Position numbers and translations under genes: made by a program. A model generated the notes under the pieces. The model worked only from the letters and a program-made list of their open reading frames with translations, made no database searches and was not told where the DNA came from. From Epsilonproteobacteria bacterium tcs-49 (GTDB lineage Bacteria > Campylobacterota > Campylobacteria > Campylobacterales > Sulfurovaceae): a stretch of 64,000 nucleotides of DNA. Within the stretch, counting starts at the first letter, position 1. The number at the start of each line of letters is the position of its first letter. The stretch is taken from positions 62,001 to 126,000 of the forward strand of contig LLYS01000001.1 in assembly GCA_002049495.1 (NCBI GenBank). The letters run 5' to 3'. Below, in pieces: positions 1 through 64,000 of this stretch.

Positions 1-213
1 CAAACCGCGATAAACGCTTTGGCCCAGAATCTGCTCCTCCTTGGGGTAGATCGGCAGCATTTCAAACCCCGCTTCAAGCAGGTATTTTGCCACCCGGTGG
101 CTATCCTTTTCGGGTTTTGGAGAACACCCTACTACCGCGATGGTCTTCGTATCTTCGAAAAATCGTTTAATCTCTTCGCTGTTACTGTTATGTGTGGGCA
201 TGGGACATTCCAT
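1..213 (-). CDS. CoA-binding domain protein (YccU-like), 3' end outside window
   Basis: The minus strand reads 71 codons from an ATG at 213 and stays open to the window edge, so only the N-terminal half is seen. An AAGGA site sits six bases before the ATG. The translated start has a short polar segment, then the pattern KTIAVVGCSPKPEKDSHRVA followed by GFEMLPIYPKEEQILGQSVY. This is the Rossmann-type nucleotide fold of the CoA_binding_2 family (E. coli YccU), whose biochemical role is unknown beyond CoA binding in relatives. It runs in the same direction as trmA and the motAB group, about 70 bases downstream of trmA, and may be the last gene of that unit. Confidence 0.82.
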   Translation of the reverse strand, partial: MECPMPTHNSNSEEIKRFFEDTKTIAVVGCSPKPEKDSHRVAKYLLEAGFEMLPIYPKEEQILGQSVYRGL

Positions 214-283
214 AAATCTTCCTTTATACTATTCTCAACTCCTGTATCTATGTAAGATAGCATAAATGAGCTTAAGGGTATCC

Positions 284-1387
284 CTAGATACGCCGCAGCA
301 CGACCCCCGATTCCACATGCTCGCTGTAGGGAAATTGATCAAAAACGGCCGCCGTTTCCACCCGGTGCGTTTTTGCCAAATACTCCAGGTCCCGGCTGAG
401 GGTTTCGGGGTTGCAGGAGATATAAACGATCTGCTCCACTCCGGCGATCAGTTCGCGCGTCCCCTCATCCAGCCCCGCCCTTGGCGGATCCACCAAAACC
501 GTTTGGAAACCGTACCCGTCCAGGTCGACACCTTTTAAACGGGTAAACTCCCGCTCCTTTCGCAGCGCACTGGTCATCTCCTCCGAACTCAGGCGCACAA
601 AGGCGATATTATCCACTCCGTTGAGTTCACAGTTCTCCCTGGCCGCCTGGATGGAGCGCTTGGAAATCTCTGTCGCCAATACCCTGTCGTAAAGGGTGGA
701 GAGGGGGATGGTGAAATTCCCCGCCCCGCAATAACTTTCCAACAGATCGCCCGTTTTTGAGACATGGGCCATCGCCCACTCGATCATCTTCTCGTTGACT
801 TTGGCGTTTGGCTGGGTGAAGCTGGCTTCATAGTGGCGGTACAGGTATTCTCTGCCTTTTATTTCCAACTTTTCGGTAATAAACTCCCGCGTCAAGATCA
901 CCTTTTGTTTACGGCTTCTGCCGATAATAAAGATACCGAAACGCTCCTGTAGTTTGCGCGCGGCTGTTTCCCATGCGCTATCGAGCTTTTTGTGATAAAT
1001 CAGCGTGACCAGCACTTCGCCGCTCAGCCCCGAAAGAAACTCCACGCTGTAGAGCTTTCTTTCCAAAATCTCTTCCTCTTCTATCGCCTCAAGCAGCGGA
1101 TAGATTACCCCTTCGATCGGTTCGATCACTTTGGGGCACTCCGTTACCGGCAGCAGCTTCTTCTCAAAATCGTGCATGGCGCAATACAGCCTGCCCTCTT
1201 CACGGAAGATACGAAACTCCGCTCTGGCGCGGAAATGCTCCCCGGGGGACGGGTATACGTCAAACTTACCCCGGTAAAAGGGGTCCAACAGCCCCTCGAC
1301 CCTTTGTACTTTTTGCTCCAACTGCTGCTCATAGGACAGCTCATACAGTTTGCAGCTGCCGCACTTTCCAAAATATTGACACGTCAA
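284..1387 (-). CDS. trmA: tRNA (uracil-5-)-methyltransferase TrmA
   Basis: SAM-dependent enzyme making 5-methyluridine at position 54 of tRNA. The protein aligns along its length with E. coli TrmA: SFTQPNAKVNEKM, the SAM site LLESYCGAGNFT, DPPRAGLD, the nucleophile loop ISCNPETL and the general-base segment HVESGVV near the end. I choose the TTG at 1387 because GGAGAG lies six bases before it, it forms a TTGA stop-start overlap with fliP, and it gives 367 residues, close to the 366 of E. coli. A GTG at 1426 is in frame but would overlap fliP by 43 bases. The N-terminus adds a Cys cluster (CQYFGKCGSC) not present in the E. coli enzyme. Confidence 0.93.
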   Translation of the reverse strand: MTCQYFGKCGSCKLYELSYEQQLEQKVQRVEGLLDPFYRGKFDVYPSPGEHFRARAEFRIFREEGRLYCAMHDFEKKLLPVTECPKVIEPIEGVIYPLLEAIEEEEILERKLYSVEFLSGLSGEVLVTLIYHKKLDSAWETAARKLQERFGIFIIGRSRKQKVILTREFITEKLEIKGREYLYRHYEASFTQPNAKVNEKMIEWAMAHVSKTGDLLESYCGAGNFTIPLSTLYDRVLATEISKRSIQAARENCELNGVDNIAFVRLSSEEMTSALRKEREFTRLKGVDLDGYGFQTVLVDPPRAGLDEGTRELIAGVEQIVYISCNPETLSRDLEYLAKTHRVETAAVFDQFPYSEHVESGVVLRRI

Positions 1388-2109
1388 TGAAAACTCTCCA
1401 CTAGGTTTCCGATCAACAGGTTCCACCCGTCAACCAGAATAAAGATTAAGATTTTAAACGGCATCGAGATCATCACCGGCGGCAGCATCATCATACCCAT
1501 ACTCATCAAAACCGAACTGACGACCATATCGATAACCAAAAAGGGCATAAACAGTAAAAACCCGATCTCGAAGGCGGTTTTGATTTCACTGATCATAAAC
1601 GCCGGAATCGCGATGCTAAGGGGGATATCCTCTATGGTTTGGGGGTTTTCCATGTCACGGATACGGAAAAACAGCGCCAAATCCTTCTCCCTGGTGTTGC
1701 GCACCATAAACTTTTTAAACGGTTCTGTGGTACGCAAAAACGCCTCCTCGTAACCGATCTCTTTGTTTTGATAGGGAACGATCCCCTGCTCATACGCTTT
1801 TTGGCCCACCGGTTCCATAATGAAATAGGTCAGTACCAGTGCCAGCGTCACCAAAAGCTGCGTCGGGGGGGATTGCTGCGTTCCCATCGCCTGGCGCAGA
1901 AAGGAAAACACGACGATCAGCCGCGTAAAGCTGGTCATGACCAAAATGATCGAGGGGGCCAGAGCCAGCAGCGTAAAGATGATCAGTACGTTTAAAGAGG
2001 TGACCAGATCCCCCGGTTCCTGGGGCGCGGTCAGGCTGAGGTTGACGCTGGGAACCTCCACCGCCGATGCCAAAACCGGCAGCAGGGCTAAAAAAAGCAG
2101 TTTTTTCAT
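1384..2109 (-). CDS. fliP: Flagellar type III export gate protein FliP
   Basis: Core membrane protein of the flagellar export apparatus; FliP subunits form the gate with FliQ and FliR in the inner membrane. The 241-residue product starts with a signal peptide (MKKLLFLALLPVLASA), as FliP proteins do, followed by hydrophobic segments near residues 45-75, 90-110, 185-210 and 215-235. The motifs SFTRLIVVFSFLRQAMG and the C-terminal VLMSMGMMMLPPVMISMPFK are typical of FliP. It begins three bases after motB ends and its stop overlaps the trmA start, so it is probably co-transcribed with motA and motB. This placement away from the other export genes is worth noting. Confidence 0.96.
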   Translation of the reverse strand: MKKLLFLALLPVLASAVEVPSVNLSLTAPQEPGDLVTSLNVLIIFTLLALAPSIILVMTSFTRLIVVFSFLRQAMGTQQSPPTQLLVTLALVLTYFIMEPVGQKAYEQGIVPYQNKEIGYEEAFLRTTEPFKKFMVRNTREKDLALFFRIRDMENPQTIEDIPLSIAIPAFMISEIKTAFEIGFLLFMPFLVIDMVVSSVLMSMGMMMLPPVMISMPFKILIFILVDGWNLLIGNLVESFH

Positions 2110-2112
2110 ATA

Positions 2113-2874
2113 TTACTTATCCATCTCCAGCACGCTTTGCTGCGCGGCTCGCTTCTGGCTTTGCTCTTCGGAGTAGAAATAGATTTCGACCCGACGGTTT
2201 TTCGCTCTGCCCTCGGGGGTATCGTTGGTCGCTACGGGACGGTGTCCGGCGTTACCGCCGATCGTCATCTTCTTCGCGGGGACACCGCTTTCCATCAGGA
2301 TCTCTCCCACCGACAAAGCGCGGGCCGTGGAGAGTTCCCAATTGTTTTTATAGATACTTGTGGCAGCCGGAGGGCGGTTGTCCGTATGCCCTCTGACGCT
2401 CAGCTCGATATCGGGGGGCATATTATCCACCATCAGCGCCAAACGTTTCAAAAACAAAATCGCATCCTGGTTGGTGACTTTCACTTCGCCCGATTCAAAT
2501 AAGATAGAGCTTGGCAAGTGGATGGTAAACCCCTCTTCCGCTTCCTCAAGCTTCACCGCGGCGCCGCCTTTGGATTCGGTCATTTCGTTGAAATCGGTTA
2601 CCATCATCGCCGCCTGTTCCGAGGTTTGGGTTCCCGCTTCGCTGGTGGCGGCCTGCTGGGCACGCTGTTTGTTGACCTCCGTTTTGACGCCGCCTTCAAG
2701 GATACTCATCGCTCCGGCAAGGGAACCGATCGCCGCGTCGACCTTCTTCGCATCCATCGTCGCCATGGAGAGCAGCAGTACGAAAAAGCACAGCAACAGA
2801 CTCATCAAATCCCCGAACGCCGCCAGCCATCCCGGCAGACATTTGGGACAATCGGGACACTTCTTTTTAGGCAT
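2113..2874 (-). CDS. motB: Flagellar stator protein MotB
   Basis: Peptidoglycan-anchored stator subunit that forms the ion channel with MotA. The single membrane helix (about residues 15-40) carries the ion-binding aspartate, Asp22, in the context FGDLMSLLLCFFVLLLSM. The OmpA-like peptidoglycan-binding domain occupies roughly residues 125-235 and contains SVRGHTDNRP and the closing NRRVEIYFYSEE. The N-terminus has three closely spaced cysteines (Cys6, Cys9, Cys12) in the cytoplasmic tail. The gene follows motA after a 27-base gap. A paralogue for a second stator is not present in the window. Confidence 0.96.
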   Translation of the reverse strand: MPKKKCPDCPKCLPGWLAAFGDLMSLLLCFFVLLLSMATMDAKKVDAAIGSLAGAMSILEGGVKTEVNKQRAQQAATSEAGTQTSEQAAMMVTDFNEMTESKGGAAVKLEEAEEGFTIHLPSSILFESGEVKVTNQDAILFLKRLALMVDNMPPDIELSVRGHTDNRPPAATSIYKNNWELSTARALSVGEILMESGVPAKKMTIGGNAGHRPVATNDTPEGRAKNRRVEIYFYSEEQSQKRAAQQSVLEMDK

Positions 2875-2901
2875 ATGCGATCACTTTCTTTGATTCATAC
2901 A

Positions 2902-3666
2902 TTAATCAAACTGGCTTTCACGCTCTTTAGGCGGTAGGAAAGCCAAAAGCTTGGCTTCAAGATTTCTGGGGTTGTCCCCGGCCTGAATCGACATGATCCC
3001 TTCGATAATAATCGTCATTATCCGCTCTTCATCCCGGTTTCTGGCATTAAGGATAAGCGCGATGGGGTTACCGAGAATGTTACCGATCATCGCCCCGTAC
3101 ATGGTCGTCAGCAAGGCAACCGCCATCGCCGGACCGATGGCGCTGGGATCGGCCATATTCAAAAGCATCGCAACCAGCCCGATCAACGTACCGATCATCC
3201 CCATCGCCCCGGCGATCCCGGCCCATTCGCTAAAGATACTGGCGTTGGTCTTGTGCCGGTCGCTCGTTTGCTCCTGCTCCACTTCGAGCATTTCACGGAT
3301 CGCATCGGGTTCGTTGCCGTCTACGGCCATATTCAAACCCTTTTTCAAAAACTCGTTTTCTTCGTTGTTGGCATCGGTTTCCAAAGCCAAAATACCGTCA
3401 CGACGAGCTTTTGTGGAGTATTCCACAAGCTTTTTAATAAGTTCGTTTACATCGTGCTGGGGCGGTTTTACCGCAATCATAAAAACTTTGACGAAGTTTT
3501 TCATCTGCTCCATTTTAAAAGCGATGAGCAGCGCACCGAAAGAACCGCCGAAAACGATCAAGATAGAGGGCACGTCGATATAGGGACCGATACCGACCCC
3601 CATGGCCATCGCACCTAACAGTAGACCTACAATCAGAACTAAACCAACGACCGTACCTAAATCCAT
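2902..3666 (-). CDS. motA: Flagellar motor stator protein MotA
   Basis: Inner-membrane stator subunit that converts ion flow into torque on the rotor. The protein has four hydrophobic segments (near residues 3-25, 30-50, 145-170 and 180-205) and the conserved stretch DPSAIGPAMAVALLTTMYGA, which contains the proline pair region of MotA. A longer reading frame begins at a GTG at 3696, but the product from the ATG at 3666 starts MDLGTVVGLV, the usual MotA N-terminus, and has a G-rich ribosome site (GGGGTAGG) just before it. The gene is first in motA-motB-fliP-trmA and is divergent from glmU. Confidence 0.95.
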   Translation of the reverse strand: MDLGTVVGLVLIVGLLLGAMAMGVGIGPYIDVPSILIVFGGSFGALLIAFKMEQMKNFVKVFMIAVKPPQHDVNELIKKLVEYSTKARRDGILALETDANNEENEFLKKGLNMAVDGNEPDAIREMLEVEQEQTSDRHKTNASIFSEWAGIAGAMGMIGTLIGLVAMLLNMADPSAIGPAMAVALLTTMYGAMIGNILGNPIALILNARNRDEERIMTIIIEGIMSIQAGDNPRNLEAKLLAFLPPKERESQFD

Positions 3667-3698
3667 ACCTACCCCGTAATTTTCATTTTTTAGCACTT

Positions 3699-3704
3699 AT
3701 TATA
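3699..3704 (-). promoter_or_regulatory. Candidate -10 element for motA
   Basis: The minus strand carries TATAAT preceded by CGA (CGATATAAT), about 33 bases before the motA ATG. The CGATAT core would also fit a flagellar sigma-28 -10 element, and a TTAAC stands about 16-17 bases upstream, so the sigma factor cannot be decided from sequence alone. Confidence 0.35.
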
Positions 3705-3755
3705 TCGTCAACTTTATTAAATGAAGTTAATAGGTTTCCCCGATTTTCCACTCAT

Positions 3756-3782
3756 TTGAGCTTAATCTTTGTTTTGTATAAT
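3756..3782 (+). promoter_or_regulatory. Candidate promoter for glmU
   Basis: A perfect TATAAT at 3777-3782 follows a TTGAGC at 3756-3761 with a 15-base spacer. The expected start of transcription lies about 20 bases before the glmU ATG. A T-rich stretch between the two boxes is usual for vegetative promoters of this phylum, where the -35 box is weak. Confidence 0.45.
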
Positions 3783-3808
3783 TAGCATAAAAAACGAGAG
3801 GACACTCC

Positions 3809-5098
3809 ATGGCACAATCTATCATCATCCTTGCGGCAGGTTTCGGCACCCGTATGAAATCCAAAAAACCGAAGGTTTTGCACGATATTTCAGGGAAGCC
3901 GATGATCTTTCACGTCCTCGATGCGGCGCAAAAGCTCAGCGATGATATTACGGTGGTACTGTATTTTGAACACGAGATGATCCGGGAGGCGATCGAACAC
4001 TGTTACGAGGGGATCAGGTTCAAAATCCAGGATGTGGAAAACTACCCCGGTACCGGCGGTGCGCTGCGCGATATCGAAACGGTGCACGAGGAGGTGATGA
4101 TCCTCAACGGCGACATGCCCCTTGTCAGCGAAGAGGCGCTGGCGCCGCTCATGGAGGTAAAAGCCGATATCGCCATGACCGTTTTAAAACTCGACGATCC
4201 CGGCGGATACGGCAGGGTCGCGATCAAGGAGGGCTCGGTGGAAAAGATCATCGAGCAGAAAGATTGCAGCAAGGAGCAGCTGGCTATCGATACGGTCAAC
4301 GCCGGCATGTATAAAGTGTCCAAAACCATTTTGCAAGAGTATATCCCCCGCCTTTCCAACGATAACGCGGGGCATGAGTACTACCTGACCGATATCGTGG
4401 AGATGGGCGTACGCGAGGGCAAAAGCGTCAAACCCGCTTATGTGCAGGAGCGCTACTTCAAAGGGGTCAACTCCAAATACGATCTTGCGAAAGCCGAAGA
4501 GATGATGCAAGATGAGATCAAAAAGCGCTGGATGCAGGAGGGGATCATCATGAAACTGCCCGCAACCATATATGTAGATTGCCGTGCGCAGCTTCGGGGC
4601 GAGTGCGTCTTAGAAAGCGGTACGACCATCCTGGGGCACAGCATACTGGAAAACGCGCACGTCAAAGCCAACAGCGTTATCGAAGACGCGGAGCTTTTTA
4701 ACAGCTGCGCGGGGCCCATGGCGCGCATCCGCCCCAAAAGTATCCTCAAAAACAGCCACGTGGGCAACTTCGTAGAGGTTAAAAACTCCACGCTTACGGG
4801 CGTTAAAGCGGGACACCTGAGCTACATGGGCGACAGCACTATCGACGAGGGAAGCAATATCGGCGCGGGGGTAATCACGTGCAACTACGACGGCAAAAGC
4901 AAACACCAGACCCTTATCGGCAAAAACGTTTTCGTAGGCAGCGACTGCCAACTGGTCGCGCCGGTTACGATCGAAGACGATGCGATCATCGCCGCGGGAA
5001 CAACGCTGACAAAAGATGTCAAAAAAGGTGAGCTCGCCATCTCCAGAGCCCCGCTTAAGCGCGTTGCCGACTTCTTTTATAAATTTTTTAAAAACTGA
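3809..5098 (+). CDS. glmU: Bifunctional GlmU: N-acetylglucosamine-1-phosphate uridyltransferase / glucosamine-1-phosphate acetyltransferase
   Basis: Cytoplasmic enzyme making UDP-GlcNAc, the precursor of peptidoglycan and lipid A, from glucosamine-1-phosphate, acetyl-CoA and UTP. Residues 1-225 form the uridyltransferase domain with the signature LAAGFGTRMKSKKPKVLH and the metal-site loop LNGDMPL. Residues 245-429 form a left-handed beta-helix of hexapeptide repeats with the acetyltransferase segment KAGHLSYMGDS and NIGAGVITCNYDG. Length, 429, is close to other epsilonproteobacterial GlmU proteins and shorter than the 456 of E. coli. It stands alone between the motAB promoter and ccsBA. Confidence 0.97.
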   Translation: MAQSIIILAAGFGTRMKSKKPKVLHDISGKPMIFHVLDAAQKLSDDITVVLYFEHEMIREAIEHCYEGIRFKIQDVENYPGTGGALRDIETVHEEVMILNGDMPLVSEEALAPLMEVKADIAMTVLKLDDPGGYGRVAIKEGSVEKIIEQKDCSKEQLAIDTVNAGMYKVSKTILQEYIPRLSNDNAGHEYYLTDIVEMGVREGKSVKPAYVQERYFKGVNSKYDLAKAEEMMQDEIKKRWMQEGIIMKLPATIYVDCRAQLRGECVLESGTTILGHSILENAHVKANSVIEDAELFNSCAGPMARIRPKSILKNSHVGNFVEVKNSTLTGVKAGHLSYMGDSTIDEGSNIGAGVITCNYDGKSKHQTLIGKNVFVGSDCQLVAPVTIEDDAIIAAGTTLTKDVKKGELAISRAPLKRVADFFYKFFKN

Positions 5099-5182
5099 CC
5101 CTCCCCCTTTGCGGGGTTAACCATTGATTAATTAAAATCGGTTACCATACTCACAGCAAAACCCCAGATATAAGGAATCCTA

Positions 5183-7873
5183 ATGTCACTGGTCAAACAG
5201 TTTTTCTCATTTTATATGACCATCGCCCTGCTGGCAATCCTGGCCATAGGTGCGGCGGTCGCTACTTTTATCGAAAACGACTTCGGAGTGGAAACCTCCA
5301 AAGTGTTGGTTTATAACTCCACCTGGTACGAATGGGCTTTGATCCTTACGGCGGTGAATATGGCAGGCATCATCTACCGCTATAAGATGTGGCGCAACAA
5401 GGCGCGCTTTATTCTGCACCTCTCTTTTATCGTTATTCTTATCGGCGCGGGCTTAACACGCTACTTCGGATATGAGGGGATTTTACATATCCGCGAAGGC
5501 CAAAGCAGCGACCGCATGATCTCAACTGAGCCCTACTTGCAGATCGAAGCGACGGTGGAGGGGGAAACCTTTTATAAAGAGTACCCCATGATGCTTCCCG
5601 CCGTAGGGGGCAGCGGCTTTGACAAAACCCTTTCGCTAAAAGGCAGAGATATCCATATCCACCTTAAAAAGTACACCTTTGCCCAGCAAAACGGGTCCAA
5701 AATGGGGATCGCCAAATTTGACGTAAGCGTCAAAGGCGAAACCAAAGAGTATACCCTGGTAGGTACCATGGGGATGGAGGGACGTCCCCAAACCCACCGA
5801 TTCGGAGATATGAAGCTCAAGATGGTGCGCGGTTCCAAACCGCTGGAACTTCCCTTTAGCGTTTACCTCAGGGAGTTTGACCTCAAGCGCTACCCCGGCA
5901 GCATGTCGCCCTCCTCCTACGCCAGCGAAGTGACGGTCAAGGACGGGGAAACGGTGTTTGATTACCGCATCTTTATGAATAATACCCTCAACTACGGCGG
6001 TTATAAATTTTTCCAAAGCTCCTATGACCAGGATGAGCGCGGTACGGTGCTTTCGGTCAACAAGGACCCGGGCAAGATCCCCACCTATATCGGATACTTC
6101 TTATTGACGTTAGGATTTTTAATGAACCTGTTTGATCGCAAAAGCCGCTTTGCACGGCTTTCAAAATACCTCAAAAGCGGTACCGCCGCGCTGCTGCTGG
6201 CACTCCTGCTGCCCCACGACGTACAAGCGGCCCAGGAGGGTGAGGATTTGGCAAAAAAATATGTGGAATCCTACACCCAAAACTCCAAAGAGACCGCGCG
6301 GCTGTTTGGCGAACTGATCACCCAGGATCGCATGGGACGGATGAAACCGGTCAATACCCTCACCACCGAAATTTTAAACAAACTGGCGCGTAAAAGCGAG
6401 TTTCTGGGAATGAACAGCGATCAGGTGGTTCTTGGTATGATGACCGCCCCGGAGATTTGGCAAAGCGTGGATCTGATCAAAGTCAAACACCCCCGGCTCA
6501 AAAAGCTTTTCGATGCGCCAAACGGCTATATCGCGTTTAACGACGGCTTCGGCGACAACGGAGAGTACAGGCTCAAAGAGTACGTGGAAAAAGCGGTACG
6601 GAAAAAACCCACCGAACGCGGGACCTTTGACAAGGGCGTCATCAAACTTGACGAGCGTCTTAATATCACCTACATGGTGTTTAACGGCTCGCTTTTTAAA
6701 ATCTTTCCAAAGCCAAACGACCCCAACCACACCTGGTATCCTCCCCTTCAGGCGATGCAAAACTTCGCCCCCGAACAGGCAAAGGAAGCGGCGAATCTGG
6801 TACAGGGCTTTTTCGGCTCGGTGATCCAGAACAATTGGGACAGCGCCGAGGAAAACGCAAAAAAGATCAAGGCTTTCCAAAAGAAGTACGGCGCGGAGGT
6901 GATGCCAAGCCAAACCAAGATCGAACTGGAACTCTTTACCAATAAGGCGGGGATCTTTCCCAAGCTGACCATCGTCTACGTTATCACCGGTTTGATCCTG
7001 CTGGTTCTTTCCTTTATCAAAGTGTTCAAACCCCGCATGAAGATGCAGCCGGTGCAAACGGGTGCCTTTTACTTTTTGGCGCTGCTGTTTCTAATCCAGA
7101 CCGCGGCGATGGGTCTGCGCTGGTATATCAGCGGCCACGCCCCCTGGAGCGACAGTTACGAATCGATGCTCTATATCGCCTGGTCGGCGATGTTTGCCGG
7201 GATCGTCTTTTTCAGAAAATCCTTCCTCGCCCTTGCCGGGACGGTGATCATGGCCGGCGTTTTCATGTTTTCGGCGCACCTGAGCTGGGTGGATCCGCAG
7301 ATTACGAACCTGGTACCGGTACTCAAATCTTTCTGGCTGACCATTCACGTCTCCATTATCACCGGCAGTTACGGCTTTTTGGCGCTGGGGGCGATCCTTG
7401 GCTTTTTGGCACTGGTACTGTTTATCTTCAGAGATGCGAACAAACCCCATATCGACGCCGAGATCAAGCATATCACGGCGATCAACGAGATGACGCTCAT
7501 TATCGGGCTGAGCCTGCTGACGGTGGGCAACTTTTTAGGCGGCGTCTGGGCCAACGAGAGTTGGGGGCGCTACTGGGGCTGGGATCCCAAGGAAACGTGG
7601 GCCTATATCTCCATCGTCGTCTACGCCATCGTGATCCACCTGCGCTTTATCAAGCCGCTGAACAACCCCTTTGTTTTCAGCACCGCTTCGCTGCTGGCGT
7701 TTGCGTCGATTTTGATGACGTACTACGGGGTCAACTTTTACCTCTCGGGGATGCACTCCTACGCTTCGGGCGACCCGGTACCGATCCCCGTTTGGGTCTA
7801 CGTCGTCACGGCGGGCGTCTTTGCCACCATCGCCCTGGCGTACCGCAAGCGGGATCTGGGCAAAATCCTTTAA
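5183..7873 (+). CDS. ccsBA: Fused cytochrome c biogenesis protein CcsBA (ResB-CcsA)
   Basis: System II cytochrome c synthase: it exports heme and attaches it to CXXCH motifs of apocytochromes at the outer face of the inner membrane. The 896-residue chain is the natural fusion found in Campylobacterota. Residues 1-330 are the ResB/CcsB part with membrane helices near 5-30, 45-70 and 295-315; a periplasmic region follows; from about 610 the CcsA part has multiple helices. The heme-handling tryptophan-rich loop reads ANESWGRYWGWDPKETW near residues 790-808, and histidines that could be axial ligands lie in HLSWVDP, TIHVS and IHLRF. An AAGGA site precedes the ATG. Its likely substrates include the cytochromes at 10.1-10.8 kb. 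Confidence 0.96.
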   Translation: MSLVKQFFSFYMTIALLAILAIGAAVATFIENDFGVETSKVLVYNSTWYEWALILTAVNMAGIIYRYKMWRNKARFILHLSFIVILIGAGLTRYFGYEGILHIREGQSSDRMISTEPYLQIEATVEGETFYKEYPMMLPAVGGSGFDKTLSLKGRDIHIHLKKYTFAQQNGSKMGIAKFDVSVKGETKEYTLVGTMGMEGRPQTHRFGDMKLKMVRGSKPLELPFSVYLREFDLKRYPGSMSPSSYASEVTVKDGETVFDYRIFMNNTLNYGGYKFFQSSYDQDERGTVLSVNKDPGKIPTYIGYFLLTLGFLMNLFDRKSRFARLSKYLKSGTAALLLALLLPHDVQAAQEGEDLAKKYVESYTQNSKETARLFGELITQDRMGRMKPVNTLTTEILNKLARKSEFLGMNSDQVVLGMMTAPEIWQSVDLIKVKHPRLKKLFDAPNGYIAFNDGFGDNGEYRLKEYVEKAVRKKPTERGTFDKGVIKLDERLNITYMVFNGSLFKIFPKPNDPNHTWYPPLQAMQNFAPEQAKEAANLVQGFFGSVIQNNWDSAEENAKKIKAFQKKYGAEVMPSQTKIELELFTNKAGIFPKLTIVYVITGLILLVLSFIKVFKPRMKMQPVQTGAFYFLALLFLIQTAAMGLRWYISGHAPWSDSYESMLYIAWSAMFAGIVFFRKSFLALAGTVIMAGVFMFSAHLSWVDPQITNLVPVLKSFWLTIHVSIITGSYGFLALGAILGFLALVLFIFRDANKPHIDAEIKHITAINEMTLIIGLSLLTVGNFLGGVWANESWGRYWGWDPKETWAYISIVVYAIVIHLRFIKPLNNPFVFSTASLLAFASILMTYYGVNFYLSGMHSYASGDPVPIPVWVYVVTAGVFATIALAYRKRDLGKIL

Positions 7874-7903
7874 ACGGATGCGGGAGTTTTCCCGCCCGTT
7901 CTT
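7874..7903 (+). terminator. Likely intrinsic terminator after ccsBA
   Basis: Directly after the ccsBA stop the sequence forms a stem GCGGGA / TCCCGC with a GTTT loop (7880-7895), extended beyond a two-base bulge by ACGG / CCGT. The following T tract is short (TTCTT), so efficiency may be moderate. Confidence 0.55.
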
Positions 7904-7953
7904 AACGATTTCTCCACAAATTTTTGGTATCATTCAATTATGTATCGATTGAG

Positions 7954-8025
7954 TTTTTGTAAAAGCCTGTCTTTGAGGGCAAATCCTCGCTTTGCTCTGA
8001 GTCTCACGACACGCTTTTACAAAAA
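7954..8025. repeat. Large imperfect palindrome in the leader of the DUF1104 gene
   Basis: A perfect 13-base inverted repeat (TTTTTGTAAAAGC at 7954-7966 and its complement at 8013-8025) encloses 46 bases. The interior adds a TGTC/GACA pairing next to the arms and an inner hairpin in which GAGGGCAAA can pair with TTTGCTCTG (one wobble pair). The whole could extrude as a long cruciform or fold as one RNA hairpin. It lies between ccsBA and the small gene at 8060. It could be a dispersed intergenic palindrome of the REP/MITE kind; copies elsewhere cannot be checked here. Confidence 0.7.
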
Positions 8026-8059
8026 GTCCACAAACGATAAAACCATAAAGAGAGCCGCC

Positions 8060-8281
8060 ATGAAAAAACCGTTGCTGATCCTGTTTTTACTCTTCAGTTT
8101 CGCCTTTGCGGAGGATTTTTCCGAAATGAGCACCCAGGAACTCATCGCCATCATCGGTTACGTCAAGCAGGAGAATCAAAAGGACTTTTGGAACGAGTTG
8201 CAAAAGCGCCTCCCCGAGATGACCCCCGCGGAAAAAAAAGAGTATGAAAAGAACCTCAAAGAGCGCGTCAACCGCAAATAA
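8060..8281 (+). CDS. Small secreted DUF1104-like protein
   Basis: The 73-residue product starts with a signal peptide (MKKPLLILFLLFSFAFA, cleavage likely before EDFSEM). The mature part, FSEMSTQELIAIIGYV followed by KRLPEMTPAEKKEYEKNL, is a short helical region like the DUF1104 proteins common in Campylobacterota. Function is unknown. An in-frame ORF extends upstream to 7940, but that part runs through the palindrome and has no ribosome site; AAAGAGAG precedes the ATG at 8060. The response regulator starts two bases after its stop, so this periplasmic protein may report to, or be controlled with, the two-component pair. Confidence 0.8.
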   Translation: MKKPLLILFLLFSFAFAEDFSEMSTQELIAIIGYVKQENQKDFWNELQKRLPEMTPAEKKEYEKNLKERVNRK

Positions 8282-8283
8282 CC

Positions 8284-8955
8284 ATGCATTACTCCATCTT
8301 GCTCCTTGAAGACGACGTCAACCTCAGCGATACCGTCGAAGAGTACCTTACCGAACAAGGTTACGACGTGACTGCCGTATACGACGGCGACGAAGCGGCC
8401 GATATGCTCTATGAAAAAAACTTTGATCTCTATCTGCTCGATGTCAACGTCCCGGGGCAAAACGGCTTTGAACTGCTGCGGCACAAGCGCGGCGAAGGGG
8501 GCACGGCTCCGGCGATCTACATCACTTCGCTCAACTCCGTACAGGATCTGGAAAAGGGGTATGAGAGCGGTTGTGACGACTATATCCGCAAACCCTTTGC
8601 GCTCAAAGAACTCGCCCTGCGCATCGAAACACTGCTCAAAAGAGGCTACTTCCACGAAAGCGGCGAGATGCTGCGGCTTGACGGACAGCTTGCGTATGAT
8701 TTGAAAAACAACCAGTTGTATAGAGAAGATACGCCCGTCAATCTCGGGAATAAGGAGAACAGATTGCTGCAACTGTTTCTGCGCCACCGCGACGAACTGC
8801 TCAGCCACGAACGCATCTACGACGCGCTGTGGGAGTATGATGAACAAGCCAGCGAAAGTTCGCTGCGTACCTACATCAAGAATCTGCGAAAACATTTAGG
8901 GAAGGACCGCATTGTTAGCGTTAAAAAGCTGGGGTATCGATTTACTTCAAAGTGA
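8284..8955 (+). CDS. OmpR-family response regulator
   Basis: Two-domain transcriptional regulator of 223 residues. Residues 1-118 are a receiver with the acidic pair Glu9-Asp10, phospho-acceptor Asp53 (LLDVNVPG), a Thr in YITSLNS and the lysine in IRKPFALK. Residues 130-223 are a winged-helix DNA-binding domain (NKENRLLQLFLRH, SSLRTYIKNLRKHLG, VKKLGYRFTSK). It overlaps the downstream kinase gene by 44 bases and is its obvious partner. Targets are unknown; the linked cytochrome genes make a redox role possible. Confidence 0.93.
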   Translation: MHYSILLLEDDVNLSDTVEEYLTEQGYDVTAVYDGDEAADMLYEKNFDLYLLDVNVPGQNGFELLRHKRGEGGTAPAIYITSLNSVQDLEKGYESGCDDYIRKPFALKELALRIETLLKRGYFHESGEMLRLDGQLAYDLKNNQLYREDTPVNLGNKENRLLQLFLRHRDELLSHERIYDALWEYDEQASESSLRTYIKNLRKHLGKDRIVSVKKLGYRFTSK

Positions 8956-10096
8956 AAAAAAGACCCTCTACAGTTTCCTGGGGCTTTACAGCTTTCTCAG
9001 CATCGTCATACTGGCTTTTATCTGCCTGCTGTATTACAACTTTGAAAAGGATCTAATGCTCCAAAGCAAACGCCCCCTTTTACAAAAATACGCCGATGAA
9101 CTCATCTATGAACTCAAACAGCTGCATATCAACTTTGACAAACAGCGCACCTACCCACGCTTTGAGGAGTTTGATTCGGCGATCTTTGACAGCAGTAAAA
9201 AGCGCATCTTTTCCACCATGCCCGATGCCGAAATCGATCTTAACAGTATCCTTTATGTCCGGGGGGAGCATATCTACTTCATCGACCAGCCCGAATCCTA
9301 CTACCTGGGCAGCCAGTACGTGGTGCTTCGCATCAAAGATGACGGGACCTGGCGCCAGGCGGTGCTGGGGGATATCTTGCTCTACGGCTCCTTGGCTTTC
9401 GGATTCATGCTGTTTGTGGGGTATTTTCTGCTGCGGCTGTTTTTAAAGCCGATGAACGAAGCGCTGCATCTGCTTGATCGCTTCATCAAAGATACCACCC
9501 ATGAGCTCAACACCCCCGTCAACGCCATCATCTCCAACGTAGAGATGATCGAAAGCGAACCCCTGGAACCCAAACTCCAAAAACGGATAAAACGGATCGA
9601 TATCGGAGCGAAAACCATCTCCAACCTCTACCAGGATTTGACCTATCTGACCCTGGGCCACCGGCTGCTTAGCCAGGATGAACCCGTAGATATCCCCGCG
9701 CTGCTGCAGGAGCGGCTGGAGTATTTCCAAACGCTCCTGGAAGCTAAAAAGCTGACCCTGCACGTCGATCTGCGCCCCGCTACCTTGCAAATCGATCGCG
9801 TCAAATTCGCAAAGCTCATCGACAACCTGCTTTCCAACGCTATCAAATACAACCGCGTCAAAGGCTCGATCACCGTCTCCAGCGACAAACACCGCATCAG
9901 CATTGCAGACAGCGGCCGGGGGATGGAAAAGGCGCAGATCGATCGGATGTTTGAGCGTTTTTCCCGCTTTGATAGCAGCGTAGGCGGCTTTGGGATCGGA
10001 TTGAGTATCGTATCGATGATCGCCAAAGAGTACGGGATCGCCATCGAAATCGATTCGACCCCCAAAAAAGGAACAAAGGTGACACTCTCATGGTAA
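8912..10096 (+). CDS. Membrane sensor histidine kinase, partner of the upstream regulator
   Basis: The 394-residue kinase has membrane helices near residues 20-42 and 155-178 with a periplasmic sensor region of about 110 residues between them. The dimerisation helix carries the phosphorylated His197 in TTHELNTPVNAI. The ATPase domain shows the N box DNLLSNAIKYNR, the G1 box IADSGRGM, the F segment MFERFSRF and the G2 box GFGIGLSIV. The start is a TTG at 8912 preceded by GAAGGA at 8901-8906, inside the regulator gene. Its stop overlaps the ATG of the next gene by seven bases, so regulator, kinase and cytochrome are translationally linked. Confidence 0.92.
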   Translation: MLALKSWGIDLLQSEKKTLYSFLGLYSFLSIVILAFICLLYYNFEKDLMLQSKRPLLQKYADELIYELKQLHINFDKQRTYPRFEEFDSAIFDSSKKRIFSTMPDAEIDLNSILYVRGEHIYFIDQPESYYLGSQYVVLRIKDDGTWRQAVLGDILLYGSLAFGFMLFVGYFLLRLFLKPMNEALHLLDRFIKDTTHELNTPVNAIISNVEMIESEPLEPKLQKRIKRIDIGAKTISNLYQDLTYLTLGHRLLSQDEPVDIPALLQERLEYFQTLLEAKKLTLHVDLRPATLQIDRVKFAKLIDNLLSNAIKYNRVKGSITVSSDKHRISIADSGRGMEKAQIDRMFERFSRFDSSVGGFGIGLSIVSMIAKEYGIAIEIDSTPKKGTKVTLSW

Positions 10097-10422
10097 AACG
10101 GTTTTTTCTCATCCTGACACTGCTGCTTGGTTTTGCGCACGCGGACGTGTACGAAACCAACTGCGTAGCCTGCCACAAAGAGTTGCCCGTCTCCATCGAC
10201 AAATACTTTTACCGCTACCTGCTCAAATACAGCAGTGAAGGTGCGGTCAAAGAAGCGATGAAGCGTTATCTCAAAGCCCCCTCCAAAGAGAACTCGATCA
10301 TGCCCGAAGCCTTTATCAGCCGCTTTGGCGTCAAAGCTCCCACCACCCTGAGCGATACCGAGCTCAAGCGCGCGCTGGAGCTGTATTGGGAAAAATACAA
10401 AGTCTTCGGCAAACTCAAATAA
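10090..10422 (+). CDS. Small periplasmic monoheme c-type cytochrome-like protein
   Basis: A 110-residue product with a signal peptide (MVKRFFLILTLLLGFAHA) and one heme c motif, CVACH, within the first 15 residues of the mature chain. The rest is helical, ending in LSDTELKRALELYWEKYKVF; a methionine in SIMPEAF could be the sixth ligand. It is not close to a named cytochrome class that I recognise. The gene overlaps the kinase stop, so it may be an electron carrier controlled by, or a redox input for, this two-component system. Confidence 0.8.
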   Translation: MVKRFFLILTLLLGFAHADVYETNCVACHKELPVSIDKYFYRYLLKYSSEGAVKEAMKRYLKAPSKENSIMPEAFISRFGVKAPTTLSDTELKRALELYWEKYKVFGKLK

Positions 10423-10449
10423 CTCCACAATCCCTCCACGTTTTTATTT

Positions 10450-10455
10450 TATACT
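10450..10455 (+). promoter_or_regulatory. Candidate -10 element for the c553 gene
   Basis: TATACT lies about 37 bases before the ATG at 10492 in a T-rich context. No clear -35 box is visible, which is usual for this phylum. Confidence 0.35.
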
Positions 10456-10491
10456 TGTGCTGTACAGAAAGAAAACACAAAAGGATCTCAA

Positions 10492-10779
10492 ATGAAAAAA
10501 GCACTTATAGCAACACTGGTAGCAGGAAGCGTTACGGTAGCCTCTGCGGGCTACAACATGGCCGTATGCAAAGGGTGTCACGGACAAAACTTCGAGAAAA
10601 AAGCACTGGGCGCGAGCAAAGTGGTCAAGGATATGGAAAAAGCCGACATCGTCGCCGCACTCAAAGGGTACAAAGACGGTACCTACGGCGGGGCGATGAA
10701 GGGTACGATGCTTGGGCAGGTAGCCGGTATGAACGAAGCGGACATGAGCGCCGTGGCAGATGAGATCAAAGCACAATAA
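10492..10779 (+). CDS. Cytochrome c553 (class I c-type cytochrome)
   Basis: A 95-residue secreted cytochrome. The signal peptide MKKALIATLVAGSVTVASA is followed by the heme motif CKGCHGQNF, and the likely distal methionine lies in MKGTMLGQVAGM. Size and layout match the soluble c553 electron carriers of Campylobacter and Helicobacter, which shuttle electrons from the bc1 complex to the cbb3 oxidase or other terminal reductases. AAAGGA stands six bases before the ATG. The next gene follows ten bases downstream. Confidence 0.92.
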   Translation: MKKALIATLVAGSVTVASAGYNMAVCKGCHGQNFEKKALGASKVVKDMEKADIVAALKGYKDGTYGGAMKGTMLGQVAGMNEADMSAVADEIKAQ

Positions 10780-10789
10780 GGAGCAGATG

Positions 10790-11101
10790 ATGAAAAGATT
10801 ACGAACAATTACCCTGGCGCTTTTTCTCGCCCTTGGTTCCACGGCGGCGGTTGCCGACGCGGATCTGGGCAAAACGATCTATTCCAAGAAGTTTAAAAAA
10901 GCGTGCGGGATGAGCGGTGCAAAATTTGCCGCCAAACACTCCCAGGATGAGTGGGAAACTCTCATGGAGGAGGGAAAATTCGGCGAAGAGACGGCAAAAA
11001 TCTGCCCGGGGGTAGAAGCCGTGCCTGAAAAGTTTATCGAACACCTTTACGATTTCAGTTACAAGTTCGCCAACGACAGCGGCAACGTCCCCAGCTGCTA
11101 A
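10790..11101 (+). CDS. Secreted protein with conserved cysteines, cytochrome-like but without heme motif
   Basis: The 103-residue product has a signal peptide (ending near STAAVADA) and a mature domain with KKACGMSGAKFAAKHSQDEW, KICPGV and a cysteine as the last residue. There is no CXXCH, so covalent heme is not expected; three single cysteines are possible disulfide or ligand residues. AAGGAG at 10778-10783 overlaps the c553 stop and is best placed for the second of two adjacent ATGs (10790). The gene is co-transcribed with c553 and ends at a strong terminator. I do not recognise a named function. Confidence 0.75.
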   Translation: MKRLRTITLALFLALGSTAAVADADLGKTIYSKKFKKACGMSGAKFAAKHSQDEWETLMEEGKFGEETAKICPGVEAVPEKFIEHLYDFSYKFANDSGNVPSC

Positions 11102-11107
11102 ACACGT

Positions 11108-11130
11108 GCCGGAGCTTTTCCGGCTTTATT
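11108..11130 (+). terminator. Intrinsic terminator after the c553 operon
   Basis: Perfect stem GCCGGA / TCCGGC (11108-11113 and 11119-11124) with a five-base loop, followed at once by TTTATT. It starts seven bases after the stop codon at 11101. Confidence 0.78.
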
Positions 11131-11147
11131 ATCCGCCCCATCTGTGG

Positions 11148-11153
11148 TATAAT
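11148..11153 (+). promoter_or_regulatory. Candidate -10 element for the gene at 11187
   Basis: A perfect TATAAT directly downstream of the terminator, 33 bases before the ATG. The -35 region has no clear match. Confidence 0.42.
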
Positions 11154-11186
11154 AATCTCAGATCATTTGAGGGTGGATAGGAACCG

Positions 11187-11720
11187 ATGGATGCACAAAA
11201 ACTTTTAGAAGCCGTCAACCGCAAAACCGAAGAAAAACTGGGACGCAGAGTGATCGACGAGATCGAAGTGATCCCCAACGGAAAGGTAAAGGTATATTTC
11301 TCCAACGGCAACGTAAAGTGGTTTATCAATTTTTACGAATGTTTCCACAGCCTCAACTACCAGTACAACCTCAAACTCGCCCCCGTAAAAACCTCCTTTG
11401 CCAAGCTGATCGAGGAGCAGGTTCCCAACCGGGAGTCCAAGCGCCTGGCGACGCTCAAGGTGCGCCTCTCCAGCGAAATCCAGATTATCATCGACCGCTA
11501 CGAAAGCGAAAAGCTCAAATATTTCAAAAACACGATTTACAAAGAGATACGGGAACTCTTTTTCAACGAGACCGACCTTTTGAAGCTTTCAAAGAAGGAG
11601 TACTTTGCCCTGCGCGGCTATCTGTATAAGGAGCTGCGGGAAAAGTACCGCCGCAGCGGCTATATCGTCGATATCCTCAACAAGATGCGCACCATCGATT
11701 ACGAAGAGCTTTTCGAGTAA
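11187..11720 (+). CDS. Unknown protein, first of two tandem paralogues
   Basis: A 177-residue cytoplasmic-looking protein with no signal peptide or membrane helix. The N-terminal part (residues 1-62) has a beta-rich pattern with NGKVKVYF and the motif WFINFYECFHSLNYQYNL; the remainder is charged and helical (YESEKLKYFKNTIYKEIRE, YIVDILNKMRTIDYEELF). AGGAA stands about six bases before the ATG. The gene at 11920 encodes a clear paralogue. I do not recognise the family. It has its own promoter and lies between cytochrome genes and the chemosensory operon, so neighbours give little hint. Confidence 0.72.
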   Translation: MDAQKLLEAVNRKTEEKLGRRVIDEIEVIPNGKVKVYFSNGNVKWFINFYECFHSLNYQYNLKLAPVKTSFAKLIEEQVPNRESKRLATLKVRLSSEIQIIIDRYESEKLKYFKNTIYKEIRELFFNETDLLKLSKKEYFALRGYLYKELREKYRRSGYIVDILNKMRTIDYEELFE

Positions 11721-11874
11721 CGTATCCGTAACTTTCCCGTTGTAAAATTTTGTAAATTTTATATATGGAACGTTTATGAAACCCACAATCCTTTTCCCGA
11801 TTTTTCACCCGATTAAACCGTTTTAAGGTTTTTACCGCGATGCACATCTTTTGTACATATCTTTCCCCTATAGT

Positions 11875-11903
11875 TATATAGACCCGTGAAGCGGGCTTAT
11901 ATA
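11875..11903 (+). promoter_or_regulatory. Hairpin in the leader of the second paralogue
   Basis: A 12-base arm starting TATATAG and its near complement pair with one wobble and one mismatch around a TGAAG loop. The CCCG/CGGG core makes it stable. It ends 16 bases before the ATG at 11920, next to the weak ribosome site, so it could affect translation or be a protein-binding dyad. Confidence 0.45.
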
Positions 11904-11919
11904 GAAATTGGAACGAACA

Positions 11920-12462
11920 ATGAATCCCTCTTTTTTAATGGATGCGGTCAACGGCAAAACCCAACGGCATTTGAATAAAAAGGTGCTGCTTTCCATAAGC
12001 AGCAGCCCCAACGGCAAGATCGTCGTGCGCTACTACAGCGGCAAAGTGGAGTGGTATATCAACTTTTACGAATGCTTCTACAGCCTCTCCAACCGCTACA
12101 ACCTCTCCCTGCATAAAACCCGGCCGAAGCCCTTTCTCTTTGCAGGCACAGATCTGCCCGCTGCCGGTAAAAGGGACAAAGAGCGCCTGGAGGGCGTAAA
12201 AAACCTGATCGTCAAGGATTTTGAAAATATCCTCAGCCGCTACAATACAAAAAAGATGCGCTATTTTAAAAATATGATCCATAAAGAGCTCAAAGAGTAC
12301 CTTTATGAAAGTAACGACCTGATCAGACTCAGCCCCAAAGCGTTTAAACAGGTTATGCAACAAATCTGTGACCGCTTTCAAAAGCGCTACGCCAAAGAGA
12401 TCTATATCATCGATATCTTTGCACGCCTTCGCAGTATCAGATATGACGATCTTTTTGATTGA
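11920..12462 (+). CDS. Unknown protein, second of two tandem paralogues
   Basis: The 180-residue product shares with the upstream gene the pattern DAVNxKT, SPNGKIVVRYYSGKVEWYI, NFYECFYSL, YNLSL, MRYFKNMIHKELKEYLYES and the ending IYIIDIFARLRSIRYDDLF. Identity is patchy, so the duplication is old. A TTG at 11908 is in frame, but the ATG at 11920 matches the N-terminus of the paralogue better. The 199-base gap between the two genes holds AT-rich DNA and a hairpin rather than a shared operon junction, so they may be transcribed separately. It converges on the receiver gene at 12469 with six bases between stops. Confidence 0.7.
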   Translation: MNPSFLMDAVNGKTQRHLNKKVLLSISSSPNGKIVVRYYSGKVEWYINFYECFYSLSNRYNLSLHKTRPKPFLFAGTDLPAAGKRDKERLEGVKNLIVKDFENILSRYNTKKMRYFKNMIHKELKEYLYESNDLIRLSPKAFKQVMQQICDRFQKRYAKEIYIIDIFARLRSIRYDDLFD

Positions 12463-12468
12463 TCCGCG

Positions 12469-12852
12469 CTAGATTTTAGTCGTTCGCTTGATCCCCATAA
12501 TCAACTTTTTAGGTTGAAAAGGTTTGGTTATCCAACCCGCAAGACCGATCTCCTTGGCCTTTGATTTCAACTCCGGTTTATTCTCCGTCGTTAACGCCAG
12601 GATCGGCTTGAGCTTCACCGATGCTTTGGCTTTCAAGCGTTTTGCCATCTCCAAACCGTTCATCTGCGGCATATTCACGTCCGTAATGACAAGATCGTAA
12701 ACAAACCCCTGCTCCACGGCATCAAGAAGTTCCAGCGGGTTCTCAAAGGTTTTTATACTGATCTGCTCCTTTTCAAGCAGCGGCTGCACCGCCATCTCGG
12801 CACTCATCAACACCGTTTTGGAATCATCTACGAAAACAATCTGTTTTGCCAT
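12469..12852 (-). CDS. CheY-like single-domain response regulator
   Basis: A 127-residue stand-alone receiver with Asp9-Asp10, phospho-acceptor Asp58 (VITDVNMPQMNG), a Thr at LALTTE and the lysine in WITKPFQPKK. It has an AAGGAG site before the ATG and is the last gene of the chemosensory operon, three bases after the STAS gene. It is the likely diffusible output of the CheA encoded at 17.7-19.8 kb, although it need not act on the flagellar motor. Confidence 0.92.
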   Translation of the reverse strand: MAKQIVFVDDSKTVLMSAEMAVQPLLEKEQISIKTFENPLELLDAVEQGFVYDLVITDVNMPQMNGLEMAKRLKAKASVKLKPILALTTENKPELKSKAKEIGLAGWITKPFQPKKLIMGIKRTTKI

Positions 12853-12855
12853 CCC

Positions 12856-13089
12856 TTACTCCTTCTTATCGACGACGTTATCAAAAAGCAGTTGGAAAAA
12901 GCTCTCCTTCGCCGCAATCTTTTTACTTTTGCCGCTGCACAGCAGCACCTGCATCGCCGCGGGATCGATGGTATCGCTATCGATCTGGATCCTTTCGATC
13001 TCCTCTTGCGACAAGATGGCGATCAACTCCTCCACCCCCTCATCGGAGATAGGGTCTTGTATATACAGCACTCCCTCTTCTATATTCAT
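12856..13089 (-). CDS. Short STAS-domain-like protein in the chemosensory operon
   Basis: The 77-residue product resembles the STAS fold of anti-sigma antagonists: a first strand GVLYIQDPISDE, helix VEELIAILSQ, strand IERIQIDSD and helix AAMQVLLCSG. In SpoIIAA-type proteins a phosphorylated Ser lies at the start of that helix (D-S-S/A-G); here the segment reads DPAAMQV, with no Ser at that place. The gene starts inside cheR (50-base overlap) with a strong AAAGGAG. STAS proteins occur in other chemosensory operons as partner-switch or scaffold parts; the exact role here is inferred only. Confidence 0.7.
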   Translation of the reverse strand: MNIEEGVLYIQDPISDEGVEELIAILSQEEIERIQIDSDTIDPAAMQVLLCSGKSKKIAAKESFFQLLFDNVVDKKE

Positions 13090-13924
13090 CTTGACTCCTT
13101 TGTCTTTCTTTTGTGTATACGACGTTTTGGCCTACCTTCACGCTGTTAAAGGAGGAGGACGCCCGGCCCATGCTTTCGGCATGTCCCAAAAAAACATACC
13201 CGTGGGGTTTTAAAATGTCGTGGAAATTCCGTACCACTTCACGCCTGGATAACTCATCGAAATAGATCAGCATATTTCGGGAAAAGATCACGTCAAAACT
13301 GCGCAATCGCCGCATCTGTTCCCGGTCCATGATATTAACGACTTTGAACGTGACCGAATCTTTGACCTCATTATGCAGTTCATACCGGTTGAGCGCGCAC
13401 TCTTTGAAAAAGGAGCGCAAAAGCTTTTTGGGCAGATTCTGGACGCTTCGCTTGCCGTATACCCCCTGTTTAGCCTCTTCGATCACTCTGTTGTCGATAT
13501 CGATCCCGACAATCTCAAAATCCGCCCGATGCAACAAACTGTTCTCCTCCAGCAGGTGCAGAACGATCGAATAGGGCTCCTCGCCCGTCGATGAGGGCGC
13601 ACACAGTACCCGCAACGGTTCGCTGTCCCCCTTTTCGTCCAGGATTTGCGGAAACACGTTGCCAATGAGTGTATCAAACTGGTGTTTCTCCCTGTAGAAG
13701 TAGGTTTCGTTGATCGTGACGATATTGATCAGCTTTTGAAAATTTTTCGATTCTGCGTTAAAGCGCAAATCCCTGTAAAAGGTTCTATAATTTGAAAACC
13801 CGCTTTTTTCGATCAAACGTTCAATCTTTGTCTTGAGCTTTTCATACCTGTTCGGCGGCGTCGAAATACCGCAGCGGGCATAGATCAACTCTCCAAGCTC
13901 GTTAAACTCACCTTTGCTCAGCAT
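13040..13924 (-). CDS. cheR: Chemoreceptor methyltransferase CheR
   Basis: SAM-dependent methyltransferase that methylates glutamates of chemoreceptors. The 294-residue protein has the N-terminal helical domain (residues 1-75), the signature TINETYFYREKHQFD, the SAM loop LCAPSSTGEEPYSIV and the acidic strand VGIDIDN, then IFSRNMLIYFDE and FLGHAESM. A tail of about 30 residues follows the catalytic domain. No receptor in the window ends in an obvious CheR-binding pentapeptide, so it probably docks directly on the methylation helices. It lies between cheB and the STAS gene. Confidence 0.95.
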   Translation of the reverse strand: MLSKGEFNELGELIYARCGISTPPNRYEKLKTKIERLIEKSGFSNYRTFYRDLRFNAESKNFQKLINIVTINETYFYREKHQFDTLIGNVFPQILDEKGDSEPLRVLCAPSSTGEEPYSIVLHLLEENSLLHRADFEIVGIDIDNRVIEEAKQGVYGKRSVQNLPKKLLRSFFKECALNRYELHNEVKDSVTFKVVNIMDREQMRRLRSFDVIFSRNMLIYFDELSRREVVRNFHDILKPHGYVFLGHAESMGRASSSFNSVKVGQNVVYTKERQRSQDEYRRGSAVYTRPYLR

Positions 13925-13939
13925 CGTTTCCCCCTTTCT

Positions 13940-15031
13940 TTACTTTCCAAATTCCAGGATCTCTTCTATAATCCGATCGAAGGGCAGCTGCTTTGTCGCC
14001 GCACCTATACGCGCGGCTTCTTTTGGCATCCCGTATACCGTAGCACTCTCTTCGCTCTCGGCCAGGGTGCGCGCTCCCGCTTGTTTCAGCGCAAGCAGCC
14101 CCTTCGCCCCGTCGGTACCGATCCCGGTCAACTCCACGGCCAGTACCTTCCCGGGATCGAAATGGCGCTGCGCGGAGCAAAACAGTTCGTCTATACTGGG
14201 GGTAAAAAAGTGCTCCTGGGTATTGTGCACCACTTTAAGCACATATCTCCCCGACGCTTTTTTACTCAGCAGCGTATGTTCTCCCCCTTTCGAGATCACA
14301 AACATCCCCCGTCCCAGTACCAAGTTGTTGCTTGATTCCACAACGTTCAGCTCACTTTTTTTTTGCAGCCGCGCGGCAAATCCGGAGGTAAAGTTCGCAG
14401 GCATATGCTGCGCGACGATCACCGGGTGGGGGTAGTTGTGCGGCAGTACGGTCGCGATCTGTTCGATCAGCTTCGGTCCCCCCGTCGAGGAGCCGACAAG
14501 GACAAGCCTTTCAAAACTCCCCTCGCTTTTTTGCTTTTTGCTCTCCATATGAAAAGCCGCTTCGGATTTGATCCGTGTAAGGTTGTGCAGCCTCTGCCGC
14601 GACCGCCTGCGCAAAAACAGTTTGCGCCGCGGAAGACGGATAAGGCTTTGAATCTTGGAGCGAAGCTCCCTCCCCTCATCCTCCGTATTGACGCTGAAGG
14701 TCCCCGGTTTGGCCACGAAATCGATCGCCCCCTCCTGCAGCGCCTCAAAGGTGGTTTTGGATTCCCCGTCGGTAAGGGAGCTGACCATCAGCACCGGCAT
14801 CGGTTCGGTTTGCATAATCCGTTTCAGCGTACTCAAACCGTCCATAACCGGCATATTGATATCCAGCGTCACCAGGTCGAAACGTTTCTCCTGCGCAAAC
14901 AGCTTCTCCAGCGCGTCCTCCCCGTTTTTGGCAAATTCATGCTCATATCCCATCTGTTTGATAAAGGAGGCGAGCTTTTTGCGTACTAAAGCGGAATCGT
15001 CCACGATCAAAACCCTTTTGGCGGCATTCAT
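13940..15031 (-). CDS. cheB: Chemoreceptor methylesterase / receiver CheB
   Basis: Two-domain protein of 363 residues. The receiver (1-120) has Asp11-Asp12 and phospho-acceptor Asp57 (VTLDINMPVMDG), and controls the C-terminal esterase. The esterase domain (about 170-360) shows the catalytic serine in GSSTGG, histidine in AQHMP and aspartate in GIGTDGAKGL. Some Campylobacter CheB proteins lack the receiver; this one has it, so adaptation can be phosphorylation-controlled. Its ATG overlaps the stop of the CheW-CZB gene by four bases. Confidence 0.95.
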   Translation of the reverse strand: MNAAKRVLIVDDSALVRKKLASFIKQMGYEHEFAKNGEDALEKLFAQEKRFDLVTLDINMPVMDGLSTLKRIMQTEPMPVLMVSSLTDGESKTTFEALQEGAIDFVAKPGTFSVNTEDEGRELRSKIQSLIRLPRRKLFLRRRSRQRLHNLTRIKSEAAFHMESKKQKSEGSFERLVLVGSSTGGPKLIEQIATVLPHNYPHPVIVAQHMPANFTSGFAARLQKKSELNVVESSNNLVLGRGMFVISKGGEHTLLSKKASGRYVLKVVHNTQEHFFTPSIDELFCSAQRHFDPGKVLAVELTGIGTDGAKGLLALKQAGARTLAESEESATVYGMPKEAARIGAATKQLPFDRIIEEILEFGK

Positions 15032-15810
15032 CCTACCTCATCCTCCTCTACGATAAAATCCTCGATCACCGTAGCGATCTTGCCGTTTTCCAACTCCACC
15101 GCGGAATCAAATTTCACCACGTCGTTCCTACTGACCTTATCCAGTGTTTGCAGGTCGCTGTTTTCGATCTTGATGATATCCTCGACGCTGTCAACGAGGA
15201 TATTGAGCGTTTCTTCCCGGGAGTTTTTCACGGTAATGATGCGCTGCAGGGTGTTGGTCCACTGCACGATATTGGCTTCAAACTCCCGTATCAACTCTTC
15301 GACGGTGGTATGAAACTGACTGATGTGGGTCAACTCATCCTCATATTCGCTTCCCTCTTTCTGTTTTTTAATGGCGATGCCCGCGCCCTCGTGAAAGGAT
15401 TTATGTGCCGGAATAAGCTTGGTTTTGAGCAGATTCAAACTCTCTTCGTCACAACTGAGGCAGCTGGATTTTTCTATGATCCACTTCCCCAGCGTACACT
15501 TGGTATGATCCAGGGTGCGTTTAAACTCCCTGCCGGTTTTCAAACACTCCCGAAGATCCATCTCATACTCGTTGTGGGCACGGACAAAGGATTCGGTATT
15601 TTCCTCCTCCTCTTCACTCAACTCCCGGTACCCCATCAACTTTCTAAAGCTGATCACCGTACCGATGTTGCCCCGGATATTCATAACGCCCCAGATATAT
15701 TCGGGGACTTCGGGGATGGCCGTCACGTCCTTGGGGCGCAAAATCTCCAGCACCTTCTCCGTATTGATCGCAAAATTTTTATCTTTAATATTAAAAAGCA
15801 GTAGTTCCAT
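15028..15810 (-). CDS. CheW-type coupling protein with inserted CZB zinc-binding domain
   Basis: The 260-residue chain is a CheW fold split by a second domain. Residues 1-62 (LLFNIKDKNFAINTEKVLEI, then VMNIRGNIGTVISFRKLMG) are the first CheW half; residues 190-255 (TLNILVDSVEDIIKI, GKIATVIEDF) are the second half. Between them lies a chemoreceptor zinc-binding (CZB) domain with the ligand set His79, Cys105 (in CTLGKW), His136 and His140. In DgcZ and TlpD-type proteins this His-Cys-His-His site binds zinc, and the Cys responds to zinc loss or oxidants. So this coupling protein may itself sense zinc or hypochlorite-like oxidants while linking the receptor to CheA. It has an AGGAGG site and sits between the receptor and cheB. 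Confidence 0.88.
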   Translation of the reverse strand: MELLLFNIKDKNFAINTEKVLEILRPKDVTAIPEVPEYIWGVMNIRGNIGTVISFRKLMGYRELSEEEEENTESFVRAHNEYEMDLRECLKTGREFKRTLDHTKCTLGKWIIEKSSCLSCDEESLNLLKTKLIPAHKSFHEGAGIAIKKQKEGSEYEDELTHISQFHTTVEELIREFEANIVQWTNTLQRIITVKNSREETLNILVDSVEDIIKIENSDLQTLDKVSRNDVVKFDSAVELENGKIATVIEDFIVEEDEVG

Positions 15811-15819
15811 AACACCCTC

Positions 15820-17718
15820 CTATCCCTGTTGCAGTTCATCGGCCAAAACGGCGACCTCTTCTATCATCTCCCCCATCTCGTCAACGGTTTGTAAAATCAT
15901 ATCCGCCGCCTGCTTTGCCTCTTTGGAGTTGTTCTTGGCAAGCTGTGCGGATTCTTTGACCTGTTTCGCCCCTTCGGTTCCCTCCTCCATAGCCGTCAGG
16001 TTCTGCGCGTTTTTCTCCGCTATGGTGTGCATCATCGCGTTGACCTCTTTGGAGTACTCTACGACCCCTTCGATATCGATGATCAAATTCCCAAGCGTTA
16101 CCGCTTCATCCTTTTGCATCTCCTCGTCGGTTTTCCAATCAAAAGTCACTTCGGCCACTTTTTGATTGATATTGTCGATAATGTCGGCGATCTTTTCCAA
16201 ATTGTTGCCCGCATCCTGCGCCAAATTGCGGATATCTCCGCTGACGACGGCAAAACCTTTGCCGTACTCTCCTGCCCTGGCTGCTTCTATGGAACCGCTG
16301 ACGGCCAGGGAGTTGGTTTGGATCACGGTGTTTTCTATCTTTCTTAAAATCTTTTCGATAGTCTTTGTGTTTTTCTCCACCGTCACCATCGTAGAGGAGG
16401 TGAAGCTTCCCTCTTTGACGCAGTGCAGCATGGTTTCTTTCATATCGTTCAACGCCTTTAAGATCGTATTTAAACTCTCCACGATCTCTTTCATCAGTTT
16501 GCGCAGCCCCTCGGCCTCCTCGGTGTTGTTCTTGGCGATTTCGAGGTTGCGCAGGTAGCGCTCCACGTTCAAGTCCGCACTCTCCTCCGCATCCTGCGCG
16601 GCTTCATTGATCTGCGTCAGGGCGCTGACCACTTCCGCCATCGACTTTTGGATCTGTTCCAGCGCGCTGCTGAGCTCCTCGGCCGTGGAAGCCACCTCCT
16701 CCGCGTCTTTGTTGATATCGGTGGAGTGTTTTAACTCTTCGGCAAGTTCCAGCAGTCCCTGTACCGCCTGTTCGGTTTGGTGGATCGCCGCGGCTTGCAT
16801 ATCGATCGCGTTGGTCGCCTGTACCACGGCGCTGGATTGCTGCTGCGACGACGCGGCAACCGCTTCACTGCCCTTTTGTACCGTCGCGATATCCTCTTTA
16901 AGCGCGTCGATCTGGGTAAAGTAGTTTTGGTAGTAATCAAACAGTTTCCCGATATTTTCCGACATCTGCTTTGCCACTTCGATGGCGTCGTTGGAAGTCC
17001 CGTGCGCTTTTTTTACGTTTCCGCCCACATAGGACATATTTTTCTCCACCGCTTCGATATCATTTTGAACCTTATTGACGATATCCCTGGTACGCTCGGC
17101 CTGTTCGGAGGAGATCATCGCCAACCCCCTGGTTTCCTCGGCGACCACCGCGAAACCTTTGCCGTGCTCCTTGGCGCGGCTTGCTTCGATGGCGGCGTTG
17201 AGCGCGAGCAGGTTGGTTTGATCGGCGACCTTGGCGATGATCCCCACCGCCTGTTCGATCCGGTCACTGGCATCTTTTAACTCGATACTTTTCTCCCCCA
17301 TCTTCTGGGCATCCTTTGCGGATTTTTGCATCCGCTCCCCCGATTTGAGGGTATTGTCCGTAGCGTTTTTGACGCTTTTTGTTGCTAACTCCACCTTGGT
17401 GACGATCTCCTTCGTATTGGCGAAGATATCCTCCGTGGAGCCGTAGATCTCATTGATGGAGCGCAGACTCTGCTCCGCCGCTCCGGCGTTTTCCTCCGAG
17501 GCGGAACTGATCTCCTCCATGGAACTTTTCAACTCCTCTATAGCGCTGACCGTATCTTGAATCTTTGTGGAGATATGATCAGAGGTAGAGAGTAGGTTTT
17601 CCGAAATGTGCTGCTGCTTAGCCAGGGTTTTTCGTCTTTTCTTAGCGGCGATACTGTCGCCTTTGTTCCCCTGAGCCGAGGCGCTTTCCAAACTGTTTTG
17701 TGATTTTACGAATGCCAT
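15820..17718 (-). CDS. Soluble chemoreceptor with two MCP signalling tips
   Basis: The 632-residue protein has no membrane helix, PAS or other input domain; nearly all of it is coiled coil. It contains two separate hairpin tips of the MCP signalling domain: residues 160-200 ([29 protein letters not shown]) and 459-500 ([29 protein letters not shown]). The first is close to the E. coli consensus; the second is diverged, with Ser-Leu-Ala-Val-Ser-Gly-Ser in place of Leu-Leu-Ala-Leu-Asn-Ala-Ala. Most MCPs have one tip. The N-terminus is basic (AAKKRRK). It lies between cheA and the CheW-CZB gene and is presumably their receptor, acting in the cytoplasm; how it senses anything is open. Confidence 0.92.
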
Positions 17719-17740
17719 AATGTCTCCTTTGTTTCAAATT

Positions 17741-19804
17741 TCACTGCCACGAAGCAACGTTTGATAATTTATTGACGTCTAAGATGAAAAGCACGCTTCC
17801 GTTACCCAAAAGCGAACTTCCCGAAATGATCGGATGCTTCTGCAACGCACCGCTCAAGGGTTTTTGCACCACGTCAAGCTGGTTTACGAACTCATCAACC
17901 ACCATGGCGAATTTTTTTTCGCCCGATTGCAGCACGATCACTTTTTGCTGCTCCTGCTCCTTTGCCCCGCTGCCGATAAGCGCTTTTGGGTAGGTGATGG
18001 GCAGCAACTCTCCCCGACGCTGTAAAAAGGGCTTTTTGTTTGATTCTTGTATCTGGTTCTTTTCTATCTGTGAAGTTTCGATGAGATAATCCATGGCGAT
18101 AGCGTAATCGGTATCGTTCATCTTGATATGAAACACGTTGGTCAAAGCCACGCTGACGGGAAGTTCCAGGGTGATCGTCGTGCCCTCGCTCTTTTGCGAA
18201 TCCACGGCGATGGTCCCGTTGAGGTTTTCGATGGCTGTTTTGACCGCATCCATCCCCACGCCCCTGCCGCTGAGGTCGCTGATCTGCTTTTTCGTGGTCA
18301 AGCCGGCGTGAAAGATCAGTTGCAAAATCTCCGTTTTACCCATCTGCTGCGCCCGCTCCCGTGAAACCAAACCGTTTTCCAAAGCCTTGTGCAAAATCGC
18401 CTCTTCGTCGATCCCTTTGCCGTCGTCTTTGATCGTTATAAAAACCTTATCCCCTTCCGAACACGCTTCGATCGAAATCGTACCGGCTTCCGCTTTCCCC
18501 GCGTCCAGACGCTCCTGAGCGCTTTCGATCCCGTGGTCGAGGGAGTTTCGTATCAGGTGGATCATGGGATCGGCCAAACTCTCGATCATCGTTTTATCCA
18601 GTTTGGTCTCCCCGCCGCTTTCCTCATATTTGATCTTTTTCCCCAACTGCTTGCTCAGATCGCGCACCAGCTTGGGGTAGCGGCCGAAGATATAACTCAG
18701 CGGCAGCAGCCGCATCGACATGACGATCTCTTGCAGCTGGGAGGTCACCCTGCTGATCTGGTCATACTTTGAGAGGATATCGCGCTTTGATTGCTCCATC
18801 GTATCGGCGTTGAGCGTTTGCACGATATAGGGCATGGAGTTTTTCATCACCAAAAGTTCCCCGATCGTATCCATCAGGTTATCGATCTGTTCCTGCTCGA
18901 TCTTGACGGTTTTTCCGATAGCAGCTGTTTTCACAGCGGGCTTTTGTCGCGTCACAGGGGTACTTTCCGTCCCCTTTGCGCTTTCCGGCGCCTTGCCGTA
19001 AACGGCTTCGACGCCCTCCCTGTCCAGGGGATAAAGGGCGATTTCGTCTAAAACGTTTTCACAGATATCTTCGATCGTCTCTTCGTCGCTGCAAAGGATC
19101 GCCACGATCCGAGTAGCCCAGTGCAACGGATTTTGCTCGATCTCTTCGCAGCTTTGCGCGATCTCGAGCTTGATATGCTTTAACTCCTTTTCAAAAAGCG
19201 AAAGCAGATAAAACGGATCGTTTCCCAGCGTTATCGTATCCACGTCCAAATCGCAATCGAGAAGATAGTAATTGGGGGTATTGATAAATCCCTCATCGAT
19301 AAAGGGAGGGTGCTCGGGCAAAGCTTTAAGCGTCTCGGACAACTCCCCCTGTGTAAAATAGCGCAGCGGCTTGGGGGGCTCTTTGCTCAGCGGCAGCGAA
19401 GTGTCGCACCCGCTACGCTCATCTTGCTTTTCATGCAGCATCGCATCGGCTTTTTCGATCAGAGGCTGCGTTAGGGAAGGATCCTCCGGGGGGATATCCT
19501 CTCTGGCTTCGGCGTCATCGAGAAGCTCCACGACGCTGTCAAACAGATCAAACAGTACCTCCGGAAGACGCGGCGTATACTCCAATGCGCCCCGGCGGTA
19601 CATATCCAAAAGATCCTCGGCGCGGTGGGTCAGTTTCTGCACGTCGCCAAAGCCCACCAGACCGGCTCCGCCTTTGAGGGTGTGCGCCGCGCGGAACAGC
19701 GCATCGATATCGCACGTTTCATCTTTGAGCGTTTCAAGGTTTTCATCGAGATAGTGCAGATTATCCCGGGCTTCATTTAAAAACTGTTCGAGCAATTGGT
19801 TCAT
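17741..19804 (-). CDS. cheA: Chemotaxis-type histidine kinase CheA
   Basis: The 687-residue kinase has the domain order P1 (Hpt, phosphorylated His41 in AAHTLKGGAGLVGFGD), a middle region of about 190 residues with a possible P2, P3 dimerisation helices (IDNLMDTIGELLVMKNSM), P4 ATPase (HLIRNSLDHGIE, DDGKGID, SDLSGRGVGMDAVK) and P5 CheW-like regulatory domain (VALTNVFHIKM, FAMVVDEF). There is no C-terminal receiver, unlike the flagellar CheA of Campylobacter and Helicobacter, which points to a separate chemosensory pathway. GAAGGAG precedes the ATG. It phosphorylates CheB and one or more of the receivers in this operon. Confidence 0.96.
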   Translation of the reverse strand: MNQLLEQFLNEARDNLHYLDENLETLKDETCDIDALFRAAHTLKGGAGLVGFGDVQKLTHRAEDLLDMYRRGALEYTPRLPEVLFDLFDSVVELLDDAEAREDIPPEDPSLTQPLIEKADAMLHEKQDERSGCDTSLPLSKEPPKPLRYFTQGELSETLKALPEHPPFIDEGFINTPNYYLLDCDLDVDTITLGNDPFYLLSLFEKELKHIKLEIAQSCEEIEQNPLHWATRIVAILCSDEETIEDICENVLDEIALYPLDREGVEAVYGKAPESAKGTESTPVTRQKPAVKTAAIGKTVKIEQEQIDNLMDTIGELLVMKNSMPYIVQTLNADTMEQSKRDILSKYDQISRVTSQLQEIVMSMRLLPLSYIFGRYPKLVRDLSKQLGKKIKYEESGGETKLDKTMIESLADPMIHLIRNSLDHGIESAQERLDAGKAEAGTISIEACSEGDKVFITIKDDGKGIDEEAILHKALENGLVSRERAQQMGKTEILQLIFHAGLTTKKQISDLSGRGVGMDAVKTAIENLNGTIAVDSQKSEGTTITLELPVSVALTNVFHIKMNDTDYAIAMDYLIETSQIEKNQIQESNKKPFLQRRGELLPITYPKALIGSGAKEQEQQKVIVLQSGEKKFAMVVDEFVNQLDVVQKPLSGALQKHPIISGSSLLGNGSVLFILDVNKLSNVASWQ

Positions 19805-19828
19805 AGGGGTCTCCTTCTTTTCGCTGAC

Positions 19829-21244
19829 TTAAAAAAAATCGATATCATCTTCATCGTCGTCGTTTTCCCGGCTGGGATCGACCATCATCTCCAGCTGCAA
19901 GCAGGAGCTAAAAAGCGAACTGTCGAGATAGTGGATATCCAGACTGTCACGGTTGATAAAGATCGAATCGACCCAGTAACGAAGATCCTTGGAAACCGCT
20001 TCTAAAAGAATGACGCCGTTTTCCTGAAGCTGTTCGTCGCCGCTTTGGGCAAACCGGTCAATCACCGAAACAAGTCCGTTGAGCGCTTTGATCAAATCGC
20101 TGAACTCAAACAAAATGGAGATCGCTTTGACAAACATCAAAATGCGGTGTGAAAACTGCTCCAGTCCCGGCCCCATCTCGATCTCTTTGCACCGCATCTG
20201 CGTCAAAAGTTCCGAAAGCTCCTCATTGAGTTCGTCAAGCTCCTGGATCTGTTGCAAAGTCTCTTCGTCCAGTTCGAGCAGATACTCCCGGGCACTCGTT
20301 TTATGGCTGTGGGAGCGTCTGAGCAAAAACTTTTCATCCTCCTGCAGGCTCTTTTCGAAACCGCCGCTCTTTTTTTGCTCCCTCTCCGGCTTTGCCGCGA
20401 TCTTGAAGTTTTTACCCCCCGTAAAAACATAGTCCCGAAAGGTATGGCCGTAGTTTTCCAACTTGACTTTGTTGTATTCCTGCTTCGTAATATCGTAAAA
20501 CATCGCCAGGTAGTAGGGACGATCCGCGACGAGAAACCGTGTTTTGATCAAGTGAAAATAGTGTATATAACCGTTAAAACGCAGCGCTACCTTCTCCGTC
20601 CGGTTATCCCCTTGCGGCGGTTCGAGGCTCTTTAAACAATCCGGAATGTTTAAAAAACGCTCCTCAACAGCACCTATGTTCGCGCCCTCGACGCTTTCTT
20701 GCAGCAGTTGACGCAACACGTCGTTGATAAACTCCACCCTCTCTTGCGTATAGATCATCGTCGGATGGGATGAGGTTTTTGCCAATTCGATCACCGCAGA
20801 CGTACCGCTTTCAAACCCGGCGCGTTTTGTCAAATGCCGTCTGGAAAAAGCGGTCTCGGCCAGATAGCCGATCGCCTCGAGCGTTTGCTCTATCTCAAAA
20901 GGCTTTATAAGAAACTTTTCCACGTGCAGATCGATAGAAGCCAGGAGATACTCCTCCTTTGGCCGCGTGCTTGTCAATGCCACGACCACTTCCGGACAGC
21001 GGTGTTTTATCTTTTGGATCAGTTCAAGACCGCTCAAGCCGGGGAGGTCCACATCTGCGATAACGATATCAAAATGCTTATCATAAAAAGCGTTTAACCC
21101 CCGCGTCCCGTCATTGACCGTTGTGACACGCTGGAACGCGTCCAAAACGGAACCGTTGAGCAAAGCTTTGCTTTGTGCGTCGTCATCCACATAGAGCAAA
21201 GAGAGGTTGTTGCACGATTTTTGCAACCTGCTAAGCTGTTGCAT
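19829..21244 (-). CDS. Receiver-PAS-like response regulator with helical C-terminus
   Basis: The 471-residue protein starts with a receiver: acidic triplet Asp20-22, phospho-acceptor Asp64 (VIADVDLPGLSG) and FLIKPFE. Residues 150-265 look like a PAS domain (PTMIYTQERVEFINDVLRQLL, RPYYLAMFYDIT). The C-terminal 170 residues are helical, include an acidic heptad-like run (EETLQQIQELDELNEELSE) and end in a very acidic tail. No enzymatic output domain is visible. Its ATG overlaps the stop of the upstream receiver gene (TAATG) and cheA follows after 24 bases, so it belongs to the chemosensory operon and may be an output or a phosphate sink. Confidence 0.85.
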   Translation of the reverse strand: MQQLSRLQKSCNNLSLLYVDDDAQSKALLNGSVLDAFQRVTTVNDGTRGLNAFYDKHFDIVIADVDLPGLSGLELIQKIKHRCPEVVVALTSTRPKEEYLLASIDLHVEKFLIKPFEIEQTLEAIGYLAETAFSRRHLTKRAGFESGTSAVIELAKTSSHPTMIYTQERVEFINDVLRQLLQESVEGANIGAVEERFLNIPDCLKSLEPPQGDNRTEKVALRFNGYIHYFHLIKTRFLVADRPYYLAMFYDITKQEYNKVKLENYGHTFRDYVFTGGKNFKIAAKPEREQKKSGGFEKSLQEDEKFLLRRSHSHKTSAREYLLELDEETLQQIQELDELNEELSELLTQMRCKEIEMGPGLEQFSHRILMFVKAISILFEFSDLIKALNGLVSVIDRFAQSGDEQLQENGVILLEAVSKDLRYWVDSIFINRDSLDIHYLDSSLFSSCLQLEMMVDPSRENDDDEDDIDFF

Positions 21245-21630
21245 TACAGCACCTTTTCGATAGCGCTGGAAAGCTTTTGATAATTGATCGGTTTGGTCAC
21301 GAGCTGGCAGTTGAAGTTTGCCAACTCGTTCAGATCGATATCACTGTGTCCCGTAATAAAGATCGTTTTGATTTCGGGGTGGAACCGTTCGATGGCACGC
21401 ACCATCTCGATCCCGTCCATCGAGGGCATACTGATATCGGTAATAACCATATCGATTTTGTACTTGATCGCCAGGGACAACCCCTCCACCCCGTTTTGGG
21501 CAAAGAAGGTTTTGCGATAAAGATTCGACATCACCGTTTCCATAGCGTGAAAAACCGTTTTCTCATCATCCACAAAAAGTACGTTAAGCTTTTTTAGATG
21601 CAGCAGCATCGTTTCGCTAAATTCATTCAT
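21244..21630 (-). CDS. Single-domain receiver protein
   Basis: A 128-residue CheY-like receiver with Asp21-Asp22, phospho-acceptor Asp65 (VITDISMPSMDG), Thr in IFITGHSD and Lys in LVTKPINYQK. The ATG at 21630 is preceded by AAGGAGG with five-base spacing; an in-frame start at 21651 would lie upstream of that site. It is coupled to the next gene by a one-base stop-start overlap. Confidence 0.9.
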   Translation of the reverse strand: MNEFSETMLLHLKKLNVLFVDDEKTVFHAMETVMSNLYRKTFFAQNGVEGLSLAIKYKIDMVITDISMPSMDGIEMVRAIERFHPEIKTIFITGHSDIDLNELANFNCQLVTKPINYQKLSSAIEKVL

Positions 21631-21741
21631 AATACCCTCCTTCGTTGGCATAACGAAGAATAAAATAAAAAAGTGGGGTTTTTGTGGTATTAGCTTGAAG
21701 AGTTACAAGTAGATGTCATTTTTTATTTTAGCGGAAAGTTT

Positions 21742-22446
21742 TTACCGTTTTTGCGTGAGTTCGAGTTTATATCCCTGACCGGAGATATTACATATTTTCT
21801 CCTTTCCTATCTTTTTTCTCAAATTTTTTACCACCGTCCGCAGAGCGTAGCTCGTCATCACTTCCCAGTAATCGCCCCACACCGTCTGCTCTATGGTTTC
21901 GTAGGAAACGACCCTGTTTTCATGCTCCAACAGCAGTTCCAAAAGCAGTTTCTCCTTTTTATTGAGTGTGCAGCAGGGGCGAGCGCCCTCATTGATACGG
22001 GAATTGTTCAAATCATATATATACCCTCCGCCCAGTTCGATCCCCTTTTGCCGCTTTGCCTTGATATACTTTTGTGTACGCAGCAGCACCGCTTTGATCT
22101 TTTCCATACCCAGGGGTTTGACTACATAGCCCTGTATATTGAGGTTTGCGCTATTTAAAAGATATTCCCGGTCGGTATAGGCGGAGAGGACGATGACCGG
22201 CTGGAAAGGATCAAGCTCCCGTATACGGCGGATAAACTCCAGACCGTTTACCTCCGGCATCTCGATATCGGTAATGATCAGATCGACCTGCCGCTCGCTA
22301 AAGACCCGTATCCCCTCCCTCCCATCAGAGGCGGTGTATACGTTTTTGAAAAAGCTGTTCAAACTACTTTGGACGAAGCCTCGAACCGCATCGTCGTCAT
22401 CCACAAACAAGATGTTCGTATCCTTATATTTTGCCAGTTCAACCAT
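21742..22446 (-). CDS. OmpR-family response regulator at the head of the chemosensory operon
   Basis: A 234-residue regulator with a receiver (Asp16-19 acidic run, phospho-acceptor Asp60 in IITDIEMPEVNG, lysine in GYVVKPLG) and a C-terminal winged helix (LNKKEKLLLELLLEH, ALRTVVKNLRKKIG, ISGQGYKLEL). Of two nearby ATGs I choose 22446, because GGAG is six bases upstream of it and directly abuts the other. It is separated from the receiver gene by about 110 bases and is divergent from the FIST kinase at 22582. It may control this operon, the kinase block, or both. Confidence 0.92.
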   Translation of the reverse strand: MVELAKYKDTNILFVDDDDAVRGFVQSSLNSFFKNVYTASDGREGIRVFSERQVDLIITDIEMPEVNGLEFIRRIRELDPFQPVIVLSAYTDREYLLNSANLNIQGYVVKPLGMEKIKAVLLRTQKYIKAKRQKGIELGGGYIYDLNNSRINEGARPCCTLNKKEKLLLELLLEHENRVVSYETIEQTVWGDYWEVMTSYALRTVVKNLRKKIGKEKICNISGQGYKLELTQKR

Positions 22447-22467
22447 AAACATCTCCGGTGAATATTA

Positions 22468-22473
22468 AGTATA
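22468..22473 (-). promoter_or_regulatory. Candidate -10 element for the chemosensory operon
   Basis: TATACT on the minus strand, 22 bases before the chosen ATG. The 135-base divergent region up to 22581 is very AT-rich and has no other strong box that I can defend. Confidence 0.35.
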
Positions 22474-22581
22474 ATTTATGTATTCTATAAATATTTTTTT
22501 AAATTGTCAATATAAAACTTATAGTAAAATATCCTGTGATAATAATGTGACTTTTGTTAGATAATTGAAAAAGGTTTAAAA

Positions 22582-24579
22582 TTGAAAAGTTTTCACTTCT
22601 ATTACGACGATATATTTTTTGATACGAATATTAAAAGGGTGGGCAAGGAGATGCCCAAAAACAGTACGGCTTTGATCCAAGTCTTCGCACATAGAAACTG
22701 CCGCAGCCATATCTCCGGTTTGTGCGGCAAACTCAAAACCGTTTTTAAAGATGCGCTGATCATCGGCAGTACCAGCGACGGGGAGTTTATCGGCTCCAAC
22801 GTTACCATCGATCAAACGGTGGTGGCGATCACCGTATTTGAAAACTCCCACCTTGAACTCGTCAGTGAAAACTTTGAAACCGGCGACGATTACTACGAGC
22901 TGGGGAAAAATCTCGTCGCTGCTTCCCACCCTCGGGCGAAGGTTTTTATCTGCTTCGCCACCGCGGTTAATTTCAACGCCGAGGAGTTTCTTTCCGGCAT
23001 CGATTCGGTTTTGGATTGCGAAACCGTTTCCGGCGGCATCGCGGCCGGGGAGTCTCCGCTGGTATTTGACCACGCCTCAATCTATGCGGAGGGGGCCGTC
23101 GGGGTTTTGATCTACAATAAGGACCTGCGGGTGCAAACCTTTTCAAAATCGGGTTGGGTCCCCGTGGGCAAGGGAATGAAGATCACAAAAGCGGAAAAAA
23201 ACCGGGTCTATACCATCGACAACAAACCCGCCATAGAGATGTATAAATACTACCTGGGCGAAGGGGTAACCCATCTGCTGCACCGCATCGGTATCGAGTT
23301 CCCCCTGATTAATAAAAAAACGAAAAAAGCCCGGGCGCTGCTGAATATAAACGGCGACGGTTCCATCTATTTCGGAGGGAACTTCGCTCCCGGGGATCGG
23401 GTTTTTTTCGGCTACGGCAGCCAGGAACTTTTTTTGGAAAACCACTCCTCCCCTCCGCCGCACATGGTGCAAAACTGTTTTGAAACCATCTTCGTCTACT
23501 CCTGCATCGCCCGCAGAAAGCTGATGCCAGACAGCGTCTACAGAGAGATCGAACCCTATACGCAACTTGCCCCGGTGGGCGGCTTCTTCACCCACGGTGA
23601 ATTCTTCACCAAAAATAAAAAGCACCTGTTTCTTAACCAGACCATGAGTGTTCTGGCGATGAGCGAAGCCCCCTGCGAAAGCAGCAACATCCCCCTGAAG
23701 GGCCGCTACTACGACACCATAGACAATATCGACTACTACCACACCCAAAAAGCGCTGATGCACCTGATCAAAAGGGATTCGCAAGAGATTGAGGAGCTCA
23801 ATAAAAACTTGGAAAAACGGGTTAAGGAGAAGCTTAGGGAGCTGCGGGAAAAAGACGCGCTTTTACTCCAGCAGTCAAAGCTGGCCTCCCTCGGGGAGAT
23901 GATAGGCAACATCGCCCACCAGTGGAGGCAGCCGCTTAACGTCATCGGGGCTTTACATATGTGGATAGAAGCGAAGATGTATGAAAAAGGGTTTCTTGAT
24001 AAAACCGATTATAAAGATATCAATGAAACGGTCAACGAACAGCTTGAATATATGTCAAACACCATCGATGATTTTCGGGGGCTGGTCAAAAACGGCGAGA
24101 TAACCAAACGTTTCAATCTCACAAAAGCGGTACAAAACGTTATCAAACTGTTGCAAAGCGATTTTAAGCGTTACGGAATCACGATCCTCCTGCAGGGGGA
24201 CGATATCTATTGCGTGGGAAACAGCAGCAACTTCAAACATGTGGTGATCAATATCCTCAACAATGCAAAAGACGCTATCTGCAGCCACTCCGAGCATAAG
24301 CAAAACTATATCCTCATCTCCGTCGGCGGCAGAGACGATCAGGTCCATATGGAGATCCAGGATACCGGGGGAGGCATCGACGAAGCGATCAAGGAGAAAA
24401 TTTTCGACCCCTACTTCTCCACAAAGTTCAGAAACAAGGGGACGGGGATCGGTCTTTATATGAGTTATAAGATCATCAATACCCAGTTTAACGGCTCCAT
24501 ATCCGCCAAAAACACGCGCTTTGATCACCGCGGTACAACCTTCAAAGGAGCAAATTTCAAAATAACGATCACCTCATAG
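22582..24579 (+). CDS. FIST-domain sensor histidine kinase
   Basis: Cytoplasmic kinase of 665 residues without membrane helices. Residues 20-375 match FIST and FIST_C sensor domains (IIGSTSDGEFIG, SGGIAAGES, GAVGVLIYNKDL, GFFTHGEFF), which are thought to bind small ligands, perhaps amino acids. A coiled coil (400-430) leads to the kinase core with His446 in IAHQWRQPLN, then VVINILNNAKDAI, IQDTGGGI and GTGIGLYMSYKI. The start is a TTG with AAGG seven bases upstream. It is divergent from the chemosensory operon and followed by a receiver-GGDEF-EAL gene and another kinase, so a His-Asp relay to the EAL protein is plausible. Confidence 0.9.
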   Translation: MKSFHFYYDDIFFDTNIKRVGKEMPKNSTALIQVFAHRNCRSHISGLCGKLKTVFKDALIIGSTSDGEFIGSNVTIDQTVVAITVFENSHLELVSENFETGDDYYELGKNLVAASHPRAKVFICFATAVNFNAEEFLSGIDSVLDCETVSGGIAAGESPLVFDHASIYAEGAVGVLIYNKDLRVQTFSKSGWVPVGKGMKITKAEKNRVYTIDNKPAIEMYKYYLGEGVTHLLHRIGIEFPLINKKTKKARALLNINGDGSIYFGGNFAPGDRVFFGYGSQELFLENHSSPPPHMVQNCFETIFVYSCIARRKLMPDSVYREIEPYTQLAPVGGFFTHGEFFTKNKKHLFLNQTMSVLAMSEAPCESSNIPLKGRYYDTIDNIDYYHTQKALMHLIKRDSQEIEELNKNLEKRVKEKLRELREKDALLLQQSKLASLGEMIGNIAHQWRQPLNVIGALHMWIEAKMYEKGFLDKTDYKDINETVNEQLEYMSNTIDDFRGLVKNGEITKRFNLTKAVQNVIKLLQSDFKRYGITILLQGDDIYCVGNSSNFKHVVINILNNAKDAICSHSEHKQNYILISVGGRDDQVHMEIQDTGGGIDEAIKEKIFDPYFSTKFRNKGTGIGLYMSYKIINTQFNGSISAKNTRFDHRGTTFKGANFKITITS

Positions 24580-24647
24580 TCCACCCCACTTTTTTACCAC
24601 ATAATTTTCATATACTCGATTTCCACCGATCACAAAAGGAGGAAACC

Positions 24648-26363
24648 TTGGTTTTTACGGATCTTCATAAGTTAGTTTCCTTTTCAAAACAGCTTTCCAT
24701 TCTCTACCTCGAAGATGACCCCCTTGCCGCGGAAGCCGCACTGGGGCTGTTCAAAAACTTTTTTAACCGCATCGACTGGGTCAAAAACGGCGAAAGCGGC
24801 TTGCACCGCTACAAAAAAAACCATTATGATCTGATCATTACCGATTTGGAGATGCCCCGGATGGACGGGATCGCCTTTTGCAAAGCCGTTTTAAAGCAGC
24901 ACTCGCTTACCCCTATCATCGTCGTTTCCGCGCACCACGATTCCCACCACTACCGGCAAGCGCTGCAGATGGGGATCCACGGCTACCTTTCAAAACCCAT
25001 AAATATCGAAAGCCTCACCGATTCTTTGCAAAACGTCATCGAAAAAATCTACTATCTGCACGAATACCGGCGCCAGCAAAACGAGCTGGAGAAACTGCTC
25101 GACCGTACCCTGCGCAAAGCCGACAAACAGCATTTGGAGCTGCAGTACAAAAACTATCACGACGGCTTGACGGGTATCACCAACCGCAACAAGCTCGAGC
25201 AGGACCTGCAGCATATCAGCGACAGTGAGTTTCTTCTGCTTGATATCGACGGTTTTTCCCATATCAATACGATCTACGGTACGAAAGTGGGGGATATGCT
25301 GCTTCAAGCATACACCAAGGAGTTGGAACGATTTGCCGTAGAAAACTTCTATACCCTTTACCGGGTGGGCGGGGACCACTTTGCCATGATCAGATACACC
25401 TCTTCGGGTCCCCAAGCCCAAAGCGTCGCCAGGCAGATCGTGGAGCACTTTACCGAAAACACCATCCTCGTCAAAAAAACGGATCCGCCGATGGAGCTTA
25501 ATATCAGTGTTACGATCGGTATCGCCAAAGGGTACGGCGGCCACACTCTGATGGAAAAAGCAATTGAAGCGCTCAAATTCGCCCAGAACAACAGAAAACC
25601 GATCACCGTTTACGAGGAGGAGCTGCAGCTTGAAAAAAAATACGAAAAAGCTTTTAACGCCGTCGACATAGTCAAATCGGCACTGCAGCACAACGGACTG
25701 GTACCCTACTTTCAAGCCATCGACAAAGGCCCTGAGGGGATAGCGTACGAATGCCTCGCCAGAGTAAAAAAAGACGGTGAACTTTTAACCCCGGGAATGT
25801 TCATGAGCGACATCTTCCACACGTCGCTTTACGCGAAACTGACCGAAACCATTATCGAACAAGCCTTCGCGTATTTTCGCGATAAAGACAACGATTTCTC
25901 CATCAACCTTTCCTACAAAGATATCGATAACCCCCACTTTGTGGATTATCTCAAAGAGCGTGCCCTGCACTACAGGGTAAGCGACAGGTTGATCATCGAA
26001 ATCATCGAATGCGAATACCTCAACAGTTTTGATCTGGTAAGGGATTTTATGCAAAAGATGCGCCGCTTGGGGATCAAGTTCGCCATCGACGATTTTGGCA
26101 GCGGCTACTCCAACTTCACCTATCTGCTGCGTTTAAAACCCGACTACCTGAAAATCGACGGTTCGCTGATACGCAATATGGACAAGGATGCGGAGTCCTA
26201 CGCCATCGTCAAAGCCATCGACAGCTTCGCCAAAGATTTGAAGATGAAAACGATCGCCGAGTTTATACACAGCCGCTCGGTATACGAGTGTGCCAAGCAG
26301 CTGGGAATCGACGCTTTTCAAGGCTACTATATCGGCAAACCCGAACCTGAGATAAGGAGATAG
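24648..26363 (+). CDS. Receiver-GGDEF-EAL c-di-GMP signalling protein, GGDEF degenerate
   Basis: The 571-residue protein has a receiver (1-125, phospho-acceptor Asp66 in IITDLEMPRMDG), a GGDEF domain (about 168-320) and an EAL domain (about 335-565). The cyclase site reads GGDHF (241-245), so cyclase activity is unlikely. The EAL domain keeps Glu368 (in ECLAR), Asn420, Glu451/Glu454, Asp481-Asp482 (DDFGSGYSN), Lys502, Glu538 and Gln558, so it should be a phosphodiesterase of c-di-GMP, perhaps with the GGDEF part as a GTP sensor. Start is TTG with a strong AAAGGAGG. It lies between two soluble kinases that could phosphorylate it. Confidence 0.92.
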   Translation: MVFTDLHKLVSFSKQLSILYLEDDPLAAEAALGLFKNFFNRIDWVKNGESGLHRYKKNHYDLIITDLEMPRMDGIAFCKAVLKQHSLTPIIVVSAHHDSHHYRQALQMGIHGYLSKPINIESLTDSLQNVIEKIYYLHEYRRQQNELEKLLDRTLRKADKQHLELQYKNYHDGLTGITNRNKLEQDLQHISDSEFLLLDIDGFSHINTIYGTKVGDMLLQAYTKELERFAVENFYTLYRVGGDHFAMIRYTSSGPQAQSVARQIVEHFTENTILVKKTDPPMELNISVTIGIAKGYGGHTLMEKAIEALKFAQNNRKPITVYEEELQLEKKYEKAFNAVDIVKSALQHNGLVPYFQAIDKGPEGIAYECLARVKKDGELLTPGMFMSDIFHTSLYAKLTETIIEQAFAYFRDKDNDFSINLSYKDIDNPHFVDYLKERALHYRVSDRLIIEIIECEYLNSFDLVRDFMQKMRRLGIKFAIDDFGSGYSNFTYLLRLKPDYLKIDGSLIRNMDKDAESYAIVKAIDSFAKDLKMKTIAEFIHSRSVYECAKQLGIDAFQGYYIGKPEPEIRR

Positions 26364-26365
26364 TC

Positions 26366-27511
26366 ATGGGGATAAAACAGCACTCTTCACAGCAGTTTCT
26401 CCAAGCCGTTACGGAGAATTTTCTTTTTAGCAAAACCGATAAGAACGGGATCATTACCGATCTCAACGATGCCTTTTGCGAATCAACGGGATACGGTAAA
26501 CAGGAATTGCTCGGGCGATCGCACCGCATCCTCAAACATCGGGAGATGGATACAAAGGAGTTTGCGCGGCTTTGGCAGACTATCCGGGCAAAACGGGTTT
26601 ATCGCGGGATGATTAAAAACCGGACAAAAGACAACCGCACGGTTTTTTACAATACCACGATCATCCCCATCGTGAAAAAAAGCGGCAAGATAAAGGAGTT
26701 TCTGGCGCTGCGGCACGATATGACCGTTGAGATAAAAGCGCTGTGGGAGTTAAAAGAGATTATCGGTGACTTGAATAAAAAAGAGCAGATGATGATGCAC
26801 CAGTCAAAGCTCGCACAGATGGGGGAGATGCTCAGTATGATCGCCCACCAGTGGCGACAACCCCTCAGCGCCATCTCCTCCACAACCACCGATTTGAATT
26901 TAAAGATCGCCCTGGATGCATATGATCAAAACTATTTTACGGCCAAACTGGACAATATCAACCGCTACGCCGACTACCTTGCAAAAACGGTGGAGGATTT
27001 TCGCGGTTTTTTCAAACCCGACAAGCAAAAAAGTCTGACCACGATAAAAGCGGTGGTCACCTCCGCAATGCGGATCATCGCCACCTCTTTGAAAAATAAA
27101 AATATCCGCGTCACGACCCGTTTTGAGGAAAATACGGAGCTGTTTCTCTATGCCGGGGAGCTGCAGCAGGTTGTACTCAATCTGCTCAAAAACGCGGAAG
27201 ATGCGATCTTGGAAAAACAGCTGTATCAAGGCTGCATACAGCTACGCTCCTTCAGGCGGGAGGAGAGCGTCTGCCTGGAAGTGACCGATAACGCGGGGGG
27301 CGTACCCGAACGGATCAAAGAGCATATCTTTGAACCCTATTTCAGTACAAAAACAGACAAAGACGGTACGGGATTGGGGCTGCACATGTGCAGAATAATC
27401 GTCCACGATCATTGCAAGGGAACCCTCGGCGTGCGCAATGAAAACGGAGGTGCCGTCTTTCGCCTTTGCCTTCCCCTTACGCCCTCTTTTACAGCAGAAA
27501 CGTCCGCTTAA
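26366..27511 (+). CDS. PAS-domain soluble histidine kinase
   Basis: The 381-residue kinase starts with one PAS domain (residues 8-120; ITDLNDAFCESTGYGKQELLG, LWQTIRAKRVYRG, ending ALRHDMTVEI), then a short coiled coil and a kinase core with His161 in IAHQWRQPLS, VVLNLLKNAEDAI, VTDNAGGV and GTGLGLHMCRII. No membrane segment is seen. The gene follows the EAL protein by two bases. Its last 23 bases overlap the 3' end of the convergent decarboxylase gene. Confidence 0.92.
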   Translation: MGIKQHSSQQFLQAVTENFLFSKTDKNGIITDLNDAFCESTGYGKQELLGRSHRILKHREMDTKEFARLWQTIRAKRVYRGMIKNRTKDNRTVFYNTTIIPIVKKSGKIKEFLALRHDMTVEIKALWELKEIIGDLNKKEQMMMHQSKLAQMGEMLSMIAHQWRQPLSAISSTTTDLNLKIALDAYDQNYFTAKLDNINRYADYLAKTVEDFRGFFKPDKQKSLTTIKAVVTSAMRIIATSLKNKNIRVTTRFEENTELFLYAGELQQVVLNLLKNAEDAILEKQLYQGCIQLRSFRREESVCLEVTDNAGGVPERIKEHIFEPYFSTKTDKDGTGLGLHMCRIIVHDHCKGTLGVRNENGGAVFRLCLPLTPSFTAETSA

Positions 27512-29300
27512 ACTCTTCGTCGATCTCAAGCAAGCCGCGCTCCCGGAGCCGCTCAAGCACTTCCGGATCGCACTCCACGTCCCCGGGCCAGCGCCGGTCA
27601 AAGCCCTCGAGTTTACCCTTGTTGGTCGCGTCGACGCTGATAAAGGGTTCCAGCGCTATATCGCGCTTGGCATCGATATTGTTCGCTACGCGCCATACCA
27701 GCATATAGGGAGTATCCAGGTGGTTTTTGGACGCATCCACGACGATAAGTACTTTCAAATGTTTCTTTAACCCGCTCAGATCGGCGACCAACTCTTTGAC
27801 CGGGCGGGTTTTGTTGATGCTGATAAAGGTTACGGGGTTACTCGTCCCCACCTTATACTGGCACAGATCCACGATATCGCTATCGATGGTGCGCATCGCT
27901 TGCAGCAGCTGCTCGTCGCTGATAAGTTCGTAATCCCTGCGCTCGACCTCTTCCCCGGTACAATCGATCCCCAGCTTGCCCCCTTCCAGGCTTTCGGGGC
28001 TGGAGTGATCCAGCGCGTCGACGACGCCCTCGCTGATGAGGATACGCTTGGGATCGAGGCGGTTGAGGATATAATCGGTGATCTTTTCGTAATCTTCAAG
28101 TTCGGGCGCTTTTTCATCTACGAAGATGGCGTGCTTGACAAAACTCATCTGCCCCACGCCCCAAAACGCGTGCATAAACTGCTTGGCGTGGCCCCTGTAG
28201 TGGGGTTTCATCTTGGCTAAAATCAGGTTGTGGAACACCCCGTTTTCAGGCATCGCGTAATCGATAAGCTCGGGCGCGGTGGTTTTAAGCAGCGGCAAAA
28301 ATATCCGCTCGGTAGCCCAGCCCATATACTTGTCTTCCAAAGGCGGTTTACCTACGACGGTCGCTTGATAGATCGGCTTTTTCTTCATCGTAATCGCCGT
28401 CACCTTCATAAAGGGATAGGGCTCTTCAAGGGTATAGTAGCCGGTATGATCCCCGAAGGGCCCTTCGATACGCATCTGCGACGGGTCCACCTCCCCCTCG
28501 ATGACGATATCCACATCCTTTGGAATATAGATATCGTTCGTCAGCGATTTGACCAGCTGGGGGTTTTTGTTTTTCATAAACCCGTACAGCAGCAGCTCAA
28601 AGATACCGTAGGGCAGCGGTGCCTGTCCGCACCAGATATAGGTGGGATCCCCGCCGATGGCCACACTGACGGGCATCTTTTTACCCGCATCTTTGTACTG
28701 GTCGAAAAAGTGGCTTGAATCCTTGTGGATCTGCCAGTGCATCCCCAGATGCCGCTTGTCGTACTGCTGCAATCGGTACATTCCCAGGTTTTGCATCTGT
28801 CCGTCCAGGCTTGTGGTATAAACCTGGCCCATAGTGATAAAGGGGCCGCCGTCCTCACTCCAGGTGGTCAAAATGGGCAAGCGGTCCAGATCGACCTCTT
28901 CGCCTCTATAAACAACCTCCTGGCACTCCCCTTTTTTACTCAATTTCTTGGGAAACACGTTTTTAAGCTTAAAGAGTCTGGGCAGCATGGAAAGCTTGTC
29001 CATAAAGCCGCCGGGGGGCTTCATGTGCAGCAGCTTCTCTATCTCCGCAGCTACCTCGTCGGGATCTTTGGAAAGGATATGTTTCGTCACTTCAAAATTG
29101 GCAAAAAGGTTCATAATCACGGGGATATCGTAGGTAATCCCCCGCTTTTTGTTCACGGGCTTGGTAAAGAGCAGTACCTGGGATTTGGGTTTTTTGACCT
29201 CCACATACGCAATATGCGGAATCTCCAACTCCACATCCAACTCTTCGTCGATGATGCGAAGGTTATCGGTTTGTTTCAACCACTCTAAAAGTTCATTCAC
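27489..29300 (-). CDS. UbiD-family decarboxylase, probably for menaquinone synthesis
   Basis: A 603-residue protein of the UbiD family, which uses prenylated FMN and a divalent metal to decarboxylate aromatic acids. Diagnostic segments are ITYDIPVIMNLFAN near the start, GGPFITMGQVYTTSLDG, RIEGPFGDHTGYYTLEEPYPF (active-site region, cut here in sense only by its length) and MHAFWGVGQMSFVKH. Full-length UbiD proteins in Campylobacterota are annotated as the menaquinone decarboxylase of the futalosine pathway, because these organisms lack ubiquinone. No ubiX or mqn gene is in the window. Transcribed alone from a promoter in the gap before the chemoreceptor gene. Confidence 0.9.
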   Translation of the reverse strand: MNELLEWLKQTDNLRIIDEELDVELEIPHIAYVEVKKPKSQVLLFTKPVNKKRGITYDIPVIMNLFANFEVTKHILSKDPDEVAAEIEKLLHMKPPGGFMDKLSMLPRLFKLKNVFPKKLSKKGECQEVVYRGEEVDLDRLPILTTWSEDGGPFITMGQVYTTSLDGQMQNLGMYRLQQYDKRHLGMHWQIHKDSSHFFDQYKDAGKKMPVSVAIGGDPTYIWCGQAPLPYGIFELLLYGFMKNKNPQLVKSLTNDIYIPKDVDIVIEGEVDPSQMRIEGPFGDHTGYYTLEEPYPFMKVTAITMKKKPIYQATVVGKPPLEDKYMGWATERIFLPLLKTTAPELIDYAMPENGVFHNLILAKMKPHYRGHAKQFMHAFWGVGQMSFVKHAIFVDEKAPELEDYEKITDYILNRLDPKRILISEGVVDALDHSSPESLEGGKLGIDCTGEEVERRDYELISDEQLLQAMRTIDSDIVDLCQYKVGTSNPVTFISINKTRPVKELVADLSGLKKHLKVLIVVDASKNHLDTPYMLVWRVANNIDAKRDIALEPFISVDATNKGKLEGFDRRWPGDVECDPEVLERLRERGLLEIDEEFKRTFLL

Positions 29301-29332
29301 GGTTGTTCCTTTCGGGTGCGTTTCTCGGGATT

Positions 29333-29338
29333 ATTATA
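29333..29338 (-). promoter_or_regulatory. Candidate -10 element for the UbiD-family gene
   Basis: TATAAT on the minus strand 33 bases before the ATG. It sits between the arms of an inverted repeat (GGGTGC and GCACCC), which might be an operator. The rest of the 239-base gap to 29539 is AT-rich and otherwise featureless to me. Confidence 0.4.
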
Positions 29339-29539
29339 GCACCCCATATTGAGAATGAGGTAAAAAACGGCGGTTGGGATACGCTTTTGGGGATGAAGCG
29401 ACAAAAGTGTTATATGAAAGCACATTCTGCTGATATTATACATTTTCGCCCTTTATACTATTGAACATAAACTCGTTATGGTAAAATACACTTTTATCGA
29501 TACTTTTTTAAGACTTTTACCCTAGAAAGGCTCCATAAC

Positions 29540-30964
29540 ATGAACTCGCTTTCCTCTCTTTCCAAAATACAGTATGCAAATATCATCTCCCTGGGCATCT
29601 TTACCATCGCGCTCATCGTAGAGATTTACCACAACGGATTTGACTTGATACGGGTGATCAATATCGCCAACTTTGCCCTGGCATGGTATATGTTTGTCAA
29701 TATACGCAAAGTCCAATCCACGGTCACGACCATTTCAAAAACGATCCACAAAGCCAGGGACGGGGAGTTGGATTACCGCTTGCAAAAGATCAACGACGGG
29801 GGAGAGATGATCGAACTCGCCGATACGCTCAACAGCTTTTTAAACCAGCTGGAAAGCTTTGCGCAAAATATCTCCTCCTCCATCGAAAAAGCCAGCCAGA
29901 AACTCAGCTACCCGCAGATCGATTCAAGCAGCTTTAAAGGGCAGTTCAAAACCAATATCGAGACCACCAACAAAGCGATCGCGCTTATGAAAGCCGATAC
30001 CAAACATATCGCGGGCACCGACGTCAACGACGCACTTACCGAGATCGGGTCGGGGGTTACCGGGGAGCTGGAGCTGCTGGAAACGGATTTGAAAAACTCT
30101 TTGGAAAATATCGAAAAGATCGTAGAGGTCAGCGAAAGCACTTCCGACAACGCCCAAAGCAGCACCGACGATATGCATCGGGTCTCGGCCAATATGGATG
30201 ATCTGATCCAGGAGGTGGACCACTCCAGCGAAAGTATCTCCATGCTTTCACAGAAAACCGAAGAGATCACGTCGGTGGTGGATCTGATCAAAGATATCGC
30301 CGAACAGACCAACCTGCTTGCGCTCAACGCCGCCATCGAAGCCGCACGTGCGGGAGAATACGGCAGAGGCTTCGCCGTCGTCGCCGACGAGGTACGCAAA
30401 CTGGCCGAACGCACCCAAAAAGCCACCAACGAGATCGCCATCTCGATCCAGACCCTGCAGCAAGACGCCACGGAGCTGCAGGAGCGCTCGACGCATATGA
30501 CCGAGATCGCCCGAACCTCCGGAGAGAGTATCGAAGAGTTCAAAAGTACCCTCATGGCCTTTAACCAAGACGCCAAAAAGGCCAGCAGCTACGCCAACCA
30601 TATCGCCGATATGGTCTTTATCATCCTGGCTAAAATCGATCACACCATTTTCAAATCCAACACCTACTCCTCCATCTTCCGCCGCAAGGTTCGGGGGGAG
30701 TTTCCCGACGAACACAATTGCCAACTGGGCAAATGGTACAACAATATGGCAAAACGCAAGTTTTCCCATACTCAAAGTTACAAAGCGATCGCCGCGCCGC
30801 ATAAGCGTATACACGATCTCGCCAACAAAAACCTCGCTTATATCACCCCCGAAGATCGCGTCGTAGAAAATCAAAAAGAGATCATCGGCAACTTCGAAGA
30901 GTTGGAAAAAGAGAGTAAAAAGATTTACGACCTTATGGAGGAGATGATCCGAAGCGATCGCTAG
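29540..30964 (+). CDS. Chemoreceptor with C-terminal CZB zinc-binding domain
   Basis: The 474-residue MCP has two membrane helices (about residues 12-30 and 36-54) joined by a very short loop, so there is no periplasmic sensor. HAMP-like helices follow (55-110), then the signalling domain with tip [20 protein letters not shown] (252-271) and [18 protein letters not shown]. The C-terminus (about 355-474) is a CZB domain with His368, Cys394 (in CQLGKW), His421 and His425. CZB receptors sense zinc and oxidants such as hypochlorite through the zinc-thiolate. AAAGG precedes the ATG. It is a single-gene unit upstream of the MoxR operon. Confidence 0.93.
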
Positions 30965-30980
30965 GCTTTCGGTACGGCAC

Positions 30981-31011
30981 TTGCATAGTCACCGTCAACG
31001 ACTTTATGCAA
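30981..31011 (+). promoter_or_regulatory. Hairpin overlapping the ribosome site of the MoxR operon
   Basis: TTGCATA (30981-30987) pairs with TATGCAA (31005-31011) and the inner GTC pairs with GAC, with a two-base bulge and a nine-base loop. The right arm runs into AAGGA at 31010-31014, the ribosome site of the GTG start at 31022. It could close that site, or act as a weak terminator or operator for the upstream gene. Confidence 0.55.
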
Positions 31012-31021
31012 GGATGACGCC

Positions 31022-31210
31022 GTGGGAAAGATCGAGGAAAAAATAAAAAATGAAATCTTTCAAGAGATTTTCAGTGATACGTTACGGATTTTTGAATTCA
31101 TCAACGCCCGCTTTGAGCTGGACGAACGGCAGCAAGACGCCGTCATTAAAAAGCTGCACCGCTGCAACAGTGAATTGACCGAACTTTTGAAACAGAGTAA
31201 ACTCTCATGA
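31022..31210 (+). CDS. Small helical protein at the head of the MoxR operon
   Basis: A 62-residue charged protein predicted to be two helices (EKIKNEIFQEIFSDTLRIFEFIN, then DERQQDAVIKKLHRCNSELTELL). It has no signal peptide. The GTG start has AAGGA seven bases upstream and the stop forms an ATGA overlap with the MoxR gene, which supports a real, coupled gene. No family recognised; it may bind the ATPase. Confidence 0.68.
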   Translation: MGKIEEKIKNEIFQEIFSDTLRIFEFINARFELDERQQDAVIKKLHRCNSELTELLKQSKLS

Positions 31211-32214
31211 TCACCCCCGCAATCGGTACCAGAGATCTCTATACCCAGCTTGACGCGCTTATACGCACCGATACCCCCGTCTTCATCCACGGCAGCCCCG
31301 GCATAGGAAAATCCTACATCGTCAACGATATCGCACGCCAAAACGATCTGGAACTGGTGGATGTACGCCTTTCGCAGCTAGACGCGGTGGATCTGCGCGG
31401 CATCCCCTCCGTCAGCGGCGAACAAACCCGCTGGATGCCCCCGGTTTTTCTCCCGACGCAAAGCGATTCGAAGGGGATCCTTTTTTTAGACGAACTCAAC
31501 TCCGCGCCCCCTTCGGTCCAGGCGGCGATCTATCAACTCGTCCTTGATCGCAGGATCGGGGAGTATACCCTGCCCTCTGGCTGGCGTATCGTTTGCGCGG
31601 GAAACCGCATCGACGACAGGGGGATCGTATTCCAGCTGCCCTCTCCGCTTATCAACCGGATGGTTCACCTGGTCCTTGAAGCCAGATACGACGACTTTAA
31701 ACAGTGGGCTATCGAAAACCGCATCCACCCCTACGTGATCGGTTTTTTAGGGTTTCGCCCCGATCTTCTCAGCTCCGAACTTCCCGACGCCAGCGAAACC
31801 AACCCCGCTTTCTCCACTCCCAGGGCGTGGAGCATGCTCTCAAATATCATCGGCGGCTGCGAAGATATCGACCGGCTCCACCCTATCATCCACGGGACCG
31901 TAGGCTACGGAGCCGGGATCGAATTTATCTCCTTTATCAAAGTTTATAAAACCCTGCCCGATATCGAAGCGATCCTGGAGGGCAAAAGCGATGCGGTCCC
32001 CGAAGAACCCGGAGCCCTCTACGCCCTGTGTTCCGCCCTGATCGAAAAGTACCGGGAGATTTCCCAGGCTTCGAATCTCCTGGAATACTCCCGAAAGCTT
32101 CCCGAGGAGTTTACGGTGATGCTTATAAAGGACCTTATCGTCAAGGATGAAGATATAGCCGAACTGGACGCCTTTGACCAGTGGATGGAACGCTATGCCG
32201 ACTACATTCTCTAA
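31207..32214 (+). CDS. MoxR-type AAA+ ATPase
   Basis: The 335-residue ATPase has Walker A GSPGIGKSYI (29-38), Walker B ILFLDELNSAPP with an asparagine-containing acidic loop, the insert-like segment PSGWRIVCAGNRIDDRG and the arginine-bearing PSPLINRMVHL. A helical lid follows. MoxR ATPases work as chaperones or metal-insertion factors together with VWA-domain proteins, and this one is followed directly by such a gene with a 20-base overlap. Within MoxR proteins it looks like those that pair with DUF2201 proteins rather than the methanol dehydrogenase or RavA type. Confidence 0.9.
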   Translation: MITPAIGTRDLYTQLDALIRTDTPVFIHGSPGIGKSYIVNDIARQNDLELVDVRLSQLDAVDLRGIPSVSGEQTRWMPPVFLPTQSDSKGILFLDELNSAPPSVQAAIYQLVLDRRIGEYTLPSGWRIVCAGNRIDDRGIVFQLPSPLINRMVHLVLEARYDDFKQWAIENRIHPYVIGFLGFRPDLLSSELPDASETNPAFSTPRAWSMLSNIIGGCEDIDRLHPIIHGTVGYGAGIEFISFIKVYKTLPDIEAILEGKSDAVPEEPGALYALCSALIEKYREISQASNLLEYSRKLPEEFTVMLIKDLIVKDEDIAELDAFDQWMERYADYIL

Positions 32215-33418
32215 AGAGGTTGACGAACGCTTCAAAAAGATCCGTATCAACTTTTTGTTCCACCACCCCTTTTTATCGGTGCTGGCTCTGTCTTTGCCCA
32301 CAATCTACCGCAGCAACGAGCGCAGCGCCTTTCAAACCGACGGCGGCAAGCTTTTTATCGATCCCCGAAAGCTAGAACGCTACGGCGCGGAGGAGTTAAC
32401 CTACCTCTACGCCCACACCCTTTTGCACGTGGTTCTCAAACACCCCGGCCGCAGGAAAACCAGGGACAAGACGCTGTGGAATCAAGCCTGCGACGTGGTG
32501 ATAAACAACATTTTGCAAGAGTTCACAAACATCGGGCAGATGCCCCGGGACGAGATCACGGATGAGCAGATGCAAAAGCGCTGCGTCGAAGAGGTGTATG
32601 AGATTTTGTATAAAAAGCAAAAAAAGCGTGGGGGACAAAAGAGGTCCGCGGAACAAACCGCCAAAACGACGCCCCGGAAAGGGGGAGCATATGAAAGCGC
32701 CCTTTACCATCCGCACAAGCGCGACCTCGATCCCGTCTCCAAAACGCTTGATCACGGCAGCAGCGAAAAGCTTGACGGCATCATCGTCCAAGCCCTTTCT
32801 GTGGCGAAAAAAACTTCGCCGCACTACGAAGGGCTGCAGATCGAGATCGATTCCCTGATCAAGCCCGAAATCTCCCTCTACGATACGCTCAAAGAGTTTC
32901 TCATCGCGTCGCTTTTTGAAAAACAAAGCAGCTATGCCCGCCCGAACAGACGCTTTATCCACGCCGGACTCTACCTGCCCGGACAGCAAAAAAGCCAAGA
33001 ATCGCTGCAGCTTTATATCGCCCTTGACAGCAGCTCCAGCGTCACGCTGGAGGAGTACCGGAAATTCCTGGGCGTCATCGAAGAGATCTGCGGCAACTTT
33101 TATGAATACTTCATCACCGTTTTACCCTTTGACCGCCGGGTCAAAACCGAACACGTCATCCGGTTTGACAGCTTCAACCCGCTGCAAAAGGAGCAGCTGT
33201 TTATCCCCAAAAGCGACGGTGGTACGGACTTTGACGCCCTGTTGCGCCATGTGAAACAAAGCAGCGAGCGCCGCTCGCACAATCTGCTGCTCACGCTGAC
33301 AGACGGGGAGTTTGCAATCAGCGAATCGCTCCCGTGCCAAACGCTTTTTCTCATCAGCGAGAAGAAAAACACAGAAAAGTTCAAAGCCTATGGAAGAGTT
33401 ATTCAATTTAACCTATAA
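32195..33418 (+). CDS. DUF2201 metallopeptidase-fold / VWA-like protein
   Basis: The 407-residue protein has an N-terminal zincin-like region (1-110) and a C-terminal VWA-like domain (about 270-405). The zincin segment reads AHTLLHVVLKHPGRR: both histidines of HExxH (His74, His78) are there but the catalytic glutamate is threonine, so protease activity is doubtful; WNQACDVVINNIL is the second family mark. The VWA metal-ion site is complete: Asp278, Ser280 and Ser282 (ALDSSSSV), Thr344 (GGTDFDALL) and Asp370 (LTDGEF). I use the ATG at 32195; a TTG at 32174 is in frame but has poor support. It likely forms a chaperone pair with the MoxR ATPase. Confidence 0.88.
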   Translation: MPTTFSKEVDERFKKIRINFLFHHPFLSVLALSLPTIYRSNERSAFQTDGGKLFIDPRKLERYGAEELTYLYAHTLLHVVLKHPGRRKTRDKTLWNQACDVVINNILQEFTNIGQMPRDEITDEQMQKRCVEEVYEILYKKQKKRGGQKRSAEQTAKTTPRKGGAYESALYHPHKRDLDPVSKTLDHGSSEKLDGIIVQALSVAKKTSPHYEGLQIEIDSLIKPEISLYDTLKEFLIASLFEKQSSYARPNRRFIHAGLYLPGQQKSQESLQLYIALDSSSSVTLEEYRKFLGVIEEICGNFYEYFITVLPFDRRVKTEHVIRFDSFNPLQKEQLFIPKSDGGTDFDALLRHVKQSSERRSHNLLLTLTDGEFAISESLPCQTLFLISEKKNTEKFKAYGRVIQFNL

Positions 33419-34088
33419 AGCCCAGGTGGAGGCTTTAAAAGAGGAGGAGGAGTTTGAAAAGCTCGGTGATGCGAAGTACCTGCACCATGAGGATACGGAA
33501 GCAAGACTCTACTGGGCTTTTTGCCGCCCCAGCGGCTCCCATCCCGAGCAGCTAAAGGACCCTGAACCCCTCGTTTCGATCATGGCTTTTAACCACTCCC
33601 GCCTCGGGGCGCTGGAGCGCTTTTCCCTGCTGCATCCCAAGGTGATCCAAGATCCCGAGCTGCGGCAAAAGATCCGCAACCGCTCCCGAATGCTTTTTCG
33701 CGATCTGGTCGATAACGATTTTACCGAACTCAACCGGGTTCTTGACCGGGTCCCCCAATTCCTTCCCCTGGCGATCGATCAATTGAAAAACGGCCGAAAA
33801 TGGAACGAGATAGCCGCAGACGACGTCGAAGCTTCCCGCTTTATCGAAACGGTAGGCGAACTTGCCGACGAGAGTTTTTTCAAAGCGCTTTATGAGAAAC
33901 TCACCCCCGTGGAAGAACTCGACGCCGACGCTTTGAAAACCCACCTGCAAAAACTTCTAAAGCGCAAAGGGCAGCTGCATCCAAAACTCAGTGAGTTTTA
34001 CCGCGAAAAGACCCTACACTGGCTCAAGAACTCCTCGCTGCACCCTTTACAGAAAAAGTCCCTCCAGCAACTGCTGAAATCTTTGTAG
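33390..34088 (+). CDS. Helical protein of unknown function, paralogue A of MoxR operon
   Basis: The 232-residue protein starts inside the VWA gene (29-base overlap) at an ATG giving MEELFNLTYKAQ. It is entirely helical and charged, without signal peptide or membrane segment. The middle and C-terminal parts (LFRDLVDNDFTELNRVL; KGQLHPKLSEFYREKTLHWL, then PLQKKSLQQLLKSL) resemble the next gene product. I do not recognise the family. Tight overlap suggests it acts with the ATPase and the VWA protein, as adaptor or substrate. Confidence 0.75.
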   Translation: MEELFNLTYKAQVEALKEEEEFEKLGDAKYLHHEDTEARLYWAFCRPSGSHPEQLKDPEPLVSIMAFNHSRLGALERFSLLHPKVIQDPELRQKIRNRSRMLFRDLVDNDFTELNRVLDRVPQFLPLAIDQLKNGRKWNEIAADDVEASRFIETVGELADESFFKALYEKLTPVEELDADALKTHLQKLLKRKGQLHPKLSEFYREKTLHWLKNSSLHPLQKKSLQQLLKSL

Positions 34089-34114
34089 GGTATGAAAGAT
34101 GCATAGATTCCCCC

Positions 34115-34678
34115 ATGGACGAGAGTTACGATTTGGAAAATTATGAACGCTTTTTAGGGGATTTTAAAAGCCACGGCGGCCACTGGGAAAAGATAGAAAA
34201 ACGCACCGCCACGCTTTTTCAAGTCCTGATCGACGGGGATCTCAAGGAGTTGGTCTTTGTGTTGCGCCACTACCCCAAATATATCGAAATCGTGTGTGAT
34301 CATTTCCGCTATCTTTACAACTACTCGGAGCAAAACGCCGATATCTACGCCGCGTCAAAGCTGCTGTGGATGAGTGAGGGATACCATCAAAAACAGTTCG
34401 TGCGCAATCTCGTACGCAAACTCGAAAGCATCGATGAATACGATATCACCCGGTTAAAGCAGTTTACCGATACGCTTTTAAAAGATGAAGAAAAGATCCA
34501 TCCGATCATTTTGAGCTACTATAAGGAGATGATCCTTTCACGGCTGCAAAGCGGAGCGTTTCATAAACTCCAAATAAAAGTTTTGGAAAAAAAACTCTCC
34601 GAAATCACGGTCAAAAGCGAATTTGATTTCAGCGCGAAGGACCGGGATGCGGGGCTGGATATCCCCTATATGGATTAA
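34115..34678 (+). CDS. Helical protein of unknown function, paralogue B of MoxR operon
   Basis: The 187-residue protein shares a repeat-like layout with paralogue A: LFQVLIDGDLKELVFVLRHYPKY lines up with LFRDLVDNDFTELNRVLDRVPQF, and EKIHPIILSYYKEMILSRL with GQLHPKLSEFYREKTLHWL. It has no signal peptide. The gap to paralogue A is 26 bases; the ribosome site is weak. The ArsC-like gene follows nine bases after its stop. Function unknown. Confidence 0.75.
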   Translation: MDESYDLENYERFLGDFKSHGGHWEKIEKRTATLFQVLIDGDLKELVFVLRHYPKYIEIVCDHFRYLYNYSEQNADIYAASKLLWMSEGYHQKQFVRNLVRKLESIDEYDITRLKQFTDTLLKDEEKIHPIILSYYKEMILSRLQSGAFHKLQIKVLEKKLSEITVKSEFDFSAKDRDAGLDIPYMD

Positions 34679-34687
34679 GGAGAAGCG

Positions 34688-35110
34688 ATGACATTTCATA
34701 CCCGACCCGAAACGGTAATCTTTTACGAAAAACCCGGTTGCAAGGGCAACGCGCGGCAAAAAAAGTTGCTGCAAAGCCGCGGGGTCACCCTGGAGGTACG
34801 CAGTATCCTCCACACGCCCTGGAGCGAAGAGACCCTGCTACCCTTTTTTGAGGGCCTTCGTCCCAAAGAGATGATCAACCCCTTTGCGCCGCAGATCAAA
34901 AACAAAGAGATTGATCCCGAAAAACTCTCCAAAAAGCAGCTGGTGGCGATGATGATACAAACGCCCCTGCTGATCAAGCGACCGCTGATGCGGGCAAAGG
35001 AAACCTTTATCTGCGGCTTTGACCTGCCGCGCCTCTCCGAAGCGCTGCAACGCCCCCTTGATGGCGATATGCGGATCGGTACGTGCCGCAGCGACGAGGA
35101 GTGCAGTTAG
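34688..35110 (+). CDS. ArsC/Spx-family thioredoxin-fold protein (nitrogenase-associated type)
   Basis: A 140-residue ArsC-like protein with the redox or ligand cysteine in EKPGCKGNARQKKLL and the conserved arginine segment TPLLIKRPLM. The pattern GNARQKKLL with IDPEKLSKKQLVAMM resembles the 'nitrogenase-associated' ArsC-like proteins (NifO type) more than true arsenate reductase. Two further cysteines lie at the C-terminus (GTCRSDEECS). AAGGAGAAG precedes the ATG. It is the last gene of the MoxR operon and its stop overlaps the convergent SHOCT gene by four bases. Whether it serves nitrogen fixation cannot be told; no nif gene is in the window. Confidence 0.82.
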   Translation: MTFHTRPETVIFYEKPGCKGNARQKKLLQSRGVTLEVRSILHTPWSEETLLPFFEGLRPKEMINPFAPQIKNKEIDPEKLSKKQLVAMMIQTPLLIKRPLMRAKETFICGFDLPRLSEALQRPLDGDMRIGTCRSDEECS

Positions 35111-35319
35111 GGCCGTTTGATCTCTTGGGAGCGCTCCCGGTATTCCTGCAGGTCGATCTCGCCTTTGGCGTAGCGCTCATCGAGAATATCCTGCGCGCTT
35201 TTTTCTTTTTTGCCGCACTCGCCCCTGCCTTTGACCACATACACCATCGCCGCGACTGCGACCAAAAGAATGATCCAACTCCATCCCATCATATGGAAGC
35301 CGTCTTGATAACCGTACAT
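35107..35319 (-). CDS. Small SHOCT-domain membrane protein
   Basis: A 70-residue protein with one membrane helix (MMGWSWIILLVAVAAMVYVV) and a C-terminal SHOCT domain (AQDILDERYAKGEIDLQEYRER). SHOCT proteins are small and widespread; the role is mostly unknown, with oligomerisation or sensing suggested. An AAAGGAG site lies before the ATG, immediately after a perfect hairpin, so expression is probably controlled at that point. Confidence 0.88.
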   Translation of the reverse strand: MYGYQDGFHMMGWSWIILLVAVAAMVYVVKGRGECGKKEKSAQDILDERYAKGEIDLQEYRERSQEIKRP

Positions 35320-35331
35320 ACCGCACTCCTT

Positions 35332-35354
35332 TCTATCCGCACTTTACGGATAGA
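35332..35354 (-). promoter_or_regulatory. Perfect dyad in the leader of the SHOCT gene
   Basis: TCTATCCG and CGGATAGA form a perfect eight-base inverted repeat with a seven-base spacer; the arm nearer the gene abuts AAGGAG of the ribosome site. A third CGGATA half-site lies at about 35395-35400. It could be an operator or a translation-blocking hairpin. The other bases up to 35417 are AT-rich. Confidence 0.6.
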
Positions 35355-35417
35355 CCATTTCTATAATATATATTTATAAAACACTATAACATACGGATAT
35401 TAATACAGCTTTAACGC

Positions 35418-36605
35418 TTAGCGTTTTTGCAGAGTTTTATACCCCTTATTGACTTTCCATTGCAGTATCTTTTTATAAAAAAGCGTAATGATTCGTTTGA
35501 GCAGGTAAGCACTGTAGCCTTTGATGACGACGCGGCCAAAGAGCGTTCCCACGGCAAATTTGCCCCCAAGGGCGATAAAGTAACCGTATATTTTGGGGAC
35601 GCGGGCTTTCATGGGGGAACCCTGTACCAGCCGGAGAATATTTTGGGCGCAAAAAATACCGGCCTGCTCCGCCGCCTGCGCGGTTGGAGGTACACTCTCC
35701 TTGCCATCTTTGATATCGGCCACATCCCCAACCGCAAAGACGTTTCCGCTGCTTTCCAGACGGTAATATTGATCGACAAGGTACTGCCCCGCTGCGTTCA
35801 TATCACCGGAACCGGGAATCGATTCGGCTTTGATCCCGCCGGTAAAGATCATAAAATCAAAATCCAGCCGCGCGCCGTCTTTGAGGAGGAGTCTGTTTTC
35901 CTCCACTTCGGCGATAAAGGAGTCGGTTTTGATCTGCACATCCAATTCCCGCAGGCGCTTTTGGGTATAGTCGATAATCTTGGGATCCATCCCCGGTAAA
36001 ATCGTAGACGCGGCATCGATCAGGGTGATGGTAAAGCCCTCACAGCGCATGCCGATCACTTTGAGATACTCTTTGAGGATATAACTCATCTCCGCGGCGA
36101 TCTCAACCCCCGAAAGCCCCGCACCGCCTACGACGATATTGAAGCTTTTGATATGGCACTGATGTTGATTGGTGATATATTGATAGATCGTATTTTCAAA
36201 ACGCTGTTTAAACTCCAACGCGCGCGGCAGGGTTTTGACACCGTTGGAAAACTCCCTGATCCCTTTGATAAAGGCGGGAAAGTTGGTGCGTGCCCCCGTA
36301 GCGATGATGAGATAATCATAGTCGTAGCTGCCGCTTTGGGTGATAACGGTATTGTCGTTTTTTTCAACGGCGACGACTTCATCAAGCACAAACTCTATGG
36401 AGGGATCCACTCCCTTTGCAAAGGAGGCGATATCAACGGTCATATCGGAGATGTTGCATTTATTGGCGATGAAATCGTACGCTTCGGTTTGCAGGTAGTG
36501 GTAATTGTTTTTATCGATCAGGGTAATGTCCAACCCCCTGTCCGCTAAAAACTGTATCGCTTTAAGTCCCGCATATCCGCCGCCGATCACTACTACTTTT
36601 GCCAC
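35418..36605 (-). CDS. Type II NADH:quinone oxidoreductase (NDH-2 family)
   Basis: A 395-residue flavoprotein of the pyridine nucleotide-disulfide oxidoreductase superfamily. FAD binding is seen in VVVIGGGYAGLKAI at the N-terminus, NAD(P) binding in FNIVVGGAGLSGVEIAAEM (about 160-178), then ATGARTNFPAF and the FAD loop VFAVGDVADI near 295. The basic C-terminal amphipathic region (AYLLKRIITLFYKKILQW) fits membrane attachment of NDH-2 proteins. It would pass electrons to menaquinone without pumping protons, although relatives include sulfide:quinone reductases, which need extra cysteines not seen here. The start is a GTG. Confidence 0.87.
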   Translation of the reverse strand: MAKVVVIGGGYAGLKAIQFLADRGLDITLIDKNNYHYLQTEAYDFIANKCNISDMTVDIASFAKGVDPSIEFVLDEVVAVEKNDNTVITQSGSYDYDYLIIATGARTNFPAFIKGIREFSNGVKTLPRALEFKQRFENTIYQYITNQHQCHIKSFNIVVGGAGLSGVEIAAEMSYILKEYLKVIGMRCEGFTITLIDAASTILPGMDPKIIDYTQKRLRELDVQIKTDSFIAEVEENRLLLKDGARLDFDFMIFTGGIKAESIPGSGDMNAAGQYLVDQYYRLESSGNVFAVGDVADIKDGKESVPPTAQAAEQAGIFCAQNILRLVQGSPMKARVPKIYGYFIALGGKFAVGTLFGRVVIKGYSAYLLKRIITLFYKKILQWKVNKGYKTLQKR

Positions 36606-36666
36606 TGTACCGCCTTCTGTTTTGTTGCTGAAAACTTACCGTAGTTTCATAGCACTAAAGTAGCAT

Positions 36667-37560
36667 TTACGGGTTATGCACTTCCCCGAGACTTTCCAAA
36701 TACGCAATAAACTTCTCATCCTTTCGGATCGGATCAAAGCTTTTTTCCGACTCGATATCGTTGAGCAGCGTTGAACTCAATGAAATCGCCTGGGAGATAT
36801 CGGCGATAGCGTTTTCGACGTTTTCAAGCTCGGCGTTGACACAGGCGCGCTGCCAAAAGGAGTAAGCGTACTGATCATCCAGCTCCAAAGCCTGATTGCA
36901 CAGGTTCAACGCCCACTCTTTTTCACCCAGATCAAGTACCGCGTCGGCTTTGTAGGTCAGCGCTTCCACGTTTTCGGGTTCGATAGAGAGGATTTGATCG
37001 TAAATCTCCACTTTCGCCTGCACGTTGTCTTCAAGCTGGCTTCTGCGCCACAGGGCGTGTACCTGGTTGGAGCGGTTGATGCGCTCCTGGTTCTCAAAGA
37101 TCTGTTCCGAGCGCTTTTGCATCTGCTCTTCGACGGCGCGCAGTTTCTTTTCATAGTGTTCGACCACCTTCTCCACCCGCTGCTGGACGATCACTTTGGT
37201 CTGCTCTCTGGCGTCTTTGACGCTTTTCCAGCCAAACAGCGCAAACAGCGCAAACAGCGACGCTACGGCGGTAAGGATAAAGAAGATGTTGTTGACCGTA
37301 TTGGTCACGTAGTTCATCGCCCGATCCGATACGTCCAACCGCGAATTGGTGATCTTATCGGTCATCTCTACGCGAAGCTGCTGCTGCTGGATGCGCAGGT
37401 CCCTGACTTCATCCATCAAGTAGCGCTCCACAAAGGGGTTATACATCGGTTTTTCCAACTGATTGATTTTTTTCTGCGCCTTTTCATCCAGCTCCTGTGT
37501 ACTTGCCGCAAAAAGCGTACAGCTGATCACTACCATCGCTACAATGAACCGTCCTACCAT
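36667..37560 (-). CDS. TPR protein with signal peptide and one membrane helix
   Basis: A 297-residue protein. A signal sequence (MVGRFIVAMVVISCTLFA) and a second hydrophobic helix near 90-115 (NNIFFILTAVASLFALFALFGW) bracket a periplasmic helix; a coiled coil (120-165) and TPR repeats (about 170-260; ILSIEPENVEALTYKADAVLDLG, ALELDDQYAYSFWQRA) follow. I use the ATG at 37560, since AGGAG is six bases upstream; a TTG two codons earlier is too close. Role unknown. It follows the DUF218 gene by nine bases. Confidence 0.83.
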   Translation of the reverse strand: MVGRFIVAMVVISCTLFAASTQELDEKAQKKINQLEKPMYNPFVERYLMDEVRDLRIQQQQLRVEMTDKITNSRLDVSDRAMNYVTNTVNNIFFILTAVASLFALFALFGWKSVKDAREQTKVIVQQRVEKVVEHYEKKLRAVEEQMQKRSEQIFENQERINRSNQVHALWRRSQLEDNVQAKVEIYDQILSIEPENVEALTYKADAVLDLGEKEWALNLCNQALELDDQYAYSFWQRACVNAELENVENAIADISQAISLSSTLLNDIESEKSFDPIRKDEKFIAYLESLGEVHNP

Positions 37561-37569
37561 CTTCAACTC

Positions 37570-38319
37570 CTATATATATCCTCTGAATTTATACCATACC
37601 AACCCAAGATACTCATGCCATACCTGCTGCACGACCTGTATGTTACCGCCTCCAAAACCGTACCATCGGACGCTGTTTGTGGTCAAAAAGTCGGTCGGAG
37701 CGGCGACGGGGTGCAGTCCCGCTTTTTCAAAGATCGCCATCGCCCGGGGCATATGCACCGCGGAGGTGACTAAAAAAAGGGGCGTATCCCCAAAGCGCTT
37801 TTTGTATTGCAGCGCTTCCTCCATGGTATCCCTGGGCTTGGTTTGCAGCATGATAGATCCCTTTGCGACCCCAAAGGCACGGGCTACTTTAGCTTGGATT
37901 GTAGCATGGGAATGCTTTTGCCTTCCTTGATACCCCGATAGGATCAGTTGACTTTCTGGTAGCTGCTTATGCAGCAGTATCCCCTCGGCCAAACGCTTCA
38001 TCGCACTGTCTGAAGGCATGGAGCTTAGGGGACGAAAAGCGCTTTCGTCGTGCCCCGCTCCCAGAACGAGAATATGATCGATACCGTAGCTTTGGGGGTC
38101 CTCAATCTTCGTATAGCGCTGCTCCAAAGGGATCGCAAAATAGTGGGCAAAAGGGTCGCTGCTAAAAAGCAGCAGCAAAATAAACGCTCCTCCGAAGGAG
38201 AGTTTTGCCAGTTTATAGCGCTTTGTAAAGAGAGAGAAAAACCCGATCAGGGCAAAGAGAAAGATAAGCGGCAGCGGCATCAGCACCGCCGCGAGAAACT
38301 TTTTCAGCGCAAAGCCCAC
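37570..38319 (-). CDS. DUF218 (ElyC/SanA/YdcF) membrane protein
   Basis: A 249-residue protein with two N-terminal membrane helices (near 8-28 and 38-55) and a DUF218 domain from about residue 80 (HILVLGAGHD, RLAEGILLHKQLPESQLILSG, RDTMEEAL, FLVTSAVHMPRAMAIFEKAGL, PVAAPTDF). Members affect envelope integrity or undecaprenyl carrier metabolism in E. coli (ElyC). The start is GTG with a weak ribosome site, three bases after the hemC stop. Confidence 0.86.
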   Translation of the reverse strand: MGFALKKFLAAVLMPLPLIFLFALIGFFSLFTKRYKLAKLSFGGAFILLLLFSSDPFAHYFAIPLEQRYTKIEDPQSYGIDHILVLGAGHDESAFRPLSSMPSDSAMKRLAEGILLHKQLPESQLILSGYQGRQKHSHATIQAKVARAFGVAKGSIMLQTKPRDTMEEALQYKKRFGDTPLFLVTSAVHMPRAMAIFEKAGLHPVAAPTDFLTTNSVRWYGFGGGNIQVVQQVWHEYLGLVWYKFRGYI

Positions 38320-38322
38320 GGA

Positions 38323-39282
38323 TTATAATCTTTCGCAGCGCTCATCTTTGAAAGCGACCTCTTCGGCTCTCGCCAAAATCTCCATCGCTCCCGCGTCGAT
38401 CATCTCCTGGGCCAGAGAGATCCCGAGGTTTTTCGCCGCCGCGAGGGAGGAGCTTTGGCTGCGCTCGAGGATGTTGGTCCCATCGGGCAAACCGACCATC
38501 GCTTTGATATGCACCGTTTGCTCCCGGATATAGGCGTGTACGCCGATGGGTACGGAGCAGCTGCCCTGCAGGGTGCGCACAAAATCCCGCTCCAGATTGG
38601 CGCAAAAAGCGCTGTGTTCATCGTTCAGACTCGCCGCGATCCGCTCCAACTCCTTATTCCCGTCGACGATTTCGATGCCAAGGGCCGCTTGTCCCATAGG
38701 CGGCATCATCACCTCCACGTCGATGGGATCATGGAAGGGAACCTCTTTTAAAAGATCCAGACGCTTCATCCCGATATACGCCAGAATGATCGCGTCGTAT
38801 TCACCGCGGGCGAGCTTGGCCAGACGGGTGTTGACGTTGCCGCGCAGATTTTTCACTTTCAAGTCGGGGCGCTGCTTCAAAAGCTGCATCCGGCGGCGCA
38901 GGCTGGTCGTACCCACCACCGCACCGCTTGGCAACTCTTCGATGTTTTTGTATTTGTGCGACAAAAACACATCCCTGTCGTCCGCTTTTTTCGTAATAGC
39001 CGCAAGCTTCAAGCCCTCGGGCATGGTCGTGGGCACATCTTTGAGGCTGTGCACCGCCAGATCGGCGTTGCCCGCAAGCATCTCATCTTCGAGCTCTTTG
39101 GTAAAGTGCCCCTTGCCGCCGATCAGGGCCAGCGGCTTATCCAAAACCTTGTCGCCTTTGCTGGTGATCTTGACGATCTCTACGCCCAGATCGGGAAAGC
39201 GCTTTTTGATCTCCTCTTCTATATGATATGCCTGCCACAGCGCCAGATTGCTGGCTCTGGTGGCGATTCGTACTGTTTGCAT
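38323..39282 (-). CDS. hemC: Porphobilinogen deaminase HemC
   Basis: Cytoplasmic enzyme joining four porphobilinogens to hydroxymethylbilane in heme synthesis. The 319-residue protein shows ATRASNLALWQAYHIEE, TSLRRRMQL, VKNLRGNVNTRL and the cofactor-attachment cysteine in LQGSCSVPIGVHAY. The start is ATG 39282 after GGGAG; a TTG one codon earlier would abut the ribosome site. It belongs to the hemA-proS-fxsA-dsb-hemC run; the arrangement of hemA and hemC near proS is common in Campylobacterota. Confidence 0.96.
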   Translation of the reverse strand: MQTVRIATRASNLALWQAYHIEEEIKKRFPDLGVEIVKITSKGDKVLDKPLALIGGKGHFTKELEDEMLAGNADLAVHSLKDVPTTMPEGLKLAAITKKADDRDVFLSHKYKNIEELPSGAVVGTTSLRRRMQLLKQRPDLKVKNLRGNVNTRLAKLARGEYDAIILAYIGMKRLDLLKEVPFHDPIDVEVMMPPMGQAALGIEIVDGNKELERIAASLNDEHSAFCANLERDFVRTLQGSCSVPIGVHAYIREQTVHIKAMVGLPDGTNILERSQSSSLAAAKNLGISLAQEMIDAGAMEILARAEEVAFKDERCERL

Positions 39283-39291
39283 CAACTCCCT

Positions 39292-40134
39292 TTACTCCAA
39301 AATTTGGCGCAATTTGTTACGCGACTTGTCGATCCGTCCGTCTACGAAGATCGTGGGCGTGCCCTTGACCATCGCTTCACGGCTGAGCTGCATATCGTGA
39401 GAAAGCTGCTGCGCTACGCTCGGCTTTTGCAGATCCTTTTGGGTAAGCGACGTTCCCAACACACCGTTGACCACTTCAAGGGCGTTTTTGGGGTCTTTGG
39501 CTTTTTTAAACAGTGCCTGATCGGCTTTAAAAGCTTTATATACCCGGTATTCAACGTTTTCAACCCCCTGCTGCGCCGCCGCGATCATCGCGAGCGAGAT
39601 CGGTTTTGCACTTTCGTGAAAGCTCAAGGGAAAGTGGTAGTAATACAGCGCGACTTTGCCGGGCTGCTTTTGCGCCTTCTCCATCATCTCCGGGGCAAAA
39701 CGTACGCAGTACGGGCACACGGGATCGCTAAAGACCACCACCTTGTGCTCGGCGTCGGGGTTGCCGGAGACGAGGTTTGCCTTGTTGTAGTATTTTTCTC
39801 CCAGCTTGGGGTACATATAGGTTTCGAGTTTGGATTTGTAGCTTGTACCCGTGCGCAGATCCAAAAGGTCTCTGGTGACCACTCGGCCGTCGGTAAAGAG
39901 CATATCTTTAACCTTTTTCGCTTCCCCGCGAACGTTGATATCAAGGTTGAGGATATATCCGGTCCACCCCTTTTTGATCTGTACCGATTCGGCGATAGCG
40001 ATATTGTCAATCTTTATCTGGGGATTGATACTCTTTCTTTCAAATTTTAAAATCAACTCATCCGTAGCGCTTGCCGCAAACAGGCTACTTGTCGCCAGTA
40101 CGATCAGAGTCAATAACTTCAACATCGATGACAT
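39292..40134 (-). CDS. Periplasmic thiol:disulfide protein (DsbA/DsbC-like)
   Basis: A 280-residue secreted protein with signal peptide (LLTLIVLATSSLFA) and a thioredoxin-fold domain from about residue 125. The active site is SDPVCPYCVRF and the cis-proline loop is GTPTIFVDG. The extra N-terminal region (residues 25-115) could be a dimerisation domain, as in DsbC/DsbG. It probably handles disulfides of secreted proteins, perhaps also of apocytochromes. The gene overlaps fxsA by 50 bases and has AAGGAG before the ATG. Confidence 0.86.
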   Translation of the reverse strand: MSSMLKLLTLIVLATSSLFAASATDELILKFERKSINPQIKIDNIAIAESVQIKKGWTGYILNLDINVRGEAKKVKDMLFTDGRVVTRDLLDLRTGTSYKSKLETYMYPKLGEKYYNKANLVSGNPDAEHKVVVFSDPVCPYCVRFAPEMMEKAQKQPGKVALYYYHFPLSFHESAKPISLAMIAAAQQGVENVEYRVYKAFKADQALFKKAKDPKNALEVVNGVLGTSLTQKDLQKPSVAQQLSHDMQLSREAMVKGTPTIFVDGRIDKSRNKLRQILE

Positions 40135-40522
40135 CGTTGTCTCCTTCTTTTTGAAATGGATCGTAGTGTTCTTGCTCTTTATCTTTGTTCTTAAGGTGGA
40201 GAAACCGCCGCGCGATCATGGTGGAAAACTTTTCAAACTGCAGCAGGATTCCCACGATATCGGTAAAAAAACCGGGTACGACCAGCAGTACGGCTCCAAG
40301 CATGGAAGCCAGATTCATCCGCTGAAACTCCTGCATACTGATCTGCCCCCTGGCCGCGGATTCGAGGTTGTCTCTAAGGGAGTAGTTGAAATTTTGGATG
40401 ATCACGACCCCGACGACCGCACTGAGCAGAATCTCCACAAAGGTCAGCAGCCCGCCCAGATTGGAAGCGATGGCCACTGAAACCAGCGTCTCTATGAAAA
40501 GATAGAGTAAAAAATAGGGCAT
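40085..40522 (-). CDS. fxsA: FxsA-family membrane protein
   Basis: A 145-residue inner-membrane protein with three hydrophobic segments (1-20, 25-45, 72-95) and the family pattern FIETLVSVAIASNLGG and GAVLLVVPGFFTDIVGILL. In E. coli FxsA interferes with F exclusion of phage T7; the general role is unknown. The C-terminal tail is charged and ends in an acidic stretch that overlaps the next gene. AGGAG stands before the ATG. Confidence 0.88.
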   Translation of the reverse strand: MPYFLLYLFIETLVSVAIASNLGGLLTFVEILLSAVVGVVIIQNFNYSLRDNLESAARGQISMQEFQRMNLASMLGAVLLVVPGFFTDIVGILLQFEKFSTMIARRFLHLKNKDKEQEHYDPFQKEGDNDVIDVEVIDSDRTGDK

Positions 40523-42214
40523 CTACACTCCTAGGTGATTGAGAATTTCATGCATATCGATCTCTATTTTATCTAAATTATCCCTATTGACAACTTCGAT
40601 CTTTCCTTCCAGGGCACCTTTGCCCACGATGATCCCGTAGGGGCACCCGATAAGTTCAAAATCTTTCATCTTGGCGCCGAAGCGGTCTTTTCTATCATCC
40701 AGCAGCGTTTCGATCCCGTTTTCACGAAGCTTGTCATAGACTTCGTCCCCCAGCTTGGCAAGCTGGTCGTCCTTGCTGTTAGCGACGATGATGTGCGCTT
40801 CAAAGGGAGCGCTGGCTTTGGTCCACTTGCACCCCTTTTCATCGTGATTTTGCTCGATCACGGCGGCGATAAGACGGCTGACGCCGATGCCGTAGGTACC
40901 CATCTCAAAGGGTTTGGCTTTACCGTTTTCATCGAGAAAAGTCGCTTCAAGCGGCTTGGAGTAGCGGTCCTGAAGTTTAAAGATATGTCCCGCTTCGATC
41001 CCTTTGGTATAACCGAGGGTGCCGCCGCAGCAGGGGCAGCTATCCCCCTCCTGGACTTCGGAAAGGTCTTTAAACTGCGCTTTATCAAAGCTTTCGAAAC
41101 TTGCGCCCACCAGGTGATAATCCGTTTCGTTGGCTCCGACGATGCAGCACTTCTCCCCCTCCAGGGAGTTATCGATCACCGTCTCGATCCCCAGCTCCAA
41201 AGGCCCGACGTAGCCCGCGACGAGCCCCGCATCGGCAAGCTCCTGTTCACTGGCATCGATCAGATCGTCCGCGTCTACGGCGTTAAGGGCTTTGACCTCC
41301 TGGAGCGTATCGCAGCCACGCAGGACAAAAGCCACCAGGCGGGACTCCCCGTCGGTGATCGCTTTTTTCACCACCGTTTTGACCACAAAGTAGGGATCGA
41401 CTTTGAAAAATTCGCTCACCTCTTCGATCGTGGTTACGCCGGGGGTTTTAAACTTGGCGAACTCCGCTTCCATCTCCTCCCGGGGTCGGGGTTTGGGCTT
41501 TGCCGTAGCCGCTTCGACGTTGGCGGCGTATTCGCATTTGTCGCAGGTAACGATAGTATCTTCCCCGCTGTCGGCAAGGACCATGAACTCCTTGGATCCG
41601 CTGCCGCCGATGGCGCCGCTGTCGGCTTCAACCACGCGAAAGTCCAGCCCCAGCCGCGTAAAAATCTTTTTGTACGTTTGCTCCATCAGATCAAATTCGC
41701 GGTTCATATCCTCGCGGTTCGCATGGAAACTGTAGCCGTCTTTCATCAAAAATTCCCGACCGCGCATGAGCCCAAAACGGGGACGGATTTCGTCGCGAAA
41801 CTTGGTATTGATCTGATAGAGATTGATCGGCAGCTGCTTATAACTGCGTACGCTTTGCTTGACCAGATTGACCATCATCTCTTCATGCGTCGGCCCCAGG
41901 ACGAATTCGTTGTCCTTTCTATCCTCAAAACGCAGCAGTTCCCGGCCGTATTTATTCAAGCGGCCGCTTTTTTCCCACAGCGAGGCGGGGGTGACAAAGC
42001 CCAGCTGTACCTCGTTGCACCCGGCTTTGTCCAACTCCTCCTTGATCACGTTTCGGATATTGTCCTGCACCATCTTTCCCAAAGGCAGCAGATTGTATAT
42101 CCCGCTGCTGACGTGCTGGATAAAGCCCGCTCGAAGCAGCATCTTATGACTGGGCAGTACCGCGTCTTTGGGGATCTCCTTGGTCGTGGGGATTAAAATG
42201 TGTGAATATCGCAT
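40523..42214 (-). CDS. proS: Prolyl-tRNA synthetase ProS
   Basis: Class II aminoacyl-tRNA synthetase of 563 residues, the bacterial type with an editing (YbaK-like) insertion at about 225-385. Motif 2 appears as [19 protein letters not shown] and motif 3 as [20 protein letters not shown]-terminal anticodon-binding domain (470-563) contains [20 protein letters not shown]. Ribosome site AAAGGA. It is sandwiched between hemA and fxsA in a tight operon, only 22 bases after hemA. Confidence 0.97.
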
Positions 42215-42236
42215 ATCTGGTTTCCTTTAACTTAAA

Positions 42237-43529
42237 TTATTTCGTTTCATGTTCGCACTTGTAGCGATCGGGGGCACTGTCGATATCTTTGATGCTGAAA
42301 AACGATTGCAGCGATTCGATCATCGTATCGGTTTTGCTCTCCTCGCTGTGGTTGCGCAAAAATTTCGTGGGGTTATGCAAAAAGCGGTTCATTGCGTTTT
42401 GCATCGCTTTTTCCATGTTGGCTTCATACTCTTTGGGCAAAAACCCCTTTTCCAGGCAGCGTTGCAGCTCCTTTTGTATCGCTTCATCAGCCTGCAGGCG
42501 GATCTGCTTGATCAAAGGCTCCACCGAGAGTTCCTCAAGCCATTTGAAAAACGCCACCGTATAGCGCCCGACGATCTTGAACGCTTCCTTGGCGTAGCGC
42601 TGGCGCTGGGTGATATTTTGCGCCACGATCTCTTTGAGATCGTCCACCTTGTACACATCCACCCCGTTTACGTCGATCTCGTCGATATCGCCGGGAACGG
42701 CGATATCAAACCAGTAGCGTCTGAAATTTTGCTCTTCTACCATCTCCCGGGTAACCACCGGGTCGGGGGAGCTGGTGGCACTAAAGAGCAGTTCGCAGCG
42801 ATTGAGCTGGGCCTGCAATTCATAGGAGCGGCAGGGGGTCAGATCGCACTCAAACCCCTTGACATACTCTTTGGCTTTATTGTAATCGCGGCTGATCAAC
42901 CTCATCTTCACCCCGTGTTTCGCCAGGTTGCGAATAGCGTGGGTACTCATCTCCCCCGCTCCCAAAATAAGCGCGGTTTTGCCCTCGAGGCTCCCGGCTT
43001 TCTGCGCGGCCATATCCACGGCAACGCTGGAGATGGAAACCTTGTTCTCCGAGATACTTGTAGAGGTACGCACCTCCGCGGCACATTTAAACGCATAGTG
43101 CATGACACGGCTGAGTTTCTGGGCACAAAACCCCCGATCGTAGGAGAAGCGGAAAGCGTCTTTGAGCTGTCCCGTTATCTGCGACTCGCCAACGACGAGG
43201 CTGTCAAGGGAGCTGATAACGCTAAAAAGGTGGTGCACTGCCCCCTCGTCCTCAAAGATCTCCGCCCTGCCCTCAAGCTCGTAATACTCGATTCCCGAAT
43301 ACTGTGAAACCGCTTTCATGGTAAACTGCGTGGCGTCGTATACGTTGGAAACGGAGAGGATCATCTCCACGCGGTTACACGTAGAAAGCACGATCCCCTC
43401 GTTGATCGATTCATAGCAAACCAATTTTTCAAGAAGTGCCGTCTTCTTCGCGTCGCTGTCCAGAGCCAACTTCTCTCTGGTCTCGATTTCACAGCTTTTA
43501 TGCGAAAAACTAATAACTACGTAGTTCAT
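42237..43529 (-). CDS. hemA: Glutamyl-tRNA reductase HemA
   Basis: NADPH-dependent enzyme converting glutamyl-tRNA to glutamate-1-semialdehyde, the first step of heme synthesis by the C5 route. The 430-residue protein shows the catalytic cysteine in VLSTCNRVEM, the substrate segment VGESQITGQLKDAF, and the NADPH fold LILGAGEMSTHAIRNL. A C-terminal dimerisation helix follows. Hem genes here would supply the cytochromes matured by CcsBA. Confidence 0.97.
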   Translation of the reverse strand: MNYVVISFSHKSCEIETREKLALDSDAKKTALLEKLVCYESINEGIVLSTCNRVEMILSVSNVYDATQFTMKAVSQYSGIEYYELEGRAEIFEDEGAVHHLFSVISSLDSLVVGESQITGQLKDAFRFSYDRGFCAQKLSRVMHYAFKCAAEVRTSTSISENKVSISSVAVDMAAQKAGSLEGKTALILGAGEMSTHAIRNLAKHGVKMRLISRDYNKAKEYVKGFECDLTPCRSYELQAQLNRCELLFSATSSPDPVVTREMVEEQNFRRYWFDIAVPGDIDEIDVNGVDVYKVDDLKEIVAQNITQRQRYAKEAFKIVGRYTVAFFKWLEELSVEPLIKQIRLQADEAIQKELQRCLEKGFLPKEYEANMEKAMQNAMNRFLHNPTKFLRNHSEESKTDTMIESLQSFFSIKDIDSAPDRYKCEHETK

Positions 43530-43559
43530 TCAAACCTTTTCATCCTCTTTCACTTATCC

Positions 43560-44384
43560 CTACACCTTTTCGGCGTTGGTTTTGAAACTGTCCTGTTCCT
43601 GATGCTCCAGCTTGAAGTACTCGTTGAGCTTCTCCCTGTTCTCTTCAAAAACCTGTTCGAACTTATCCTTCGATACCACCGACCCGTTTTCGAAGGTATC
43701 GAGCAGGATGTTGGTATTGCCGATGACGGTCAGATACTCCCGGCCGCCAAACTCCAGCAGGACCAGTTTGTTCTTCGTATCGATCACCTTTTGGAACTTG
43801 ACTTTGAAATTGGGCTGTTTCACCCCCTTGCCGCCTTGGGGCATAAGCCAGTTGTCACCGCCGCCGGAGGAGACTTTGCGCTTGATGATAAAAAGGATCA
43901 AAGCGATCGCCAGCAGTACGGCGACCGTCACGATATAGCTCGTAGAGATCTGCAGCTCCTCCTTGGTCTCAAACCCCAAAACCGGCTGCTGCGTATCTTC
44001 CTGGGGCGCAGCGGTTGCGCTTTGTTCCCGCACTACCCGCAAACGCAAGCCGTATCCGTCGCTGGTTTTTGCCGCAACGATATCGGTTTTGCCCTTGGTA
44101 TAAAAGTATACTTTCAGCACATCCAGTTTGGAGCGGTTGATCTGTATCTTTTCCACGAAGGGGTGGCTCATCTCCTTGGTATAGCCTTTTTCCGCCACCG
44201 CGTCGGTGAGCGTAATCAGCGTTCGGTTTTCATTGACGTCCTGGGAAATTTTCCCCTCGAACGTCGAATCGAAAGAGAGCATCAGGTCCACGCGGTTTTC
44301 CCGCTCATAGACGTTTTGGTTCAGCAGTGTGGCCGCTAAAGCCCCGGTGGCAAAAAGTGCCGTCAGTATCATCGCCCGTATCAT
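43560..44384 (-). CDS. fliO: FliO-like flagellar export membrane protein
   Basis: A 274-residue protein with signal peptide (MILTALFATGALA), a periplasmic region of about 130 residues, one membrane helix (ISTSYIVTVAVLLAIALILFII) and a cytoplasmic region typical of FliO (KVIDTKNKLVLLEFGGREYLTVIGNTNILLD). FliO helps assemble the FliP gate. The ATG overlaps the fliN stop by four bases, the same order as fliN and its FliO-like neighbour in Campylobacter. The long periplasmic part is larger than in E. coli FliO. Confidence 0.78.
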   Translation of the reverse strand: MIRAMILTALFATGALAATLLNQNVYERENRVDLMLSFDSTFEGKISQDVNENRTLITLTDAVAEKGYTKEMSHPFVEKIQINRSKLDVLKVYFYTKGKTDIVAAKTSDGYGLRLRVVREQSATAAPQEDTQQPVLGFETKEELQISTSYIVTVAVLLAIALILFIIKRKVSSGGGDNWLMPQGGKGVKQPNFKVKFQKVIDTKNKLVLLEFGGREYLTVIGNTNILLDTFENGSVVSKDKFEQVFEENREKLNEYFKLEHQEQDSFKTNAEKV

Positions 44385-44746
44385 AGGTGCTCTTTTGCCA
44401 GGTAGTACAGTGCCGCGTTGGAATCAAGCACTTCATTGATACGGATCGCAAGGTTTTTTTCATACACCATCACTTCCCCTTTGCCGACGATTCTGCCGTT
44501 GACGTACACTTCCACGCTTTCCCCCGCGGGTTTATCCAGATCGATCACCGATCCCTTTTCCAGGTGCAGAATTTCCCGGATCGTCATAGTCGTTTCCCCA
44601 AGCATCGAATCAAGCTCGATATCCATATCGTGCAAACCGTTGTATTCCAGCCATTCAAAATCCGACTCATGCACCTGAAGCCCCTCGAAAGCTTCTTCGG
44701 GAAGCTGCTCCTGCTGGGTCTGTTCCGTATTGTTTTCATCCGCCAT
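44381..44746 (-). CDS. fliN: Flagellar switch protein FliN
   Basis: A 121-residue protein with an acidic, Gln-rich N-terminus and a C-terminal SpoA domain (DIELDSMLGETTMTIREIL, LEKGSVIDLDKPAGESVEVYVNG, GKGEVMVYEKNLAIRI). FliN forms the C-ring of the motor and binds CheY-P. The gene follows cheX by one base and overlaps fliO. Confidence 0.95.
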   Translation of the reverse strand: MADENNTEQTQQEQLPEEAFEGLQVHESDFEWLEYNGLHDMDIELDSMLGETTMTIREILHLEKGSVIDLDKPAGESVEVYVNGRIVGKGEVMVYEKNLAIRINEVLDSNAALYYLAKEHL

Positions 44747-44747
44747 G

Positions 44748-45149
44748 TTACAAACCTATCACTAAGGTGCCCATATCGCTGCGAAAACACAGGCTCCCCG
44801 CAGCTTTTTCGTCGCTGCTTAGAAATTTGGGCGTGGCGATCACGAAATCATACCCGTCATCGGAAGCGATCACCTTGGAGTGGCCGATGATAAGATTGGC
44901 CAACTCGTTGTTCAAATCCACGACCGTCTCCTCGTCGGGATTCTCTTCAAACAGCAACACCTCCGCTATGTTCTTCAGCAGCTCCTTTTCACTGTAGATG
45001 GTGACCGTTCTGTTTTGTCTGCCCATAGTCACCTCGATACTGCTGGCATAGTACCCCGTATCGTTCTGCGCGCTGTCGATTTTCTCGATGGCGATGTCAA
45101 ACTGCTTTTTAAAAGTATCGTATACCGCTTCCGTGATATAGTTTTCCAT
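44748..45149 (-). CDS. cheX: CheX-type CheY-P phosphatase
   Basis: A 133-residue protein of the CheC/CheX/FliY family. The phosphatase signature D-x3-E-x2-N is present as DLNNELANLIIG (about residues 84-95). It dephosphorylates CheY-P in relatives. The ATG at 45149 has AGGTGG six bases upstream; a start at 45167 would lie upstream of that site. It heads the operon cheX-fliN-fliO-hemA-proS, so it is probably the phosphatase of the flagellar pathway. Confidence 0.9.
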   Translation of the reverse strand: MENYITEAVYDTFKKQFDIAIEKIDSAQNDTGYYASSIEVTMGRQNRTVTIYSEKELLKNIAEVLLFEENPDEETVVDLNNELANLIIGHSKVIASDDGYDFVIATPKFLSSDEKAAGSLCFRSDMGTLVIGL

Positions 45150-45178
45150 TATGGACCACCTTAGCATTAATCTCGGTA

Positions 45179-45206
45179 ATTATAATTAAATTTAATTTAA
45201 TACCAA
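45179..45206 (-). promoter_or_regulatory. Candidate promoter of the cheX-fliN-hemA operon
   Basis: On the minus strand TTGGTA (-35) and TATAAT (-10) are separated by 16 bases, with the -10 about 30 bases before the cheX ATG. The spacer is very AT-rich. The plus-strand gene at 45291 is divergent. Confidence 0.5.
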
Positions 45207-45257
45207 ATTAAGGCGATCACCACAGTGACGGTTTCCAAACTGAAATCCCCTTTTCGA

Positions 45258-45263
45258 TATAAT
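45258..45263 (+). promoter_or_regulatory. Candidate -10 element for the TauE-family gene
   Basis: TATAAT on the plus strand inside the upstream part of the open frame. It implies a transcript start near 45270, after the GTG at 45225, and supports the internal start at 45291. Confidence 0.4.
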
Positions 45264-45290
45264 TGCGGAAAAAAAGGCTCAAAGATTATA

Positions 45291-46013
45291 GTGCTTATTC
45301 CCCTCGGCATCTTTATCGGTACGGTTTCGGGTTTCTTCGGGGTCGGAGGCGGTTTTGTGCTGGTGCCCTTTTTACTGCTGCTGGGCTTTGACATGAAAAC
45401 GGCGGTGGGTATCTCGGTGATGCAGATGGTTTTTAGCTCCATCTTCGGCTCCTACCTCAACTACAAAAAAAAGACCCTGCAGATGGGAAGCGCCATGATG
45501 GTCGGCTTTGGCGGCGCTACCGGGGCGCTGCTAAGCGGCAGCATCGTTAGTATGCTCTCAGTCTTTACGCTCAAGCTCCTCTTTCTTGGGCTGGTGGGGC
45601 TGGCGATCGCGCAGATGCTGCGGCCGACGCAAAACAAGCAGGAGCGGGAAGTTCACTGGGCCTGGCTCTATCTGACCGGGCTGTTTACGGGCGCGCTTGC
45701 CATCTCATTGGGCGTGGGCGGGTCGGTGCTGATCGTTCCGATACTTGTAGGCTTTATGCACTATCCGGTAAAAAAGGCGGTCAGCGCGGGGCTGTTTTTC
45801 GTGGTTTTTTCCTCAATCTCGGGTTTTGTCAGCCTCATCCTGCACGGGCACATCGACCACCAAAGCGGTTTGATCATCGGCCTGTCGTCACTAGTTGGGG
45901 TCACTTTCGGGATCTGGCTCAAAGACAGGGTCAGTGATAAACATCATAAAAGATATATTTTGCTACTCTATACGATTATTTTTCTATATATGATAAAGGT
46001 TACCTTTGAATAA
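45291..46013 (+). CDS. TauE/SafE-family membrane permease
   Basis: The 240-residue product has seven to eight hydrophobic segments and two copies of the family motif: GIFIGTVSGFFGVGGGFVLVP at the start and TGALAISLGVGGSVLIVPIL in the middle. Members export sulfite, sulfoacetate or related anions. The open frame reaches back to a GTG at 45225, but a TATAAT at 45258 and the usual N-terminus of the family favour a GTG at 45291; the ribosome site is poorly placed either way. It overlaps uvrA by eight bases. Confidence 0.85.
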   Translation: MLIPLGIFIGTVSGFFGVGGGFVLVPFLLLLGFDMKTAVGISVMQMVFSSIFGSYLNYKKKTLQMGSAMMVGFGGATGALLSGSIVSMLSVFTLKLLFLGLVGLAIAQMLRPTQNKQEREVHWAWLYLTGLFTGALAISLGVGGSVLIVPILVGFMHYPVKKAVSAGLFFVVFSSISGFVSLILHGHIDHQSGLIIGLSSLVGVTFGIWLKDRVSDKHHKRYILLLYTIIFLYMIKVTFE

Positions 46014-48810
46014 CAGTATTTCTATCTACGGTGCGAAAGAGAACAATTTAAAAGATATCAACCTGGACATTCCGAAAAACAAGTTGGTGGTGATCACTGG
46101 CCTTAGCGGCAGCGGTAAATCCACGCTGGCTTTTGGCACCATCTACGCGGAGGGGCAGCGGCGCTACATCGAATCGCTCTCCTCCTACGCGAGACAGTTT
46201 TTGGAAAAGGTGGGCAAACCCAAAGTCGAAAAGATCGAGGGCCTAACCCCCGCCATCGCCATCGATCAAAAAACCACTTCCAAAAACCCCAGAAGTACGG
46301 TGGGCACCATCACCGAGATCTACGACTACTTCCGGCTGCTTTATGCCCGGGTGGGCAAGCAGCACTGCCACAAGTGCGGCAAACCGATCTCGTCCATGAG
46401 TGCCGCCGATATCGTCGAAGAGGTCAAAAAGCTGCCCCTTGGCTGTAAAACGGTGATCATGGCGCCTTTGGTCAACGAAAAAAAGGGAAGCTACGTCGAT
46501 CTGATCGAAAAGCTGCGCGCCAAAGGCTACGTGCGGGCGATGATCGACGGGGTGATGGTGCGCCTTGACGAGGATATCGAACTGTCAAAAACCAAAAAGC
46601 ACACCATCAAAGCGGTCATCGACCGGGTCGTCATCAAAGAAAACAACCGCGACCGTCTCGCCCAGGACATCGAAAAGGCGCTGGGGCTCAGCTTTGGAGA
46701 GGTGGAGATCGAAGTACTCAACTACGAAGAGATGGGACTGGAGTCGAAAATCATCCACTACAGCGAACACTTCGCCTGCTTTGATTGCAAAATCAGTTTC
46801 GAACCTTTAGAACCCCTAAGCTTTTCTTTCAACTCGCCAAAAGGCGCCTGTCCGCAGTGCGACGGGCTGGGACACAAATACAGCCTGGACCTTGGCACCA
46901 TCATCGATGAGCACCTGCCTTTAAAAGAGGGGGCGATCAAGCTACTCTACGGCTTTAACAAAAGCTACTATTTCAAATACCTCACCGCCTTTTGCGAAGC
47001 GGCGGGGATCGATATGAGCGTACCCTATGAGCAGCTGCCCGAACACCAGAAAAAGGCGCTGCTGTACGGCTCGACCGAGGATGCGAGCTTTACGTGGAAG
47101 CGCCACCGCATCAAAAAACCCTGGAGCGGCGTGGTCAAAATCGCTTACGATATGCTCAAAGATGAGAAGGATCTGGGGGATTATATGCGCGAAAAGGTGT
47201 GTGACAAGTGCGGCGGTTTCCGCCTCAATGAGCAATCCCTCGCCGTCCGCGTGGCGGATAAAACCATCGCCGAGGTGATCAGAGAACCCATCGAAAAAAG
47301 CAACGCTTTCTTTGCCGATGAGGACAACTTCGCCTATTTCAACGATGAGCAGCGCATGATCGCCAAATCGATCCTCAAAGAGATCCGGGAACGGCTCTTT
47401 TTCCTCTACGACGTGGGGCTGGGCTACCTCAGCCTCGATCGCGACGCGCGCACCATCAGCGGGGGCGAAGCGCAGCGGATACGCATCTCCAGCCAGATCG
47501 GCAGCGGCTTGACCGGTGTGATCTACGTGCTGGATGAGCCCAGTATCGGCTTGCACGAGCGCGACACCCAGCGGCTCATACGTACCCTCAAATCCCTGCG
47601 CGACAAAGGCAACACCGTCATCGTCGTCGAACACGACAAGGAAACGATCATGGAAGCGGACTACATCGTCGACGTGGGACCGCGCGCCGGGAAATTCGGC
47701 GGAGAGATCGTCTTTGCGGGGACCAACAAGCAGCTGCTTCGCAAAAACACCCTCACCGCGCGCTACCTCAACGGCAAGGAGAAAATCGAGTACTTCTACC
47801 GCCGCAAGCAAAGCGATTGGATCGAGATCAAAAACGTCAACGTCAACAATATCCAAAACCTCGATGTCAAGATGCCTTTGGGCAACTTCGTCTGCATCAC
47901 CGGCGTCAGCGGCAGCGGGAAGAGTTCGCTGATTTTGCAAACCCTGCTGCCCACGGCCAAGGAGCTGCTCAACCGCGCCAAAAAGGTACAAAAGATCGAG
48001 GGCGTGGAGATCACGGGGCTGGAGAAACTGGATAAGGTGATCTATCTGGATCAAAGCCCTATCGGACGGACGCCGCGCAGCAACCCCGCAACCTACACGG
48101 GAGTGATGGATGAAGTGCGCAAACTCTTTGTCGAAACCAAAGAGGCCAAGATCAGAGGCTACAAACCCGGCCGCTTCAGCTTCAACGTCAAAGGCGGCAG
48201 ATGCGAAAAGTGCCAGGGTGAAGGGGAGCTCAAGATCGAGATGCACTTTCTGCCCGACGTGATGGTCAAATGCGACGCCTGCGACGGCACGCGCTACAAC
48301 CCCCAAACCCTGGAGATCGAGTACAAAGGCAAAAATATCGCGCAGGTGCTGGATATGAGCGTGGATGAGGCGCTGGAATTTTTCAAAGCGATCCCCAAGA
48401 TCGCGGCGAAGCTGCACACCCTGCACGACGTGGGGCTTGGCTACATCACCCTGGGGCAAAACGCCACCACGCTCAGCGGCGGGGAAGCGCAGCGGATCAA
48501 ACTGAGTAAAGAACTCAGTAAAAAAGATACGGGCCATACCCTTTATATCCTGGATGAACCCACCACGGGGCTGCACTTTGACGATGTGAACAAACTCACC
48601 AAAGTGCTGCACCACCTGTGCGAACACGGCAACTCCATCTTCGTCATCGAACACAACCTCGATATGATCAAAAACGCCGACTATATCGTCGACGTAGGTC
48701 CCGAGGGCGGCTCAAAAGGCGGGCAGATCACCGCGCAGGGAACGCCTGAAGAGGTGATGCTCACCGATACCCATACGGGCAGATACCTCAAAAAAGAGTT
48801 GGAAGAGTAG
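46006..48810 (+). CDS. uvrA: Excinuclease ABC subunit A (UvrA)
   Basis: DNA damage recognition subunit of nucleotide excision repair. The 934-residue protein has two ABC modules: Walker A GLSGSGKSTLAFGTI and GVSGSGKSSLILQTL, signature TISGGEAQRIR and TLSGGEAQRIK, and Walker B VLDEPSIGLH and ILDEPTTGLH. Zinc fingers appear as CHKC and FACFDC-x-QCDG in the first half and CEKC-x-CDAC in the second. The start is TTG after AAGGT, inside the end of the permease gene. Confidence 0.98.
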   Translation: MNNSISIYGAKENNLKDINLDIPKNKLVVITGLSGSGKSTLAFGTIYAEGQRRYIESLSSYARQFLEKVGKPKVEKIEGLTPAIAIDQKTTSKNPRSTVGTITEIYDYFRLLYARVGKQHCHKCGKPISSMSAADIVEEVKKLPLGCKTVIMAPLVNEKKGSYVDLIEKLRAKGYVRAMIDGVMVRLDEDIELSKTKKHTIKAVIDRVVIKENNRDRLAQDIEKALGLSFGEVEIEVLNYEEMGLESKIIHYSEHFACFDCKISFEPLEPLSFSFNSPKGACPQCDGLGHKYSLDLGTIIDEHLPLKEGAIKLLYGFNKSYYFKYLTAFCEAAGIDMSVPYEQLPEHQKKALLYGSTEDASFTWKRHRIKKPWSGVVKIAYDMLKDEKDLGDYMREKVCDKCGGFRLNEQSLAVRVADKTIAEVIREPIEKSNAFFADEDNFAYFNDEQRMIAKSILKEIRERLFFLYDVGLGYLSLDRDARTISGGEAQRIRISSQIGSGLTGVIYVLDEPSIGLHERDTQRLIRTLKSLRDKGNTVIVVEHDKETIMEADYIVDVGPRAGKFGGEIVFAGTNKQLLRKNTLTARYLNGKEKIEYFYRRKQSDWIEIKNVNVNNIQNLDVKMPLGNFVCITGVSGSGKSSLILQTLLPTAKELLNRAKKVQKIEGVEITGLEKLDKVIYLDQSPIGRTPRSNPATYTGVMDEVRKLFVETKEAKIRGYKPGRFSFNVKGGRCEKCQGEGELKIEMHFLPDVMVKCDACDGTRYNPQTLEIEYKGKNIAQVLDMSVDEALEFFKAIPKIAAKLHTLHDVGLGYITLGQNATTLSGGEAQRIKLSKELSKKDTGHTLYILDEPTTGLHFDDVNKLTKVLHHLCEHGNSIFVIEHNLDMIKNADYIVDVGPEGGSKGGQITAQGTPEEVMLTDTHTGRYLKKELEE

Positions 48811-48812
48811 CC

Positions 48813-49523
48813 ATGTTCCTCTACCAGCCCAGCAAGGGGTACTGCTTTAACAGCGATTCGGTTTTTCTCTATCAATTTATCAGTGCCTTCGTGCCGCTGA
48901 AAAACCGTAAACAGAAGCAGTTTCTCGACGTGGGCTGCGGCGTGGGGATCGTGGGGATGCTTTTACAAAAGGAGTTTGGCATCAAGCTCACCTCCATCGA
49001 CAAACAGGAAAGCATGATCTTCTACGCCGAGAAAAACGCGGCGGCAAACAAGCTGGATACGACGATCCTCCGGGGGGATTTTCTCACCCACGCTTTTGAA
49101 AAGCGGTTTGATTTCATCGTTTCCAATCCGCCCTTTTACCACAGCGACGTGATCCAAAGCGACGACGAGCACCTCAACACCAGCCGCTACAACCACCACC
49201 TGCCCTTAAAAGAGTTCATCGCCAAAGCGGCGAAACTGCTCAAGCATCAGGGGCGCTTTATCTTCTGCTACGACGCCAAGCAGGTGGATGAGCTGATCTT
49301 TCATCTCAAGCAAAACGGGCTGAACATCGAAGCGCTGCAGTTTGTACATCCAAAAGCGGACAAGGAAGCCAAACTGGTCTTTATCTGCGCCAGGGATTGT
49401 TCCAAATCGATGACGAAAATCTTTGCGCCCTATATCGTGTTTGACCAAAACGGGGAGTACACGCCAAAGGCTGCAGAAGCCTTCGCCAAAGCGGCGACGC
49501 ACAGCGTGAAGTGTGAACGCTAA
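48813..49523 (+). CDS. tRNA1(Val) adenine-N6 methyltransferase-like protein (TrmN6/YfiC)
   Basis: A 236-residue SAM methyltransferase with QFLDVGCGVGIVGMLL (motif I) and the N6-adenine catalytic motif SNPPFYH. The opening FLYQPSKGYCFNSDSVFL is typical of the TrmN6 family, which methylates A37 of tRNA-Val in E. coli. It starts two bases after the uvrA stop and converges on the AT-rich gene. Confidence 0.87.
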   Translation: MFLYQPSKGYCFNSDSVFLYQFISAFVPLKNRKQKQFLDVGCGVGIVGMLLQKEFGIKLTSIDKQESMIFYAEKNAAANKLDTTILRGDFLTHAFEKRFDFIVSNPPFYHSDVIQSDDEHLNTSRYNHHLPLKEFIAKAAKLLKHQGRFIFCYDAKQVDELIFHLKQNGLNIEALQFVHPKADKEAKLVFICARDCSKSMTKIFAPYIVFDQNGEYTPKAAEAFAKAATHSVKCER

Positions 49524-49530
49524 ATATAAT

Positions 49531-49899
49531 TTACTCATTATTTGTCACTTCGTTCTTAAGCTCCTCTACTCTTTTTATAATCATTTTTTTTCGATCGATC
49601 AAATCTGCCCGGTCCAGAAAGTTTGAACATACAAATAATATAAATGTTATAACAAATAATAGAAAGCCACCAATCGTTATCTCTTTTGAAGGCTCATTAA
49701 TTGAAAAAAATCCAGTCAGCACTATTATTGCTGAAGGGATCAGGATATATCCTTTGTTTTTTAAATCATCTTTTTGCTCAATTGATTTATTCACATGATC
49801 ATATTCTTTTAATAAAATTTCTTTATCGTTGATATTATATGTATCTTCACTGGAAAGATTAGATACATTGTCTCTTTTTATGCATTTTACTATACTCAT
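49531..49899 (-). CDS. AT-rich small membrane protein, unknown
   Basis: A 122-residue protein with two membrane helices (KGYILIPSAIIVLTGFF and IGGFLLFVITFILFVCSNF) and a charged C-terminal helix. The coding sequence is clearly richer in A and T, with codons such as AAT, ATT and AAA, than all neighbours. A GGAGG lies 12-14 bases before the ATG, unusually far. No family recognised; probably acquired from another source. The 76-base gap before the esterase gene is also AT-rich. Confidence 0.65.
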   Translation of the reverse strand: MSIVKCIKRDNVSNLSSEDTYNINDKEILLKEYDHVNKSIEQKDDLKNKGYILIPSAIIVLTGFFSINEPSKEITIGGFLLFVITFILFVCSNFLDRADLIDRKKMIIKRVEELKNEVTNNE

Positions 49900-49975
49900 A
49901 TTTAATATTATACCTCCGCTCTAATATTATAATCTTCAAAACTGTAAAAACTTTATCTTTTTGAGTCTTCACATT

Positions 49976-50527
49976 TTATGTTATTTTACATGAAAATTTT
50001 CGTATCTGCTCAAAATACTCTTCTATCCCAGTAAACGCGTGCCCTCCCCCGCTTGTAAGCACTTTTTTCGCTTCCGGGTATGCTTCCAACGCAACCCGAT
50101 AATCCAGGGTTTCATCATCTTTTTGCAAAAATAAAAACAGATTTTCACTTTCCGCTCTGGCTTTATAGCGTTGCAGCTGCTTAAAATGCTCCGGCGTATA
50201 CTCGTAAACGGTTTTATCGTAAAACATACTGTTTTTCCCGATATGCCTGTGCAAAATGCCGGGGTCCGTCACGGGGTTGATCGCGACCAGTTTCACCCCG
50301 TAGAGCTTTGAAAGATACTGCCCGTAGTATCCGCCAAGCGAAGAGCCCACCAGCGCTACGGGTTCATACTTCATACAGCGCTCAACGATTTGGCGCAGGG
50401 AGTCTATGGCAAGATCGGGACTGACGGGAAGCGAAGGGGCGATCAGCGAAGGGGCAAACCGCTTTCTAAAAAGCCTCGCTTTCTCCCCCTGTCCGGAGCT
50501 GCCAAAGCCGTGAATATAGATAATCAT
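49976..50527 (-). CDS. YqiA-like alpha/beta-hydrolase (esterase)
   Basis: A 183-residue UPF0227/YqiA family hydrolase: the N-terminal strand YIHGFGSSGQGEKA, nucleophile elbow GSSLGGYYGQYL (Ser83), a likely acid in LQKDDETLDY and the histidine in SGGGHAFTG. The small size and lack of signal peptide fit cytoplasmic esterases. It is divergent from the diguanylate cyclase with only 21 bases between. Confidence 0.88.
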   Translation of the reverse strand: MIIYIHGFGSSGQGEKARLFRKRFAPSLIAPSLPVSPDLAIDSLRQIVERCMKYEPVALVGSSLGGYYGQYLSKLYGVKLVAINPVTDPGILHRHIGKNSMFYDKTVYEYTPEHFKQLQRYKARAESENLFLFLQKDDETLDYRVALEAYPEAKKVLTSGGGHAFTGIEEYFEQIRKFSCKIT

Positions 50528-50548
50528 CGTTGTTTCCTTTGATCGAAC

Positions 50549-52180
50549 ATGCTACACTTATACACTATTATCACAACGGCATATTACTACACTTCGCAAA
50601 ACACCCTCAAAAAAGAGGTGACGAAAAACCTTGAAGCGATGGCAAATGTACAGCACCAGCGATTAAAGCAGTTTATCAAAACCAACAAGGAGAAGCTTGC
50701 TCTTATCAGCAGCCGAACACAGATGCGGCTTTCGATGCAGCGCTATACCCAAACCCAAGACCCCAAAGAGCTACAGATGATCGGCAGAATTATCAACGAT
50801 GCGGTGAAAAATTCCAACTATATAGAAAACATTCTTCTGTTCAATGAACAGCAGCGACTGCTTTACTCCCAAAAAGCCACTGAAAAAAAGCTGCTCGATA
50901 CGTTCAAGCCGGCAGAGAAATCTATGCAATGTTCCACACAGGTCATACAGTCCTCAAAAAATCGACTGCCGAAAGTGTTTTTTTACGAACCACTGATGCT
51001 GGGAGATACATATATCGGTACCATCGCTATGCAGGCAAGTCTAGAGAATATAAATACCCTGTTGCAAGATTACACCGGGCTTGGCAAAACCGGTGAAGTT
51101 ATACTCGGTACCAAACTTGGAAACGGCAACATCTTGCTCTTTAGCCCCCTGCGGTTTCACGCTTCCCCTCTTGAGGTCCCCAAAGGAGCGAAGTTCGCAC
51201 TGCCGATGCAAAACGCACTGAATCAATCAAATCATTTTTTTGAAAAGATCCTGGATTACAGGGGCAAAGAGGTTATCGCTTTTACAAAATATTTAAAAGA
51301 GCTTGATTTCGGTATCGTGGTTAAAGTTGACAGGGAGGAGATATTTCAAGCCAACCGTGAATTGCAGTTTTTCATTGTGCAGGCGATTATCGTGATGGTC
51401 CTGATCGTTTTGATCGTTTCAATCTTTTTATCAAAGATGATCACCAAGCCGGTTTTGGATATTACCGAAACGGCGGTTTTGATCAGCCAGGGCAAGCTCA
51501 AAGAGCGGGTGCACTCCTCCACAAAAGATGAACTCGGCAAGTTGGCACAAGCACTCAATACGATGGCTGACAAGCTTATCAGTGCCAATAAAACCCTGGA
51601 GGAGAAAATAAAGGAAAAAACGCTGGATCTGCAGCTTGCCAATGACAAATTAAAAAAACTGGCGCAGATCGACGGTTTGACCAAGCTGGCCAACAGAAGA
51701 AAGTTCGATGAGCATATCGATCTGGAGTGGCGACGGGCCATCCGCAACCAGATCCCCATCTCGCTAATCATTATCGACCTTGACTTTTTTAAAAGGGTCA
51801 ACGATACGCTGGGACACCAAAAGGGCGATGAATACCTGCAAAGACTAGCTGCCGTATTGGGGGATTCGGTCAACAGACCCGGTGACCTGGCCGCCCGCTA
51901 CGGTGGAGAGGAGTTTGCGATCATATTGGAAAACACCACCGAAGTGTTTGCAAAAGGTATCGCCCAAACGATCAAAGAGACGATCGAGCAGCTGCAGCTG
52001 CCCCACCCGGCCTCTCCCATAGCGAACCACCTGACCATAAGCGGCGGCGTGGCTACGATAACACCGGGGAGAGATGACCATTTCTGCCAATTGATCAAAC
52101 AAGCCGATGAAGCGCTGTACAAAGCCAAAGAGCAGGGCCGCAACCGTATCGTAAGTTACGGTAGGGCCGCAAATCCGTAA
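50549..52180 (+). CDS. Membrane diguanylate cyclase with HAMP and GGDEF, short N-terminus
   Basis: The 543-residue protein has an extracytoplasmic sensor region (about 20-265), a membrane helix (273-295, FFIVQAIIVMVLIVLIVSIFL), HAMP (297-350) and a GGDEF domain (about 372-538). The catalytic site GGEEF is intact, with the inhibitory site RPGD five residues before it. The N-terminus (MLHLYTIITTAYYYTSQNTL) is too short for a usual first membrane helix, and no ribosome site stands before the ATG; an in-frame TGA lies three codons upstream. The gene may be trimmed at its 5' end. Its last 25 bases overlap dctM. Confidence 0.82.
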   Translation: MLHLYTIITTAYYYTSQNTLKKEVTKNLEAMANVQHQRLKQFIKTNKEKLALISSRTQMRLSMQRYTQTQDPKELQMIGRIINDAVKNSNYIENILLFNEQQRLLYSQKATEKKLLDTFKPAEKSMQCSTQVIQSSKNRLPKVFFYEPLMLGDTYIGTIAMQASLENINTLLQDYTGLGKTGEVILGTKLGNGNILLFSPLRFHASPLEVPKGAKFALPMQNALNQSNHFFEKILDYRGKEVIAFTKYLKELDFGIVVKVDREEIFQANRELQFFIVQAIIVMVLIVLIVSIFLSKMITKPVLDITETAVLISQGKLKERVHSSTKDELGKLAQALNTMADKLISANKTLEEKIKEKTLDLQLANDKLKKLAQIDGLTKLANRRKFDEHIDLEWRRAIRNQIPISLIIIDLDFFKRVNDTLGHQKGDEYLQRLAAVLGDSVNRPGDLAARYGGEEFAIILENTTEVFAKGIAQTIKETIEQLQLPHPASPIANHLTISGGVATITPGRDDHFCQLIKQADEALYKAKEQGRNRIVSYGRAANP

Positions 52181-53484
52181 AGCTGCGGGAACAGCACCAG
52201 CGTTGCCAGCACCGCCAGCTGCAACGCGATAAAAGGGATCACCCCTTTGTAGATATCAAGCGTTTGCACCCCCTGGGGTGCCACGCCTTTAAGATAAAAC
52301 AGTGAAAAGCCAAAGGGCGGGGTCAAAAAAGAACTTTGCAGATTCATAGCGATCAGCACCGCAAACCAGAGCGGATCGATCCCCAGCACTTCCGCCGCGG
52401 GCAGCAAAATCGGCACGACGATGTAGGAGATTTCGATAAAATCGATGAAAAACCCCAATATGAAAACGATCAGCATCGACAGCAGCACAAAGCCCCACAT
52501 CTCCCCCGGAAGCCCCGTAAAGAAACCTTCGACGAGCATATCGGCTCCCGTATAGACAAACACCATGGAAAACGCCGTCGCCCCGATGAGAATAGCGATC
52601 ACCATCGACGTGATTTTTACCGTCTCCAGCGCGCTTTCTTGCAGGGTTTGCAAGGAAAGCTTTTTATACAGCGCAGCCAGCAAGATGGAGCCAAAAGCCC
52701 CGATAGAGGCCGACTCCGTTGGCGTGGCGATGCCTGCGAAGATGGAGCCAAGCACCACCACGATAAGCAGCAGCGGCGGCACCACCGCAAAAAGCACCTT
52801 TACGTAGTCGACGTTCTCCTCCACCATCGCCGGCGCGGCTTCCCTTTTGAAAAAAGAAAGCACGAGGATATAAGCGATATAGCTGCCCACAAGGATCAGC
52901 GAAGGCAGGATCGCCGCCTGAAACAGATCGCCCACCGCCAAACCGAACACATCAGCAAGGATAATCAGGATAATGGAGGGCGGGATGATCTGTCCCAGCG
53001 TTCCCGACGCGCAGATGGTCCCGCACGCCAACCCCCTGTCGTAGCGCTGACGCAGCATCACCGGCAGCGAAATGACGCCCATCGCCACTACGCTAGCACC
53101 CACCACGCCCGTAGAGGCTGCCAGCAAAGTACCGACCAGGATCACGCTCACCGCCACACCGCCGCGCACACGGCCAAAAAGCGTCCCCATGGATTCGAGC
53201 AGTTTCGCCGCCAAGCCCGAACGCTCCAGCATCAAGCCCATGAAGATAAACAGCGGGATCGCCATAAGAATTTTGTTGGTCATCGTCCCGTAGATGCGAA
53301 AGGGCATCATGGAAAACATATAGGCAAACTCATCGACTACCTCCAGCATCGTGGCATCTGGCATCAGTTCAAAAAACGCCGCGATAAACCCGAAGATGAT
53401 CGAAACCGCTCCGAAAGTAAACGCCACGGGATACCCCACCGCCAACAATAAAAGCGCGGCGACAAGCATATAAAGCCCGATCAT
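52156..53484 (-). CDS. dctM: TRAP transporter large permease DctM
   Basis: A 442-residue membrane protein with about 12 hydrophobic segments, the large permease of a tripartite ATP-independent periplasmic transporter that drives uptake by a sodium gradient. Typical features are MAIPLFIFMGLMLERSGLA near 90-108 and GVVGASVVAMGVISLPVML. It overlaps dctQ by four bases. Confidence 0.95.
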   Translation of the reverse strand: MIGLYMLVAALLLLAVGYPVAFTFGAVSIIFGFIAAFFELMPDATMLEVVDEFAYMFSMMPFRIYGTMTNKILMAIPLFIFMGLMLERSGLAAKLLESMGTLFGRVRGGVAVSVILVGTLLAASTGVVGASVVAMGVISLPVMLRQRYDRGLACGTICASGTLGQIIPPSIILIILADVFGLAVGDLFQAAILPSLILVGSYIAYILVLSFFKREAAPAMVEENVDYVKVLFAVVPPLLLIVVVLGSIFAGIATPTESASIGAFGSILLAALYKKLSLQTLQESALETVKITSMVIAILIGATAFSMVFVYTGADMLVEGFFTGLPGEMWGFVLLSMLIVFILGFFIDFIEISYIVVPILLPAAEVLGIDPLWFAVLIAMNLQSSFLTPPFGFSLFYLKGVAPQGVQTLDIYKGVIPFIALQLAVLATLVLFPQLYGFAALP

Positions 53485-53990
53485 TGCGCTACCCCTTTGA
53501 AGCGGTTGATATTTTTTACGATAAAGTGCACGCTTGCAAGCAGCAGTACCCCAAAAGAAAGGGGGATCATCGCTTTGATGATCCAGCGATGGGTCAAGCC
53601 GCCGGGGTCCTGGCTGACTTCGTTGAAGGTATACGCATCCATCACGAAGGTGTAGGAGCCGTAGATAATGAGCAGCGAAAAGGGGATGAGAAACAGTACC
53701 GTACCGGCGATATTGATCACGGCCCGGGTTTTGGCGCTGAAGCGCTCATACAAAAAATCCACCCGCACGTGCCCATCCTCTTTGAGCGTATAGGAGATGC
53801 CAAAAAGGATCACCACCGCAAAGAGGTGCCACTCCAACTCCTGCATCGCCACCGAGGAAGCGTGGAAAAAGTAGCGCATCACCACGTCATACAACACATT
53901 GGCGATCATCAAAACCAGGATAATTGCCAATAGGTTGCCCAGATAATGTAATGCGCGCTCCAACCCCCGCTCTAACTTTACCAGCGACAA
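53481..53990 (-). CDS. dctQ: TRAP transporter small permease DctQ
   Basis: A 169-residue protein with four membrane helices and the DctQ pattern LEWHLFAVVILFGISYTLKEDGHVRVDFLY. It joins DctM in the membrane. It starts five bases after the dctP stop. Confidence 0.93.
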   Translation of the reverse strand: MSLVKLERGLERALHYLGNLLAIILVLMIANVLYDVVMRYFFHASSVAMQELEWHLFAVVILFGISYTLKEDGHVRVDFLYERFSAKTRAVINIAGTVLFLIPFSLLIIYGSYTFVMDAYTFNEVSQDPGGLTHRWIIKAMIPLSFGVLLLASVHFIVKNINRFKGVAQ

Positions 53991-53995
53991 GGAGA

Positions 53996-55069
53996 CTACT
54001 CCTTGACCGCTTGGGAAGTTTGCAGGTAGTGAAACTCGCCGATTTCACTCCATTTGCGCGCTTTTTCCATGAATTTCTGCTGGGAGTTGTATATCTTTTG
54101 AAAAAGCGGATCGTTTTTCGCATACCCTTGCAGTACCTCATCGGTGGCTTTTTTCATCGCTTTGAGCACCGGCTCTGGAAAGGTTTTGACTTGAATCTTG
54201 AGATTGACCTTTTTCATTTCGCTCCACGCCTTGGCGCTCATGGCGAAATTTTGATACCCCATATCCGCCGTTACCGCTTTCATCGCCGTTAGCAGCATCG
54301 TTTTATACTCATCCGGCAGCCGCTTGAAAGCGCGCTTGTTGATCAGGTAGTGCATCTCGCTGGCGGGTTCGTGCCAGCCGGTGTAGTAGTACGGAGCGAT
54401 CTTGTGAAAGCCCATCTTGATATCCATCCCGGGACCGACCCACTCCAGCGCGTCGATGGTGCCTCGATCCAGGGAGGTATACAGTTCGCCCGCGGGGATG
54501 TTGGTCACATTCACCCCCAGCTTGGCGAACACTTCCCCCGCCAGACCTGGGATACGCATCTTGAGCCCCTGCAGATCCTCTAAAGAGTTGATCTGCTTTT
54601 TAAACCAGCCGCCCATCTGTACTCCGGTGTTGCCCCCGGGGTAGGAGTGAACACGAAATTTGTCATACACCTCCTTCATCAGCTCCATGCCGCCGCCGTA
54701 GTAAAACCACGCGTACTGCTCCTGCGCGGTCATTCCAAAGGGTACGGTGGTAAAAAAGACCGTTTTGATATCTTTGCCCTTCCAGTAATACGACGCACTG
54801 TGCCCCATCTGGTACTGGCCGTTTTTGACCATATCCAAAATCCCCAAAGCCGCTTTGTGCTTCTCCTTGCCGTGGACCTGGATGATAAAGTTGCCCCCGC
54901 TCATCTGTTTGACAAGCTTGGCCACCTTCACGGGCGCATCGGCCAGGGGGGTAAGCGTAGAGGGCCAGGTCATGGCCAGTTTCCAGCGCACCTTTTTGGC
55001 CGCGTGGGCGTTGGAAGCCAGCAGCGTCGCTGCCGCCGCAAGAACAAAAATAGATTTCAACCGTTTCAA
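53996..55069 (-). CDS. dctP: TRAP transporter substrate-binding protein DctP (TakP-like)
   Basis: A 357-residue periplasmic binding protein. The TTG at 55069 has AAGGAG five bases upstream and gives a clean signal peptide (LKRLKSIFVLAAAATLLASNAHA); the ATG at 55093 lies upstream of that site. Segments VPFGMTAQEQYAWFYYGGG, GNTGVQMGGWFKKQI and LKMRIPGLAGEV (with the carboxylate-binding arginine) are typical of the TakP-like group, which binds 2-oxo acids such as pyruvate in Rhodobacter. The substrate here is likely a monocarboxylate or oxo acid. Confidence 0.92.
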   Translation of the reverse strand: MKRLKSIFVLAAAATLLASNAHAAKKVRWKLAMTWPSTLTPLADAPVKVAKLVKQMSGGNFIIQVHGKEKHKAALGILDMVKNGQYQMGHSASYYWKGKDIKTVFFTTVPFGMTAQEQYAWFYYGGGMELMKEVYDKFRVHSYPGGNTGVQMGGWFKKQINSLEDLQGLKMRIPGLAGEVFAKLGVNVTNIPAGELYTSLDRGTIDALEWVGPGMDIKMGFHKIAPYYYTGWHEPASEMHYLINKRAFKRLPDEYKTMLLTAMKAVTADMGYQNFAMSAKAWSEMKKVNLKIQVKTFPEPVLKAMKKATDEVLQGYAKNDPLFQKIYNSQQKFMEKARKWSEIGEFHYLQTSQAVKE

Positions 55070-55172
55070 ATGGACTCCTTCAATGCAAAACATTTTTCAT
55101 ATTTTACACAAGCCCCCGTGCCATCCCCCTTACGGCGGATACAAAAATGTAAAAGCCCCCTTGGGGTGTAGC

Positions 55173-56084
55173 CTATTGAAACTCCGCCCACTCCAGATCC
55201 AGGTAGTAGTGGCTGATATTTTTGCCGTTGAGGTCCCCGTAGTGGTTCAAATGCTTCGCCGAATCCAGGTCGGTTTTATCCGTCACTTCGCCGAGGGATA
55301 CACCCTGATCGTAGAGTTTGCCGACTTGGTCTTTGAGTTGGAGCAGATAGGTTTCGGTGACCTTTATAGCCGCATCGGGAGAGAATTTATCCCCGTGGCC
55401 CTGTACCACGACTTCGGGATTGAGCGCTTTGATCTTTTCGATCGCTTCAAGCCAGCCTTGCATATCCGAATCCTCGGCGAAGTTGATCATGCGCCCGTCA
55501 AAAAGGATATTGCCCGTAAAAACCACTCCCCGATCACGCAGATAGATCAAAATATCCGTAGGCGACTGCGCGGCTTTGCCGGGTTTGATCAGTACCGCAT
55601 CCTTTGTCAACTCCAGGCGGTTCCCTTCCATCTCGGTGAGTTTTTTGGGGATCCGGGTTTCTTTGTAGCTCTCTTTGTCCACGGCGTTTTTGATGCGCTC
55701 AAAACGCGCGGCGTGCTTCTTGATCGCCGCTTTGGTTCCGGCTGCTACATAGATAGGAACACCGCGCTTTTCAAAATAGCTTGCTCCCAGGATGCGGTCG
55801 TCGTGATAGTTCGTCACCGCCACCATCGTCACCCCTTTGCCAAAGAGTTTTTGTGCCTGCGCGTCGATCTGCTTGGCAAAGGCGTAGGTGGGTCCGGCAT
55901 CCATAAGCAGTATATCCTCCCCGCTCTTTGCCAGGCAGACGTTGGAAACAAAACCGCCGTTTTCAGCCGTTGGGCCGTGGTAATCCCCGATAAAGCAGTA
56001 GGTATCTTTGGCTACCTCCACCGGTTCGAGCCGGTACGCCAGCAAACTTGCCGCCGCGGCAAGCAGTATCATTACAAATCTCAT
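55173..56084 (-). CDS. Secreted metallo-beta-lactamase-fold protein with degenerate metal site
   Basis: The 303-residue protein has a signal peptide (MRFVMILLAAAASLLA) and the beta-lactamase fold: DILLMDAGPTYAFAKQID, VAVTNYHDDRILGASYFEKRG, FTGNILFDGRM and VVVQGHGDKF. The usual HxHxDH reads NYHDDR, the next His is Gln (AAQSPTD) and the bridging Asp is Asn (GNILF), so most zinc ligands are lost. Relatives occur near sulfur-oxidation or PQQ genes (SoxH-like). It may be a binding protein rather than an enzyme. AAGGAG stands before ATG 56084. Confidence 0.83.
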   Translation of the reverse strand: MRFVMILLAAAASLLAYRLEPVEVAKDTYCFIGDYHGPTAENGGFVSNVCLAKSGEDILLMDAGPTYAFAKQIDAQAQKLFGKGVTMVAVTNYHDDRILGASYFEKRGVPIYVAAGTKAAIKKHAARFERIKNAVDKESYKETRIPKKLTEMEGNRLELTKDAVLIKPGKAAQSPTDILIYLRDRGVVFTGNILFDGRMINFAEDSDMQGWLEAIEKIKALNPEVVVQGHGDKFSPDAAIKVTETYLLQLKDQVGKLYDQGVSLGEVTDKTDLDSAKHLNHYGDLNGKNISHYYLDLEWAEFQ

Positions 56085-56254
56085 AAACACTCCTTCGGTT
56101 ACGTTTTGTTATTATCATAACTTATTTATATCCATATCAACTCACTTTGCTATAATGAATTGAACTTATCACACAGGGATAATATATTTTAATACGTCAA
56201 ATCAAACAGATTTATAATAAAGCGGTAGAAAACTTTAAAAAACCACAGGGACGG

Positions 56255-56926
56255 GTGATCGTATATGGAGATATCCACGGCTGCCTGGATGAGTTGATCG
56301 CCCTGCGCCAAAAGATCGGCGTGGAGGAAAACGACACCGAAATATGCACCGGCGATCTGATCAACAAGGGAGAACAGTCAAAACAGACCTTGGAATATAT
56401 CTATGAAAAGGGGATCGGCTCGGTCATGGGCAACCATGAGGAGAAACTGCTGCACCACCTCTATCCCAAGGATTTCAAGGGCAGTTTCTACACCCCTCCG
56501 CCGCTGACGAAACAGGAAAAGCACCTTGTAGAGGAGTTGCCCGAGCACCTCATCGAATTTTTAAACTCCCTACCCTATTTCGTGCAGTACGGGCGATACA
56601 CCATCGTCCACGGCGGCATTACCGACGAGATGGAGCTGGACAACCTCACCCCCGAAGATCGGGCACAGATGGTGAAGATGAAGTTTTTGCACTACGACGA
56701 CCCCTCAATGCTGCTGGGCAAAGGCAACGACGACTCCGTTTTCTGGGCCGAACACTACAGCGGCAAGGACGGGTTTGTGATCTTTGGGCATAAACGTTCC
56801 GAAGAGGTCATCGAGTATGAGCACTGTCTGGGGATCGATACGGGCTGCGTATACGGGGGCAAGCTCACCGCCGTGGTGATCGACGATCCGCGGAAGCTGG
56901 ATCACGAAATCATCCAGTACCCCTGA
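56255..56926 (+). CDS. Metallophosphoesterase (PPP-type Ser/Thr phosphatase-like)
   Basis: A 223-residue calcineurin-like phosphoesterase with the metal motifs GDIHGCLDEL, GDLINKG and GNHEEKLL, then VHGGI and FGHKRSEE. It belongs with bacterial PPP phosphatases and ApaH-like enzymes; the substrate is unknown. GTG 56255 is the first ordinary start, with AGGG just upstream, but the frame remains open and coding-like for 24 codons before it (reading QIYNKAVENFKKPQGR), starting after a TAA at 56180-56182 with only ATT or ATA as possible starts. The true N-terminus is therefore uncertain. Confidence 0.87.
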   Translation: MIVYGDIHGCLDELIALRQKIGVEENDTEICTGDLINKGEQSKQTLEYIYEKGIGSVMGNHEEKLLHHLYPKDFKGSFYTPPPLTKQEKHLVEELPEHLIEFLNSLPYFVQYGRYTIVHGGITDEMELDNLTPEDRAQMVKMKFLHYDDPSMLLGKGNDDSVFWAEHYSGKDGFVIFGHKRSEEVIEYEHCLGIDTGCVYGGKLTAVVIDDPRKLDHEIIQYP

Positions 56927-57976
56927 TCATTCGATCTCTTCACCCCCTTGCAAAGGAGCAAACTCGCTTTGTTCCAGCGCATCGTCGCTGAAATACTCGA
57001 TCCGCTCCTCCGCACGATCCAAATCTTTAAAGCGCGCTATGTGAAACACCGCATCCCCGGCTTGTACCAGCGGAATTTCGGAGCGGCCGATGATGATACC
57101 GTCAAAGGGAGCGACCAGTTCATACCCCTCATCCACCAGCGGTTCGTTGATATACGCGATCACCTGTCCCTGCTGCACCGTATCTCCCAAATCTTTCAAC
57201 GTACGCACCATCCCGCTCTCCACAGCGCGCACCCATGCCGAGGATTTGGTCATCGCCGGGATCTTGGCCCGACGCTTGGCCGGGGTTCTGGGCAGCATTT
57301 CGCTTTCTCTGAGTACGTTGACGATCCCTTTGACCCCGATGCGGATAGCCGTTTCGTTAAAGCGCAGCGCTTCCCCCGCTTCATACAGCAGTACGGGGAT
57401 CCCCGCTTCCAGCGCTTCTGCACGCAAGGAGCCGTCGCGAAGCTCCGAGTGCAAAATCACCGGAGCTTCAAACGCCTTGGCCAACTTCAGGGTAAAGGGA
57501 TTATTCGTATTGGTTCGGATCTGGGGCAGATTGGAGCGGTGGATCGCCGCGGTGTGCAGATCGATACCGAAATCACACTTGGAAACGATCTGCTCAAAAA
57601 AGGTTTTTGCCACCCGGCTTGCCAGGGAGCCTTTGGCGCTTCCGGGGAAGCTGCGGTTGAGATCGCGCCGATCGGGCAGATAGCGCGAAAGGGTCATGAT
57701 CCCGTAGATGTTGACAATGGGGACCAAGATCAGTGTCCCGCGCAACCGTTTGAGGATTTTGAGCTTGCGCAGGCGGCGGATGATTTCGATCCCGTTAAGC
57801 TCATCCCCGTGCACCGCGGCACTGACAAAAACCGTCGGTCCGGATTTTTTACCGCGGATAACGTGTACGGGCAGCTTTGTAGGCGTGTTATACAGTTTGG
57901 GCAGTTCGATATCCACCGCCGTATCGCTGCCTTTTGGGATCGCCGTGCCGCTAAGCTCAAAAATATCTTCCGCCAT
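56927..57976 (-). CDS. Succinylglutamate desuccinylase / aspartoacylase-family zinc hydrolase
   Basis: The 349-residue enzyme has zinc ligands in AAVHGDELNG (His56, Glu59) and in GIDLHTA, the arginine segment DLNRSFPGS, and a C-terminal biotinyl-lipoyl-like domain (VAPFDGIIIGRSE). Family members cleave acyl-amino acids or C-terminal residues. The gene starts one base after rimK, so it probably acts in the same amidoligase pathway, perhaps trimming glutamate tails added by RimK. Its stop abuts the convergent phosphoesterase gene. Confidence 0.88.
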   Translation of the reverse strand: MAEDIFELSGTAIPKGSDTAVDIELPKLYNTPTKLPVHVIRGKKSGPTVFVSAAVHGDELNGIEIIRRLRKLKILKRLRGTLILVPIVNIYGIMTLSRYLPDRRDLNRSFPGSAKGSLASRVAKTFFEQIVSKCDFGIDLHTAAIHRSNLPQIRTNTNNPFTLKLAKAFEAPVILHSELRDGSLRAEALEAGIPVLLYEAGEALRFNETAIRIGVKGIVNVLRESEMLPRTPAKRRAKIPAMTKSSAWVRAVESGMVRTLKDLGDTVQQGQVIAYINEPLVDEGYELVAPFDGIIIGRSEIPLVQAGDAVFHIARFKDLDRAEERIEYFSDDALEQSEFAPLQGGEEIE

Positions 57977-57977
57977 T

Positions 57978-58913
57978 TTAAACCCCGATATTGTCTTTGG
58001 TGATGCGCCGCTTCTTCTTGGCGGCGGGTTGCGGAGATTTTTTCGTATTTTTTTCTATATAATCCATCACTTTACTCGCGATATCGATCTCCGTAGCTTT
58101 TTCGATCCCCTCAAGCCCCGGAGAGGAGTTAACCTCCATCACCAAAGGCCCCCTTTTGGAAGGGATCATATCCACGCCGCACACGCCAAGCCCCATCGCT
58201 TTTGCCGCGGCGATTGCGGTGGCACGCTCCTTTTTAGTCAACCGGTGCAGCTGCGCGCTGCCGCCTTGGTGCAGGTTGGAGCGAAAGTCCCCCTCCGCGC
58301 CGCTTCTTTTCATGGCGCCGACCACTTCGCCGCCGACGACGAAGGCGCGGATGTCGGTCCCCCCCGCTTCGGCGATAAACTCCTGAACCAGCAGGTTTAC
58401 ATCCATCCCGTAAAACGCATCAAGAACCGATTTTGCCGCTTTTTCACTGTCTACGAGCACCACGCCCACGCCCTGGGTTCCCTCCAAAATCTTCAGCACC
58501 AGCGGCGTCCCGCCGCTAAGGGCGATCACGTCTTTCGCGCTGGATTTGTTGGAAGCGAATACGGTCTTTGGCATACCCACCCCGTTTTTGGAAAGCACCT
58601 GCAAACTGCGCAGCTTGTCGCGGCTTCTGGCGATAGCGAGACTGCCCGCTGCGCTGAAGGTTTCCATCACTTCAAAGTGGCGCACCATCGCCGTACCGTA
58701 AAAGGTACGGCTGGCTCCGATACGCGGGATGATCGCATCGGGTCTGGGTAGCGTCTCGCCCTGGTAGATAATGCGCAACTCCCCTTTCATAATTTCGATA
58801 CTACACTGCAAGTAATCGATCACACGCACTTCCCAATCTCTCTGCCGTGCCGCTTCTTCGAGCCGCCTGGTGGAATACAGCGACGCATTTCTCGATAAAA
58901 TATATACTCTCAT
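57978..58913 (-). CDS. rimK: RimK-family ATP-grasp glutamate ligase
   Basis: A 311-residue ATP-grasp amidoligase. E. coli RimK adds glutamates to the C-terminus of ribosomal protein S6. Key segments: [61 protein letters not shown] and [13 protein letters not shown] (metal ligands). ATG 58913 has AAGGAG; an ATG seven codons earlier would lie upstream of this site. The C-terminal tail is basic ([10 protein letters not shown]). It is two bases downstream of the retropepsin-like gene. Confidence 0.93.
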
Positions 58914-58915
58914 CG

Positions 58916-59335
58916 TTACTCCTTTTCCTTGCAAAGGTACTCTTTTGAAACATCTACTAAAAACTTTCCGCTTAAAAACTTGCGTCCGATCAACATGGGA
59001 AAGCTCATATCCGCCCGATCCGTAAGGGTCACGACCGTTTTATAGCGCTTGTCAAAAAACTCCACCTCCACCTGGATGCAGGGCCGCTCCTGCAGCTGGC
59101 CGTTGGAGCTTCGAATCTTTCTGGTGCTGTGCAGGGGAAGCACCATCTTCCTGCCGTGATAGGAGGGATGGACGCTGTCAAGCAGTCTAAAATGTACCAT
59201 CGCATCCTCATCCACGAAAATATCATCACAGTGCAGCGCGTTGGAATCGGCTCCCGTATCGACCTTTGCGTCCAAATCATACAGTTCCAAATCGATAATA
59301 GAGATCGATTCCAACCTACCTACGGTCCGTTTCAT
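58916..59335 (-). CDS. Retropepsin-like protease of the RimB / 'ATP-dependent zinc protease' family
   Basis: A 139-residue protein with the aspartyl protease motif [12 protein letters not shown] near residue 25 and [14 protein letters not shown] at the end. This family (PF05618) accompanies RimK-type ligases in many bacteria; in Pseudomonas the RimB member acts with RimK on ribosomal modification. As a single-lobe protease it would have to dimerise. First gene of the three-gene operon; short leader from the TATAAT at 59359-59354. Confidence 0.88.
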
Positions 59336-59353
59336 TGGCGTTTATCCTTTATT

Positions 59354-59359
59354 ATTATA
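59354..59359 (-). promoter_or_regulatory. Candidate -10 element for the rimB-rimK operon
   Basis: TATAAT on the minus strand 19 bases before the ATG at 59335. The predicted leader is only about a dozen bases and holds a GGAT ribosome site. Confidence 0.4.
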
Positions 59360-59453
59360 ACTCTATAAACTCTTTACCTACCATTTTATCCAACTTCTTG
59401 AAAAAATACACTCCTATTATAAACTACTTCAATTTAAAACAAAACTCTTTTGC

Positions 59454-59459
59454 TATAAT
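59454..59459 (+). promoter_or_regulatory. Candidate -10 element for the TPR lipoprotein-trpC unit
   Basis: A perfect TATAAT preceded by CTTTTGC and a T-rich spacer, 37 bases before the ATG at 59496. Confidence 0.48.
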
Positions 59460-59495
59460 CAAAACCATTTATTGATTCACTTATTCGGAGATTAT

Positions 59496-60719
59496 ATGCT
59501 TAAAACCATTATACCCGTTTTTTTACTTCTCTTTTTGGCGGGGTGCAGTTCCAAAACCGTTTACGCCCCCGACGAGAAAGCATACGCGACGGAGGATCTC
59601 GATATCTTCCACGCACTGGAGTACAAAAACTCGGGACGGACGGACAAGGCGGTTGAAACCTACGCAACACTCTATAAAAAAAGCGGAAAAGCGGAGTATT
59701 TGATTGAAAAGATCAAACTGCTTATCGGTGCCAAGCGCTACAGCGAGGCAAAAACGCAGATTCTGGAAGCCAATACGCAAAATATCAAGCTGCAACGCCT
59801 GCTGGTACTGGTATACCTCAAGCAGCAAAAGCTTGACGACGCGCTTAAAATAGCGTTGAAAAATATCAAAACTTCCAACTCCTATATCGATTACAAGGTG
59901 GCCGCTGATCTGTATCTGGCGAAAAAGGAGTATGAACACTCTTTTAAGTATATGCAAAGCGCGTACGCCAAAAACCAAACCGTCGAAACGCTCATGCCTA
60001 TGGTCAAGGTACTGGTTTCATATCTGAAAAAAGACGCCGACGCGATTGCATATTTGCAAACCCACCTCAAAAGCTTCGGCTTCAACGAAGCCCTTGCCAG
60101 CCAGCTGCTGGCGATATATGGGAAAAACTCCAACGTCGAGGGGATGAAAGAATCGCTCAAACTGCTCTATAACAATACGAAAAAAGATGATTACGCCAAA
60201 AAGCTGCTCAGTATCTACGGCTATCAAAACGACTCCGAAGGTGCCATCGGCTTTTTGGAAGAGAGCGGTTATAATCAGCCCCTGCTGTATGACCTGTATA
60301 AACAAAAGAAGCTCTACAGCAAGGCCCTGGACGTGGCGATGCAGCTGTACAAAGATACGGCAAACCCCACGTGGCTTGCCCAGGCGGCCATCTTGCAGTA
60401 TGATCTGGAGTATCCGCTTACGAAAATCGTGCAAACTTTTGAACAGGCGATCGAAGAGGGGGTAAACGATCCCATGTATCTCAACTACTACGGCTATATC
60501 CTCATCGATCACGAGCTGGATATCGCCTACGGTATCAAACTGGTCAAGCAGGCACTGGAGCAAAAACCCGACTCGGTGTACTATATCGACTCGCTGGCCT
60601 GGGGATACTATAAACAAAAAAAGTGTAAAATGGCGAAAAAATATCTGCCCCGGCTGGAGATGGACGACAGCGAGGAGATACGGCAGCATATCAAGATGAT
60701 AAAAAGGTGTACCGATTGA
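59496..60719 (+). CDS. TPR-repeat lipoprotein
   Basis: A 407-residue lipoprotein: signal peptide [19 protein letters not shown] with lipobox LAGC. The rest is a solenoid of TPR repeats from about residue 45 ([25 protein letters not shown]) to the end ([22 protein letters not shown]), the last being of the long-tail kind. GGAG precedes the ATG at 59496; an upstream frame start at 59472 lacks a ribosome site. Such lipoproteins act as envelope scaffolds. The stop overlaps the trpC start. Confidence 0.88.
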
Positions 60720-61504
60720 TTTTAGACGAGATAATTAAAAAAACGAAAGAGGATTTGAAAGAGCGCAAGCAAAGGATGCCCGAGGAGTGGCTGGGAAAAT
60801 CCCTGGCATACAACCCCTTCCAGCCCAAAGACGTGATCAAAGCGCTTCAATCCACCGAACAAAACCCCTACCGCATTATCGCGGAGGTGAAAAAGGCCAG
60901 CCCCAGCAAAGGGGTAATCCGTGAGGACTTCGATCCGATCCATATCGCAAAAGATTACGAAGCCGGCCGCGCCGACGCACTTTCGGTCTTAACCGAACCC
61001 CACTACTTCCAGGGTGATCTGGAGTATCTGACCCAGATACGGCGCTACGTGCCCATGCCGCTTTTGCGCAAGGATTTTATCGTCGACCGCTACCAGGTTT
61101 TGGAGGCGCTTGTCTACGGAGCGGACTTCATTTTACTGATCGCCGCGGCACTGGGGAAAAAGGAGCTCAAAGACCTGCTGCACTACGCCAGACATCTGGG
61201 CTTGCAGGTACTTGTGGAGATCCACAACAAAACCGATTTGACCAAAGCGATCTTTGCGGGGGCGGATATTATCGGGATCAACCACCGCGATCTCAAAACC
61301 TTCGAGATGGATATGGACCTGTGCGAAAAGCTGATTCCGCTTATCCCCAACAACAAGATCATCGTCGCCGAAAGCGGCATCGTGGAGCATGAGCAGGTCA
61401 AACACCTCTCCGGCGTCGGTGCGGACGCTTTCTTGGTGGGGGAGCACTTCATGCGACAAGACGATATCCCCGCCGCGCTCAAGAGTTTGAAAGGGGAGGC
61501 GTAA
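60716..61504 (+). CDS. trpC: Indole-3-glycerol phosphate synthase TrpC
   Basis: Enzyme of tryptophan synthesis closing the indole ring. The 262-residue TIM barrel shows [65 protein letters not shown] and VAESGI. The TTG at 60716 gives the usual N-terminus ([17 protein letters not shown]) with AAAAAGG eight bases upstream; a GTG at 60707 is too close to that site. No other trp gene is near, so trpC is a scattered gene here. Confidence 0.96.
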
Positions 61505-61524
61505 CCCTCCCTCCTCTCCCCTAT

Positions 61525-61551
61525 TAACCAAATAATTTTTTTTGTCGATTT
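61525..61551 (+). promoter_or_regulatory. Candidate sigma-28-like promoter for the gene at 61634
   Basis: TAAC at 61525-61528 and GTCGATTT at 61544-61551 are 15 bases apart, resembling flagellar sigma-28 elements (TAAA, N15, GCCGATAA). A T tract fills the spacer. It is suggestive only. Confidence 0.3.
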
Positions 61552-61596
61552 TATAGCATAAGAGTATATAAAAACAGGGATTGTTATCTTCGCTCG

Positions 61597-61622
61597 CCGC
61601 GGTTTCGCGGATTCTTATAAGA
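61597..61622 (+). other. Leader hairpin and palindrome before the gene at 61634
   Basis: A perfect five-base stem CCGCG/CGCGG with a GTTT loop (61597-61610) is followed by the palindrome TCTTATAAGA (61613-61622), which partly covers the AGGA ribosome site. Role unknown; it may steady the mRNA. Confidence 0.4.
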
Positions 61623-61633
61623 GGACAAAGAAA

Positions 61634-62182
61634 ATGGATGTTTCAACTTCAAGCAATTTAAACTACAGCGTTAAAATGAGTCAGTTTCAAGCGTACCAGA
61701 AAAACGATAAAGAGGGTACGACCAGCGTGATGGAAGCCACCTATATCGAGTTTGAGATGGCATCTACCGATGAGACCAAACTCAATATGGGCGGACAGCT
61801 CAATATCTTTGATCTGGCCAACAAGATGGAGCGGGTCAATTCCAACCTCTCCCAAAGCGATCTGGCCGCCATCGGATACGAGGGCAAACCCCTGGGGGAT
61901 TTGACGCAGCAAGAAGCTGCCGATCTGGTCAGCGAAGACGGCTTTTTCGGGATCAAGAAAACTTCCCAGCGGGTAGCGGATTTTGTGCTTATGGGAGCCG
62001 GCGACGACATCGAAAAGCTGCGTGCCGGGCGGGAAGGGATCTTGCAGGGCTTTAAAGACGCCGAACGCATCTGGGGGGAGAAACTTCCCGAGATCAGTTA
62101 CAAAACCCTGGATAAAACCCTAGAAATGATCGATAAAAAGATCGAGGAGCTGGGCTACAGCGTCATCGACGAACAGGCATAA
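61634..62182 (+). CDS. Unknown cytoplasmic protein, possibly flagellum-linked
   Basis: A 182-residue soluble protein with no signal peptide. The first 45 residues are polar and probably disordered (MDVSTSSNLNYSVKMSQFQAY), followed by helices (GGQLNIFDLANKMERVNSNLSQ, ILQGFKDAERIWGEKLPEISYKTLDKTLEMIDKKIEEL). Similar proteins of this size occur in Campylobacterota as hypothetical proteins. The possible sigma-28 promoter and long structured leader suggest high or flagellum-timed expression; that is inference. AGGA stands before the ATG. Confidence 0.7.
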   Translation: MDVSTSSNLNYSVKMSQFQAYQKNDKEGTTSVMEATYIEFEMASTDETKLNMGGQLNIFDLANKMERVNSNLSQSDLAAIGYEGKPLGDLTQQEAADLVSEDGFFGIKKTSQRVADFVLMGAGDDIEKLRAGREGILQGFKDAERIWGEKLPEISYKTLDKTLEMIDKKIEELGYSVIDEQA

Positions 62183-62195
62183 TCACGCCTGTTCG
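62170..62195. terminator. Hairpin at a convergent junction, both stop codons in the loop
   Basis: CGAACAGGC (62170-62178) and its exact complement (62187-62195) form a nine-base stem whose eight-base loop holds the TAA of the plus gene and most of the TGA of the minus gene. Neither side has a strong T tract, so it may act as a barrier or mRNA 3'-end stabiliser rather than a classical terminator. Confidence 0.6.
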
Positions 62196-64000
62196 GGCAG
62201 CTCGATCACAAAGCGGCTTCCCCCTTGGCAACGCTCATAATACAGCCGCCCTTTTAAATTTTTTTCAACGATGGTCTTGGACATATAGAGGCCGATTCCC
62301 GTACCTTCCCCCTCCTCTTTTGTCGTAAAGTAGGGTTCAAAGATGCGCGGCAAGACATCCCCGTCGATGCCGCCCGCGTTATCCTCGACCGCACAGATCA
62401 CCCGAGCGTTTTGAGTTTCGCAGGAAAGTATGATGCGGGGGTTTTCCTCATTTTGTTTCAAAAGGGCGTCTTTGGCATTGTTGATAAGATTCAAAAACAC
62501 TTGCTGCAACTGCCCCTTGTACGCCGTGATCGCGACGCCGGGAACACACCGCATCACAACCTCTATCCCGTGGTTGTCCAGCTGGGCCTGCTGGAGGTGA
62601 AGGGTATCGCGCAAAGCCTGTTCCAGCTTAAAATGCTCACGCTTTTTATCCACTTTAAAAAAGTTTCTGAAATCATCTATCGTTTTGCTCATGAAGCGGA
62701 TCGTTTTTGTGTTGCGCTCGATAAATCGGTCGATAAACGCCGCATCCATCAAACCTTCCTCAAAATCATCCTCAAGGTTTTGGATATTGATATTAAGCGC
62801 ATTGATCGGCTGTCGCCACTGGTGGGCGATCGCTCCGATCATCTCTCCCATCGCCGCGAGTTTGGCCTGCTGCTGCAGCAGCTCATCTTTTTGGCGATTT
62901 TTCGCGATCTCGCTTTGCACCCTTTTTTCCAGCTGCTCGTTGAGCTCCTGAAGCTGCCCGTGGAGGCGTTTTAATTCGCTGATATCGATGACCGAAGAGA
63001 TGCGTACCCGCTGTTTATTCCAAATAATCTCCCTGCCTTTGACCAGTACGTCGACGGTTTTGCCGTCTTTGGTCAGCACCTGCGTCTCATAGGGTTGGGT
63101 ATCGCTTTTTTGCAACTGCTCTTTGATGATCCCGTGCTGCTTTGCGGGAATAAAGCGCTCGATCCGCTCCCCGATAAAGTCCCTCTCCTCATAGCCAAAC
63201 ATCTCCCTGGCCACGCGGTTGCTTTTGATCCCCCGATACTCCATATCAAAGATCATGATCGCTTCTAAAGTGGATTCAAGGAGCATCTCAAAGCTTTCCA
63301 GCGAATTTTGCAACTCCCGATTATGCTTTTTCGTGATGTAGTTGTAATACCCCATCAATCCAAGTACCGCCGCGACGACTCCGAAAACCGCAAACACCCA
63401 GCGATAATCGGCGCGCTCGACCAGCTTGACGTCCAGCCACTTGCGCTCGATCGCCGTTTTGTCATCCGGTGGTATCGATTGCAGCGTTTGGTTCAGCAGA
63501 TAAAGCAGCTTGGGTTTTTCTTTGCTCACCGCCATGGAGAGGGCATACTCCATAGAGCTGTACCCCGCGATCTGCAGATTGTTCAAGCCGTATCTGCTGA
63601 TATGGTACGAAGCCACGGGAAGCGTAGCCATGGTAAAGTCCGCTTCCCCCCGGTTAACCGCCTGCAGCGATTGCAGGTAGCCTTTGGTTTCCATGATCTC
63701 AATAGAGGGGTAGCGCTTCTTCACCAGATCGATCAAGCCGCTGCCGCGCTTTCTGGCCATGACCTTGCCCCGCATCATCTCCAAGCCGTGGATAAAGGGG
63801 TGATCGTCGCGGGCGATAAACGCGAGCCTATAGCGCAGATAGGGTTGGGTAAAATCCGCATACCCTTTCCTGCTTTCGGTGACCGTAGCCGCGGGTAAAA
63901 AGTCGCACGTACCCGCTTTTAACAGCTCCTGGGACTCTTTCCACGAATCGGTGGGCAGATGCTCAAACTTTACGCCAAGACGCTGCTGCACAAGCTTCAT
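62183..64000 (-). CDS. Sensor kinase with periplasmic SBP_bac_3 domain and PAS (5' end outside window)
   Basis: The frame is open to the right edge, so the N-terminus is missing; 605 residues are visible. They comprise most of a solute-binding domain of the SBP_bac_3 type (PAATVTESRKGYADFTQPYLRYRLAFIA), a membrane helix (about 200-222), a PAS domain (230-345, SLESTLEAIMIFDMEYRGIKS), a coiled coil and a kinase core with IAHQWRQPINAL, VFLNLINNAKDALL, VEDNAGGID and GTGIGLYMSKTI. Such kinases sense amino acids or other small solutes in the periplasm. Apparent first Met at the edge is not the true start. No partner regulator is visible. Confidence 0.9.
   Translation of the reverse strand: MKLVQQRLGVKFEHLPTDSWKESQELLKAGTCDFLPAATVTESRKGYADFTQPYLRYRLAFIARDDHPFIHGLEMMRGKVMARKRGSGLIDLVKKRYPSIEIMETKGYLQSLQAVNRGEADFTMATLPVASYHISRYGLNNLQIAGYSSMEYALSMAVSKEKPKLLYLLNQTLQSIPPDDKTAIERKWLDVKLVERADYRWVFAVFGVVAAVLGLMGYYNYITKKHNRELQNSLESFEMLLESTLEAIMIFDMEYRGIKSNRVAREMFGYEERDFIGERIERFIPAKQHGIIKEQLQKSDTQPYETQVLTKDGKTVDVLVKGREIIWNKQRVRISSVIDISELKRLHGQLQELNEQLEKRVQSEIAKNRQKDELLQQQAKLAAMGEMIGAIAHQWRQPINALNINIQNLEDDFEEGLMDAAFIDRFIERNTKTIRFMSKTIDDFRNFFKVDKKREHFKLEQALRDTLHLQQAQLDNHGIEVVMRCVPGVAITAYKGQLQQVFLNLINNAKDALLKQNEENPRIILSCETQNARVICAVEDNAGGIDGDVLPRIFEPYFTTKEEGEGTGIGLYMSKTIVEKNLKGRLYYERCQGGSRFVIELPEQA

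Follow-up and report, generated by a model that had tools for sequence, protein, structure and literature searches.

A CheW adaptor with a CZB domain nested in its fold, encoded beside a DosM-type receptor: a candidate input into a sensor-less chemosensory array

How does a chemosensory array receive a signal when its receptor has no sensor? The question arises for DosM, since 98% of its homologues are without sensors and the input of DosM arrays has to come from other receptors or sensory proteins (PMC9321776). Within a stretch of 64,000 nucleotides from Epsilonproteobacteria bacterium tcs-49 (contig LLYS01000001.1, positions 62,001 to 126,000; hereafter the window), a gene for a CheW protein with a CZB domain, cheW-CZB, lies beside a gene for a DosM-like receptor, and a CheW with a built-in zinc or oxidant sensor in that position is a concrete candidate for how DosM/F9 arrays are addressed. 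A preliminary description of the locus supposed that CheW-CZB proteins may exist in databases but that their mechanism is hardly described. They do exist and are already known as a class: Perkins et al. (2021, PMC8262984) named them as a subgroup within the CZB proteins, and PMC10653840 cites this work. The subgroup makes up 1.4% of 10,140 sequences and is most abundant in Clostridia (PMC8262984). The main text of that paper does not use the word insert, and neither gene context, a link to DosM nor loss of the insert was found there. Likewise, in the portion of the open-access literature covered we found no account of a nested CZB, of an association with DosM, of CheW-CZB in the CheW3 slot, or of repeated presence and absence of the insert, although one paper in that portion contains both the terms CZB domain and DosM, and it is these features that appear to be new here.

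The cheW-CZB gene (Table 1) has the ribosome-binding site GGAGG, and its stop overlaps the start of cheB. The product matches the Pfam CheW family (E = 7.1e-22) in two stretches, the best covering residues 2-69 (profile positions 1-68) and the second profile positions 66-128. In a phmmer search of the PDB, residues 3-64 aligned with residues 14-75 of the solved CheW 2qdl and residues 191-243 with residues 83-134; the C-terminal stretch alone is weak (3.3 bits), yet it is collinear with the N-terminal one. Since this alignment is split at a single connection, some 125 residues stand in for a connection of about 7. The Pfam CZB profile matches residues 79-145 with 22.8 bits (E = 1.2e-4), below its cut-off of 29.4 bits, so that the CZB of the window is divergent, while those of the relatives G134, G343 and G361 score above the cut-off (34.9-37.9 bits); a sequence profile of the insert returned only chance matches to TRPM3 from the PDB. 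The domain boundaries, set from homologues at 1-64, 65-186 and 187-255, lie close to the CheW segments first proposed (1-62 and 190-255).

Table 1. Coordinates of the cheW-CZB gene, its domains and predicted ligands, and the neighbouring genes within the window
Feature	Position	Strand	Basis or remark
cheW-CZB	15028-15810	-	one ORF, 260 aa, ATG start
CheW N-terminal half, residues 1-64 (beta1 to beta5 plus a short helix)	15619..15810	-	Pfam CheW profile 1-68; 2qdl 14-75; model strands E2-8 to E48-54
Nested CZB domain, residues 65-186, ~122 residues, helical	15253..15618	-	Pfam CZB 79-145; Foldseek 3t9o rmsd 2.5; absent as a single block from same-slot plain CheWs of relatives
CheW C-terminal half, residues 187-255 (beta6 onwards)	15046..15252	-	CheW profile 66-128; 2qdl 83-134; model strands E190-195 to E245-252
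His79, predicted zinc ligand 1	15574..15576	-	H in 67/76 homologues (88%)
Cys105 (C-x-L-G-x-W motif), predicted to bind zinc and to react with oxidants	15496..15498	-	C in 71/76 (93%); role known from TlpD, DgcZ (PMC6715182, PMC8262984)
His136, predicted zinc ligand 3	15403..15405	-	H in 72/76 homologues (95%)
His140, predicted zinc ligand 4	15391..15393	-	H in 68/76 homologues (89%)
Extra Cys117-x-x-Cys120 pair	15451..15462	-	8/76 homologues: window, G134, six orphan copies
Single-domain receiver protein	21244..21651	-	stop overlaps start of the 471-aa receiver gene
Receiver-domain protein, 471 aa	19829..21244	-	C-terminal part without Pfam match; upstream in same run
CheA kinase, 687 aa (Hpt, dimerisation, HATPase, CheW-like)	17741..19804	-	Pfam
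DosM-like receptor, 632 aa	15820..17718	-	two MCPsignal stretches; 35% over 96% to plasmid receptors encoded beside triple CheW
CheB	13940..15031	-	Pfam REC + CheB
CheR	13040..13924	-	Pfam
CheY-like response regulator	12469..12852	-	Pfam

AlphaFold was run for CheW-CZB on seven homologues, and two of the five models were confident (mean pLDDT 87.8 and 84.8; the other three 54-57). The best (pLDDT 87.8, pTM 0.79) is built of beta strands as far as residue 54, of helices between residues 64 and 188, and of strands again from 190. In Foldseek its alignments to CheW chains of known structure extended over some 250 columns and took in both halves, with TM-scores by target of 0.70-0.77 against crystal and cryo-EM chains and 0.57-0.61 against NMR models, and it matched the CZB of DgcZ (3t9o) with TM-scores by target of 0.75-0.77, an rmsd of 2.5-2.8 angstrom, probabilities of 0.99-1.00 and E-values of 0.05-0.3. 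Given these matches, the two halves are predicted to complete a single CheW fold in the best model, as the preliminary description had anticipated for a structure prediction, and the insert is predicted to have the CZB fold. Its central claim, that a CZB sits inside CheW, is thus borne out by the Pfam halves, the collinear split along 2qdl and the AlphaFold and Foldseek results, and nesting in the beta5-beta6 connection is confirmed. Chance or a frame artefact as the source of the combined reading frame is ruled out by the homologues, the ligand conservation and the structure.

The ligand set named at the outset (His79, Cys105, His136, His140) is present and falls in conserved columns. The complete 3His/1Cys set occurs in 65 of 76 CheW-CZB homologues, the window included, in keeping with the conservation that had been expected of them; at least one ligand is missing from the remaining 11, and to that extent the set is not universal. 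The ligand columns are among the most conserved of the insert, whose median column has its top residue in 44% of sequences, and of 100,000 sets of four insert columns drawn at random, 18 reached the ligand mean, a descriptive figure since the sequences are related. The C-x-L-G-x-W motif is nearly invariant across the 76. The window protein resembles the subgroup of PMC8262984 in joining CheW and CZB in one protein, in its 3His/1Cys set, in the residue after the Cys, which is Ala or poorly conserved there (Thr in the window, Ala in G134), and in a CZB that groups with non-receptor CZBs, a group in which most members have Trp three residues after the first His (Tyr in the window).

These data bear on the proposal that the CZB is a relic or neutral insert with a decaying sensor, the protein acting as an ordinary CheW. 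Repeated loss of the insert (see below), the degraded ligand sets in 11 of 76 homologues, the sub-threshold Pfam score in the window and the faster evolution of the insert relative to CheW (26% identity between window and G134, against 52% for the CheW parts) would all fit. We nonetheless hold this to be distinctly improbable, given that individual ligand columns are kept at 88-95%, the insert median being 44%, that most homologues retain all four ligands, and that the motif at Cys105 hardly varies.

The gene belongs to a minus-strand run of genes for a receiver, a receiver protein, CheA, the receptor, CheW-CZB, CheB and CheR, followed after a gap of 187 bases by cheY; in G134 a 345-aa receiver protein precedes cheA. 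The receptor has two signalling tips, with the E-x-GKGFAVV motif at residues 184 and 484, but no sensor domain and no transmembrane helix (maximum 19-residue hydropathy 1.0). Its AlphaFold model consists of long helices with dips in confidence near 185, 335 and 485, with a clear turn at tip 1 and a dip only at tip 2. Three plasmid relatives of the receptor were examined (31-35% identity over 85-97%), and each is followed by a long CheW protein, cheB, HEAT, cheR, cheY and cheA; both of the long CheW proteins that were split into domains (2 of the 3) have three CheW domains. This layout corresponds to that of DosM and CheW3 in the F9 class (PMC7534058, PMC9321776). The neighbour that had been described as a receptor without sensor is, to judge by its sequence, a DosM-type double-signalling receptor, and the link drawn to it stands.

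The cluster shares with the F9 class (V. cholerae cluster I: DosM, CheW3, CheA; PMC7534058, PMC9321776) a sensor-less double-signalling receptor, the presence of cheA, cheB, cheR and cheY in one cluster, and the order dosM-adaptor-cheB. It differs in that the adaptor of F9 is CheW3, whereas the window and G134 have CheW-CZB. No CheW3 was found among the 13 CheW matches of the window's genome or in the G134 genome, and there is no HEAT-repeat gene in the window's che cluster; because CheW3 is missing, we call the cluster F9-like and not strictly F9. A CheW-CheW-receiver protein from a second che cluster of the same genome was considered as a CheW3 candidate and rejected, since it has two CheW domains plus a receiver and the cluster has a different receptor; this protein (502 aa) and the adjoining receptor, which has HAMP_2 repeats, are encoded on contig C15 (L056:6646-8154 and 8164-9957). 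Several other genes were observed around these clusters. FIST-domain histidine kinases are encoded near the DosM/CheW-CZB clusters of the window (22582-24579) and of G134 (L048:11173-12906), in G134 the interval from cheW-CZB to cheB contains a small dinitrogenase FeMo-cofactor family gene (L048:7643-8092), and two tandem paralogous ORFs (11187-11720 and 11908-12462; 177 and 184 aa, 36% identical) without a convincing Pfam family lie beside the che cluster of the window on the opposite strand.

Full-length CheW-CZBs were found 7 times among 397 sampled Campylobacterota genomes, and each of the seven belongs to a cluster that also encodes a DosM-like receptor. Two of them, those of the window and G134 (40% identity), are placed between dosM and cheB, the CheW3 slot of F9 clusters; the other five, from another family, lie directly after cheA, with CheW3 present in its usual place. 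A search of that whole family gave matches in 82 of 228 genomes and 11 of 18 genera, a count that includes plain CheWs, and some of its genomes have two tandem CheW-CZB copies. In several genomes the tandem genes after cheA are followed by a gene for a ParA-like ATPase (L208:8580-10417; L209:7632-9176). CheW-CZB occurs in 1 of 104 genomes of the family of G134 and in none of the other genomes listed for the window's own family, the latter being consistent with sporadic transfer, as PMC9321776 infers for F9 clusters. Two scans of genome contigs and one of viral contigs gave no relatives, and no CheW-CZB was found on plasmids, where the inspected matches in Aneurinibacillus, Acetoanaerobium and Deferribacter are CheWs without a recognised CZB.

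With CheW-CZB in place of CheW3 at this slot in both the window and G134, and no CheW3 found in either genome, it is not unreasonable to consider that the CZB is a dimerisation device, its homodimers tying two CheW-CZB chains together in place of the covalent chaining of CheW3 and stabilising the array, perhaps zinc-dependently. The alpha1 helix of CZB does form much of the homodimer interface of DgcZ (PMC8262984). This is the main rival, and we think it unlikely: in the other family CheW3 and CheW-CZB coexist and several sister genes have no insert, so that the CZB is not a necessary link there, and dimerisation by itself would not call for zinc ligands as conserved as these.

The same sister genes show that the insert can be removed. 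In several genomes a plain CheW of 142-146 aa takes the place after cheA, and for the two that were compared in detail the identity to the CheW part of sisters with the insert is 55-67%. In a tree of 87 CheW parts, built with the insert columns left out, plain genes are scattered over four positions among those with a CZB, and the well-supported branches force at least four changes between insert and plain. With at least four switches in the same slot the CZB looks like an optional module, and sister genes with and without it are ready-made natural controls; the CheWs without insert, together with the homologues that have lost a ligand, indicate that CheW works without a CZB.

As to direction, losses would be the simpler course, since the CZBs of the seven first-found CheW-CZBs form one clade against 37 other CZBs (support 100/98), although gains are also possible. 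A common origin for the CheW parts found in the window and G134 and those of the other family is compatible with the AU test (p = 0.31) but not demonstrated by it. Outside the clade, the nearest CZBs in the tree belong to short proteins and to non-receptor ones, which agrees with cluster III of PMC8262984, and a derivation from receptors of the window's own genome is not supported by the separate clade. That clade also weighs against the idea that the CZB serves to bring in a partner or to position the adaptor, for example by pairing with other CZB proteins, with no sensing by itself. The window's genome does have 10 CZB matches, all nine besides CheW-CZB carrying a receptor signalling motif, and DosM arrays are considered to depend on partner receptors (PMC9321776), but we would give this idea little credence.

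We favour, at a probability of roughly 55%, the reading that a CheW with a nested cluster-III (diguanylate-cyclase-like) CZB is one signal route into a DosM-type cytoplasmic array, with zinc or oxidation modulating coupling; because the adjoining receptor has no sensor of its own, the adaptor may be where the signal enters. Two precedents are pertinent. HOCl oxidises the CZB cysteine of TlpD and thereby turns CheA off, as shown in vitro with a reconstituted complex (PMC6715182), and DgcZ is inhibited by zinc via its CZB (PMC8262984). Both share with the window protein the CZB fold, the His/Cys ligand set and the Cys-x-x-Gly-x-Trp motif, but there the CZB sits at the end of a receptor or cyclase, whereas here it lies inside an adaptor, tethered at both ends. 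CheA contacts CheW at the beta3-beta4 loop and strands beta4-beta5 (PMC3737408), and the insertion site follows strand beta5, next to this region. From these precedents and this position we infer that the state of the CZB modulates the coupling of DosM to CheA by CheW.

In the proposed mechanism, CheW-CZB would serve a purely cytoplasmic DosM-type array. Zinc held by His79, His136, His140 and Cys105 would keep the CZB folded, with receptor tips linked to CheA by CheW. If Cys105 were oxidised or zinc occupancy changed, the CZB helices would be altered, and these, tied at both ends into the CheW fold beside beta5, could change contacts with CheA or the receptor, or the stability of the ring, and with them CheA output. 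Zinc binding is presumed here, as are the signal sensed in the cell, the direction of the response and the gating of coupling. A spirochete adaptor, CheWS (CheW-CheRlike; PMC10653840), similarly joins CheW to a further domain proposed to feed a signal via the adaptor, although that domain is a different one and is fused, not nested. More tentatively, and with doubts outweighing our confidence, stimuli could enter DosM-type arrays via the adaptor ring and not only via the receptor, a zinc/thiol switch in CheW gating how a scaffold receptor without sensor is coupled to the kinase. Lineages would then turn this input on by retaining the CZB and off by excising it. If true, the adaptor ring of an array can act as an input layer.

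One further feature of the insert is the extra cysteine pair at positions 117 and 120, which is missing from the 9 other CZB domains of the window's genome. The six orphan copies that carry it represent a second locus of the other CheW-CZB family, and the five such loci inspected all lie outside che clusters. Four of the five, which come from a single genus, have a thioredoxin gene immediately upstream in the same orientation (L203:7151-8280, L205:7110-8259, L206:12777-13899 and L207:331-1465); being of one genus and of the orphan type, these count as one locus and not as independent cases. The fifth, in L204, adjoins a glutathione peroxidase gene instead (6400-6939), and these neighbours, though close to a single case, suggest thiol chemistry.
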